Shown: positions 1-40,803 of the stretch, piece after piece
How positions within the stretch are numbered: position 1 is the first letter of the stretch
Layout: each line of letters begins with the position of its first letter
Origin: Bacteroidota bacterium
Lineage (GTDB): Bacteria; Bacteroidota; Bacteroidia; CAILMK01; JAAYUY01
DNA length: 40,803 nt
NCBI GenBank assembly: GCA_018698135.1
Contig: JABINZ010000153.1
Coordinates: 1 to 40,803, forward strand
Direction of reading: 5' to 3'
Notes under the pieces: generated by a model
Seen by the model: the letters and a program-made list of their open reading frames with translations, nothing else
Told to the model about the DNA's origin: nothing
Databases searched by the model: none
Translations under genes and position numbers: made by a program

Positions 1-97
1 TACAATCATCAAGTCTAGAAACAATGTTCTTGAGGGCTTAAATTGCCTTGCTACATATATCCCTGATTAGTTACAAAATCTGTCAGATTCGATTAAA

Positions 98-814
98 TTG
101 GTCAATTTGAATATTAAAACAATTGGACTTGGAGAATCTGTTATTGCTCAAAAAATCAAAGATATTGAAGATTCACTTCCTGCTTATATAAAACTTGCGT
201 ATTTGCCTAGTATTGGACAAGTAAAATTAAGATTAACAGCTCAAAATGGCAAAGAGAGTTTAATTCTTGCAGAAATGGAAGAAATTCAAAATAGAATTGT
301 CAGTCGAATTGAAAATTATATTTATGGCTTTGGTGATATTACATTTTCAGAAGCTTTGGGGGAATTGTTAAGAAGTAGAGGATCTAATTTGTCAATTGCT
401 GAAAGTTGTACTGGTGGTTTTGTTGCGCATACGATTACTTCAGTATCAGGTAGTTCTCAGTATTTTAATGGTGGTGTAATAGCCTATTCCAATGAAATTA
501 AAGTAAGCGAATTGCAAGTGGAAGAATCTATTATTAAGACTTTCGGAGCGGTCAGTAAAGAATGTGCTGAAGCGATGGCAATAGGTGTCAGGAATAAATT
601 CAATACAAATTATGCAATTGCTACTACGGGTATTGCAGGACCAGATGGTGGAACAGAAGATAAACCAGTTGGAACCGTATGGCTGGCAGTTGCATCTGAA
701 AATTCGGTTATCAGTAAAATGATTGTATTTGATAGAGGCCGTTTACAAAATATTCAGTTTTCAACAATGACAGTGCTGAATATGTTGAGGAAGCTTATTT
801 TACAATTGAATTAA
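98..814 (+). CDS. cinA: CinA C-terminal part: nicotinamide-nucleotide amidohydrolase (PncC) domain plus linker domain, probably 5'-truncated
   Basis: The product matches the second half of CinA. Residues about 5-75 match the central domain (GLGES, then IKLAYLPS and LRLTA). Residues about 80-238 are the PncC amidohydrolase domain, with AESCTGG near 101-107 and TGIAGPDGGT, the family's substrate-site signatures. PncC deamidates nicotinamide mononucleotide in pyridine-nucleotide salvage. Full-length CinA is about 410-420 residues and starts with a MoaB/MogA-like domain, which is absent here. The frame is open only from base 71, after an in-frame TAG at 68-70, and the first start is a TTG at 98 with no clear ribosome binding site. 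A free-standing PncC would not normally carry the central domain, so I infer a truncated or interrupted CinA, or an N-terminal half upstream of the window. The stop codon overlaps that of the convergent gene (shared TTAA at 811-814). Confidence 0.85.
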   Translation: MVNLNIKTIGLGESVIAQKIKDIEDSLPAYIKLAYLPSIGQVKLRLTAQNGKESLILAEMEEIQNRIVSRIENYIYGFGDITFSEALGELLRSRGSNLSIAESCTGGFVAHTITSVSGSSQYFNGGVIAYSNEIKVSELQVEESIIKTFGAVSKECAEAMAIGVRNKFNTNYAIATTGIAGPDGGTEDKPVGTVWLAVASENSVISKMIVFDRGRLQNIQFSTMTVLNMLRKLILQLN

Positions 815-1269
815 AACTTAATCCGATCGGAATAGGGAGTTGCTTTCATCAGAACAAATTCATGTACAGTTGCTTCATCCAATTTTCCATTTTTGAATAA
901 GCTGTTTTTTGCAATATAAGCTGCTATTTTTTTTTCTTTCATCCAAACAGCACCAATTTCTGCTATTTTTTCAGTTTCTAAAAATATAAACTGACTATAG
1001 CGAACAATTCCTTCAGGATTTGATTGAGAGATTTCAACTGGCGATTTAAAAGATTTGTAGACTATTTTAAGTACTTTAACTTCATCCTTATCATATATGT
1101 CAAAATAGCAATCTGGTTCAAATCCACATCCGTGTTTGATGATTTTGAAGCTATAAACTCCATCGATACGAACTTCATTGTTTTTTTTATTGTAGTCGAC
1201 TTCTTGTCCTGACAGATGAAAAACTGTAAAAAAGAAGGAGGTAATGATGATCATTTTTATTAGTTGCAT
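811..1269 (-). CDS. Small exported protein of unknown function
   Basis: This 152-residue protein has a hydrophobic N-terminal signal (about residues 1-20, ending near HLSGQ), so export to the periplasm is likely. The mature part looks like a compact alpha/beta protein with two cysteines close together (GCGFEPDC, near residues 48-53) that could form a disulfide. I recognise no family. It is the last gene of a tight minus-strand set: the upstream metallo-hydrolase gene ends only 9 bases before it. Its stop overlaps the stop of the convergent cinA fragment. The function is unknown. Co-transcription with an exported hydrolase suggests, but does not show, a shared envelope role. Confidence 0.7.
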   Translation of the reverse strand: MQLIKMIIITSFFFTVFHLSGQEVDYNKKNNEVRIDGVYSFKIIKHGCGFEPDCYFDIYDKDEVKVLKIVYKSFKSPVEISQSNPEGIVRYSQFIFLETEKIAEIGAVWMKEKKIAAYIAKNSLFKNGKLDEATVHEFVLMKATPYSDRIKF

Positions 1270-1278
1270 ATAATTGCT

Positions 1279-2211
1279 TTAAAATATGTCTAAGTCCTTA
1301 GCAGAAATAACTTTACCTGTATATGTTTTTGTGATTTCCTTTACCAATTCTTCATCTGTAGTACCCCACGCTAATTGATGATAGAGTAGGAGAAGATCTG
1401 GTTTAATTTGATTGGCAATTTCAGCTAACTCAACTGTTGATGTGTGAAATTGTGGATGATAGTTTTGCCAGAACTTTGTTCGGTACTGAAGTTGTTCTTG
1501 GGAATACACTTCGTGTATCAACACATCTACCCCTTGGCATTTGTCAATTAATTTCTGACATGGTTTTGTATCACCTGATATAGCAATTTTGCGATCAGGG
1601 GTTGTGAAAATAAAACCATATGCATTTTCCCAATTGCCATGCTCAACTAAAAATGCTTCTACTTCAATATTTTGATCCTTGTAAATAATTCCATCCTTAA
1701 TTTCATGTGTATTTACTTTCCAGCCATTTTCGGTAGCAGGTTCCAAACCATCTAATCTTATTCGGATGTCTTCCCGATAAGCTTTTAGAATATGTTTTGT
1801 CATGTCCTGAATTCCCGCTGGGCCATAAACTTCCAGTGGCTTATCTCTACCCATAACCCAGGGTGTGAAAATCAGATCAGGATAACCTGTAGTGTGATCG
1901 GAATGTAAATGCGTTAGAAATGCAATTGTTAAATTCTTGACACTTAAAGCATCAATATTTCCTCCATAACGTGGAGACAAAGCAGCAGCTTGCCTGACCA
2001 ATCCTGGTCCAAAATCAACAAGATAAGCTTGATTATTAACAACAATAGCAATGGAGGACCCTGCATGTGCTGGATCAGGATTTGGCGTACCTGTTCCAAG
2101 AAAAATTATTTGAGTTTGACCAGATGCACTGTCCATCATTTGACAAACAGCCGCTGTGCCAGATAATAAACTATAAATTAGAATGAAAACTATCGATTTT
2201 GTTAGACTCAA
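1279..2211 (-). CDS. Exported metallo-beta-lactamase-fold hydrolase (RNase Z-like subgroup)
   Basis: This is a 310-residue protein with an N-terminal hydrophobic signal (about 1-22). The metallo-beta-lactamase fold starts with IIFLGTGTP (about 35-43). The metal motif THLHSDH gives H101, H103, D105 and H106. Further ligands are likely in VEHGNWENAYGF, in AISGDTKPC (Asp) and in LLLYHQLAW (His) near the C-terminus. This spacing resembles the RNase Z/arylsulfatase-type branch rather than class B beta-lactamases. The signal peptide argues against a cytoplasmic tRNase; an exported phosphodiesterase, sulfatase or lactonase is more likely. The substrate cannot be read from sequence. It lies 8 bases downstream of an orphan receiver gene and 9 bases upstream of a small exported protein, so it is probably in an operon with both. 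Confidence 0.85.
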   Translation of the reverse strand: MSLTKSIVFILIYSLLSGTAAVCQMMDSASGQTQIIFLGTGTPNPDPAHAGSSIAIVVNNQAYLVDFGPGLVRQAAALSPRYGGNIDALSVKNLTIAFLTHLHSDHTTGYPDLIFTPWVMGRDKPLEVYGPAGIQDMTKHILKAYREDIRIRLDGLEPATENGWKVNTHEIKDGIIYKDQNIEVEAFLVEHGNWENAYGFIFTTPDRKIAISGDTKPCQKLIDKCQGVDVLIHEVYSQEQLQYRTKFWQNYHPQFHTSTVELAEIANQIKPDLLLLYHQLAWGTTDEELVKEITKTYTGKVISAKDLDIF

Positions 2212-2219
2212 AATATCTG

Positions 2220-2633
2220 CTAGTTCAATTTTAAATGAAACTTTAATTTTGCCATCAAGTCATTCAACATGATTGGTTTTGCAATGTAATCATCGCAACC
2301 GGCTTCAAAGGCTTTTTCACTATCACCATATAAAGCAAAGGCAGTTTGGGCAATTATTGGAAGGTCTGGTAAAATTTGTTTGAGTTTTGTACTGGCTTCA
2401 TAACCATCCATTTTGGGCATTTTAATATCCATTAATACCAAATCAAAATCAATATTATTATTGATTGTTTCGAAAATTTCAATGCCATTTTTAGCCCAAA
2501 TTGTTTGGCATCCGCGCATTGACAATAACTTTTGAAGATAACGATAATTGAATTCTTCATCCTCTGCAACTAAAATTGTGTAACCTTGTAAAAATTGATC
2601 TGGCTTTGCAGGCTTCGAAGTATTTGTTTCCAT
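2220..2633 (-). CDS. Stand-alone response-regulator receiver protein (CheY-like)
   Basis: This 137-residue protein consists of one receiver domain. The acidic pair is D25/E26, the phospho-acceptor is D69 in VLMDIKMPKMDGYEA, the switch threonine is T97 and the conserved lysine is K119 in the DYIAKP motif. No output domain or histidine kinase is visible nearby. The sequence style (MDIKMPKMDGYEA, AGCDDYIAKPI) is that of receivers found at the C-terminus of Bacteroidetes hybrid kinases, so it may act in a phosphorelay with a distant kinase. It is the first gene of a tight set with the exported hydrolase and the small exported protein downstream. A link between them is inferred from spacing only. 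Confidence 0.9.
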   Translation of the reverse strand: METNTSKPAKPDQFLQGYTILVAEDEEFNYRYLQKLLSMRGCQTIWAKNGIEIFETINNNIDFDLVLMDIKMPKMDGYEASTKLKQILPDLPIIAQTAFALYGDSEKAFEAGCDDYIAKPIMLNDLMAKLKFHLKLN

Positions 2634-2748
2634 TGGTGTAATGTTTTAATAGCATAAATTCAAAAGAATCAGCTATGTTATAAGCACTCTAATTTATTGA
2701 TTTTCTGTCTAAAAATAGAATTCTGATCAATCTTTATTGCATTCTGTC

Positions 2749-2781
2749 AAAAAAAAAGGAATCCAATTTGGATTCCTTTTT
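2749..2781 (-). terminator. Rho-independent terminator after the C10 peptidase gene
   Basis: A near-perfect inverted repeat (GGAATCCAA / TTGGATTCC with flanking A/T pairs, one-base loop) sits 23 bases beyond the stop of the minus-strand protease gene. Read on the minus strand it ends in nine T (the A-run at 2749-2757). The plus side also has a short T-run, so it could work in both directions. Confidence 0.85.
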
Positions 2782-2803
2782 AATTCATTTATCTAGAAAA
2801 TAT

Positions 2804-5800
2804 TTATTTCTTCATGAAATTAATTAATTTGTATTGCTGGTTTGATCCAATTTTAAGTTGATACATTCCACTACTGAATGAACTCACATCTATTTTTTGA
2901 TTATTCAAATTGTTAGTAGGGTAAACTTTGTAAACTAATTTTCCATTCATATCGAAAATTTCAATATTCAATTGATCTTTCAATTGTCCTGTTTCTATTA
3001 CAAAATAATCTGTGACAGGATTCGGATACATGCGTATAGCATCAAGTAGGTTATTTGTTTCATCAAATCCTGTATTTCCTGTAATGGTAATGGACATACT
3101 CTCAATGTTATTTGTTTCGTCAGATTCGTCAATTTGATCGGATGCATCAGCTACAAACAAAATAAACCAATTGCCATTGGCGGTATTGTTTGGAATAATT
3201 AAATTTTCGTTGGATGCGCTTGAGCTATTGACTGTTAAGCTCAACACATTGTCTGATCCCAATTCAATATCAGTTCCATCCAATTGGGTGTTTGAAGAAA
3301 GAAAGTATTTTAAAATGCTGCTTCCTGCATCTCCCTGACCCTGGTTTTTAATGGTGCAATTAGCTGTTAAAACACCTCCAACATTAACCGTTGCTGGTGT
3401 AACGCTTTTTGACTGAATGATCAAATCAGCTTGACCTTTAAAAACAGTAATTTGAGAAGAAGCAATATTATTGTTTTCGTTGTCTTCTGTGATTGCTAAA
3501 TTAGCATCAGCGTAAATGAGAACATACCAGTTACCAGCAGCTGTGTTAACTGGAATTTGGAAAATTTCAGCAACAGTCATGCTGCCATCTTTAGCCAGAC
3601 TAATTACATTATCTGATCCCATTTCCATATCACCTGCATCAAAGCTTGAGTTTGCTGATAAATAGTATTTTACTACAGAAGATGCAGCAACAGAACTTCC
3701 TTGGTTTTTAATTACGCAAGTAACTGTTAGGTTTTCGCCAGCCTGAATTGTTGAAGGCGAAACGGTTTCATCATAGGCTATGAGGTCTGGATCGCCAGCT
3801 ATAACACGTGTGATTTCAATTTCGAAAAGATAGGTTCCTTCAATTCCTGAAAAATAGGGACTGACTTCGAAATTAACTGTACCGGCACCGATCACATTAA
3901 AATCAGATGCTTCGTCATCATCAAAATAGGCAGACCAATTAGCTCCGTATTTATAAGCAAAAACTGCATCGCAGCTGTAAGTATAACCGGTTCCACTGTT
4001 GTAACTATCATGTAAGCGCATGCTAATGGTATAATTATAACCACTGGCTAAATTGAAGTTGTAAAAATCAATATCACTTGCATTGTGAAAGTTTGAGCCA
4101 ACAGTTGTAATAGTGGCTTTATCAGCTACAAAAGTAGGTGTAAATGTATACGGACTGTTTTCTGTATTATTTACCTCATATGGATCTGGATATTGGGCTG
4201 TTGAAATAATTTTTATTGGAATAGGATTTAAATAGGAATCTTCATCAATAAGTGTCCAGTTGCCACCTGAAGGTTTAAAATGAGCAGCTAAAATGTAATC
4301 ACCTGGAGCTGCTTGGATAGAGCTGCTAACAAACCATATACCATTTGTCCAATGACTCATGGTAGGTAAACTTATACTACTTCTTGTTTCAATCGTTTCA
4401 ACGAATTGACCACTTGATACATCAAACAAGGAAACGGTTAATTCTCCATTAAATGTGGAACCGCTAAAATTTGCCATATCAAACCAAACAAATGCTGAAT
4501 CATATTGAACCAATGGTTTTGGGAAAGCATAAATAGAGTCATATAGTCTAATGTCCCAGGCTGAAGTTCCCCCTTGAACAGTTACAGATACAGGGTTTGA
4601 ATATGATCCTTTATCGACTAGAGTCCAACTTCCGCCACTTGGTCTGAATTCAGCTGCAACTAAATAAGTGCCAGGTGATGCAGATATACTGCTGCTCTCA
4701 AAATCATGTCCATATGAATAATAGTATCCATCGGTTAATGATAAATTGTTAAAGCTATCGATCAGTTCAACAAATTGACCTGATGAACTATACAATGCAA
4801 CCCGAATATCTCCGGTAAAATTGGTGCCACAATTATTTAATAATTGAACCCATATTGTTGCTGACTGATATTGAGTTAGTGTAGTGGGCGTTTTTGTGAT
4901 TCCATCATATAATGTTAACATGATGGAAGAAGTTGTACCCGGTTTGATACCAATTATAGCTGCCTGGCTGGTTGAAAAGTCATAGGTCGAAGGATTTAAA
5001 TTTGAAACGTAAAAATAACCATCCTGTGAACCTTGCCATCCCCAATTGAAATGGAAATGGTTATTTGATGTTCCTTGATAGCCATCGCAAACAAATGCAT
5101 GACCACCTGACGAACCATGACCACGGTAGATCATTGGTCTGGAATTATCAATTTCAGTTTTTAATAAACTCTCCCAAGCGCTACTTGTATAATTACTTTT
5201 ATCTTTATATTGAGTGGTAGATGAATAACCAAAATAATTTTTCAATGATGAAGCTGCATCTGAAGTATATGCACCACTTCCAGTTGGTGCATAATTCATT
5301 TCAACACTTACACCACAGTGATTGAGCAAAGTAGCCACAGCACTGTTATTGGAGGAGAGTGAATTTGGCATTCCACTCCAATTGTATGTTGTCATGCCAT
5401 AATTAGCAGCTAATGTTCCATAACTTGAATGGTAATAGGAGCTAGATCCGCTTCCTTTTGTTGGTGATTTGTGGTAATGCATTACCTGACCCATAGCAAC
5501 TGCTACACATCCAACTAAAACCCTATTGTCGTAACTGCTGCTAGCATCAACAGGACAATTTCTGTTGTAATATTGACCTTGTCCCCAATGGGCAGAAACT
5601 AATGGACTTACACTACGATAGTTTCCTCTATATACTGTTTGTTTCTCAAGATTGGCCCATTCATTTTGAATGTTTCTATCAGCTTTTAAGCCATTGCTAA
5701 TAACTTTTAGAATTTGCTTTTCATATATAATCATCATTTCATGAAAAGAGGGAGGCTGATTTTCAACCAAATAGTTTCCTTGAAATGAATAACCTAAAAT

Positions 5801-6067
5801 TGGATAAACATCATCATCTGCTGAAACAATAACATATCCTTCAACAGAACTATGAATATTAAAGACAAAATAAAGATTGGAATTGTTTTGCGTTTTGGTA
5901 AATACCAATTCGGTGTGTATATCTTTCAGTTTGATGTTGTGGAATTCACTGGCTCTTTCGAAAAACAAATTTTTCGCAATTTTTTTTGCGTAATTGGAGT
6001 TAATCGGATTTGCAAAACCACAGAAAACAAATAACAGGAGAGCTATAGAGGTTAATAATCGTTTCAT
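2804..6067 (-). CDS. T9SS-secreted C10 family (SpeB/streptopain-like) cysteine protease with CARDB repeats
   Basis: This is a 1087-residue multidomain exported protease. A signal peptide (about 1-19, ending GFANP) is followed by a SpeB-type propeptide (about 20-150, FNIHSSVEGYVIVSADD region). The C10 catalytic domain has Cys187 in VGCVAVAMGQVM, His323 in GGHAFVCDGY and a Trp-rich FNWGWQGSQDGY segment, which match the streptopain Cys-His pair. After it come two beta-sandwich modules that each contain a LVDKGSY- or LIDEDSY-like segment, a PPC-like module (DPYEVNNT), two CARDB-type repeats (PDLIAYDETVSP and ADLIIQSKSVTP) and a C-terminal type IX sorting domain (MYPNPVTDYF to the end). Relatives include PrtT and interpain. 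It probably acts on the cell surface or outside the cell in peptide acquisition. It is a single gene with its own terminator. Confidence 0.9.
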   Translation of the reverse strand: MKRLLTSIALLLFVFCGFANPINSNYAKKIAKNLFFERASEFHNIKLKDIHTELVFTKTQNNSNLYFVFNIHSSVEGYVIVSADDDVYPILGYSFQGNYLVENQPPSFHEMMIIYEKQILKVISNGLKADRNIQNEWANLEKQTVYRGNYRSVSPLVSAHWGQGQYYNRNCPVDASSSYDNRVLVGCVAVAMGQVMHYHKSPTKGSGSSSYYHSSYGTLAANYGMTTYNWSGMPNSLSSNNSAVATLLNHCGVSVEMNYAPTGSGAYTSDAASSLKNYFGYSSTTQYKDKSNYTSSAWESLLKTEIDNSRPMIYRGHGSSGGHAFVCDGYQGTSNNHFHFNWGWQGSQDGYFYVSNLNPSTYDFSTSQAAIIGIKPGTTSSIMLTLYDGITKTPTTLTQYQSATIWVQLLNNCGTNFTGDIRVALYSSSGQFVELIDSFNNLSLTDGYYYSYGHDFESSSISASPGTYLVAAEFRPSGGSWTLVDKGSYSNPVSVTVQGGTSAWDIRLYDSIYAFPKPLVQYDSAFVWFDMANFSGSTFNGELTVSLFDVSSGQFVETIETRSSISLPTMSHWTNGIWFVSSSIQAAPGDYILAAHFKPSGGNWTLIDEDSYLNPIPIKIISTAQYPDPYEVNNTENSPYTFTPTFVADKATITTVGSNFHNASDIDFYNFNLASGYNYTISMRLHDSYNSGTGYTYSCDAVFAYKYGANWSAYFDDDEASDFNVIGAGTVNFEVSPYFSGIEGTYLFEIEITRVIAGDPDLIAYDETVSPSTIQAGENLTVTCVIKNQGSSVAASSVVKYYLSANSSFDAGDMEMGSDNVISLAKDGSMTVAEIFQIPVNTAAGNWYVLIYADANLAITEDNENNNIASSQITVFKGQADLIIQSKSVTPATVNVGGVLTANCTIKNQGQGDAGSSILKYFLSSNTQLDGTDIELGSDNVLSLTVNSSSASNENLIIPNNTANGNWFILFVADASDQIDESDETNNIESMSITITGNTGFDETNNLLDAIRMYPNPVTDYFVIETGQLKDQLNIEIFDMNGKLVYKVYPTNNLNNQKIDVSSFSSGMYQLKIGSNQQYKLINFMKK

Positions 6068-6115
6068 TATATAATCGTTAATTATTTAAAATATTCCATC
6101 CTTTAATGGGATTTC

Positions 6116-6123
6116 AAAGATAA
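6116..6123 (-). promoter_or_regulatory. Candidate -7 box (TATCTTTG) for the C10 protease gene
   Basis: On the minus strand TATCTTTG matches the Bacteroidetes consensus TAnnTTTG, about 49 bases upstream of the protease start. No clear TTTG -33 element lies at the usual distance, so this rests on one box. Confidence 0.35.
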
Positions 6124-6165
6124 GCTAAGAGGTAAAATGCGGCATTAATAATTTAAGTCAAATTA

Positions 6166-7488
6166 TCAACCATTATAAGGATGATCCTCTTTGAATTTTT
6201 TCAATCGAAATGCTAGATCTGCAAATTGGTTTCGATCTACTTGCGAAACACAAGCTCTTAATCCTTCCAGACGTTCGCTTCCTGTAATGGCCAGAGAAAT
6301 AGCACTTACACCATAGTAAAGTAATTCTTCAACCAATTCTTCACCACTAAAACCGGGGTAGCAAATAGTGAAATAAAAACCATCGGCTATGGGTTGATCG
6401 ATATCGGTGTCATAAACAATTTCGAATCCGTTATCCAGAAAATACTTTTTCATTACTTTCGCTTTTTCTGCATAATCCAATACATCTTTACGGTATTTAT
6501 ATTGTCCTTCATTCACAGCCTTTAGTATGGCAGCCAAACCATATTGAGGAGAATGGGCTGTACCTGAGCTTAAGGCATATATAGAACCAAATATCAGTGC
6601 TCTACCAAACAAGTCTGAAGAAAAATATCTTCTTAAATCAGCTGATTGTGTGTTGAAAACTTTATCAGAAACGACCAGCATACCAATTCGTTGCCCGGCA
6701 TAACTGAAAACTTTGGAACTGGAAATAAGTAAAATGTAATTATCAGTATATTGTGAAACACTTGGCTGATATGGAGGAACACCCGGTTCAGAATAATCCT
6801 TACGGAAATCCATTCCGAAATAAGCCAGATCTTCGATTACCACTACATTGTACTTATCGGCTAATTCTGCAATTGTTTTCAGTTCATCATCTGTAAAACA
6901 AATCCATGACGGATTATTTGGATTGGAATAAATAATGGAGACAATATTTCCTTTACTCAAATAGCTTTCGAGTTTCTCTCTAAGTTTTTCGCCACGGTAG
7001 TTATATACATCAAAACTCTCATATTTTTGACCAAGTACATGATGTTGTTGTTTTTGAACTGGAAATCCGGGATCGATAAACAGGGTAGTGTCTTTTCCTT
7101 CATACAATCTTCCTAAAGTCATGAATGAAGCAAATCCACCAAGCATAGAACCAACAGTTGGAATACATCCGCTAGGATCCACATCAATATTTAAAAATAG
7201 TTTAACAAAACGAACTATTTCCGCTTTAAGTTCGGGTATTCCTTCAATATTCGGATAAAGAGATGCTACTCCTTTGCGTAAAGCTTCAATTTCAGCTTCC
7301 ACTCCGATTTTTGCAGGTGGAAGCCCGGGGACACCCATTTCCATGCGGATAAATTTCTCGCCAGTTTCTTTTTCAATCTGACTAACCACTTTTAGCAATT
7401 CACGAATGCTGGCTTTTCCAATATTTTGAACACCACTTTCTTCTATTTTTTGCTTGACTATTTGATAGTTTATAGGTGTGTTTTTCAT
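6166..7488 (-). CDS. PLP-dependent class I/II aminotransferase
   Basis: This is a fold-type I aminotransferase of about 440 residues. The internal aldimine lysine is Lys259 in SSSKVFSYAGQRIG. The substrate and PLP signatures include MGVPGLPP, YPNIEGIPELK, YSNPNNPSW and VVIEDLAYFGMD. I place the start at the internal Met (7488) because the protein from MKNTPINY onward has the family's usual N-terminus and the 16 extra upstream residues look non-coding. The substrate (aromatic, branched-chain or other amino acid) cannot be decided from sequence. It is separated by about 230 bases from the upstream flavodoxin gene and seems to be transcribed alone. Confidence 0.88.
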   Translation of the reverse strand: MKNTPINYQIVKQKIEESGVQNIGKASIRELLKVVSQIEKETGEKFIRMEMGVPGLPPAKIGVEAEIEALRKGVASLYPNIEGIPELKAEIVRFVKLFLNIDVDPSGCIPTVGSMLGGFASFMTLGRLYEGKDTTLFIDPGFPVQKQQHHVLGQKYESFDVYNYRGEKLREKLESYLSKGNIVSIIYSNPNNPSWICFTDDELKTIAELADKYNVVVIEDLAYFGMDFRKDYSEPGVPPYQPSVSQYTDNYILLISSSKVFSYAGQRIGMLVVSDKVFNTQSADLRRYFSSDLFGRALIFGSIYALSSGTAHSPQYGLAAILKAVNEGQYKYRKDVLDYAEKAKVMKKYFLDNGFEIVYDTDIDQPIADGFYFTICYPGFSGEELVEELLYYGVSAISLAITGSERLEGLRACVSQVDRNQFADLAFRLKKFKEDHPYNG

Positions 7489-7717
7489 TTTCAAGAATAA
7501 TTTACTGTCTATTTTAAAGTATTGCTGTAAACACAAACCTACATGAAATTTATATAATGTCCATGTAAGTAAAACAATAAATAATTGTAATAATTTACGA
7601 TGAGCATAAAATGAGGAATAACAAGCTCGAAAAGAGAATCGCTTGAGAAATATAGCAACAGCTCAAATCAATACATGAGAAATTGAAAGCAATAAGAAAT
7701 TGGAAATAATGAAGTTG

Positions 7718-8242
7718 TTACTTCTTAAACTGTGTTTTCAACAAAGCAGTCCATTCTGCAATGAGTTCATTTGTATCCTCTGGATAATTATCATGGTCGA
7801 TAGGGAGTCCTACAAACTGATTTTTAACAAAGGCTCGTGAACTGGTGAAATCATATTTGTCGCCAGGCCAATGCCCGATAATTTTAACTCCTTGTTCTTT
7901 AAGTTTTTCAGACAAGGGTCCCATATCGTCACAAAAATGATCAGGATACAGAACTTGATTTCCTAAACCAAATATAGCCGCTCTTTTACCCTTTAGCTCT
8001 ACCTTTTGAATAAGCATGAAAAAATTGTCCCAAAGGTTTTTGGTACTTGCATCCGACCAATTATCAGCTCCAATTGTAGAAATGCCGAAAATATATTGAT
8101 CATATTCTTCCAGTTTTAGTAACGATACTTTGGAGAGGTCTAAAACATCAATGTCTTTTTTTTCAAAATTATTAGCAATGATATTAGCAACGTCCTCTGT
8201 ATTGCCACCAGTATATCCGAAAAATAATCCAATTTTTTTCAT
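7718..8242 (-). CDS. fldA: Long-chain flavodoxin (FldA type)
   Basis: This protein of about 174 residues, from MKKIGLFF, has the flavodoxin fold. The FMN phosphate loop is FGYTGGNTEDVA, and later segments are IFGISTIGADNW, AAIFGLGNQVLYPDHF and the long-chain hallmark region WPGDKYDFTSSRAF. Flavodoxins carry single electrons and replace ferredoxin when iron is scarce. A start at 8284 would add 14 residues not seen in the family, so I choose the internal Met at 8242. It stands apart from its neighbours. A second, more divergent flavodoxin is at 15197-15700 and a possible reductase partner is at 23361-24017. Confidence 0.92.
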   Translation of the reverse strand: MKKIGLFFGYTGGNTEDVANIIANNFEKKDIDVLDLSKVSLLKLEEYDQYIFGISTIGADNWSDASTKNLWDNFFMLIQKVELKGKRAAIFGLGNQVLYPDHFCDDMGPLSEKLKEQGVKIIGHWPGDKYDFTSSRAFVKNQFVGLPIDHDNYPEDTNELIAEWTALLKTQFKK

Positions 8243-8357
8243 TTGATTAATATTAGTTTTTGTTGTTTGAGCACATTGGCTCATTGTACAAAGTTAATGT
8301 TTTATCGTAACATTAATTATTGAGTTGATGTGTTATCAAGTTGATTAATATCAATAA

Positions 8358-11300
8358 TTATGACACAACAATGTTAATGATTTTATTGGGGACGAAAATA
8401 ATTTTTCGAACTGTTTTTCCTTCTAACCATTTTTTAGATTGGGGGTTATTCAATATTTCCTTTTCTACCTCCTCTCTTGAAATTTGTGTTGGAAAGGATT
8501 GTTTGAATCTCATTTTCCCATTGAAAGAAATGGGGTATTCATGCTCATCTTCCTTCATATAATCTTCATTAAAGTTTGGGAATTGAGTTTTTGTAACACT
8601 TGCTCGATGACCTGCCATAGCCCATAATTCTTCAGCAATATGGGGTGCAAATGGAGAGATTAAAACGATTAATGGCTCCAAAATATTTCTTTTTGTGCAA
8701 GCTAATTTAGTTAAATCATTGACGGCTATCATAAATGAACTGACAGATGTATTAAAGGAAAGTCGTTCAATATCATCACCAACTTTTTTGATAATTTTGT
8801 GTAGTACTTTTAACTCCTGGTCGGTTGATCTTTCTTCTGATAATTCAAATTCATTTTGCTCATTGAAATACAAATTCCAAAATTTCTTCAGGAACTTTGA
8901 AACACCTTCAATGCCATCTGTATTCCAAGGTTTGTGAAGCTCAATAGGGCCGAGGAACATTTCATACATACGAAAAGTATCCGCTCCATATTTGTCGATT
9001 ATTAAATCAGGATTAACAACATTATGCATGGATTTTGACATTTTTTCAATGCTATATCCACAATGATATCTGCCATCTTCCAGAATAAACTCAGCTTGTT
9101 TGAACTCAGGTCTCCAGGATTTAAAAGAGTCTATATTTAGATAGTCATTCTCAACAATGTTTACATCCACATGCAAAGGGGTAGCATACAAGTCTTTGTC
9201 TTTGATGCCGGCAGAAACAAAAATTGGCTTGAGTTCTTTGTGCTCTCGGGTTAAATACGACTCAACATCCTGACCTATAGCCATTTCTTTGATCTTATTA
9301 ATAACATCATCCAGATTTTCTAGAATTCTGATAACTGGTATAAGAAGTAAGTTGTAATCATTTTGATCAAAATATTCTTTATATCTGGATTCCAGCTTTT
9401 CAAGTTTTTTATGCTGTTTAATCTCCAATACAATTTTTGCATCCTGACTGAAAAAATCAAATTCACGATGACCTTCTTTGTATTTACGGTGAAATTTTAT
9501 ACCTGTTTTGAGTTCCTTGATTTGTTCCCAAAGAAGATATTCAGCATATTTTTCAGGGTTAACACGATACACAAAATTTGAACGACCTTGAATCATTCCT
9601 TGATTGACTAACTTTTTGAAGGGCTCTTCTTTGCAACTTAATCCGAGGTCAAAAAGAAATTTATTCCAAAAGCGTGAATAAATTAAATGTCCTGTAGCAT
9701 GTTCAGTCCCACCAATATACAAATCTACATCCTGCCAATATTGTACAGCATTTTGTGAAAAATACTCTTGATCGTTTTGAGGATCCATATACCTTAAATA
9801 GTATGCACTTGAACCTGCAAAACCTGGCATGGTATCCAATTCCAATTGATATCCTTTAGCTGTTTTCCAGTTTTCGGCTCGTGCTAAAGGCGGCTCTCCA
9901 TCCTCTGTTGGTAAGTATTTGTCGACTTCCGGCAATTCCAATGGAAGCTCAGATTCCTCCAGAACTTTGGGTATATCATTCTCATAATATACTGGGAATG
10001 GCTCTCCCCAATAACGTTGACGGCTGAAAATAGCATCTCGCATCCGATAGTTAATCTTGAATTCTCCTATTGCAAGTTCTTCAAGTTTAGTATTCATTAC
10101 ATGCATTGCATCTGCCACCTCAAGCCCATTCAGAAAATCTGAATTAATAAGAGTTCCTGCTTTCGCATCATATGATTCTTGATCAATATTGCCACCACTG
10201 ACAACTTCAATAATGGGTAGATCAAAATGTTTTGCAAAAGCATAATCACGACTATCATGTGCAGGAACAGCCATGATAGCTCCAGTTCCATAACCAAAAA
10301 GGACATAATCTGCAATCCAAATAGGCATCTTTTCATTTGTGAAAGGATGAAAGGCATAGGCACCTGTAAATTGCCCACTTACGTTTTTAGTTTCTGCTAT
10401 TCGATCTCTTTCTGTCCGTTTGCTGGTAATTTCAATGTATTGCTCTATCTTTTCTTTAAACTCAGAAGTGGTTATTTTACTAACTAATGGATGCTCTGGA
10501 GCAAGAACCATATAGGTTGATCCAAACAAAGTATCTGGTCTGGTCGTAAAAACCTCAATCTGAAATTCGCAATCTTTCTGCCTCCCTGGGCTTGTCGAAG
10601 GCGCTGCCGCAATCTGAAATTCTATGCTGGCTCCAGTAGATTTGCCAATCCAATTTCGTTGCATTTCTTTCAAGGAATCGGACCAGTTCACCTGATCGAG
10701 TCCTTGCAAAAGTCTTTCAGAATATGCAGATACCCTAAGTAACCATTGAGTCATTGGTTTTTGAACCACCGGATGCCCTCCACGTGCCGACAAGCCATCT
10801 TTAACTTCATCATTGGCTAATACTGTCCCTAATTCAGGACACCAGTTTACTGTGGTCTCTGCCTGAAATGCCAATCGATAATTCATCAATATGGCTTGTT
10901 GTTCTTTTTCTGATTTGGAATTCCATTCCGCTGCAGTAAAACTTAATTCTTCTGAACAGGCAGCTTGAATATGAGCAGTTCCATTCTGAGAAAACTCTTT
11001 AACCAAAGATTCTATTGGTTCAGCTTTCTGTGATTCATTATTGTAATAATGCTTGAATAGTTGAATAAATGTCCACTGAGTCCATTTATAATATGAAGGA
11101 TCAGATGTTCTGACCTCCCGATCCCAATCGTATGCAAAACCTATTTTGAATAATTGCTCTTTATATCTTTTGATATTTTCATCGGTTGTAACAGCAGGAT
11201 GCTGACCTGTTTGAATAGCATATTGCTCAGCAGGCAAACCAAAAGCATCAAAACCCATTGGGTGAAGAACATTGAATCCTTTCAGAACTTTGTAGCGGCT

Positions 11301-11486
11301 GTAAATATCGGAGGCTATATAACCCAAAGGGTGACCAACATGAAGTCCGGCACCTGAAGGGTAGGGGAACATATCCAAAACATAAAATTTTGGTTTGTTC
11401 TTATCAATCTCAACTTTATAGGTTTTTTGAGTGTGCCAGGTTTCTTGCCAATTCTTTTCTATCTGTTGGAATTTATATTCAGCCAT
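8358..11486 (-). CDS. leuS: Leucyl-tRNA synthetase with two unusual in-frame insertions
   Basis: This 1042-residue class I synthetase charges tRNA-Leu. The HIGH-type signature is HVGH (49-52), the editing domain carries TTRPDTLFG and [11 protein letters not shown], and the KMSKS loop is at 815-819. The rest ([32 protein letters not shown]) follows the Bacteroidetes bacterial type, which is usually about 920-950 residues. The extra length is in two places. Residues about 293-310 come from an inserted palindromic repeat. Residues about 643-753 form a DUF559-like nuclease domain between GRSNFVYRV and the IFVSAGI/HVDVN segment, inside the leucine-specific region. All catalytic signatures and the C-terminal anticodon region are intact, so the enzyme is presumably functional. 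Confidence 0.95.
9228..9560 (-). other. DUF559-like (PD-(D/E)XK endonuclease-like) domain inserted in LeuRS
   Basis: Residues about 643-753 of LeuRS are absent from the usual Bacteroidetes enzyme, where YRI leads almost directly to the HVDVN segment. The insert follows the DUF559 pattern in order: [33 protein letters not shown], a lysine/arginine helix, YNLLLIPV, then [10 protein letters not shown]. This corresponds to the DUF559 series W-x-L, GxKFRRQ, VDFYCxxxxLVIE, RD, GYxVLR, ENxxxVxxxI. The putative nuclease triad is D677, E688 and K690 (D-x10-E-x-K). DUF559 belongs to the Vsr-like restriction-endonuclease fold. The assignment is by motif only. Confidence 0.75.
10556..10622. repeat. REP-like palindromic element with 13-bp direct flanks, inserted in leuS
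   Basis: The 13-mer CAATCTGAAATTC occurs twice (10556-10568 and 10610-10622), flanking 41 bases that hold the core CTCCCTGGGCTTGTCGAAGG at 10582-10601. This core belongs to a dispersed family (TTCGACAAGCYCAG) found in many bacterial genomes. The ends GCCT/AGGC can pair. The added 54 bases encode 18 residues ([14 protein letters not shown] plus a duplicated EFQI), so the reading frame of leuS is kept. No second copy was noticed in the window. Confidence 0.8.
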
Positions 11487-11518
11487 TCTTTGCTTATTTC
11501 TTTTGTGTAATTAGCAGG

Positions 11519-11526
11519 CAAAATTA
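11519..11526 (-). promoter_or_regulatory. Candidate -7 box (TAATTTTG) for leuS
   Basis: On the minus strand TAATTTTG fits TAnnTTTG about 33 bases upstream of the leuS start codon. The -33 TTTG element is not obvious. Confidence 0.35.
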
Positions 11527-11605
11527 AGGATTCCAATTCTTTTGTTGGTGCTAAATTTAATCAAATGAAAATGGGATCTTTTGTTTTAAGCTATAATGGA
11601 GGATG

Positions 11606-11664
11606 AATCATCATGCTGAACTTGATTCAGCATTTATTAGATCATGAAATAAATTCAGGGTGAA
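11606..11664. repeat. Dispersed palindromic repeat (TGCTGAA-cttga-TTCAGCA type)
   Basis: A perfect 7-bp stem TGCTGAA/TTCAGCA with a 5-base loop lies at 11614-11632. It is followed by a weaker related half (TGAAATAAATTCAGG, to 11659). This layout is the familiar intergenic repeat of Bacteroidota (CTGAACTTGTTTCAG-like paired hairpins). It fills much of the gap between leuS and the small membrane protein gene; nothing else is visible in that gap except the leuS promoter candidate. Confidence 0.7.
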
Positions 11665-11692
11665 GATAAGTATTCAATATAAATAATTGGGA

Positions 11693-12028
11693 TTAGTTCT
11701 TTTTACTTGCTTTTCTTAGTCTAAATAGCTTTTTAAATGAGCTGAAAAATCGTTTTTCAAAATTCCAAAAGAACTTAAATTGACCGAATATTGTACCTAT
11801 TACTATCAGCAAAATATTATAAATTGGAAGAGTCAGGAAAATAAAAACCAAAAGACGGTTCATGAAAGATGGATCATCAGTAAGATTTAGCCCATGACTG
11901 ATAAATCCTTCAACTCTTAAAGTAGACATTCCTGTAAGAGCAAAAACAACAAGAATAATCACAACATGGAAAGTGCCTTTAATGCCCCATCTTGTTTTAA
12001 GCTTTTCAATCCACATTGGTGTTTTCAT
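11693..12028 (-). CDS. Small membrane protein, DUF6787-like
   Basis: This 111-residue protein has two transmembrane helices (about residues 20-37 and 62-85) and a strongly basic C-terminal tail (FSSFKKLFRLRKASKKN). The N-terminal LKTRWGIKG and the post-helix IFGQFKFFWNFEKR resemble the small two-helix Bacteroidetes family I know as DUF6787. That assignment is from memory and is tentative. No function is known for that group. The gene sits between leuS and the beta-helix gene with no tight spacing to either. Confidence 0.7.
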   Translation of the reverse strand: MKTPMWIEKLKTRWGIKGTFHVVIILVVFALTGMSTLRVEGFISHGLNLTDDPSFMNRLLVFIFLTLPIYNILLIVIGTIFGQFKFFWNFEKRFFSSFKKLFRLRKASKKN

Positions 12029-12070
12029 TCGGCAAAGGTATGATTTGAAGTGAATCTAATTCAATGATTT

Positions 12071-13885
12071 TTAATTTTTTGAATAATCTAAACTGGATCC
12101 TGCTTTCCAACTTTTTAATCCAAATTCATATGCACCTGCATCTGGTGCTAATCCTTCAAATTTATCAGTCAAACCCTTAACAATAATTCCATAATCAATT
12201 GCCTCAGAACCAGATTTTAGTGAAAAATCAAACACATGGATATTTGTAAATGCTGGTCTTGAAATGGATAGATTGTTTTGTTTGAGCGTTCCCTCAGACA
12301 TGGGATGGGAGCTTAAATTATTAAATACATGCTGGTTTGTATTGTTTGAGAACTGTATTCCACCTGTTGTTTTTTGTATGTAGCGACTTAACCATATTGT
12401 ATTGTGATAAATGCTAAGATTGCTTGCTGGCTTGTTTGTGCGGATTCCGGTTTCAACATGCCAGATAACATTGTGATGAATTCTGTAATTTGAGCAATAA
12501 TTATCAATATACACTCCTTCACAAGCTTTTTGCGTTTGCGCATCATGTATCCAATTGTAGGCTATTTCAGAGCCCTCACCATCTGTTTTAAAAACATATG
12601 TTCCACCAAGATCTTGTGTAAGCAAGCCAAATAAGGAAATGTCATTATACATGATTTGAACTTTTTTAGCATCGTTATGTACAATTCCGCTTCTTGCGGT
12701 ATTCCTGATTGTATTGTGCAATATTTTATGGTTTTCACCGACCAGCGCAATAGGTGCAGCATTGGTTGCCATCCAATTGCAATCTTCTATAATACAATTT
12801 TGCACTTGGTTATTATGTCCTCCTAAACTTATACCATCCCCCCAACTATGCCCAATATAACTATCCGAAATTTTATTGTTTCTTCCGCTGATTTGAATGC
12901 CGGCTCCATCCCAATGTTCAATTGAATAATCACTGTTTTGCATTCCCCGATCAAAACTCCGACTGAAAGTGAAAAATGGAACAGGATAGAGGATACTACA
13001 ACTTTCAATCGAGCAATTTGTAGCCATATTTAATGAGATATTTGCATTCTCAAAACGCAAATTGATGAGCTGAATATGAGATTGATGATCAGCTACCAAT
13101 CCAAATTCTCGTATCCGAGCTTCTATGTTAAGTTCGTCAATATTTTTAGTAGTGTAATAATATAAAGTGTCGTGTTGCCAGTGCCATTCATTTTCATGGT
13201 CAAGAGCATTTATGTGTTTAATGATATAGGTCTGCCCATCACCTAAATAATTTTTTTGCCCTTTTGCATTCCACTGGTGACTCCGATTTTTACAAAATAG
13301 CTGATTGCTATCTGAAGTAGAAACCTGACCGATTTGTGTGACCCATTTTTCTCCTGTTAGGATGATGCAATAGGCCCTTATCCAATGGTTTCTGGGAAAT
13401 GTGGCATCTTCAAAAAATACACTTCCGTTTGAATCGGCTGTTACATGAAGCCAATCGTCCAGTATAAATCTATTTTCCTGATTTTTGTTTGGGAAACGAG
13501 CTTCAAATGCAATTTCATCATTAACCATTAATTGTAAAACTTCATTAGGAATGTAAGTTTTGTAAATATTATTTTGATGGAGTTCCCAATCAGATGCCAT
13601 TACACAACCACTAATTATTACGTTTTCATTCTGATAGGAAGTGAAAATAATTGGGGATTCTGACGTGCCATTTTTTCTGATGGTAACTACCTCTCTATAA
13701 ATACCTTTTCTGATATAACAAGTGTCACCAGCTTTTATAACATCAGCAGCCTTTTGAATACTTTTAAAAGGGGAGGAGATTGTCCCTTGATTATTATCAT
13801 TACCTGAAATTGAGACATAATACTGTGTTTTTCCTGTAAAAAAAGAACAAGTGAAAATAATAAAAAGGAATATTAATTTGTTCAT
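12071..13885 (-). CDS. Exported right-handed parallel beta-helix protein (pectate-lyase-like superfamily)
   Basis: This 604-residue protein has a signal peptide (about 1-20). The opening YYVSISGNDNNQGT...PFKSIQKAADVIKAGDTCYIRKG is typical of DUF1565-type beta-helix proteins. The middle and C-terminal parts are a series of short repeats with N-rich turns (for example NLRFENANISL, IQISGRNNKISDSYIGHSWGDGISLGG, LHNTIRNTARSGI, IAYNWIHDA, IHHNVIWHVETGI), which form the coils of the solenoid. Such proteins are polysaccharide lyases, epimerases or glycoside hydrolases; no polysaccharide-utilisation genes (SusC/SusD) are near, so the substrate is unknown. It starts 33 bases downstream of signal peptidase I and may be co-transcribed with it. 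Confidence 0.85.
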   Translation of the reverse strand: MNKLIFLFIIFTCSFFTGKTQYYVSISGNDNNQGTISSPFKSIQKAADVIKAGDTCYIRKGIYREVVTIRKNGTSESPIIFTSYQNENVIISGCVMASDWELHQNNIYKTYIPNEVLQLMVNDEIAFEARFPNKNQENRFILDDWLHVTADSNGSVFFEDATFPRNHWIRAYCIILTGEKWVTQIGQVSTSDSNQLFCKNRSHQWNAKGQKNYLGDGQTYIIKHINALDHENEWHWQHDTLYYYTTKNIDELNIEARIREFGLVADHQSHIQLINLRFENANISLNMATNCSIESCSILYPVPFFTFSRSFDRGMQNSDYSIEHWDGAGIQISGRNNKISDSYIGHSWGDGISLGGHNNQVQNCIIEDCNWMATNAAPIALVGENHKILHNTIRNTARSGIVHNDAKKVQIMYNDISLFGLLTQDLGGTYVFKTDGEGSEIAYNWIHDAQTQKACEGVYIDNYCSNYRIHHNVIWHVETGIRTNKPASNLSIYHNTIWLSRYIQKTTGGIQFSNNTNQHVFNNLSSHPMSEGTLKQNNLSISRPAFTNIHVFDFSLKSGSEAIDYGIIVKGLTDKFEGLAPDAGAYEFGLKSWKAGSSLDYSKN

Positions 13886-13918
13886 TGAGCCATTTAAGTC
13901 TGCTTGATTTAGAATAAT

Positions 13919-15070
13919 CTAATTTATGATTTTGCCGATTCTGTTTTTTTCCTTTGCCCAGTATATATACAATGCTTTTCCAACAATATCTTCTTCAGGG
14001 ACGAAGCCATACATTCTTGAATCATATGAATTAGGTCGATTATCTCCAATAGTCCAGTAGTAGTTTTTCTGAACCTCATAAGAGGAAGTTAAAACACCAT
14101 TAATCCAAATACTATTGCTGTCATAGTCAAGAGTATTGCCTTCAAAATCAGTTATTAGATTGCAATAAAACTTTATGTTATTGTTGTCTAATTTTAAGAT
14201 ATCTCCACTTTTAGGTATTTGAACAGGGCCATAGAAATCCATATTCCAATTTGTATTTTGTGGCTGAATGATGTTTTCGTCTCTGGCATTTCTCATTTCC
14301 AGAATATGATCAATAGAAATAATTTCTTTTTTTTGGCTTAAATAATCTACTTGTTCAATAGTTAGAAAAATAATGTAATCAATTTCATTATCTGACATGA
14401 TTTCTGTTATCCCATGTTTTTCTAATAATGTTGGATTAAATGGAGTAGATGTTTTTATCAGATATTTTTGCTTCAACTGATTTTCATTATGAAATGATAT
14501 GTTATTAACATAAACGTGTCCATTGATAATTTCAACCTCATCACCCGGGAGTCCCAGGCATCTTTTGATGAAAATATCTTGATTGTATGTAGGGCTGATA
14601 AAAGCGATTATGTCTCCCAGTTCGATGGATTCGAATTCTTTGTCTACTGTGAAAACATCATGGATCAGTAAGCTTGGTTCCATGGATGATGTTGGAATTA
14701 TATAGGATTGGACAGGCAGTTTGCTTTTTACCTCTGTCCCATAAAAAAGAATAGAAATGGCGATTTGAATTGATATTATTGCAACATAAATATACCATTT
14801 ATCCCATTTTTTTATGTCTACTTCTTTTGTCTTTCTACAAACGACAATTGCATCAATAAATATGTACAATAAACCACCAATAGAAAGAATGAGTGAAATG
14901 TATAAATTTGGAAATGTTTTTAAAAAGTTTGTGAATATCAGAATATTCACATAAATATTCATTGTAATAAAAACAAGAATGGCCTTTTTAATTTGGTGGT
15001 TATAAAGCTGACCTAATCCTAAACTTAGTATAGAAAGCAAAAAAGCTATCCATGGATTTTTCCTTTTCAT
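13919..15070 (-). CDS. lepB: Signal peptidase I with an N-terminal multi-span membrane extension
   Basis: This 383-residue S26 peptidase removes signal peptides on the outer side of the inner membrane. The catalytic Ser129 is in PTSSMEPSLL and the general base Lys169 is in DIFIKRCLGLPGDEV; the later box IGDNRPNSYDSRMYGFVPEEDIVGKA is also present. Before the catalytic domain there are about 110 residues with four or five hydrophobic segments (about 7-22, 29-47, 56-78 and 93-110). These begin with a short GQLYNHQIKKA motif like that of TM2/DUF5683-type modules. Ordinary LepB has one or two anchoring helices, so the extension is unusual. The region between Lys169 and the GDNR box is also long, as in many Bacteroidetes enzymes. 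Confidence 0.93.
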   Translation of the reverse strand: MKRKNPWIAFLLSILSLGLGQLYNHQIKKAILVFITMNIYVNILIFTNFLKTFPNLYISLILSIGGLLYIFIDAIVVCRKTKEVDIKKWDKWYIYVAIISIQIAISILFYGTEVKSKLPVQSYIIPTSSMEPSLLIHDVFTVDKEFESIELGDIIAFISPTYNQDIFIKRCLGLPGDEVEIINGHVYVNNISFHNENQLKQKYLIKTSTPFNPTLLEKHGITEIMSDNEIDYIIFLTIEQVDYLSQKKEIISIDHILEMRNARDENIIQPQNTNWNMDFYGPVQIPKSGDILKLDNNNIKFYCNLITDFEGNTLDYDSNSIWINGVLTSSYEVQKNYYWTIGDNRPNSYDSRMYGFVPEEDIVGKALYIYWAKEKNRIGKIIN

Positions 15071-15196
15071 TAAAATCTATTTTAATAGTTTATTTAACCT
15101 GATTAAGGCAGGTTAAAGATAATCATTATAAGAATTCAATGAATAGTCTTGAAGAAAATACAGAAATATGAAAAGGAAAAATAGAGTGATTTGATT

Positions 15197-15700
15197 TTAC
15201 ATCAATTCATTTTGTATTTGAGCAACCCAGTCCTTTATTCTTTTTGCTGAAAGCTTTGCTTGATTTTCCTGATCTAGCAATAAACCCACAAATTGATCTC
15301 CTCTTATTGCTTTAGAGCTTTCAAATTCATAGCCATCAGTTGAAGTGAATCCAATCAGTTTTCCTCCACCTTTTTCGAGAATTTCGGCCATGATTCCTAA
15401 TGCATCACCAAAGTTTTCAGGATAGCCTTTTTGGTCACCTAAACCATAAAGTGCAAAGGTTTTTCCTTTTAAATCCATGTCTTCCAGTTCAGGAACAAAT
15501 TCATCCCAATAGTTTGCCAATTCGCCATCAAACCAAGTTGGTAGACTAAGAATAAGTAAATCGTATGCTAATAATAAATCACCTGTGATTTCTTCTGCAT
15601 TGATGGCTTCTATCTTTTCCTTACCAAATACCTCGCTAATTTTTTCTGCTGCCTTTTTTGATTTGGTGGTATTGAAACTGTATATGATGGCTGTTTTCAT
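15197..15700 (-). CDS. Second flavodoxin with altered phosphate loop
   Basis: This 167-residue protein aligns along the long-chain flavodoxin family: ILSLPTWFDGELANYWDEF, ALYGLGDQKGYPENFGDALG, TSTDGYEFESSKAI and GDQFVGLLLDQENQ. The phosphate loop reads SFNTTKSKKAAE instead of the usual SDTGNTRKVA pattern, so the glycine is replaced by threonine. A Trp in the 60s loop (PTWFDGEL) could stack on FMN. It probably still binds FMN, but this should be tested. It is not in an operon with the other flavodoxin. A dispersed inverted repeat lies just upstream. Confidence 0.88.
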   Translation of the reverse strand: MKTAIIYSFNTTKSKKAAEKISEVFGKEKIEAINAEEITGDLLLAYDLLILSLPTWFDGELANYWDEFVPELEDMDLKGKTFALYGLGDQKGYPENFGDALGIMAEILEKGGGKLIGFTSTDGYEFESSKAIRGDQFVGLLLDQENQAKLSAKRIKDWVAQIQNELM

Positions 15701-15792
15701 TTTTTTGTTATTTGTGTTCTGTTGTTTCAGTTCTTAATTCGATATTCAAATGTTCTATTGTTCAATCATTGATTCCACTTTGAAAAGTGAAT

Positions 15793-15888
15793 TTTTGCCA
15801 CAAAGGCACTAAGATTTCACAAAGAGCTACATGTTGATTATCATTGCGTTGTGTTTCTTTGAGCCTTCGAGTCTTAGTGGCATATTTC
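15793..15888. repeat. Dispersed inverted repeat (TTGCCACAAAG...CTTAGTGGCA type)
   Basis: The left arm at 15793-15825 (TTTTGCCACAAAGGCACTAA and onward) and the right arm at 15849-15888 (…GAGTCTTAGTGGCATATTTC) are imperfect inverted copies around a short centre. The motif is a common intergenic palindromic element of Bacteroidota. It occupies most of the gap between the second flavodoxin and the branched-chain E1 gene. No gene is visible there. Confidence 0.7.
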
Positions 15889-15931
15889 TTTTTTTGATTT
15901 TCCGTGTGGACTCATTTATGCAAAATTTAAT

Positions 15932-17989
15932 TTAATAAGCCAACAGCTCTTTTGCTGCTTTTTCAATTTTATCGGTATCTGGCAAAATTGCTTTTTCAAG
16001 AATTCGGTTGAAACCTACAGGTGTAAAAGTTGACCCAACCCGCTTCACAGGTGCATCCAAATACTCAAAAGCTTTATCACTAATTAAGGCAGAAATCTCT
16101 CCGCCAAAACCTGAAAATATTTTGTCTTCATGCACTATCAATACTTTACTTGTTTTCTTTACCGTATTAATAATGGCTTCCTCATCCAAAGGAAGTAATG
16201 AACGCAGATCTAAAACCTCAACTTCATATCCTGACTCTTGTGCAATTTTTTCAGCTGCTTCAAGGCACATATGTGTTGTATTTCCGTAAGTAATCATGCT
16301 CATATCTTTTCCTTCTCTTCGGATTCTTGCCTTTCCAAAAGGAACTTCAAAATCATCAGGGATAGGAGTTGCAGCCTTTGGTGCATTGTATAATGCTTTG
16401 GGTTCCATAAAAACAGTCAGCCCCTCTGATCGTATGGATGTTCTTAATAATCCAGCTGCATCGTCAGCAAAAGAGGGATAAACTACACGGCAACCGGGGA
16501 AAGTGGTTAATGCTCCTTCAATATTTTGAGAATGATACAATCCTCCACCAATGTAACCTCCTGATGCTAAACGGACTGTAATGTTGGGTGAAAAGGCTCC
16601 ATTGCTTCTCCAATAATCATGAGTTGTTTCAACAAATTGCTCCATAGCCGGCCAAAAATAATCGGCAAACTCAGCACCTTCAACAACAACACGGATGTTT
16701 TTATTAAATCGGCTCATACCATTAGCTGTTCCCATAATATAGTCTTCGGCAATTGGTGCATTAAATACGCGTCCAATTCCAAATTCTTTTTGCATGCCTT
16801 TCGATACATTGAATATACCGCCTTTGTCTTTATTGGCAATATCCTGTCCCCATAAAAAAGTATCGGGATTATGACGGAATTCAGCTTTTAAGGTTTCATT
16901 TAAAGCCTCAATAAATTTCTTTTTATCTCCTTCATGCGTATGAATTCCTGTTGGATATTTTTCAGTTACATATGGTTCTGCAATGACAAAATCATGAATG
17001 GAATTTGGATCAGGATCTGGTGCTGCCAGAGCTGCTTTATGTGCTTTTTTAACTTCAACTTTAACTTGTTCTTCAATGTCGTTTAACTCTGCTTCTGATA
17101 ATCGATCATAACGCAACAGCATGCGTCTGAACTTACCCATCGGATCGTATTCTTTCACATAATTCATTTCATAATCATCTCGATAAAGATCATGTCGATC
17201 AGAATTTGAATGTGAATGTATCCGAACGCAGTTTGCCTGAACAATAACAGGTTTTTGTTGTTCCTGTGCATGTTTTTTGGCTTCTGTCATAGCATTCATG
17301 CTATCAAAAACATCCTTTCCGTTGCAGTGGATAATTCTTAGATTTTTGAATCCTGAGAAATTGTTAGCGACTTTGCGATTGGCAGTTTGATCTTTTTTGG
17401 GCACGGATATTCCATAACCATTGTCCTGAAATACAAATACAACAGGAAGTTGCTCATTAGATGCACCATTGATTGCCTCATACACATAACCTTCCGAAAC
17501 GGATGATTCACCTTGTGAACTAAATACAACACCAGTAGTTCCATAATGCTTTATTGCACGAGCTGTACCTGCTGCAGTTTGTGTGTGATTTCCTGTACAA
17601 GAAGAAACATTGTGGATATTCCATTCTGGTTTACCAAAATGATTCGACATATGACGTCCACCACTGGCTAAATCTGTCGCTTTTGAAATCCCATTCAGAA
17701 TGATTTCTGTAGCTGTTAAACCAGCAGAAATATTGGTGAGCATATCCCTGTAATAGGGGAACATGTGATCTACATTTTTATCGAAAACTTGTCCGATTGC
17801 CAATTGAATTCCATCATGTCCTGCGTAAGGTGCATGGTAACTCCAACCAATTGCTTGCTTTAAATAGTTCGGAGCTCGTTCATCCAAAGCGCGACCTAAT
17901 GTCATTAAATAAAACCAATTCTTCAGGCTTTCTTTATCTGTATTCTTAATGGAAAATAATTTCGGAATAATATTATTATCTACTTTCAT
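15932..17989 (-). CDS. 2-oxoisovalerate-type dehydrogenase E1, alpha and beta subunits fused
   Basis: This 685-residue ThDP-dependent E1 joins both subunits. Residues about 1-330 are E1alpha: YRDMLTNI, ASGGRHMSNHFG, SQGESSVSEGYVYEA and the ThDP/Mg segment QDNGYGIS. Residues about 350-685 are E1beta: LWGQDIANKDKGGIFNVSKG, NAPIAEDYIMG, MEQFVETTHDYWRSNG, VYPSFADDA and VEVLDLRSLLPLDEE. The fused form is common in Bacteroidetes and is usually assigned to branched-chain 2-oxoacids or related substrates. It decarboxylates the oxoacid and passes the acyl group to the lipoyl E2 encoded 17 bases upstream in the same operon. No E3 is adjacent; the one at 36828-38174 could serve. Confidence 0.92.
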   Translation of the reverse strand: MKVDNNIIPKLFSIKNTDKESLKNWFYLMTLGRALDERAPNYLKQAIGWSYHAPYAGHDGIQLAIGQVFDKNVDHMFPYYRDMLTNISAGLTATEIILNGISKATDLASGGRHMSNHFGKPEWNIHNVSSCTGNHTQTAAGTARAIKHYGTTGVVFSSQGESSVSEGYVYEAINGASNEQLPVVFVFQDNGYGISVPKKDQTANRKVANNFSGFKNLRIIHCNGKDVFDSMNAMTEAKKHAQEQQKPVIVQANCVRIHSHSNSDRHDLYRDDYEMNYVKEYDPMGKFRRMLLRYDRLSEAELNDIEEQVKVEVKKAHKAALAAPDPDPNSIHDFVIAEPYVTEKYPTGIHTHEGDKKKFIEALNETLKAEFRHNPDTFLWGQDIANKDKGGIFNVSKGMQKEFGIGRVFNAPIAEDYIMGTANGMSRFNKNIRVVVEGAEFADYFWPAMEQFVETTHDYWRSNGAFSPNITVRLASGGYIGGGLYHSQNIEGALTTFPGCRVVYPSFADDAAGLLRTSIRSEGLTVFMEPKALYNAPKAATPIPDDFEVPFGKARIRREGKDMSMITYGNTTHMCLEAAEKIAQESGYEVEVLDLRSLLPLDEEAIINTVKKTSKVLIVHEDKIFSGFGGEISALISDKAFEYLDAPVKRVGSTFTPVGFNRILEKAILPDTDKIEKAAKELLAY

Positions 17990-18006
17990 TGATCTGCTTC
18001 TTATTA

Positions 18007-19263
18007 TTAAATATTTCTTGTTGTATCGAATTGCTCTAAATAATCTGCTATTTTTTTAACAAAAGCGCCACCTAAAGCCCCATCGACTATACGATGGTCG
18101 TATGATAAGGATAGATACATTTTATGTCTGATGGCAATTACGTCCCCATGTTCTGTTTCTAAAACAGCAGGTTTTTTAACAATACTGCCAGTGGCAAGAA
18201 TGGCTACCTGTGGTTGATTTATAACAGGTGTCCCAAAAAGATTATCAAAGGAACCAAAATTTGTAATACTGAATGTCCCTCCTGAAATGTCATCCGGACT
18301 GAGTTTATTATTACGAGCATTTTGTGCCAGTGTATTCACATCTGTTGCTAAACCTGCCAAGTTTTTTTGATCTGCATTTTTAATGACGGGAACGATGAGG
18401 TTCCAATCTTCTAATGCTACTGCCATCCCAATGTTAACTTGCTTTCGGAGAATGATATTATTCCCATCTGTTGACGCATTCACTTGAGGAAAGTCGCGAA
18501 GAGCTTTGGCTACAGCTTCCGTGAATATGGGCATATAGGTGAGTTTTTGTCCATATTTTTTCTGGAATTCAATTTTAACTTTATTTCGCCATTTAACTAA
18601 ATTAGTCACGTCAGCTTCAATTACTGAAGTTACATGAGCAGAAGTTTGTACCGACATAATCATATGATCAGCAATAAGTTTCCGCATTCTTCCCATTGGA
18701 ATAATCTCATCACCCGCATTAATTGAAATAGGAGCTGCTGATTTTATTGGCTTTTGATTTTGTGGTGATTTTGTTCTGTTTTCAAGAAAGTTTAATACAT
18801 CTTTTTTTGTAAGCCTGTCATTTGAACCACTTCCCGCTATTGTGTCTAATTCTGCTTGAGTGATACCTTCTTTTGCAGCAATTGTTTTTACTAGTGGAGA
18901 ATAAAACCGATCAGTATGTTGGATGGAATTTTTATCGTCTTTTTCAACTGCTAAATGAGTTTTTTGTACATCTTTTTCTTGCTTGATTTCAACAGCAGTG
19001 TCTTGAACATCTACATCTTCTCCATCCAGAGCAATAATGGCTATGACTTTTCCTACAGCAACAACTTCATTTTCAGCAAAAAGTATTTTAACAACTTTTC
19101 CTTCCACAGGAGATGGGATTTCTGAATCCACTTTATCGGTTGCTAATTCTACCAGAGATTGATCTTCTTCTACCAAATCTCCTTCTTTGATTAGCCACCT
19201 TAGTATTGTTGCTTCTTCTACACTCTCACCCAATTTGGGCATAATGATGTCAAACTTAGCCAT
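18007..19263 (-). CDS. Dihydrolipoamide acyltransferase E2 (branched-chain-type complex)
   Basis: This 418-residue E2 has an N-terminal lipoyl domain with the modified Lys44 in ELATDKVDSEIPSP. It also has a linker, a peripheral-subunit-binding domain (about 120-162, YSPLVKTIAAKEGI...RLTKKDVLNFL) and the C-terminal acyltransferase domain with the catalytic SYDHRIVDG (near 390-398). It takes the acyl group from E1 and transfers it to CoA. The gene is first in the operon; E1 starts 17 bases after its stop. The lipoyl motif ATDKVDS differs from the METDKVV of the second E2 (38318-39598), consistent with different complexes. Confidence 0.93.
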   Translation of the reverse strand: MAKFDIIMPKLGESVEEATILRWLIKEGDLVEEDQSLVELATDKVDSEIPSPVEGKVVKILFAENEVVAVGKVIAIIALDGEDVDVQDTAVEIKQEKDVQKTHLAVEKDDKNSIQHTDRFYSPLVKTIAAKEGITQAELDTIAGSGSNDRLTKKDVLNFLENRTKSPQNQKPIKSAAPISINAGDEIIPMGRMRKLIADHMIMSVQTSAHVTSVIEADVTNLVKWRNKVKIEFQKKYGQKLTYMPIFTEAVAKALRDFPQVNASTDGNNIILRKQVNIGMAVALEDWNLIVPVIKNADQKNLAGLATDVNTLAQNARNNKLSPDDISGGTFSITNFGSFDNLFGTPVINQPQVAILATGSIVKKPAVLETEHGDVIAIRHKMYLSLSYDHRIVDGALGGAFVKKIADYLEQFDTTRNI

Positions 19264-19284
19264 AATGCGTATTTATAATTAGTA

Positions 19285-19292
19285 CAAATTTA
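19285..19292 (-). promoter_or_regulatory. Candidate -7 box (TAAATTTG) for the E2-E1 operon
   Basis: On the minus strand TAAATTTG fits TAnnTTTG 22 bases upstream of the E2 start at 19263. The divergent plus-strand box for the SOD gene lies within 35 bases, so the two promoters would share one intergenic region. Confidence 0.35.
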
Positions 19293-19317
19293 TAAATAAT
19301 ATAAAAAAGAAAGCTTG

Positions 19318-19325
19318 TAAATTTG
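19318..19325 (+). promoter_or_regulatory. Candidate -7 box (TAAATTTG) for the nickel SOD gene
   Basis: TAAATTTG fits the Bacteroidetes TAnnTTTG box and lies 56 bases before the start codon at 19381. No clear -33 TTTG is seen. No Nur- or Fur-like operator could be recognised by eye. Confidence 0.35.
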
Positions 19326-19380
19326 TTTAATGTTTGACATTGATTGTTTTACATGCATTAATCAAATAAAATAATTTAAT

Positions 19381-19872
19381 ATGAAAAAATATTTTTTATT
19401 AGTACTTGCCACAATGTCTTTTATATTTATCAGCCATAAAACATCTTCTCATTGTGAAGTTCCCTGTGGAATTTATGATGATGAATTACGCGTAGAACTG
19501 ATTTATGAACACATCAGTACGATTGAAAAAGCAATCAAACAGATTGAGGAATTAGAAAAAGAAATTCCTGTAAACTATAATCAAATGATTAGATGGGTTA
19601 ATACGAAAGAAGAACATGCTACTAAAATACAGGATATTGTTAACCAGTATTTTATGACTCAAAGGGTAAAGGCCGTAGATGGTTCAGATCAGTTTGCATA
19701 TGACAAATATATTGCTCAACTCACCAGTTTGCATCAACTCCTGGTGTATGCGATGAAAAGCAAACAAAGTCTTGATCTTAAAAACGTAGCAAAGCTAATG
19801 GAATTAACTGCTGTTTTTGAACATTCTTATTTTGGTGAGCACAGGCATGATAAGGAAGGTGAGCATAAATAG
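19381..19872 (+). CDS. sodN: Nickel superoxide dismutase with Sec-type signal peptide
   Basis: This 163-residue precursor is decided by HCEVPCGIY at residues 24-32. It is the NiSOD nickel hook HCxxPCGxY, in which His1, Cys2 and Cys6 of the mature chain bind nickel and Tyr9 gates the site. The residues before His24 form a hydrophobic signal (MKKYFLLVL ... HKTSS) with T-S-S at -3 to -1. Signal peptidase cleavage there would expose His1 exactly as the nickel site needs. The remainder is the expected helical bundle. The C-terminus is His-rich (HSYFGEHRHDKEGEHK), perhaps helping nickel binding. No sodX maturation peptidase is adjacent. The enzyme is predicted to be outside the cytoplasm, dismutating superoxide without iron or manganese. 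Confidence 0.92.
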   Translation: MKKYFLLVLATMSFIFISHKTSSHCEVPCGIYDDELRVELIYEHISTIEKAIKQIEELEKEIPVNYNQMIRWVNTKEEHATKIQDIVNQYFMTQRVKAVDGSDQFAYDKYIAQLTSLHQLLVYAMKSKQSLDLKNVAKLMELTAVFEHSYFGEHRHDKEGEHK

Positions 19873-19898
19873 GAAAAATCTCAAAATTATTAGTAAGA

Positions 19899-20009
19899 AC
19901 GTCTTTGCAAGGATGGTGAAAGAAGCAATCTGCTGAATTGAAACGGACAATATTGTTGTGTTTTAATTTGGAGGGGATTGCCATGCTCGTTCCTCGCTCG
20001 CAATGACGG
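19899..20009. repeat. Dispersed inverted repeat (CGTCATTGCGAG...CTCGCAATGACG family)
   Basis: The left arm (AACGTCTTTGCAAGGATGG and onward, 19898-19936) and the right arm (…CGTTCCTCGCTCGCAATGACGG, ending 20009) are imperfect inverted copies. The right end is the well-known CTCGCAATGACG element found in many Bacteroidota and other phyla. A further partial copy (TTCGCAATGATGG) follows at 20027-20039. The repeat fills the gap between the SOD gene and mtaB. The short minus-strand reading frame across it is a by-product. Confidence 0.75.
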
Positions 20010-20042
20010 TATTTATAATTGGGTATTCGCAATGATGGTTTA

Positions 20043-21323
20043 TTACAAAAATCCTATCAAAATAGGATCTTTTCCTGAACTTATTCCTTTGATTTGTACT
20101 TCTGCGAAATCATTTTGCTTTAAGGATTGTGCAGGGAATTCAACCGGAACATAATGCTGGCCATAACCTTTGGCTAATCCTTTATCGTTAATTTGTTCAA
20201 TAAGCACTCGCTGTTGCTTGTCTATGAAAGAGCTGCGATAGACAAGTTTATTAGTTTCGGCAAGGTTTCGAATGATTTCACTACGTTCTGTTTTTACTTT
20301 TCCAGCAATTTGATCCTCCATTCTGGCAGCCCTTGTTCCATTACGAATCGAATATTTAAACGTATGAACATGGCTAAAACCAATTTCTTTAACCAATGAG
20401 ACTGTTTCTTCAAATTCACGATCAGTTTCTCCAGGAAAACCAACCATAATATCAGTTGTAAAATTGAAATCGGGAATTTTAGTTTTTATTTTTTCAATGA
20501 TATTTCGATATTCTGAAACAGAATACATTCGCCTCATTTGAAGTAGAATCCGATCTGAGCCACTTTGTAAACAAAGATGAAGATGAGGGGCTACTTTAGG
20601 ATGTTCCAATAATTCAATAAAGCGATCCCCATATCCATCAGGCTCAATAGAGGAAATGCGGACTCTAAAGTCTCCGGATATGTCTACCACGCTTTCAAGG
20701 AGTTTCTCAAAATTCCAATCATTCCAATCGTAGCGCCCAATGTTAACTCCGGTAAGGACAATTTCCTTATAACCGAAATCAAGGACTTGCTTAATATTAT
20801 CTATAATTTCTTTTTGAGGACGACTGATTGCACGTCCCCTGACTTTAGGAACAATACAAAAAGTACAGAAATTATCGCAACCATCCTGAATTTTGATCAT
20901 GGAGCGGGTATGCATGGTTTTATCTGCTGGGACGTAATTGAAAGTGTCAGCTTTGATTTCACCCAGATTGATGACTTCGCCCTCGAGGTGTGAATCAACA
21001 ATATTAAATATCGAACTTTTTTGCTCGTTTTTAACAAAATAGGTCACATCCTTAAGATTGGATGGATTATCTGTATGATTATTGACCATGCAACCTGTGA
21101 CTACCAATAAAGAATCAGGATTTTTACGATTGGCAAAATTTACAGCTTGTCGGGAACGAGAATCACCCTGATTGGTAACAGTACATGTATTGACTACATA
21201 CACATCTGCGGATTCTGAAAAATCAACTATTTCATAGTCACCATGATGAAATTGAGAGACAATTGAATCTGTTTCAAATTGATTCAATCGGCAACCTAAG
21301 GTTTTGAAGGCGATTCTTTTCAT
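20043..21323 (-). CDS. mtaB: tRNA t6A37 methylthiotransferase MtaB
   Basis: This is a 426-residue radical-SAM enzyme. The N-terminal UPF0004 domain carries the auxiliary cluster cysteines C11 (LGCRLNQFETDS), C47 (VNTCTVT) and C78 (VTGCMVN). The radical-SAM motif CX3CX2C is C149, C153 and C156 in DGCDNFCTFCIVP, followed by RGRAISRP. The C-terminal TRAM domain is short. The LGCRLNQFE opening is typical of MtaB rather than MiaB. It adds a methylthio group to N6-threonylcarbamoyladenosine at position 37 of ANN-decoding tRNAs. A purine-rich tandem repeat lies immediately upstream of the start. Confidence 0.92.
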   Translation of the reverse strand: MKRIAFKTLGCRLNQFETDSIVSQFHHGDYEIVDFSESADVYVVNTCTVTNQGDSRSRQAVNFANRKNPDSLLVVTGCMVNNHTDNPSNLKDVTYFVKNEQKSSIFNIVDSHLEGEVINLGEIKADTFNYVPADKTMHTRSMIKIQDGCDNFCTFCIVPKVRGRAISRPQKEIIDNIKQVLDFGYKEIVLTGVNIGRYDWNDWNFEKLLESVVDISGDFRVRISSIEPDGYGDRFIELLEHPKVAPHLHLCLQSGSDRILLQMRRMYSVSEYRNIIEKIKTKIPDFNFTTDIMVGFPGETDREFEETVSLVKEIGFSHVHTFKYSIRNGTRAARMEDQIAGKVKTERSEIIRNLAETNKLVYRSSFIDKQQRVLIEQINDKGLAKGYGQHYVPVEFPAQSLKQNDFAEVQIKGISSGKDPILIGFL

Positions 21324-21334
21324 GAACTAAATTT

Positions 21335-21434
21335 AGATAGAAAGACAGAAAGATAAAAAGATGAAAGATGGAAAGACAGAAAGATAAAAAGACAGAAAGA
21401 TAAAAAGATGAAAGATGGAAAGATAAAAAGATAA
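21335..21434. repeat. Purine-rich tandem repeat upstream of mtaB
   Basis: About 100 bases of degenerate repeats built on GAAAGACAGAAAGATAAAAA with GATGAAAGATG inserts. A unit of about 31 bases is present almost twice, and shorter GAAAGATAAAAAGA units fill the rest. On the minus strand it is a pyrimidine tract just upstream of the mtaB start. Similar purine-rich units in the opposite orientation flank the other side of the neighbouring four-helix-bundle gene. Confidence 0.85.
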
Positions 21435-21460
21435 CGAATCTAATCTGGACTATTTTGGTC

Positions 21461-21853
21461 TTAAAAAGTCATTACCAATAGTTTATTAATTCCGGTTGCA
21501 TTATTTCTAAGATTTCTGATAAAACCATTTATCATTTTCTGAATCTCTATTGTTTTGTTTAGTATCTCTGATAAATTATTACTTTGAATATAATCAAGTT
21601 TCCCTGCAATAATTAATTGTGTTTCCAATTCATAAGTGGATCCTAATGCAATGTCAAGAAATTGAATAAAGCCTTTTGTCGTTCTACGAGAGCTACCTTC
21701 TGCAATATTTGAAGGGATTGATACTGAACTCCTATTTATTTGCGATATCAGATTATACTGTTCTGATTTTGGAAATTTACTGGTTAACTTATAAACATCA
21801 GTAGTCAGTTGGATCGATTCCACCCAAATTTTTAATTCCCTGAAATTGTGCAT
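21461..21853 (-). CDS. Four-helix-bundle protein (23S rRNA intervening-sequence protein / S23 family)
   Basis: This 130-residue protein has the family's signature order: FRELKIWVESIQLTTDVYKLT, then FPKSEQYNLISQINRSSVSIPSNIAEGSSR, then QFLDIALGSTYELETQLIIA. These are four amphipathic helices. Members were first seen inside intervening sequences of 23S rRNA genes, but free-standing copies scattered among ordinary genes are frequent in Bacteroidota. The molecular function is not established. It lies between mtaB and miaB and is flanked on both sides by purine/pyrimidine-biased repeats in opposite orientation, which suggests it moved in as a cassette. Confidence 0.9.
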   Translation of the reverse strand: MHNFRELKIWVESIQLTTDVYKLTSKFPKSEQYNLISQINRSSVSIPSNIAEGSSRRTTKGFIQFLDIALGSTYELETQLIIAGKLDYIQSNNLSEILNKTIEIQKMINGFIRNLRNNATGINKLLVMTF

Positions 21854-21880
21854 ATTCTTATTTTTAATGGTTTCCCAAGC

Positions 21881-21940
21881 TTAAATCTTACCCAATCTTT
21901 CTCAGTCTTGCAAGTCTTTCTCAATCTTTCCAAGTCTCAA
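21881..21940. repeat. Pyrimidine-rich repeat (CAGTCTTGCAAGTCTTTCTCAAT type)
   Basis: Degenerate units of CAATCTTTC, CAGTCTTGCAAGTCTTTC and CAATCTTTCCAAGTC follow one another on the plus strand. On the minus strand they read GGAAAGATTGAGAAAGAC. They are therefore roughly an inverted counterpart of the purine tract at 21335-21434. The end of miaB (from 21921) runs into this block. Confidence 0.65.
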
Positions 21941-23351
21941 TTAATTCTCCTTCAATAGATAGGGAAGTAGCGGATGTGATTTTTAAATCAACGAACGAGC
22001 CAATTTGTTTTGTATTTGTTGATTTAAAACGAACAACGATCCGCCCTTCTGTATAAGCTGATAAATAACCTTCTTTCCTGTCCTGACCTTTTACGAGCAC
22101 TTTACGTGATTGGCCAACAAGCTTTTTATTATAAACCAATGAATGTTTTCTGAGAACTTCAGATGATGCATGTAATCGTTTTTTCTTTATTTCCTGATCA
22201 ATGTCATTGGACCAACGAGAACTTGCTGCACCCGGACGAGGAGAGTACATAGCTATATAAGCCATGTTGAACTTCACTTCTTCCATTAACTTGAGTGTGT
22301 TTTGGAATTGCTCGTCTGTTTCTCCTGTAAAACCAACAATGATATCTGTAAAAATTGTTGCCTGAGGTATATGTTTGTGAATAGCATGAATAATTTGCCA
22401 GTATTTATCGACTGAATGTTTTCGGTTCATCCGAATAAGTACATTGTCATCCCCAGATTGAGCAGGAAGATGAATTTGCTTGGCCAAGCAATTGTATTTT
22501 GAGATTACTTCGATTACTTCTTCTCCCATGTCGCGTGGATGTGGTGAAGTGAAATATAGCCAGAATTCTTTGCCAGATTGATTGCCATATTCCCCAATTT
22601 TTTCAAGTAATTCTGTAAAACTGATTTCTTCATCTCCTTTATCCAAACCATATGAATTTACATTCTGCCCTAAAAGGGTTATCGATTTGAAACCTTGATC
22701 AACTATTCTTTTCAGTTCATTCAGAATATCTTCAGAGGATCGGGATACTTCACGACCTCTTGTATATGGAACCGCACAAAATGTACAGAATTTATCGCAA
22801 CCATTTTGGATTGGGATAAAAGCTTCGAAATTTGATGCATAATTTGGTTCCACATCCCAAAAATCCTCGATATGAATATTTAACTCAGACATTTTTTTGC
22901 CTGTGTTAAACTCTATTTTTTTGGGAGAGACGAAATCTGGTATGGCTTGCGCTTTTTTTATAACTTCTTTTTCAGAAGAATGTTCCTGTTCCAATCCAAA
23001 AGGAGTTACTACTCCATATTGCCTGATCATATCTGGAAATTGGTTCAATTCTGACATGGGAAAAACCAAGTCAAATAGTTTTAAAAATTTATCCCGATCA
23101 GCAGGAAGTAAACATCCGGAAACAAAGGTAATTAGGTTTCGTTTATCTTTCCATTTATTCCATTTGGAAATACGATTGTAAACTTTGTCAATTGCTTTCT
23201 GACGAACAGAACAAGCCAAAATACCTACTAGTCCTGCTTCTTCTTCTTTATCTGTCCATATGTAACCCAATCCATCTAAAACAGCCCGAACGCGTTCACT
23301 GTCAGACATATTCATCTGACAACCCAGAGTTACTAAATGATATTTTATCAT
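21921..23351 (-). CDS. miaB: tRNA-2-methylthio-N6-dimethylallyladenosine synthase MiaB, atypical subtype
   Basis: This is a 476-residue radical-SAM methylthiotransferase. The auxiliary cluster cysteines are C11 (GCQMNMSDSER), C47 (ILACSVRQKA) and C80 (VSGCLLP). The radical-SAM cysteines are C185, C189 and C192 (NGCDKFCTFCAVPYTRGREVSRS). The C-terminal TRAM domain is present. The family function is conversion of i6A37 to ms2i6A37 in tRNAs reading UNN codons. The ACSVRQKAIDKVYNRI segment, replacing the usual NTCSIR, and the long stretch FDLVFPMSELNQFPDM differ from the common Bacteroidetes MiaB and recall the form I know from Patescibacteria. The gene follows the FNR-like gene after 9 bases, probably in one operon. 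Confidence 0.88.
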   Translation of the reverse strand: MIKYHLVTLGCQMNMSDSERVRAVLDGLGYIWTDKEEEAGLVGILACSVRQKAIDKVYNRISKWNKWKDKRNLITFVSGCLLPADRDKFLKLFDLVFPMSELNQFPDMIRQYGVVTPFGLEQEHSSEKEVIKKAQAIPDFVSPKKIEFNTGKKMSELNIHIEDFWDVEPNYASNFEAFIPIQNGCDKFCTFCAVPYTRGREVSRSSEDILNELKRIVDQGFKSITLLGQNVNSYGLDKGDEEISFTELLEKIGEYGNQSGKEFWLYFTSPHPRDMGEEVIEVISKYNCLAKQIHLPAQSGDDNVLIRMNRKHSVDKYWQIIHAIHKHIPQATIFTDIIVGFTGETDEQFQNTLKLMEEVKFNMAYIAMYSPRPGAASSRWSNDIDQEIKKKRLHASSEVLRKHSLVYNKKLVGQSRKVLVKGQDRKEGYLSAYTEGRIVVRFKSTNTKQIGSFVDLKITSATSLSIEGELIETWKD

Positions 23352-23360
23352 TTCTATATC

Positions 23361-24017
23361 TTAAAAGTAAACTTCAGTAAATATGTGCTCGTTGGAAATT
23401 CCTTGTTCTTCAAGTAAGTCCTTACTCTCCAAAATCATATCACTATTTCCACAGAGATAAACCAAAGTGTTTTTGTCAATTTTGTTTTCTTTCAAATAAT
23501 CAGTAACACGACCCTGAAAAGTTCCTTTATTGTCTTTTGAAACACAAGATATGTAACGATGATTTTCATAGATGTCAGATTCATAGGCTTCACTTGCATA
23601 CCTGATTCCATGAAGTAATGTATAATTGAGGTCATCGTATGAGGTTACAAAACTATGAAAAGGAGCAATGCCTGTTCCGCTTGCAATAAATAGTAGGTTC
23701 TTATCAATATCTTCTTTACCTATTCTGAAGAAACCTACTGCTGATTCTACCTGAATTGGGTCTCCAACTTTGAGCTTTTTGAGTTGTTTCGATACACTTC
23801 CGTCTTCAACTTCTTTCACCAATACTTCTAAAAAATTATCTTTCTCACCGCTATAAACTGAATATTCTCTTAATTCTGCACTTTCATCAAGTCCTATTAA
23901 TATATGCTGACCAGCGACAAAATTTAATCTATGTCTGTCGAATCTCAATACAAAAGCAGATTCGGTGAGCTCTCTGATTTCCTGTATTTTGAATATTTTA
24001 TTTTCTCTCAAATTCAT
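23361..24017 (-). CDS. Ferredoxin/flavodoxin-NADP reductase-like flavoprotein (FNR family)
   Basis: This 218-residue protein has an FAD domain with the RxYS motif (REYSVYS, R50-S53) and an NAD(P) domain with GTGIAPF (114-120) and YLCGNSDMI. The C-terminus ends in aromatic VYF, which may stack on the flavin. It is shorter than most FNRs (about 250 residues). The family moves electrons between NAD(P)H and flavodoxin or ferredoxin. Two flavodoxin genes lie in the same window, so they are candidate partners, but they are not adjacent. It lies 9 bases upstream of miaB. Radical-SAM methylthiotransferases need a low-potential electron source, so the pairing may be functional (inference). Confidence 0.85.
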   Translation of the reverse strand: MNLRENKIFKIQEIRELTESAFVLRFDRHRLNFVAGQHILIGLDESAELREYSVYSGEKDNFLEVLVKEVEDGSVSKQLKKLKVGDPIQVESAVGFFRIGKEDIDKNLLFIASGTGIAPFHSFVTSYDDLNYTLLHGIRYASEAYESDIYENHRYISCVSKDNKGTFQGRVTDYLKENKIDKNTLVYLCGNSDMILESKDLLEEQGISNEHIFTEVYF

Positions 24018-24049
24018 TTTACTATTATTAATAGAGACGAGTTATAAAG

Positions 24050-24080
24050 CAAAAAACAAGCTAAAAAAGCCTGTTTTTCG
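24050..24080 (-). terminator. Probable Rho-independent terminator
   Basis: The inverted repeat AAAAACAAGC / GCCTGTTTTT (24052-24078) with an AT-rich loop lies downstream of the minus-strand gene that ends at 24134. Read on the minus strand it finishes in a T-run. It would separate that gene from the FNR-miaB operon. Confidence 0.55.
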
Positions 24081-24133
24081 AATAGCAAAATTAATGAATT
24101 TCAAAAGAATAGAGAAGCTTGATTAAAATCTGT

Positions 24134-24760
24134 CTAATTAATGAATTCTGGGCTACGAATTGATCTCTTTTGTATCAGATGGTCGATTATTGTTTTTCCA
24201 AAATCAATCAGTAAAACCATCTGATTTAAATCAGTAATCCATGCATGTGTTCTGGTTGTAATGTAAAGAATATCATTCCTTGATTTTAATCCAGCTTCAT
24301 GAAAAAGCTTTCTTTTTAAAGGTCGAAGACCATAGTTGTATTTTGAATTTAGGAGAATAAATTTTCGGACTTCACTATTCATCAATAGCTTATTTATAAA
24401 GAAGCTGTCTTTTCCATATATTAAATATGATTTGTTTATTTCGTCATACGAGGATTTGACAGTTTTGGTAAGAAAAGAAAATAGATGACTCAGTAAATAA
24501 TACTTTGTCATCTTAAAAAAGTCTTTTTTCTTTATTTGAACGGGTATGAATAATCCTGAATAGGCATAATTACTATTATTATCCCCAGCATCAAATGAAG
24601 CCAGCATAAACCTGATTCCTTTATAATAGGTGGTTAGTGTTAGTTTTGATTGAACTTGTCCCCACCGATTTTTGTCATTCGAGAAAGCGACCTCTATTCC
24701 TAATGGATTAAGGGTTTGTTTTAGATTCTGGATATAGGATTCAGTGACTTTAGCCTTCAT
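24134..24760 (-). CDS. Conserved-looking hypothetical protein, 208 residues
   Basis: I do not recognise this protein. It has no signal peptide and no clear membrane helix, and it is basic, with many Lys, Tyr and Ser. The N-terminal part (residues about 1-75) looks alpha/beta, with GLFIPVQIKKKDFFKM as a possible strand-turn-helix. The remainder is mainly helical (YYLLSHLFSFLTKTVKSSYDE, then LRPLKRKLFHEAGL). Codon use and AT content look like those of the neighbours. A terminator candidate follows it, so it is probably transcribed alone. The gap upstream (24761-24919) contains two hairpins and no gene. Confidence 0.6.
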   Translation of the reverse strand: MKAKVTESYIQNLKQTLNPLGIEVAFSNDKNRWGQVQSKLTLTTYYKGIRFMLASFDAGDNNSNYAYSGLFIPVQIKKKDFFKMTKYYLLSHLFSFLTKTVKSSYDEINKSYLIYGKDSFFINKLLMNSEVRKFILLNSKYNYGLRPLKRKLFHEAGLKSRNDILYITTRTHAWITDLNQMVLLIDFGKTIIDHLIQKRSIRSPEFIN

Positions 24761-24792
24761 GTGTCTAATTGTTTTAAAGGTTAGATAGCCTG

Positions 24793-24862
24793 TCCCGATT
24801 TATCGGGAGAACTCGTATTATAATCATTCTCTTGTGCCTGCATACTGAAGTGTTTCGGCACA
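24793..24862. repeat. Two intergenic hairpins, one a TCCCGAT-ATCGGGA palindrome
   Basis: TCCCGAT TT ATCGGGA at 24793-24808 is a perfect 7-bp stem with a two-base loop and resembles a dispersed Bacteroidota palindrome. TGTGCC at 24833-24838 and GGCACA at 24857-24862 form a second stem. Neither is followed by a T-run, so they look like repeats or RNA-stability elements rather than terminators. They lie downstream of the Arc-like gene. Confidence 0.5.
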
Positions 24863-24919
24863 GGTGTGTGAGTAGACTTATACACATGCTCGTTTTTAAA
24901 TAAAGTTCTTCAAATAAAA

Positions 24920-25072
24920 CTATTTCAGTTTACGACCGTCTTTTTTCAGTGCTTCTGAAATGATCCACTCTATTTGTCCATTCGTGCTTCGAAACTCATC
25001 AGCAGCCCATTTTTCAATGGCATCAAAAAGTTTGGGATCTATTCGTAGGGCGAAAGATTTCTTTTGGCTCAT
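24920..25072 (-). CDS. Small Arc-type ribbon-helix-helix DNA-binding protein (50 residues)
   Basis: This short gene encodes MSQKKSFALRIDPKLF..., then WAADEFRSTNGQIEWII, ending GRKLK and TAG. FALRIDPKLFDAIEKWA matches the beta-strand and first helix of Arc-like repressors, and RSTNGQIEWII matches the second helix. These proteins act as dimers that insert a beta-ribbon into the DNA major groove. It starts 26 bases after the stop of the SPFH gene, and I know the same pairing from other Bacteroidota. It may regulate the SPFH gene or serve as its partner (inference). The start is chosen from the family N-terminus MxxKKSFALR. Confidence 0.85.
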   Translation of the reverse strand: MSQKKSFALRIDPKLFDAIEKWAADEFRSTNGQIEWIISEALKKDGRKLK

Positions 25073-25098
25073 AACTCAATTTCGTTTCAAAAAAGATT

Positions 25099-25968
25099 TT
25101 AGTGGTGCAAGGTACCCGTATTAACCACAGGACTGGTTCCTTTTTCTGAGCAAAGTACCACCAGTAGGTTGCTAACCATAGCTGCTTTCTTTTCTTCATC
25201 CAACTCAACAATTTCTTTTTTTGAAAGCATGTCAAGAGCCATTTCCACCATGCCTACAGCACCCTCAACGATTTTTGTTCTGGCTGCAACAACTGCTGTT
25301 GCCTGTTGTCTTTGGAGCATTGCTCCAGCAATTTCCTGTGCATAAGCCAGATAGCTGATTCTTGACTCCATAACTTTAATACCGGCAATATTCAGCCTTT
25401 CCTGAAGTTCTCTTTCTAGCTCTTCGTTTACTTCTTCACCACCACCACGCAAGGTGATTCTTGCATCTTCATCTTCAATGTCGTCATAAGGGTAAGCACC
25501 TGCCAGTTTACGAATAGCAGCTTCGCTTTGAATTTCTACGAAATGCTCGTAATTGTCGACATCAAAAGCTGCATTGTAGGTGTTCTCTACTTGCCAGACT
25601 AAAACAACACCAATCATAATTGGATTTCCCAGTTTGTCATTGACTTTAATTGGATCACTATCCAGATTACGAGCGCGAAGTGAGATTTTCCTGCGTACAT
25701 AAAATGGGTTTGCCCAAAAGAAACCATTGTTTTTGACAGTTCCTTTGTATGCTCCGAAAAGAACCAACACTAAGGATTCGTTGGGATTGATAACAAATAA
25801 TCCAATAAGAAAAAACAGACAGAAAACCCCTAATAAAATAGATGCGACTAAGAGTAAGACATTATCCTGCAAATAAACAATACCCAGCACGCTGGCAGCA
25901 ATACCCAATAAAAACAGGAAAAGGAATAAATATCCTGATTTTGGCATAAAAACTTTTTCTTCTTTCAT
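25099..25968 (-). CDS. SPFH/Band 7 (prohibitin-stomatin-like) membrane protein
   Basis: This 289-residue protein has two N-terminal transmembrane helices (about 13-31 and 36-59). The SPFH domain begins at [21 protein letters not shown] and runs through [35 protein letters not shown] helical part with [37 protein letters not shown] follows. Family members form ring or cage assemblies on the membrane and often work with FtsH-like proteases, but none is encoded nearby. It is the first gene of a pair with the Arc-type regulator. The upstream intergenic region of about 320 bases contains a terminator of the previous gene and a weak hairpin (AGGCTG...CAGCCT, 26093-26143). Confidence 0.9.
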
Positions 25969-26160
25969 GTGTTTGTATTTTAAATGATATCAAAATGATA
26001 TCACAATGATACGATACGAATTGAAGATTTCCAAATTATTTTTGAAAAAAAATGAATTTGATAAAAACAATCAAAACATAAACAATATAAGGAGGCTGAT
26101 TCAAAAGTCAAACATTCTGCTGATTAAGGTTATTACGCAGCCTGCCAAATAAAATTTTAT

Positions 26161-26202
26161 TAAAAAAAATGGGAATCTCATTTTCTGAACAAAGAGATTC
26201 CC
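26161..26202 (-). terminator. Rho-independent terminator after the lipoprotein gene
   Basis: GGGAATCTC (26171-26179) and GAGATTCCC (26194-26202) form a perfect 9-bp stem with a 14-base loop. The A-run at 26162-26169 becomes a T-run on the minus strand. It lies about 85 bases beyond the stop of the gene at 26288-26827. Confidence 0.85.
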
Positions 26203-26287
26203 ACTTTATTGATTTATCCTGACTTCAGTGATAATGTGAGAAAGGCGTTTATAAGTAAAGCCTCTTCAATATGTTTAAGACTATCTC

Positions 26288-26827
26288 CTACTCAAGTATA
26301 TTAGCAACAACTTCAATTTCAAGAACTAGTTTGATGGTTGTGTTAATAGGAGAATCCGTTACCGAACCATTCATATAAGCAAAGAAACTTTTATCGCTAA
26401 TTATTAAATCTGAGAAATTACTTTGCTCCTCAATAATAAGGCTTGTAGTATAGGCATCACCGCTTACGAAAAGTTCATAGAATTTGAAATTGGATGCTGA
26501 AGCGAATGCAATGGGCGTATTGCTATTGTCTGCACTATAGGAAATATCTCCTGTAAAACTACAGTCTTGAGAACCTGTATATGATGTTACAAATAATTCT
26601 GCACTTTTAATGATGTATTCGTTGATATTAGATTCGTATTTAATCAGTGTGCTGTCCTGACTAAGATCTATTAATTTCATTTCAGAAAAAGTGGTCACTC
26701 CAGAAGTTAAATTAACATCAAAATATTGTTCAACTGTAAGGGGCACTCTAATGGTTCCATAGTTTTTTAAACAGCTTTGACTAGCAAGAGCCGATAAAAT
26801 AATAGCAAATAGGAGAAATTTTTTCAT
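26288..26827 (-). CDS. Predicted lipoprotein of unknown function
   Basis: This 179-residue protein starts with a short signal (MKKFLLFAIILSALASQSC) whose lipobox puts Cys19 at the +1 position, so it is probably lipid-anchored. The mature chain alternates beta-strand-like stretches (VPLTVEQYFDVNL, KSAELFVTSYTG, YELFVSGDAYTTSLII, NTTIKLVLEIEVVANI), suggesting a beta-sandwich. I recognise no domain. It is transcribed alone, divergently from the symporter gene upstream, and ends at a strong terminator. Confidence 0.75.
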   Translation of the reverse strand: MKKFLLFAIILSALASQSCLKNYGTIRVPLTVEQYFDVNLTSGVTTFSEMKLIDLSQDSTLIKYESNINEYIIKSAELFVTSYTGSQDCSFTGDISYSADNSNTPIAFASASNFKFYELFVSGDAYTTSLIIEEQSNFSDLIISDKSFFAYMNGSVTDSPINTTIKLVLEIEVVANILE

Positions 26828-27025
26828 AGAATTTGATTTATTGGTTTTATCAAAGATATAGAAGAGAATCGGATAAACAAATTAGTTTATATCATGTCCT
26901 TTATTAATTTATTTCTCATGTAAAAAATCCTTCAATATCTATAAGCTGAATTCTTTTTCTGTCAATTTGCATAAATAATCCACATGCGTTTCAAAACTAA
27001 ATGCAATTCAACATTTGGATATTAA

Positions 27026-27033
27026 TATCTTTG
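27026..27033 (+). promoter_or_regulatory. Candidate -7 box (TATCTTTG) for the symporter gene
   Basis: TATCTTTG matches TAnnTTTG and lies 23 bases before the start codon at 27056. The nearest TTTG upstream (27014-27017) is too close to be the -33 element. Confidence 0.4.
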
Positions 27034-27055
27034 TTTTCATAAATACGAAACATTC

Positions 27056-28846
27056 ATGAGTATATTGAGTACACTCGACTGGATAGTCATTGTTTTTTTC
27101 CTCCTTGTATCTATCATTATTGGAATTCGATTATCGGGTAGAGCAGGAAAAAGTATTACGGAATTCTTTCTAAGCGGAAGATCACTTCCCTGGTATGTTG
27201 CTGGTATTTCCATGGTGGCCACCACATTTGCTGCAGATACTCCCTTGGCTGTTACAGAATTGGTCAGTGAGAATGGAGTATCTGGAAACTGGCTTTGGTG
27301 GAATATGTTGATAGGAGGTATGCTGACTACTTTTTTCTTTGCTAAACTTTGGCGAAGAGCGAATATTCTTACTGAAGTTGAATTCATTGAATTACGCTAT
27401 TCAGGTGTTGCTGCTTCATTTTTAAGAGGATTTAAAAGTATATACCTTGGTTTATTTATGAATGTTTTGATCATGGGTTGGGTGAATCTGGCTTTTATTT
27501 CCATTTTAAAAATATTTTTCAATTTACCCGATGTAACTCCCTTAGCCTATTCACTTCTTGGGAATGAATATGTCTTCAATTTCAGAATAGAGTATTATGC
27601 AGCTATTGCCATGTTGTTTGTAGCTTTTTACAGTTCATTGGCTGGTTTGTGGGGCGTAGCCATTAATGATATGGTGCAATTTGTTATTGCTATGACAGGG
27701 AGTATTGTATTGGCCATTTTTATGCTTCGTTCACCCGAAATTGGAGGAATTACTGGTTTAAAAGAACAATTGGATCCAAATGCCTTGAAGTTTCTGCCCC
27801 ATATTTCAAATATTAAAGGAACTGGCCAATTTGTAGGTATTGGAATCGGAACCTTTTTGGCCTATATCAGTGTGCAATGGTGGGCCAGTTGGTATCCGGG
27901 AGCAGAACCGGGTGGGGGAGGCTATATTGCTCAGCGAATGATGAGTGCAAAAAACGAAAGACATTCTTTGTTTGCTACTTTGTTTTTCCAGATTGCTCAT
28001 TACTGTATTCGTCCCTGGCCCTGGATTATTGTGGCCTTAGGCGCCATGGTTCTTTATCCCGAATTGGGGGTAGATGACAAAAAACTGGGTTATGTGATGG
28101 CCATGAGAGATTATCTTCCAAATGGTTGGCGAGGATTGATGTTAATAGCTTTTGTTTCTGCTTATATGAGTACTATTTCGACTCAATTGAATTGGGGAAG
28201 TAGTTATTTGGTGAACGATTTATACAAACGATTTATTGATAAACGAAAAGAAACAAAATTGGTTTTAGTTTCACGAATCATTACTGTGGTGTTAAGTCTT
28301 GTTGCTATTTATGCTACCTCACAAATGGAAACTATTAAAGGAACATGGGAGTTTATTATCGAGTGTGGTGCTGGATTAGGATTGGTATTGATTTTACGAT
28401 GGTATTGGTGGCGAATTAATGTTTGGAGCGAAATAACAGCTACTGTAGCTCCCTTTTTATTCTATTATATTTTCAAGATTAGAATGGGGATTGAGTTTCC
28501 AAATAGTTTTTTCTTTACCGTTTTATTCACGACAGTATCATGGATAATTGTGACCTATTTAACTCCTGCTGAGAAAAGTAAAACTTTACACGATTTTTAC
28601 AAAAGAGTTAAACCTGAAGGATTTTGGAGTGGGATATTTACTGGACATCAATCCACTCACATTCACAAAAGCAAGTTAGGAATGCTGTTTCTTAGTTGGG
28701 GTAGTGCAGTTATAATGACTTACTCCGTATTGTTTGCATCTGGTAAATTGATTTTTAGGGAATGGAATGAGTTTTTTGTTTATGCCGCTGTAGCTATAGC
28801 ATCTTTATTATTGTTGTTATTCAGTCTCAAATCTGAAATGGAGTAG
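27056..28846 (+). CDS. Sodium:solute symporter (SSS family)
   Basis: This 596-residue polytopic membrane protein has about 14-15 hydrophobic segments. The opening region ITEFFLSGRSLPWYVAGISMVATTFAADTPLAV is the SSS core helix 1 region. The later GLWGVAINDMVQFVIAMTGS and LIAFVSAYMSTISTQLNWGSSYLVNDLYKRF match the family signatures of the sodium-binding helices. It imports a solute with sodium; sugars, acids or amino acids are possible and cannot be distinguished. It stands alone on the plus strand. Its 3' end overlaps the convergent gene at 28817-29272 by 30 bases. Confidence 0.9.
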   Translation: MSILSTLDWIVIVFFLLVSIIIGIRLSGRAGKSITEFFLSGRSLPWYVAGISMVATTFAADTPLAVTELVSENGVSGNWLWWNMLIGGMLTTFFFAKLWRRANILTEVEFIELRYSGVAASFLRGFKSIYLGLFMNVLIMGWVNLAFISILKIFFNLPDVTPLAYSLLGNEYVFNFRIEYYAAIAMLFVAFYSSLAGLWGVAINDMVQFVIAMTGSIVLAIFMLRSPEIGGITGLKEQLDPNALKFLPHISNIKGTGQFVGIGIGTFLAYISVQWWASWYPGAEPGGGGYIAQRMMSAKNERHSLFATLFFQIAHYCIRPWPWIIVALGAMVLYPELGVDDKKLGYVMAMRDYLPNGWRGLMLIAFVSAYMSTISTQLNWGSSYLVNDLYKRFIDKRKETKLVLVSRIITVVLSLVAIYATSQMETIKGTWEFIIECGAGLGLVLILRWYWWRINVWSEITATVAPFLFYYIFKIRMGIEFPNSFFFTVLFTTVSWIIVTYLTPAEKSKTLHDFYKRVKPEGFWSGIFTGHQSTHIHKSKLGMLFLSWGSAVIMTYSVLFASGKLIFREWNEFFVYAAVAIASLLLLLFSLKSEME

Positions 28847-29272
28847 TTTACTTAATTTGCTTGCGTCCTGAATGGCTAATTCTTTTGTTTTGCATTGTTT
28901 CACAGGAACACTGTAATCAGTTGTTTCTCCTTGCATCACTACCTTAACATTTTTTTCAGTAAATGTTGTCGATCGCATGGTCTGGCTCCATGCACCATAT
29001 TGCTCAACAGTGGTGTTAATGAGAATTTCATCCATGACGCTCAGGTCGGCCCACTTGCCATGCCTGAATAGTCCTGCAATTTTTGTGTAGGATTTGTATC
29101 GCTTATTTTCTGTATCTATCCTCGTGCCTTTAAAAGAAAATGCCATAGATGCTCCAATTAAAACGACAATAGGGGCGAACCATGAAAAAAAGAAACCTGC
29201 AATAAATACAATATAGCCTGCAAAAATTGCTGCAGGGCCAAATGCTCTTCCTGTTTTGTTGTCAATAATCAT
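28817..29272 (-). CDS. Small membrane protein of unknown function
   Basis: This 151-residue protein has two adjacent hydrophobic segments (about residues 12-46, AGYIVFIAGFFFSWFAPIVVLIGAS). A soluble C-terminal part follows, with a PH-like or beta-sandwich look (GTRIDTENKRYKSY, KVVMQGETTDYSVPVK). The order of two short helices followed by a beta-rich cytoplasmic domain resembles bacterial membrane-anchored PH-like proteins, but this is a guess. It ends inside the 3' end of the convergent symporter gene (30-base overlap). Confidence 0.65.
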   Translation of the reverse strand: MIIDNKTGRAFGPAAIFAGYIVFIAGFFFSWFAPIVVLIGASMAFSFKGTRIDTENKRYKSYTKIAGLFRHGKWADLSVMDEILINTTVEQYGAWSQTMRSTTFTEKNVKVVMQGETTDYSVPVKQCKTKELAIQDASKLSKLLHFRFETE

Positions 29273-29375
29273 AAAAATATTTATTCGTCAAATGTAAATA
29301 AATGTTTTTATACTTAAGAATAGGAATTGTATCCTGACAATATGATAGAGATATTGGTGCAAACTTCTTAATTGC

Positions 29376-30389
29376 CTAAATGATTGTGGGATTAAAAATC
29401 ACCTTTCCATCCGACATTTTAGTTACGTATTGATAAAGGCCATCAAATGCATCTTCCAATTTAATGACTCTCTGGATTTTTGTTTCGACTTCTTTGTTGA
29501 TGATCAAATCCTGTAAGAAATTGGAAACTTCATTGAAATGCTCGGGTTTAGTTTCTCTCATCCAGTCACCCAGATTGAAACCTTCAAAACTCTTTTTATG
29601 AAATATGGTACCTAGAATATCAAAATTGGAGGCATTTTGGCCGCTTAAACCACCGTAAAGCAGGACTTTAGAATTTGATGGCATATTGTTTAGCAATTGG
29701 CCGCTATGTTCTCCTCCAACAGCATCAAAAGCAATAGTCGCTTTTAGTTTGTGAGCTAATTTGTTGAATTCATTTTCAAATTCTTTATCTCTTAAATTGA
29801 GAACAAATTCAGCTCCTTGCGATTTTAATAAGTCAACATGAGCTGGTCTTCTGACAATGTTAATTAAAGGAATTCTTTCTTTTTCTGCCAATTTGTGAAC
29901 AAATGCACCTACTACTCCAGCTGCAGCATTTTGAATGATAGCTTTATCACCTCTTTTTTGTGCTCTTTCAAATAATCCATAAGCTGTAAAAGGGTTGACA
30001 AAAAAACAAGCTGCTTGTTCAGCTGGCATTTCATCTTTTAATAGAATACAATTATTAGCTTTAGTCAGAAAGTATTCAGACCATGTTCCATTTTCATTTT
30101 GCTGACTAAACGTACTGACCCGCTTACCCAGCAAGTGCTTGGCTTCAGGATTATCACCTGTTTCAACAACAATTCCTGTTCCTTCAAAACCTGCAACTTT
30201 TGGGAGTGATTTCTTAATGTTATACATGCCCCGCATAAATGCAATGTCAGAAGGATTACAAGGACTCCCATCTATTTTTACCAGAATCTGGTTGCCTGTT
30301 GGTTTAGGCGTTTCAATTTCCTCTACCTTCAAACCTTTTAGCATAGCCGATAGGTTGGACTGGTATTCAGTTAAGATTAGGGCTTTCAT
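29376..30389 (-). CDS. Medium-chain dehydrogenase/reductase, quinone-oxidoreductase or enoyl-reductase type
   Basis: This 337-residue MDR protein has an N-terminal GroES-like domain (PTGNQILVKIDGSPCNPSDIAFMRG, VAGFEGTGIVVETGD). The Rossmann domain has QNAAAGVVGAFVHKLAEKERI and a ribose-binding region (IVRRPAHVDLLKSQGAEFV), followed by AFDAVGGEHSG. The structural and catalytic zinc cysteines of alcohol dehydrogenases are absent, as in zinc-free quinone oxidoreductases and MECR-like enoyl reductases. It probably reduces an alkene or quinone with NADPH. A short tandem heptamer lies just before the start codon. It is not clearly in an operon. Confidence 0.85.
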   Translation of the reverse strand: MKALILTEYQSNLSAMLKGLKVEEIETPKPTGNQILVKIDGSPCNPSDIAFMRGMYNIKKSLPKVAGFEGTGIVVETGDNPEAKHLLGKRVSTFSQQNENGTWSEYFLTKANNCILLKDEMPAEQAACFFVNPFTAYGLFERAQKRGDKAIIQNAAAGVVGAFVHKLAEKERIPLINIVRRPAHVDLLKSQGAEFVLNLRDKEFENEFNKLAHKLKATIAFDAVGGEHSGQLLNNMPSNSKVLLYGGLSGQNASNFDILGTIFHKKSFEGFNLGDWMRETKPEHFNEVSNFLQDLIINKEVETKIQRVIKLEDAFDGLYQYVTKMSDGKVIFNPTII

Positions 30390-30392
30390 GTG

Positions 30393-30412
30393 CTCGTTAC
30401 TCGTTACTCGTC
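30393..30412. repeat. Tandem heptamer (about three units) before the MDR start codon
   Basis: On the minus strand the sequence reads ACGAGTA ACGAGTA ACGAGCAC and then the ATG of the MDR gene. The repeat occupies the position of the ribosome-binding region. Such repeats can change in copy number by slippage. Confidence 0.6.
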
Positions 30413-30501
30413 TGTTTCGTGCAAAGGATCATAGATAATAATGAAAATTTGAGAGGTATTTCTATCTAATCTGAAATCCTCAATCCTCAATCCTTATTTG
30501 T

Positions 30502-31899
30502 TTAAATTCCTTCCAATGCCAAAATTTGCTCCTTGATGTTTTCTGAAGGACGGGCTGCATTTGCATCAATAATTTTACCTTCACGATCAAGAAGTATAAA
30601 ACGAGGGATTGATCGAATCAGGAAAAAATTAGTGATTTCTGTATTCCAGCTACCTGCATAAAGTTGTAGCCAGTCAGGTTTATCAGCATTAATCATTTCT
30701 TCCCAATCTGCCTTGTTTTCATCAATGGAGATTGAAATTATCTCAATATTATTTCCTTTTAATTCATTAACGAGTGTATCTAAATAGGGAATTTCAACTT
30801 TACAAGGACCACACCAGGTTGCCCATACATCAATGTAAAGGTATTTGCCCTTAAAATTATTTAATGCGTATTCTTTCCCATTTATATCGGGATAACTAAA
30901 TTCATCAGCTTGATTACCAGCTTCAATAGATTTCCATTTATTATAGCTTTTTTTTACATATTTTTTATATTTTTCAACAGTTGTTTCAATCATAAAATTC
31001 TGATATATTTCATCAATTTCATCAATTCCATAATAATCTAATTGTTCCTTCAATACACGAAACAATGCATATGATTTAATTTGATGATGTGGATACAAGG
31101 AGAGTGCAGCTTCATAATTTGCCCAAATTTTTCCTGCAGGTCGTTCACTTATTTCTGGATTTTCCTTGAGAATATTCTCTGCAACTCGTGAAAAATTCAT
31201 CTGAATAAAGCTGCGATAATTTTGTAGTTCCAGAAATTCGGGATTGTTTGTTTCCAATGTATCCAAGAAATTGTAATAGGTTGAACTCACAATAAAGCTA
31301 TCGTTTTCTCTAAAATAGCGATGTGCTTGCTGATAATAAAGTCTGGTTAATGCCCAATCGTATAAAGCCACATAAAGTTCTTTCTTTTTAAATTCTGGAC
31401 TCAAATTCTCCTGTTCAGTAATATAGCCCTGCCATGATTTTAAAACATCGTTTGCCTTTTGAATGAACATTTCTTCATCCAGACCATAGAGCATTGGGTT
31501 CTGGGGTTTTAATTCTGCCAGAAATAACTTCTCTTCCATTAAATACAGATTAATATCTTTTCCGTTTCCACTTATATCTAGTTTTCCAGCTAATTTTTCT
31601 GCTTCAACTTCAAATTTCAGCTTATATCCTGGTGCTAAATAAATGATGTTTCTTTCACGACCATGACGTAACATGTAAAATCCCTCTTCATCAATATCAA
31701 TTTTAAACTGGAACTTTCCTTTTTTATTCAGGATAGCTGTATCTGCTTTTGATAATTCGTCTGAAAGGTTTGTCAGACTGACTACTTCGTTTACCTGATT
31801 GTCAATTATTCCATTGACAATTGCTGTTTTAGACATATCCGTACAAGACATAAGCACAAATGCGAAGCCTGATATTAGCAATAAAATACTTTTTTTCAT
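30502..31899 (-). CDS. TlpA-like thioredoxin-fold lipoprotein
   Basis: This 465-residue protein has a signal with lipobox (ISGFAFVLMSC, Cys near residue 19). An N-terminal beta-rich DUF4369-like domain follows (about 25-120: VNGIIDNQVNEVVSLTNL, KFQFKIDIDEEGFYMLRHG). A helical middle comes next, and then a C-terminal TlpA/AhpC-type thioredoxin domain (about 335-465) with the active site WCGPC (Cys363, Cys366). Proteins of this design are common Bacteroidetes periplasmic thiol-disulfide oxidoreductases. It is the last gene of a minus-strand cluster and begins 4 bases after the lipoprotein at 31904-32629. Its role could be keeping a neighbour's cysteines reduced (inference). Confidence 0.9.
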   Translation of the reverse strand: MKKSILLLISGFAFVLMSCTDMSKTAIVNGIIDNQVNEVVSLTNLSDELSKADTAILNKKGKFQFKIDIDEEGFYMLRHGRERNIIYLAPGYKLKFEVEAEKLAGKLDISGNGKDINLYLMEEKLFLAELKPQNPMLYGLDEEMFIQKANDVLKSWQGYITEQENLSPEFKKKELYVALYDWALTRLYYQQAHRYFRENDSFIVSSTYYNFLDTLETNNPEFLELQNYRSFIQMNFSRVAENILKENPEISERPAGKIWANYEAALSLYPHHQIKSYALFRVLKEQLDYYGIDEIDEIYQNFMIETTVEKYKKYVKKSYNKWKSIEAGNQADEFSYPDINGKEYALNNFKGKYLYIDVWATWCGPCKVEIPYLDTLVNELKGNNIEIISISIDENKADWEEMINADKPDWLQLYAGSWNTEITNFFLIRSIPRFILLDREGKIIDANAARPSENIKEQILALEGI

Positions 31900-31903
31900 C
31901 TTT

Positions 31904-32629
31904 TTAACTATTTGAAATTTGATTATAGGAAATTCTACTTGTATATATTTTTGAATGATATTCTATTTCTGAAAAACCACCTATTTCAGCACAATCTTTT
32001 AATTCTTCTTGAAATACCCTGGTTATCTGAATATTGATAAGTCCAGCATTTAATTCGGTTAGTTCGGATGGCTCGATATAAATGGTACTACTTCCTTTTA
32101 AGTCAGTTTTGAAGGTAAAATCAAGGCCTTTTGAGTCTTTTATTTTAACATGAAATTCTTCACTTGCATTTAATGGCCTACCGGATATTGTTAAGCGTAA
32201 TCCATTGGTTCTGTAGAAACTATCAGGGAGCGATTGAAGAGCAATGGGAATAATAGGATAGGCGTTTTTATAACGAATGTTTTCAGTATTTGTGAACGAG
32301 AATTCAATTTCTTCAGTGTTAAACTTGATCGACTTATTACCATATACATAGCCTCTCAATAGTTTTTTCGTTCCATTTAATTCTTTATCATTCACTGTAA
32401 TCGTACTTGGTTGCGACAAAACCAATGAAGTTCCTTTCGAACCACCAAAACGATACACAGCTTCTACATAAGTGCTTTCATTTTCTGCATCCCATGAAGC
32501 ATAGTACTTTTGATAAATCTGTGACTGACTAACATCTTTTGAATCAGCAACTTCGCTTGATGTACAGGCTACTAATCCAATCAAAATTGAAATGGATACT
32601 ATATTAATTATTCTGATTTTCATGATCAT
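31904..32629 (-). CDS. Predicted lipoprotein of unknown function
   Basis: This 241-residue protein carries a signal ending in LIGLVAC, giving a lipidated Cys near residue 22. The mature part is beta-rich (STYVEAVYRFGG, TITVNDKELNGTKKLLRG, GLRLTISGRPLNASEEFHVKIKDSKG, LINIQITRVFQEEL), which suggests two immunoglobulin-like sandwiches. I recognise no named family. The start could be at 32629 or two codons later. Either way the gene overlaps the 3' end of the upstream gene, so translational coupling in one operon is likely. Confidence 0.75.
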   Translation of the reverse strand: MIMKIRIINIVSISILIGLVACTSSEVADSKDVSQSQIYQKYYASWDAENESTYVEAVYRFGGSKGTSLVLSQPSTITVNDKELNGTKKLLRGYVYGNKSIKFNTEEIEFSFTNTENIRYKNAYPIIPIALQSLPDSFYRTNGLRLTISGRPLNASEEFHVKIKDSKGLDFTFKTDLKGSSTIYIEPSELTELNAGLINIQITRVFQEELKDCAEIGGFSEIEYHSKIYTSRISYNQISNS

Positions 32630-33077
32630 AGTAATTTTCGACTTGTTTGATAAGAAGATTTTTAAATGATGGAATTAATAAAGGGATCAGCTTTTTATTT
32701 GTGTTTATTTTATCAAGCATTTCCATAAACTGTTTATCAGAAAGATGCGTGTTAAACTGAATGGCAATATCCTGATTTTGAATTAAACTATTAATGAAAA
32801 CTGATTTCCTTTCTGATGTTGTTATCATTGTATCATTTGCCAGTAACAAAGCATTTTCAAGATCTCTATAGGTGATATTTTCAATCAACTCAATAGATTC
32901 CTCCCTTTCCAGATCAGATTTTTCAATCATTTTATTGATAGGAGCGAGGTCGGCTTTGGAACTGATTGAAATAGCGGCTAAGCGTGGAATAATTAACCAT
33001 CCAATAAACAGCATTAAAATCATGGAAACAGCCATGAATAATATAGTCTTGAACACCGATAAATCGCTTTTCTTCAT
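32604..33077 (-). CDS. Single-pass membrane-anchored protein of unknown function
   Basis: This 157-residue protein has a short basic N-terminus (MKKSDLSVFK), one transmembrane helix (about 11-30, TILFMAVSMILMLFIGWLII) and then a mainly helical soluble region (INKMIEKSDLEREESIELIENI and later FMEMLDKINTNKKLIPLLIPSFKNLL). I recognise no family. It overlaps the next gene by 26 bases and follows the DUF4846 gene by about 50 bases, so all four genes at 30502-34008 look like one transcription unit. Confidence 0.7.
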   Translation of the reverse strand: MKKSDLSVFKTILFMAVSMILMLFIGWLIIPRLAAISISSKADLAPINKMIEKSDLEREESIELIENITYRDLENALLLANDTMITTSERKSVFINSLIQNQDIAIQFNTHLSDKQFMEMLDKINTNKKLIPLLIPSFKNLLIKQVENYYDHENQNN

Positions 33078-33128
33078 AATAATTATGAATACAAATTTAA
33101 TCGAATAATGATAAGAGAATTAAAATTC

Positions 33129-34008
33129 TTAAAAGCTTTTTAGCTCTTCTAGTTCAAAGGTCCATTCAGGTGTGTACAATATTCCATCAGCGGGTAATTG
33201 ATACCAAGGAGATATGGTGTCATTTACAGGGTTTATTAAAATATGTATTTCCTGAGCTGGCATATAGCTTTGAGCAAGTAAGAAAACTTTTTCGCTGCTT
33301 GTTTTATTTAAGGCAACATCCAAAACAATAACTGCATGTCCGGGAAATCCTCCATATATAAAAACATCTCCTGCCTTTATATCAGATGGATTTTGGACAT
33401 GTTTTTAACTCCTTACTTAATGAGTAAGAACCAGCATAATTAAAAACCAGATTCAAATATTCTCTAAAGTTTGGGTATGAATAATCTTCATCCTTTGTTT
33501 TATTCCAGCTTACTGAATTTCCTGAAATTGTTGGTCTGTAGCCTTCAGCATATTCATTCCATTTGGCTACATCACCACTGGTAAAGTTAAAATGAATTTC
33601 CTCAAATAATTTTTGTTCAAACAAGTATTCAGCCCATAGTCTCATTACAGCATCAGCACATTGTTGCAAGTCTTTATCACCAACATCCATTTTAAGAACC
33701 CTATATTGTGCGGTTTGATTTTCTTTTAAATTTCCATCAAATAATACGACAGCATTATTTTCAGTTTTTAAGTATAGATTTCTCAAATATTCAGCGAAGG
33801 AATTTTCCTTGACTAAAACTCGAGAGTATGATTCTGGTGCAGGAATTAATTTTACCTGATTGATGATTTCACGAGGATCTACTTCATTAATTTGTGCATC
33901 AACAATCTCATCAGCTTTGATTTGATTATGATCTGTTTTATTTGAAGATGAGCAAGAAATTATCAGTAGCAATAGGATAAATATTTGAAGTATTGTCATG
34001 ATTTTCAT
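33129..34008 (-). pseudogene. DUF4846 lipoprotein, frameshifted
   Basis: The 5' part (34008 down to about 33406) encodes a lipoprotein signal (LLLLIISCSS). The DUF4846 sequence then follows: PAPESYSRVLVKENSFAEYLR, MDVGDKDLQQCADAVMRLWAEYL, FNFTSGDVAKWNEYAEGYRP, YAGSYSLSKELK, and the frame then stops (CPKSI). The 3' part continues in another frame: NPSDIKAGDVFIYGGFPGHAVIVLDVALN, LLAQSYMPAQEIHILINP, SPWYQLP. The two halves together make a complete DUF4846 protein of about 293 residues. Reading four instead of five A (minus strand) at 33402-33406 joins them exactly as ELK-HVQNPSD. It is either a true frameshift or a homopolymer sequencing error. It would be the first gene of the envelope cluster. 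Confidence 0.85.
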
Positions 34009-34160
34009 TATTTAATAACGAAAAAAAATTGAAAATATTCTTTTTTCTAGTCAGATTATGGTTTGGAATGCTATTGTGTAAATGGCAGATAAACAATAAG
34101 ATGTATTCATAAGGTGAGTTATATCAATAGACTTATGCAACTAAGTTGAAAAATAAGGTT

Positions 34161-34168
34161 TATTTTTG
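34161..34168 (+). promoter_or_regulatory. Candidate -7 box (TATTTTTG) for the carboxyltransferase operon
   Basis: TATTTTTG fits TAnnTTTG and lies about 60 bases before the start at 34229. No convincing -33 TTTG is present. Confidence 0.35.
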
Positions 34169-34228
34169 CCGAGCTTGGAGTAATCTGTTGCTTTGAGTAA
34201 TAAATATTTCTAAACTAAAAACATTTTT

Positions 34229-35776
34229 ATGTCAATTAAACAGAAAACACACGATCTGAAGAAGCGAATGAAAGGTGCTCTTGAGGGGGGTGGCGAAAGA
34301 GCCATTGAGAAACAGAAGTCTGTTGGAAAGATGACTGCACGTGAGAGGATTATCGCATTATTAGATCCTAAATCATTTCATGAGTATGATTTGTTTGTTG
34401 AGCATGCTGCGAAAGATTTTGATATGGATAAAAAGTATTTACCCGGAGATGGGGTAATTACTGGTACCGGAACTATTTATGGATATCCTATTTGCATATA
34501 TGCACAAGACTTTACAGTTGCAGGTGGATCTTTAGGGTATATGCATGCTAAAAAGATCACCAAAATTATGGATCATGCCATGAAGTTGAAAGTTCCGTTG
34601 ATTGGAATTAATGATTCAGGTGGAGCCCGTATTCAAGAAGGAGTTAATTCATTAGCAGGTTATGGTGAAATATTTTATCGCAATACCCAAGCATCTGGTG
34701 TAATTCCTCAAATTTCAGTGATTTTAGGTCCATGTGCTGGGGGAGCAGTTTATTCACCAGCCTTAACCGATTTTGTTTTTGTAGTAGAAAATATTTCTAA
34801 AATGTTTATTACCGGACCGGAAGTTATCAAAACTGTGTTGGGAGAGGAAATAAGCATGGAAGAATTAGGCGGAGCACGTGTACATGCCGAGAAAACTGGA
34901 AATGCACATTTTTTTGCTGAAAGTGAGCAAGAATGTTTTGAGCAAATAAAACAATTAGTAAGCTTTATTCCTTGGAATAATATGCGGAAAGCTCTTCCTT
35001 ATTTGAAGAAAGAACCTAAAACAGCTGAATATAATATTGATAAGATTTTCCCAAGCGATGCCAAGCAACCCTATGATGTAAGAGACATTATCAGATCCAT
35101 TGGAGATGATTCTGTTTTTTTGGAGGTGCAAGCCATGTTTGCTCCTAATATTGTGGTAGGCTTTAGTCGATTGAATGGAGAAACTGTTGGATTTGTCGCA
35201 AATCAGCCTCTCTTTTTGGCGGGTGTTTTGGATGTTGATTCTTCTGATAAAGCAGCTCGTTTTATTCGTTATTGCGATGCTTTTAGTATTCCTTTGGTAA
35301 CATTAGTTGACCTCCCTGGCTATTTACCAGGAGTAGATCAAGAACATGCTGGTGTAATTCGTCATGGTGCAAAAGTTCTGTATGCATATTCAGAAGCTAC
35401 GGTTCCAAAAATCACTGTTATTGTCAGAAAAGCTTATGGAGGAGGATATATTGCAATGTGTTCTCGACATTTAAAAGCTGATTTTGTATTTGCCTGGCCA
35501 ACTGCTGAAATTGCTGTTATGGGTCCTGAGGGTGCTGCTAATATCATTTTTAGAAATGAAATTAAAAATGCGGAAGATCCTGATAAAGTACGTCAGTTGA
35601 AAATTAAGGAATACAAGAAAAAATTTGCAAATCCTTATGTTGCTGCGGCTTATGGTTATGTTGATGCTGTCATAGAGCCAACAGAAACAAGAAGTTTTCT
35701 GATTCATGCTCTTGAGATTTCTCAGCACAAATCAGAAGAAGGACCTAAGAAAAAACATGGTATACCACCATTTTAA
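34229..35776 (+). CDS. Acyl-CoA carboxylase carboxyltransferase subunit (propionyl-CoA carboxylase beta / MmdA type)
   Basis: This 515-residue protein has two crotonase-like carboxyltransferase halves. The acyl-CoA site region includes INDSGGARIQEGVNSLAGYGEIF and ILGPCAGGAVYSPALTDF. The carboxybiotin side includes LVDLPGYLPGVDQEHAGVIRHGAKVLYAYSEAT and KAYGGGYIAMCSRHLKADFVFAWPTAEIAVMGPEGAANIIF. It moves CO2 between biotin and an acyl-CoA, typically propionyl-CoA/methylmalonyl-CoA. A biotin carrier gene follows after 12 bases. Neither a biotin carboxylase nor a membrane decarboxylase beta subunit is in the window, so direction (carboxylase or sodium-pumping decarboxylase) cannot be settled here. 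Confidence 0.93.
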   Translation: MSIKQKTHDLKKRMKGALEGGGERAIEKQKSVGKMTARERIIALLDPKSFHEYDLFVEHAAKDFDMDKKYLPGDGVITGTGTIYGYPICIYAQDFTVAGGSLGYMHAKKITKIMDHAMKLKVPLIGINDSGGARIQEGVNSLAGYGEIFYRNTQASGVIPQISVILGPCAGGAVYSPALTDFVFVVENISKMFITGPEVIKTVLGEEISMEELGGARVHAEKTGNAHFFAESEQECFEQIKQLVSFIPWNNMRKALPYLKKEPKTAEYNIDKIFPSDAKQPYDVRDIIRSIGDDSVFLEVQAMFAPNIVVGFSRLNGETVGFVANQPLFLAGVLDVDSSDKAARFIRYCDAFSIPLVTLVDLPGYLPGVDQEHAGVIRHGAKVLYAYSEATVPKITVIVRKAYGGGYIAMCSRHLKADFVFAWPTAEIAVMGPEGAANIIFRNEIKNAEDPDKVRQLKIKEYKKKFANPYVAAAYGYVDAVIEPTETRSFLIHALEISQHKSEEGPKKKHGIPPF

Positions 35777-35788
35777 AATTTACGACTG

Positions 35789-36139
35789 ATGGCTAAGAAA
35801 GTAGAAATCAAAAAAGTTGAGCCTAACAAAGAACCCAAATATTCAACCTTTGTCATACATACTGCAAAGTATAAAACTTTATTGACAAAGTCTTTTACAG
35901 AGAGGAAGAAATGGGTGCCGGCAAATGATAAACTAATTAAAGCTTTAATTCCTGGAAATGTCGGAAAAATTAATGTTAAAAAGGGAGATGAAGTGAAATT
36001 AGGTGATACCCTGCTTATTTTGGAGGCAATGAAAATGTATAATCAAATTCTTGCACCTATGGATGGAATCATCAAAAGTGTATTAGTTAAGGAAGGTGCT
36101 ATTGTCCCGAAATTGACAGTGCTTATCGAGATGGAATAA
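35789..36139 (+). CDS. Biotin carboxyl carrier protein
   Basis: This 116-residue protein has a charged, linker-like N-terminal half (1-50) and a C-terminal biotinyl domain. The biotin attachment site is Lys82 in LEAMKMYNQI, and GDEVKLGDTLL precedes it. It carries carboxybiotin between a carboxylase and the carboxyltransferase encoded just upstream. The N-terminal KYSTFVIHTAKYKTLLTKSF is longer than in the shortest carriers and resembles the subunit-binding segment of acyl-CoA carboxylase carriers. The start is 12 bases after the upstream stop, and the operon ends at a terminator 18 bases later. Confidence 0.9.
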   Translation: MAKKVEIKKVEPNKEPKYSTFVIHTAKYKTLLTKSFTERKKWVPANDKLIKALIPGNVGKINVKKGDEVKLGDTLLILEAMKMYNQILAPMDGIIKSVLVKEGAIVPKLTVLIEME

Positions 36140-36157
36140 GTTCAACTTTCATGTTAT

Positions 36158-36190
36158 AAAGGCTTGTCAGAAATGATGAGCCTTTTTTTT
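36158..36190 (+). terminator. Rho-independent terminator of the carboxyltransferase operon
   Basis: AAAGGCT (36158-36164) and AGCCTTT (36179-36185) form a stem whose loop contains a small TCA/TGA stem, followed by eight T (36183-36190). It lies between the plus-strand operon and the convergent lipoate ligase gene. Confidence 0.85.
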
Positions 36191-36192
36191 GA

Positions 36193-36816
36193 CTAAAAGC
36201 TGGCCGCAATACTAGTTGATTCTATTTTATGATTTTCAGCATGAATTGAGGTGACAAAATCTTCATGTTTCCTCCCCAATCTATAGTCAGGTTCTTTACC
36301 TGGATGGGCTAAATATTTTTCCATTAAATCTGTTTCCTCGGAGATATTTAGTACGGCATGATAAAATACATTGTTTGTTTTGCGATAAATGGAAGATCCC
36401 AGAATTTTCTTTTCACCAATTGCAATATCAGAAATTCCTTTTTGCTTAAGATTATTGATCCCTAGTGAGGAAAGTATTTCAATTATTTTTTTGTTAGCAG
36501 TTTCAAAGTATTTGGCAGGATTCTCAAGTTTTTCAGATTTTATTAATGTTGAAATAACTAGAGTGTTTGGAGTGAGGATCACTGATTCTCCACCCGAAGG
36601 GCGCTTATAAACTTTAATTGAGTCCTTAATTACATTTTCAATAATTAAGGATTTTTCAGTTTTATTACTTTGACCAAGAATCAAATAAATTCTTTCTGGT
36701 GACCATGTGAAGAATTTATAATCAGGCCAATTTTCATCATCTAGTATGGAAATATCCGGAAGATCATATTCATTAACCTGAATTTGCATGAAGTTAGGTG
36801 GTTGATTTTTAATCAA
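36193..36816 (-). CDS. Lipoate-protein ligase (LplA-like)
   Basis: This 207-residue protein of the biotin/lipoate ligase fold has the RPSGGESVI motif (corresponding to RRxSGGGxVxH) and the catalytic-lysine region GEKKILGSSIYR. The C-terminal HPGKEPDYRLGRKHEDFVTS is typical of the lipoate ligase branch. It would attach lipoate (or octanoate) to the E2 lysines. It starts 11 bases after the stop of the dihydrolipoyl dehydrogenase gene in the same operon, directly linking it to the complex encoded upstream. It is shorter than E. coli LplA (about 338 residues) and has no accessory domain, so activation of lipoate may need a second protein. An octanoyl/lipoyl transferase role is an alternative. Confidence 0.85.
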   Translation of the reverse strand: MIKNQPPNFMQIQVNEYDLPDISILDDENWPDYKFFTWSPERIYLILGQSNKTEKSLIIENVIKDSIKVYKRPSGGESVILTPNTLVISTLIKSEKLENPAKYFETANKKIIEILSSLGINNLKQKGISDIAIGEKKILGSSIYRKTNNVFYHAVLNISEETDLMEKYLAHPGKEPDYRLGRKHEDFVTSIHAENHKIESTSIAASF

Positions 36817-36827
36817 ATACTAATTAT

Positions 36828-38174
36828 CTACTTATGAATTGCCTGATCAACTGCATCAAATCCTGCTTCCATAAATATTTCTGAAACGGTAGGATGTGCA
36901 TGTATGGTTTGCGCAATATCATATACTGTCCCTTCAAGTTGCATATAAGCAGAAGCTTCAGCAATCATATCTGTTGCATGCTCTGCAATAATTTGAACAC
37001 CTAATACCTGACCATATTTCGTTTCTGATAATAAGCGTAAAAGACCATCTGAATTGCCTTCAGTAAGCGATTTGCCATTTGCTGTAAGAGGAAATTCATT
37101 AATCTTATATTCGTATCCCTCTTCCTTAATCTCGGCTTCACTCATGCCAATTTGAGCAATTTCAGGAGATGTATAAATATTCAAAGGATAAAGCTTCATG
37201 TTTAAGGTATTCTTTATCCCTTTAAGATGATTGATTAACCAAATGCCTTGGGCAGATGCAGCATGCGCTAAATAGCTTTTACCATTAACATCACCTATGG
37301 CATAAATTCTGGCTGCATTTGTTTGAAGATTGTCATCAGTCTGTAAAAAACCATCTTCATTGATCTCTAATTTGATATCTGTAACCGGAGTAATACCATT
37401 CCGATAGTTGCAATTGACTACTTTATCGCAATTTATTTTATTCTCTCCAACTAGTAATTGTCCATTTTTGTAACCACCAATTTCATCTACATGAATAATC
37501 TTTATTTTGTCCTCTTTTAGTTTTCTCTCCAGATACTTTGATAAATATTGATCGGCATCATGAATAATGAATTCTTCATTTACAAGTATTGTTACATCCT
37601 TTCCAATGAATTTAAAGAACTGTGCCATTTCAGCTACTGTGGGCCCATAACCTGTAAGGACAATATTTTGAGGGATCTCCTTCAGCTCAAATAATCTGTC
37701 CATTTGAACCTGAATATCATCAGGAATATTAGCATTAATTGGCTTAGGATAGGAACCAGTGGCAATAATGATGTTTTTTGCTTCAATTGTCCTATTGTTA
37801 ACACTAACAGAATTATTGGATGTAATTTTTGCTTCTCCAATAATGATTTCAATTCCATTTTTCTTGAGCAAATACTCAACGCCACCTGTTAGTTTCTTAA
37901 TGATAGTATTTGCTCGTTTCTTGGCATTTTCCCAATTAAAACTTACTTCTTGCAAATCAATTCCATCAATACCAAATTTTTTGGCTTGATTTAGTTTGTG
38001 ATAAAATTTGCCACTTTCAATAAGCGCTTTTGTAGGAATACAACCCCAATTTAAGCACATACCACCAATGTGTTTTTTTTCAATTAAAGCTGTTTTTAAT
38101 CCAACTTGTCCGGCTCTGATTGCTGCTACATAACCTGCAGGTCCTGAACCTATTATAATTACATCATATTCCAT
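36828..38174 (-). CDS. lpdA: Dihydrolipoyl dehydrogenase (E3)
   Basis: This 448-residue flavoprotein disulfide reductase has an FAD-binding GSGPAGYVAA (9-18). The redox-active disulfide is C40/C45 in GGMCLNWGCIPTKA, the second FAD motif is IYAIGDVNG, and the C-terminal catalytic His-Glu pair is in HAHPTVSEIFMEA. It reoxidises dihydrolipoamide on E2 with NAD. It is the only E3 in the window and probably serves both 2-oxoacid dehydrogenase complexes. It is separated from the E2 gene by 143 bases containing an AT-rich inverted repeat, and is followed by the lipoate ligase after 11 bases. Confidence 0.94.
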   Translation of the reverse strand: MEYDVIIIGSGPAGYVAAIRAGQVGLKTALIEKKHIGGMCLNWGCIPTKALIESGKFYHKLNQAKKFGIDGIDLQEVSFNWENAKKRANTIIKKLTGGVEYLLKKNGIEIIIGEAKITSNNSVSVNNRTIEAKNIIIATGSYPKPINANIPDDIQVQMDRLFELKEIPQNIVLTGYGPTVAEMAQFFKFIGKDVTILVNEEFIIHDADQYLSKYLERKLKEDKIKIIHVDEIGGYKNGQLLVGENKINCDKVVNCNYRNGITPVTDIKLEINEDGFLQTDDNLQTNAARIYAIGDVNGKSYLAHAASAQGIWLINHLKGIKNTLNMKLYPLNIYTSPEIAQIGMSEAEIKEEGYEYKINEFPLTANGKSLTEGNSDGLLRLLSETKYGQVLGVQIIAEHATDMIAEASAYMQLEGTVYDIAQTIHAHPTVSEIFMEAGFDAVDQAIHK

Positions 38175-38219
38175 AATCCGAGAATTGATTGTTTGTTTAA
38201 GTCTTAATTAAGTGATAGA

Positions 38220-38301
38220 TAAACTGAGAAATTGTAAAATTGAGAATATAGTATTCGTTGTATTTTATTGTTCAATTCTATATTAATAATTTGACAGTTT
38301 A
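38220..38301. repeat. AT-rich imperfect inverted repeat between E2 and E3 genes
   Basis: TAAACTGAGAAATT (38220-38233) and AATTTGACAGTTTA (38288-38301) pair with two mismatches around an AT-rich centre. The style (AAATTGTAAAATTGAGAA) is that of intergenic Bacteroidota repeats. It has no T-run and is not a convincing terminator. It may mark an internal break in the operon. Confidence 0.45.
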
Positions 38302-38317
38302 ACATTTTGCAATTTTA

Positions 38318-39598
38318 TTAATCCATTAGCATTGAAATGGGATCTGCTAAGAATTCCATAATTTGATTTAAAAAACGAGTCACATCACCTCCGTCAACTA
38401 TTCTATGATCAACAGCTAATGAAAGAGGTTGGATGGTTCCTGGAATAATTTCATTTCCAACTACAACTGGTTTTTTTACTAAACGACCCACACCCAGTAT
38501 GCCTGCTTGCGGATAATTAATTATAGGATTTGCATGCATACCTCCAATTGATCCGTAATTAGTAATGGTAAAGGTTCCATCTTGCATATCCTCAAGTCTT
38601 AATTCTCTTTTACTTGCTTTTTTAGCAATTTCATTAATTTCATTTGCAAGCTCAAAAATTGATTTTTTATCAGCATCCTTAATTACTGGAACTACTAATC
38701 CATCTTCGGTATCAGCGGCAATTCCAATGTTTACATAATTCTTAAAAATCATGCGTTCGTTTTCCATATCCAATTGGGCATTGATAGTTCTGAATTTTTT
38801 CAATGCTAAGGCTGTGGCTTTTACGACAAAGGGAAGATAGCTGAGTTTAACTTCTTTTTTTGCATATTCTTCTTTGAATTTTGCTCTGATATGAATCAGT
38901 TCAGTTACTTCAACTTCATCATGTACGGTCATGTGAGGAACATTCTGCTTAGAAGCCAGCATATTTCTGGCGATAGCTTTTCTTATCTGAGTCAGTGGTT
39001 CATAAGTAACTCGCTCTGTCTGATCAGGAATAATCGTTTGTGCAATACTTGCCTGACCAAAGCTTTCATGGAATTTCTTGACATCACTAATGATTACTCT
39101 TCCTCCAGGTCCTGTGCCTGAAACTTGATTGATGTCAATACCCAAATCCTTTGCCATTGCTCGGGCAACAGGTGTAGCTAAAGCTTTCTGTGTTGTTTTC
39201 TTTTCGTCTGTTTTGCTTTCTGCAATTCCTTCTGTGCTCGATGGTAAAAAAGCAGCATTACCTGCAACTTCAAGTGTTCCAACAACTCCAGCGCCTTCTT
39301 CAATAGGTTCAGTTGTCAAATCAGTTTTCGCTTCATCTTGTGCAGCTTCTCCTTCAATGCCTTCGATTTCAACTTCAACTAATGGATTGCCAACATGTAT
39401 AGTGTCACCAACGTGTCCATAAACAGCTACGATGGTGCCTGTTTTAGGAGAAGGAATATCTGTCACAACTTTATCGGTTTCCATCTTGACTAGTGGGTCA
39501 CCTGATTTCACCTGATGGCCTTTTTCCACATACCATTCAGCGATGGTTCCTTCATCCAATCCTTCACCAATATCAGGAAAATTAAAAATATATCTCAT
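38318..39598 (-). CDS. Dihydrolipoamide acyltransferase E2 (second 2-oxoacid dehydrogenase complex)
   Basis: This 426-residue E2 has a lipoyl domain with Lys43 in KMETDKVVTDIPSP, then an acidic/alanine-rich linker (about 80-135). A peripheral-subunit-binding domain follows (about 138-178, TPVARAMAKDLGI...GPGGRVIISDVKKF), and then the acyltransferase domain ending in SLAVDHRIVDGGDVTRF. The GTGPGGRV motif and overall design fit branched-chain or pyruvate-type E2. It is encoded 12 bases downstream of E1beta in the same operon. The substrate is not decided: separate E1alpha and E1beta genes are used by both BCKDH and Gram-positive-type PDH. Confidence 0.93.
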   Translation of the reverse strand: MRYIFNFPDIGEGLDEGTIAEWYVEKGHQVKSGDPLVKMETDKVVTDIPSPKTGTIVAVYGHVGDTIHVGNPLVEVEIEGIEGEAAQDEAKTDLTTEPIEEGAGVVGTLEVAGNAAFLPSSTEGIAESKTDEKKTTQKALATPVARAMAKDLGIDINQVSGTGPGGRVIISDVKKFHESFGQASIAQTIIPDQTERVTYEPLTQIRKAIARNMLASKQNVPHMTVHDEVEVTELIHIRAKFKEEYAKKEVKLSYLPFVVKATALALKKFRTINAQLDMENERMIFKNYVNIGIAADTEDGLVVPVIKDADKKSIFELANEINEIAKKASKRELRLEDMQDGTFTITNYGSIGGMHANPIINYPQAGILGVGRLVKKPVVVGNEIIPGTIQPLSLAVDHRIVDGGDVTRFLNQIMEFLADPISMLMD

Positions 39599-39610
39599 AG
39601 CTTATATTTT

Positions 39611-40588
39611 TCAGAATTTAACGGTCCGTTCGATTTCGTAAAATATCTTTTCTGGACTAATCATATAATAATGCTCTCCTTTTGGAAGAGGTACTATTGT
39701 ATCAAATCCCTGAACACGTTTTGGTGGAGCTTCCAAACTTAAAAAAGCATGTTCATTAACAACAGCAGTAATTTCAGCTCCAACACCAAAACTAATTGGT
39801 CCTTCTGCCACCGTGATAATACGACCAGTTTTCTTTACAGATTTAGCAATTGTTTCTTTGTCCAAAGGATAGATTGTTCTTAAATCAATTAACTCGACTG
39901 AAATACCAGCCTGCTTTGCCAATATCATTGCTTTTTGGACTTCTCTGATTAAAGCGCCATAAGCCACGATAGTCACATCAGTACCTTCAGTTAATACTTT
40001 TGCTTTACCAATAGGGATACTGAATTTTTCTTCAGGGACTTCTTGTTTAATGGCCCTGTAAATTCTTTTTGGTTCCATGAAAATAATGGTATCATCACTT
40101 TCAATTGCGGTTGTTAACAAACCTTTAGCATCATATGGTGTTGAAGGAATTACTACTTTTAATCCAGGTGTATGACCAAAAAATGCTTCCATACTTTCGG
40201 AATGATGCTCCAATGCATTAATACCACCTCCATAGGGCATTCGAATAACCATGGGTGTTTTATATCTGCCTCTTGTCCGATTGCGATAACGAGCTGCATG
40301 AGAAACAATTTGATTGAAAGCAGGGTAGAGGAAACCAGAAAATTGCATTTCCACAACAGGGCGTAATCCTGCTACACACATTCCTACAGCTGTTCCAATA
40401 ATTCCGGATTCTGCTAAAGGAGTATCAAAGCAACGATCGGCTCCATGCTTTTTTTGTAAATTCTCAGTAACTCGGAAAACACCTCCTTCAACTCCAACGT
40501 CTTCTCCAAAAACGATAATGTCTTTGTCCTCAGCCATTTTTATATCGATAGCATCGTTAACAGCCTGAACCATATTCATTACTTTCAT
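39611..40588 (-). CDS. 2-oxoacid dehydrogenase E1 beta subunit
   Basis: This ThDP-dependent E1beta protein of about 325 residues has VFGEDVGVEGGVFRVTENL, DTPLAESGIIGTAVGM, a long MEQF-like segment (VEMQFSGFLYPAFNQI) and VIPSTPYDAKGLL. C-terminal transketolase segments (VELIDLRTIYPLD, ITVAEGPISFGVGAEI) complete it. I choose the ATG at 40588, not the Met six codons upstream. It overlaps the E1alpha stop as ATGA and is preceded by a strong AAGGAGG at 40595-40602, which is unusual for this phylum. The ATGA overlap implies translational coupling so that alpha and beta are made in equal amounts. Confidence 0.93.
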   Translation of the reverse strand: MKVMNMVQAVNDAIDIKMAEDKDIIVFGEDVGVEGGVFRVTENLQKKHGADRCFDTPLAESGIIGTAVGMCVAGLRPVVEMQFSGFLYPAFNQIVSHAARYRNRTRGRYKTPMVIRMPYGGGINALEHHSESMEAFFGHTPGLKVVIPSTPYDAKGLLTTAIESDDTIIFMEPKRIYRAIKQEVPEEKFSIPIGKAKVLTEGTDVTIVAYGALIREVQKAMILAKQAGISVELIDLRTIYPLDKETIAKSVKKTGRIITVAEGPISFGVGAEITAVVNEHAFLSLEAPPKRVQGFDTIVPLPKGEHYYMISPEKIFYEIERTVKF

Positions 40589-40803
40589 TTTCTTGCCTCC
40601 TTCCACTTTAAGAAATTCTCATGTTCGACCATTTGATTTTTTAGATCATCAGGCATATCAGCATACATATATTTGAAAGCATCTTCTAGTTTATATTTCG
40701 GATAGTTTTCTGCTTCTGTAAATTGTCGGTCAACTTCCTGTTTATATTGTTCAATGAGTTTTTCCTCATCAATATCACCATCCAGCTTGTTGTTTTTTAA
40801 ATA
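40585..40803 (-). CDS. 2-oxoacid dehydrogenase E1 alpha subunit, C-terminal end (runs off the window)
   Basis: The last 72 codons of a gene are visible, in frame to the window edge: YLKNNKLDGDIDEEKL, then EVDRQFTEAENYPKYKLEDAFKYMYADM, ending NFLKWKEARK and TGA. The helix with acidic and aromatic residues followed by the MYADMP segment is the C-terminal tail typical of E1alpha of branched-chain or pyruvate-type complexes. The stop overlaps the E1beta start by ATGA. The assignment rests mainly on position next to E1beta. Confidence 0.8.
   Translation of the reverse strand, partial: YLKNNKLDGDIDEEKLIEQYKQEVDRQFTEAENYPKYKLEDAFKYMYADMPDDLKNQMVEHENFLKWKEARK

Follow-up and report, generated by a model that had tools for sequence, protein, structure and literature searches.

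The leucyl-tRNA synthetase (LeuRS) encoded in the window (the whole 40,803-nucleotide stretch of Bacteroidota DNA analyzed here) carries a DUF559-family nuclease-type domain. We consider it probable (roughly 0.6) that this domain stems from a single ancient insertion, now belongs permanently, as a folded unit, to the mature synthetase, and would still cut nucleic acid, as predicted from its active site.

A complete LeuRS with an inserted domain

The window LeuRS matches the bacterial LeuRS model TIGR00396 over its full length (924 bits; cut-off 548). This match, along with the HIGH-type motif, the editing domain, and the KMSKS motif (Table 1), identifies it as a bacterial LeuRS. An earlier note on this DNA had stated that the synthetase motifs are undisturbed, and HVGH, the editing domain, and KMSKS are indeed intact.

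Table 1. Features of the window LeuRS, and loci of other proteins with embedded DUF559.
Feature	Positions	Strand	Basis
leuS, leucyl-tRNA synthetase, complete, 1042 aa, insert-bearing	8358–11486	-	TIGR00396, PDB LeuRS matches
HIGH-type motif HVGH, residues 49–52 (H49-V-G-H52), intact	11331–11342	-	motif reading
Editing (CP1) domain, residues 277–468, intact	10083–10658	-	PF13603, 202 bits
DUF559/PD-(D/E)XK domain, residues 643–755, hairpin tip of the leucine-specific domain	9222–9560	-	PF04480, AlphaFold2, Foldseek
E649, first-helix glutamate, counterpart of E in canonical TEAExxLW	9540–9542	-	invariant, 12 inserts
D677, predicted metal ligand, strand 2 (insert 32–38)	9456–9458	-	invariant, 12 inserts; AlphaFold2
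E688, predicted metal ligand, strand 3 (insert 43–48)	9423–9425	-	invariant, 12 inserts; AlphaFold2
K690, predicted catalytic lysine, strand 3	9417–9419	-	K in 11/12, R in 1/12 inserts
KMSKS motif, residues 815–819, intact	9030–9044	-	motif reading
LeuRS site A loci: L037, L042, L044, L048, L058, L065, L079, L092, L149, L169			
LeuRS site B loci: L045, L050, L053, L064, L073, L163, L170–L172			
Non-LeuRS host loci: L066–L069, L071, L074, L077, L078, L088, L090, L091, L145–L148, L151–L153, L155, L157–L160, L164–L167, L177, L183			

The earlier note had placed a DUF559 nuclease-like domain at 9228–9560. This segment (residues 643–753), searched alone, matches PF04480 (DUF559) with 32.2–32.3 bits (E 1e-7), and in the context of the whole protein the match scores 27.0 bits, above the curated cut-off of 20.6. 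The match covers profile positions 16–106, the N-terminal part of the model being trimmed. The location was thus right, and the borders can be improved to residues 643–755 because insert-free relatives read GRSNFVYR-IxDTNT-FVS. In place of the hairpin tip of these short-form relatives, the window LeuRS has ~110 residues, bordered by RV/NPEK and KPI/FVS.

The alignment of the protein to LeuRS structures in the PDB breaks off between residues 638 and 803 (T. thermophilus 583 and 626), and the insert, ~60 residues ahead of KMSKS, therefore lies within the leucine-specific domain, as proposed earlier. We refer to this position as site C. The NQGM-to-KMSKS spacing is 187–189 residues in the window LeuRS and its kin, versus 78 in many other Bacteroidota and 11 at minimum, which does not bear out the concern that all Bacteroidota LeuRS have a segment of this length. 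Across Bacteroidota LeuRS without DUF559, the loop between these motifs ranges from 11 to ~158 residues (L008, L009, L013, L015, L016, L019, L024, L032, L047, and L051).

Fold and predicted active site

AlphaFold2 was run on the window insert and nine relatives. The model of the insert (pLDDT 85.5, pTM 0.79) consists of a helix (insert residues 2–14), three strands (24–29, 32–38, and 43–48), a second helix (50–65), a fourth strand (70–75), and a final helix (76–94), and by AlphaFold2 and Foldseek contains the αβββαβ core of the PD-(D/E)XK fold. The top PDB neighbors in Foldseek were the endonuclease-like protein 3hrl (probability 1.00), PvuRts1I, an R2 retrotransposon protein, and I-Bth0305I, with Vsr further down. 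High-probability neighbors were mostly nucleases of the PD-(D/E)XK fold, at moderate TM-scores and a best E-value of 0.0014, with nothing at 0.001. AlphaFold models of the whole LeuRS (8 sequences; pLDDT 46.5) were set aside. The Pfam score and the predicted fold together uphold the assignment of a DUF559 nuclease-like domain. Among 12 site-C inserts searched alone, eight were recognized as DUF559 (E ≤ 0.1) and eight matched the DpnII-MboI restriction enzyme model weakly; weak matches to the SfsA nuclease model also occurred.

The D-x10-E-x-K triad and its numbering (D677, E688, and K690) had been given correctly in the earlier note. As in PD-(D/E)XK enzymes, the second strand bears an aspartate and the third an E-x-K, with D677 and E688 present in 12/12 inserts and K690 in 11/12, the remaining one having R. 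Canonical DUF559 copies have E-x-D-G-x-x-H after the D-F strand, in agreement with the E-x-D that the note had called usual; conservation of this run is partly by construction, because the pattern used to collect these copies required most of it. The run is absent from the site-C inserts, all 12 of which have E-I-K/R, and no conserved histidine occurs across the 12. The EDxHD active-site series is likewise incomplete, with E and D kept and H and the second D missing. The canonical run is similar to that of EDxHD-type enzymes; these and classical PD-(D/E)XK enzymes are thought to share related forms of two-metal hydrolysis (PMC3943268). The change from E-x-D-G-x-x-H to E-x-K yields what is, as judged from sequence and model, a textbook PD-(D/E)XK site, and we infer that the insert would still bind a divalent metal and cut nucleic acid.

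Conservation of the insert

The 12 site-C inserts are 40–74% identical to that of the window. Of the 114 alignment columns, 29 are conserved at 90% or more, and E649, D677, E688, and position 690 (K/R) all belong to this set (chance 0.0036); only 6 of the 26 columns with an acidic majority do. The dN/dS of the insert is about 0.06–0.09 (0.061–0.086 where dS could be estimated), compared with ~0.05 in the rest of LeuRS; the ratios are rough because dS is high (1.7–2.1 in the insert), yet they are far from neutral. These substitution patterns indicate that the insert is under purifying selection and that the domain is retained for some function. The net charge of the site-C inserts ranges from −6 to +4 (near zero or negative), unlike that of a general nucleic acid binder.

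Some of these features would also suit a domesticated, non-catalytic module that binds tRNA or stabilizes the leucine-specific domain, its acidic residues and lysine being retained to support the fold or to contact metal or tRNA. E645, K646, E654, R674, E696, and K697 match the triad in conservation, the canonical histidine and second aspartate are lost, and the insert is located where tRNA is handled. We regard this alternative as possible but somewhat doubtful, since loss of catalysis usually frees active-site residues, whereas all four predicted positions are kept here in the classical arrangement, and since the charge of the insert is not basic.

Canonical DUF559 embedded in LeuRS and other proteins

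Canonical DUF559 (109–124 bits) occurs at two further sites in Bacteroidota LeuRS. Site A is the strand entering the editing domain, and site B is directly ahead of TMPGWAGSS. One site-A LeuRS (L169) belongs to genome G142, which consists of a single contig, and this argues against assembly error. In a survey of the class, DUF559 was found in 102 of 198 genomes, and among the best-scoring 150 matches listed, 59 lay inside open frames of at least 350 amino acids. Among the hosts identified by NCBIfam or Pfam are LeuRS, IleRS, and acetyl-CoA synthetase (Acs); MetH; MutS, RecG (at two positions), RecJ, and a RecB/UvrD-like helicase; RluA and TsaB; HsdR and an Eco57I-type methylase; a CoA transferase and PurQ/PurL; and SpoIIE-type phosphatases. 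The embedded canonical copies commonly read DFVC, the free-standing ones DFYC. The genome of the window itself has two free-standing canonical DUF559 genes flanked by palindromes, L001 (G000:C192:30922-31248) and L002 (G000:C174:4507-4824); L001 has a nearly identical palindromic unit on either side.

The copies at sites A and B have palindromic DNA at both ends. Pyrimidine-rich hairpins were found within 230 bases of embedded DUF559 in 56/60 cases on the 5' side and 56/62 on the 3' side, and next to free-standing DUF559 in 14/15 and 13/15, versus 3/56 and 8/62 (embedded) and 0/15 and 0/13 (free-standing) in control regions 800–1030 bases away; this pyrimidine-rich, GC-rich definition, the only one to separate flanks from controls, was picked after viewing examples and subsequently applied to further loci. 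An initial generic hairpin definition had given 13 and 14 of 31 flanks versus 1 and 6 controls. The typical 5' end reads CCTCACCCCCGGCCCCTCTCC-AAAGGA-GAGGGG and the typical 3' end AAGTCCTCTCCTTTGGAGAGGATTTAGGTGAGG. Within hosts, the palindromes are translated into linkers such as PSPKERG and VLPNGEDLGGA. At site A of the window LeuRS (10568–10616, minus strand), the linker is 11 residues longer, and a hairpin search there found none.

The embedded canonical copies (23 rows) group in a single starred clade that excludes the free-standing ones, and different hosts are mixed within it. Copies at sites A and B are distributed patchily, both among families and inside one genus, in which three of 40 genomes have DUF559 at site B of LeuRS and four at site A, while in most others both sites are empty. 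In two LeuRS of these 40 genomes, site B holds no more than a palindrome-like scar. Palindrome-only inserts lacking DUF559 were also seen in L117, L125, and L032 (site B) and L114 (site A), with peptides like PLSSSGGGGAKATEEE and PSNSPKGGESSSANPSPLGRSGG; these may be scars or non-autonomous elements.

On the LeuRS tree, neither the site-A holders (AU p 5e-50) nor the site-B holders (2e-5) make up a clade. With the short alignments of the inserts themselves, one origin of the site-A inserts was not rejected with 9 rows (AU p 0.13) and was rejected with 15 (3e-5), one origin of the site-B inserts was marginally rejected (0.046), and one origin of the MetH inserts was not rejected (0.089). Losses, homing, and repeated insertion may all be among the causes of the patchiness. 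From these patterns, canonical DUF559 looks like a mobile element encoding a nuclease, which enters host genes in frame and remains in the protein unspliced. A search of the PMC literature, outside of which most subscription papers lie, returned nothing joining DUF559 with LeuRS or describing in-frame DUF559 elements. These elements probably constitute an undescribed mobile class, in which palindrome-ended DUF559 is read through in essential proteins without splicing, and of which the window LeuRS would be a domesticated end point.

Distribution and origin of the site-C insert

The window's family is represented by four genomes, all with the site-C insert. Scanning 84,980 species genomes with a sequence pattern identified ten site-C loci, one in a same-genus genome already known and nine in further metagenome-assembled genomes, which belong to the Bacteroidales apart from one labeled Chlorobiota. 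An eleventh match, L108 of Gracilimonas, was rejected, being a free-standing DUF559 of the ordinary kind. When 395 genomes of the class and 396 of the phylum were searched by profile, the insert turned up only in the window's family, and it is therefore rare; the same searches found no close free-standing relative. The same-genus genome with a nuclease-bearing LeuRS also encodes a second, compact LeuRS (L060, G001:C84:4419-6863; 820 amino acids, without the leucine-specific extension), which may be either a second gene or a contaminant (the genome table gives 4% contamination).

On a LeuRS tree built with sparsely filled columns, and hence the inserts, removed, ten holders and one non-holder (L014) form a starred clade. 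Because the non-holder lies inside the holder clade in this free tree, the insert may have been gained twice or lost. Forcing the holders into one clade made the tree no worse (AU p 0.77), so that a single origin is not rejected, and the site-C inserts form a clade of their own (100, starred). The simplest reading of these trees is one old gain followed by vertical descent.

Pyrimidine-rich hairpins were found at the ends of none of 11 site-C copies. Both the active site and the clade of the site-C inserts are distinct from those of canonical embedded copies, and a single LeuRS lineage for inserts at sites A, B, and C was rejected (AU p 0.005). On these grounds, we take site C as a separate event. 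A donor drawn from the class's pool of in-frame-inserting DUF559 genes is plausible, though the site-C branch is long.

The canonical copies, palindrome-ended, housed in LeuRS and many other genes, and polymorphic within a genus, invite the idea that the window insert is itself a selfish nuclease element, still mobile by homing or transposition and hitch-hiking in an essential gene. The absence of palindromes makes this quite unlikely, as does the lack of a close free-standing relative; furthermore, the site-C inserts track the LeuRS tree closely and are fixed in the window's family, with no presence/absence polymorphism among its four genomes, unlike sites A and B within one genus. The earlier note had offered domestication or hitch-hiking. 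Domestication stands for the window insert, whereas current hitch-hiking is at odds with its apparent single old origin, its presence throughout the family, purifying selection, and missing palindromes; the hitch-hiking reading fits the other LeuRS of the class with canonical DUF559 at two other sites.

Inteins and intron ORFs typically place nuclease domains in frame within essential genes, and the segment might accordingly be a remnant of one, removed from protein or RNA. This is very improbable, since Pfam detects no Hint or intein family, a search of Rfam no intron, and the insert has neither a Cys/Ser/Thr start nor a His-Asn end and is only as long as a nuclease core; the earlier reading that intein features are absent holds. 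Chance resemblance of an ordinary variable leucine-specific loop, which the highly variable loop length in Bacteroidota LeuRS without DUF559 and the modest Pfam score might suggest, is ruled out by the eight of 12 inserts that match DUF559 alone and by the nuclease fold of the independent structure model, which also counter the earlier concern that the segment is an ordinary leucine-specific fold with no DUF559 match.

Proposed history and role

According to the preferred reading of a retained nuclease-type domain, a small PD-(D/E)XK DUF559 domain would have entered the LeuRS hairpin tip once, in the ancestor of a few Bacteroidales-type lineages, and would have been retained ever since as a folded part of the mature enzyme. 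Its donor may have belonged to a DUF559 pool that repeatedly inserted in frame into LeuRS and other proteins of the class. The predicted site suggests that metal binding and nucleic acid cutting would be retained, the likeliest target being tRNA or some other nucleic acid that LeuRS encounters, in response to a trigger. The leucine-specific domain is mobile and operates near KMSKS and the tRNA acceptor end, and tRNA is therefore the first candidate substrate or ligand. If correct, this reading opens a possible link between translation and nucleic acid cutting, for example in stress or phage infection. As for the non-splicing elements, they would be selfish genes whose persistence in essential genes depends on loops that tolerate them rather than on splicing out, and this pattern accounts for oversized, DUF559-bearing housekeeping proteins in some Bacteroidota.

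Comparison with known systems

The window insert shares with DUF559 (PF04480) and 3hrl-like small endonucleases its family by the Pfam cut-off, the fold, the first-helix glutamate, the aspartate, and the glutamate of E-x-x. It differs in having E-x-K rather than E-x-D-G-x-x-H and in being part of a LeuRS rather than free-standing. EDxHD homing endonucleases (I-Bth0305I, PDB 3r3p) and Vsr have a fold related to it by Foldseek and likewise provide a nuclease-type domain inside a host gene, whereas the window insert has no splicing element, DNA-binding arm, H and D of the series, or sign of present mobility. Inteins with homing endonucleases are similar as in-frame nuclease-type inserts in essential genes; the window insert, however, lacks a splicing domain and junction residues and remains in the protein.

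Rickettsia palindromic elements are palindromic DNA found in frame in housekeeping proteins and encode ~45 residues. Their in-frame palindromes resemble those flanking canonical embedded DUF559 copies, but they encode no nuclease, and the window copy lacks palindromes. Lastly, aminoacyl-tRNA synthetases with appended domains have an extra domain that is built in and kept, as here. We know of no synthetase with a PD-(D/E)XK-type domain having a conserved active site, and, if the preferred reading is true, the nuclease-type domain described here would give these essential enzymes an added function of a new kind.

Follow-up and report, generated by a model that had tools for sequence, protein, structure and literature searches.

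A gene in the window, by which we mean the whole 40,803-nucleotide stretch of DNA that was analyzed, very probably encodes an exported nickel superoxide dismutase (NiSOD), periplasmic or located in the outer envelope, that is matured by signal peptidase I and loaded with nickel outside the cytoplasm. Direct support came from its leader, a conserved junction between leader and nickel hook, the absence of SodX, the split of the family into two clades, the predicted fold, and the inventory of superoxide dismutases (SODs) in the genome; from these we infer the cleavage itself, the location, the nickel content, and the SOD activity.

The sodN-type gene and its leader

A preliminary description of this DNA had placed a NiSOD ORF here, and its exact coordinates were reproduced (Table 1). 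The 163-aa product scored 97.7 bits against the Pfam profile PF09055 (Sod_Ni; E 1e-27, cut-off 25). Against TIGR02753, the NCBIfam sodN equivalog that we take to represent the SodX class of NiSOD, the same product reached 33.5 bits, below the cut-off of 90. The gene is the only NiSOD gene of its genome and stands alone, with a 2-oxoacid dehydrogenase E2 gene diverging from it on one side and a gene for a MiaB-like radical SAM protein converging on it from the other; no oxidative-stress genes were among its neighbors in the window. Both the synteny and the region upstream of sodN are conserved in the sister species (G277), which argues against an assembly artifact. Read by eye, TAAATTTG in the upstream region may be a promoter.

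Table 1 Features of the sodN locus, with window coordinates
Feature	Position	Strand	Basis
sodN-type gene, NiSOD precursor, 163 aa, ATG start	19381..19872	+	PF09055 match; ORF; single copy in genome
Predicted Sec-type signal peptide MKKYFLLVLATMSFIFISHKTSS, residues 1-23, ending in KTSS	19381..19449	+	Sequence; leader hydrophobicity and -3/-1 statistics of 91 relatives
Nickel hook HCEVPCGIY, predicted mature residues 1-9, ligands His1, Cys2, and Cys6	19450..19476	+	Invariance in both classes
Predicted four-helix bundle of the mature enzyme	19477..19833	+	AlphaFold model; top PDB matches are NiSOD
His-rich C-terminal tail GEHRHDKEGEHK	19834..19869	+	Sequence; mostly disordered in the model
Upstream intergenic region, common to sodN and the divergent E2 gene; AT-rich; contains TAAATTTG	19264..19380	+	Alignment with the sister locus, 94%

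The leader MKKYFLLVLATMSFIFISHKTSS comprises a KK n-region, a hydrophobic core, and Thr and Ser at positions -3 and -1, and its maximum 10-residue Kyte-Doolittle mean was 2.5. As the preliminary description had it, the nickel hook follows this Sec-type signal directly: HCEVPCGIY starts at His24, and the pattern H-C-x-x-P-C-G-x-Y is present in full. The mature N-terminal peptide is predicted to be HCEVPCGIYDDELR. The signal-peptide call combines hydrophobicity, the residues at -3 and -1, and conservation, and the corresponding junction in the sister genome reads KTTS/HCEVPCG. A lipoprotein reading was discarded, the leader having no lipobox because His stands before the first Cys. Export by Tat was likewise rejected: no twin-arginine motif is present in the window protein, an early RR occurs in only three of 91 relatives, and Sec is favored because the leader contains no RR.

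Some other features of the window were recorded. The leucyl-tRNA synthetase gene (8358-11486, minus strand) carries a DUF559 (endonuclease-like) insert at residues 647-734, which is also present in the enzyme of the sister genome with a score just under the Pfam cut-off. Two flavodoxin genes lie about 7 kb apart (7718-8284 and 15197-15700, minus strand). The window also has, at 12071-15070 (minus strand), a beta-helix protein gene and a gene for a second S26 signal peptidase, neither of which stands at the syntenic position of the sister genome.

Two classes of NiSOD separated by leader type and SodX linkage

Relatives of the window protein were collected by similarity from GTDB genomes. Among the best 80 matches, which cover about 20 phyla, all 80 have a hydrophobic leader abutting HC[EQ][IVM]PCG. 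The same arrangement was found throughout the exported clade (91/91), with SodX alongside none of its members; the residue at -1 is Ala or Ser in 89 leaders, Thr in one, and Pro in one, and His comes next. In the other clade, a short non-hydrophobic leader precedes HCD.PC and SodX adjoins the gene in all 30 genomic members (one cut by a contig end). A single branch of the maximum-likelihood tree, with support of 100/100, parts the 91 exported sequences from 31 SodX-class sequences, the latter being the 30 genomic ones and a Streptomyces SodN sequence that is not a database record and on which no conclusion rests. The window sequence pairs with that of the sister genome, and its nearest neighbors are Chlorobiota and Bacteroidota members. 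The relatives with the best names agree with the preliminary assignment to Bacteroidota. Because of long branches and a short alignment, the tree gives no resolution of the inner forks; its root position is not fixed.

Since the similarity set had been chosen by likeness to the window protein, PF09055 was also run in an unseeded manner against 379 genomes from a single other phylum. By score, the 37 NiSOD matches over the cut-off split in two, as none fell between 114 and 144 bits. The 28 matches of the upper group (144-165 bits) have HCD and leaders of 17-21 aa that lack a hydrophobic core (for one, L121, no start was placed); SodX adjoins 27 of them, and the remaining one is located at a contig end. 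All nine low scorers (96-114 bits) have Sec leaders, and a SodX neighbor was found for none.

The hydrophobic leader, the small residue before the hook, and the position on the tree place the window protein in the exported clade, and the TIGR02753 score below the cut-off, the Sec leader, and the lack of SodX in the genome set it outside the SodX class. Leader type and SodX linkage sorted the two clades with no exception in the set, a comparison that supports the original proposal of Sec export and signal peptidase I in place of SodX. Nor is such an enzyme confined to a single Bacteroidota genome, as the exported form is a widespread class. One NiSOD of each class was found in each of three genomes (G611, G644, and G660). 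Two different exported NiSODs, both with His-rich tails, were seen in G434 (Persephonella; L151 and L152).

Metal site, fold, and probable dismutase function

Alignment of the 91 exported and 31 SodX-class sequences showed that His1, Cys2, Pro5, Cys6, and Tyr9 are invariant in both classes. Position 3 is Asp in 31/31 SodX-class sequences and either Glu (56) or Gln (35) in the 91 exported ones, position 11 is Pro in the SodX class and Asp in the exported class, and N44, Q45, R48, W49, K53, Y67, F68, and Q71 are further invariants of the exported class. Because the Asp3 of the studied NiSODs is Glu or Gln in the exported clade, SOD activity is not simply transferable to it.

The AlphaFold model, computed for the mature chain together with 76 relatives, had a pLDDT of 91.4 and featured helices at residues 11-36, 43-72, 81-106, and 110-131; confidence was lower in the hook block (mean pLDDT 68 over residues 1-10). 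Each of the best eight PDB matches of the model was a NiSOD chain (TMt 0.71-0.83, identity 15-17%, probability 1.00). Their Foldseek E-values, about 0.1, are not significant alone, and unrelated bundles reached a TM of only about 0.3. As modeled, the window protein belongs to the NiSOD four-helix bundle.

The last ten residues of the tail GEHRHDKEGEHK had a mean pLDDT of 46, with the last seven below 50. When His residues after the last conserved aromatic pair were counted, the SodX class had none (31/31) and the exported class had a mean of 1.2 (rank test, relatedness ignored, p = 2e-6). Two to six were present in all 11 Bacteroidota/Chlorobiota members counted and four or five in four Aquificota, and 45 of 80 exported members outside Bacteroidota/Chlorobiota had none. 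Being a lineage feature, the tail is not needed for function in general. We can only guess that it may help capture nickel; as to the preliminary idea that it holds nickel, the tail is indeed present, but roughly half of the exported clade lacks one, which leaves that role doubtful.

Two neighboring Fe/Mn-SOD genes in the same genome encode cytoplasmic-looking products without a hydrophobic leader, which probably serve the cytoplasm. Neither a CuZn-SOD (SodC) nor a superoxide reductase was found in this genome, which leaves the exported NiSOD as the sole candidate for an extracytoplasmic SOD among the families tested. In a planctomycete locus (L077, 3868-10177), the exported NiSOD gene lies among genes for a Fur-family regulator, rubrerythrin, thiol peroxidase, a flavodiiron protein, desulfoferrodoxin, ferritin, and catalase, a setting that supports a superoxide role for the exported clade. 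Parts of this cluster recur in L044, L046, L047, L055, L056, and L060. An apparent conserved neighbor of NiSOD at 21 loci was rejected as an antisense shadow ORF, since it overlaps the gene on the opposite strand.

The replacement of Asp3 and the other class-specific residue differences would also suit a protein that binds or sequesters nickel instead of dismuting superoxide, its hook and His tail capturing periplasmic metal and handing it over. His-rich tails occur in several lineages, and exported nickel binders with an N-terminal His are known from passages of PMC12537917. We nevertheless consider such a function unlikely, given that none of the 91 exported sequences departs from Tyr9 or from any of the hook ligands, that the predicted fold is NiSOD-like, that the planctomycete gene is embedded in an oxidative-stress cluster, and that roughly half of the clade lacks a His tail.

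SodX and other S26 peptidases

SodX is an S26-type peptidase. A search with the TIGR02754 profile (cut-off 63 bits) found none over the cut-off in the 97%-complete genome of the window, adjacent to sodN or elsewhere, in agreement with the preliminary remark that no SodX adjoins the gene. A sodX homologue elsewhere, which the preliminary description had named as a refutation of its proposal, was thus looked for and not found. Sub-threshold matches of 20-22 bits lay within two ordinary-sized S26 signal peptidases, and at a lax threshold such weak S26 matches appeared in 13 of 14 control genomes too. Nickel transport genes had been raised together with sodX, and a genome search found no transporter of the NicO family; this absence is neutral for periplasmic nickel loading. 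Across 395 genomes of the class, no SodX exceeded the cut-off, and NiSOD is rare there (two over the cut-off, both in the genus of the window). Three of 396 genomes of the phylum carry NiSOD, all three with a hydrophobic stretch before the hook and one (L155) with an unusually long N-terminus.

Among 50 other genomes that carry the exported form, many of them MAGs and possibly incomplete, SodX over the cut-off was absent from 48, and in 47 there was neither such a SodX nor a second NiSOD linked to SodX. G430 has its SodX gene beside a second NiSOD, whose short leader is of the cytoplasmic type, and in G416 a SodX below the cut-off likewise adjoins a second, short-leader NiSOD. The other SodX over the cut-off, in G397 (L105 / L150), is an S26 peptidase ORF (5135-5695, plus strand) that scored 76 bits and in which the S26 part is preceded by a hydrophobic stretch; the single NiSOD of this genome is of the exported form, and no NiSOD hook was found around the S26 ORF on the 11-kb stretch.

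The two S26 peptidase genes in the window's genome, one of them (13919-15070, minus strand) about 4.3 kb from sodN, could be taken to indicate that the precursor is trimmed in the cytoplasm by one of these enzymes or by a SodX-like protease, with the mature enzyme staying there. The nearby gene was rejected as a dedicated protease, since the sister genome has kept its NiSOD but lacks this S26 gene at the syntenic position. With both S26 peptidases at 20-22 bits against a SodX cut-off of 63, and a strongly hydrophobic leader unlike those of the SodX class, we regard cytoplasmic trimming as highly improbable. It is also very hard to credit that the leader stays uncleaved as an inner-membrane anchor, with a hook that is non-functional or binds metal without a free amine: the TSS c-region is weaker than the AXA usual for signal peptidase, but in 91/91 sequences from about 20 phyla position -1 holds a small residue (in one case Pro) and position +1 holds His, a junction so fixed that it is difficult to explain without cleavage there.

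Proposed maturation of the exported enzyme

For the exported, signal peptidase I-matured NiSOD that we favor, the unfolded precursor would cross the inner membrane through Sec, and the general signal peptidase I would cut after TSS, in one step removing the leader and freeing the α-amine and imidazole of His1 beside Cys2. Because the N-terminus would bind nickel only after this cut, nickel would be loaded outside the cytoplasm, and the loaded enzyme would remove superoxide in the periplasm, a compartment for which this genome has no CuZn-SOD. Signal peptidase I would take the role that SodX has in the cytoplasmic class. The leaders of both classes have a small residue before His in common; read most simply, different S26 enzymes would make the same cut on opposite sides of the membrane. 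Counted against this scheme is that Cys2 and Cys6 would have to stay reduced in the periplasm despite possible thiol oxidation there.

For the family as a whole, it seems likely that NiSOD follows two ancient, non-overlapping routes: a cytoplasmic one with SodX trimming, and an exported one in which signal peptidase I makes the nickel site, to be filled with the metal in the periplasm. This second branch would then provide an extracytoplasmic SOD in many phyla, and the absence of sodX would not equate to an inactive NiSOD.

Discussion

To our knowledge, NiSOD biochemistry has so far dealt with the SodX-dependent cytoplasmic class. The SodX-matured enzymes of Streptomyces, cyanobacteria, and others (PF09055 / TIGR02753 with TIGR02754) share with the window protein the Pfam family, the predicted fold, His1, Cys2, Cys6, and Tyr9, and a small residue before His1; identity to a SodX-class protein was about 26%. 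The window protein differs from them in having a hydrophobic Sec leader in place of a non-hydrophobic one of 17-21 aa and in having no SodX, and its class has Glu/Gln3 for Asp3 and Asp11 for Pro11. Periplasmic CuZn-SOD (SodC) is likewise an exported SOD and probably occupies the same physiological place, with a fold and metal unrelated to those of NiSOD.

Exported NiSOD is visible in the literature, in passing. NiSOD in Bacteroidetes was already counted in 2009 (PMC2667541), and the exported-clade member of Ilyobacter polytropus bears the RefSeq name 'superoxide dismutase [Ni]'. The signal peptide of the Roseiconus lacunae NiSOD (WP_230780104.1, annotated Sod_Ni) ends right before the hook His, as in the window protein, and this planctomycete signal peptide served as a search seed for other metalloproteins, with the recovery of 'many Ni-superoxide dismutases' (PMC12537917, Nat Commun 2025). 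The leader/His junction has therefore already been exploited in that work, whose relevant passages leave the maturation of NiSOD, its activity, and SodX aside. Signal peptidase also makes the metal-chelating N-terminal His of the exported metalloproteins discussed there (LPMO, CopC, DUF4198, and anglerases); their folds differ, and the NiSOD hook adds two Cys ligands and makes a redox site. No account of exported NiSOD as a SodX-free class, or of a split into two routes, was found in the accessible papers, and a prior description is possible.

Cyanobacteria with sodN and without sodX have been suggested to be possibly unable to use NiSOD (PMC8346466). Genome surveys outside cyanobacteria should check the leader type before inferring an unusable NiSOD from a missing sodX. 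The exported form is carried by cultured organisms (Marinifilum breve, Labilibaculum euxinus, Desulforhopalus sp., and Ilyobacter polytropus), which makes the class directly testable. If the exported clade is active, its maturation would need no dedicated protease, nickel would be inserted outside the cytoplasm, and NiSOD may act in places where one would usually expect CuZn-SOD.
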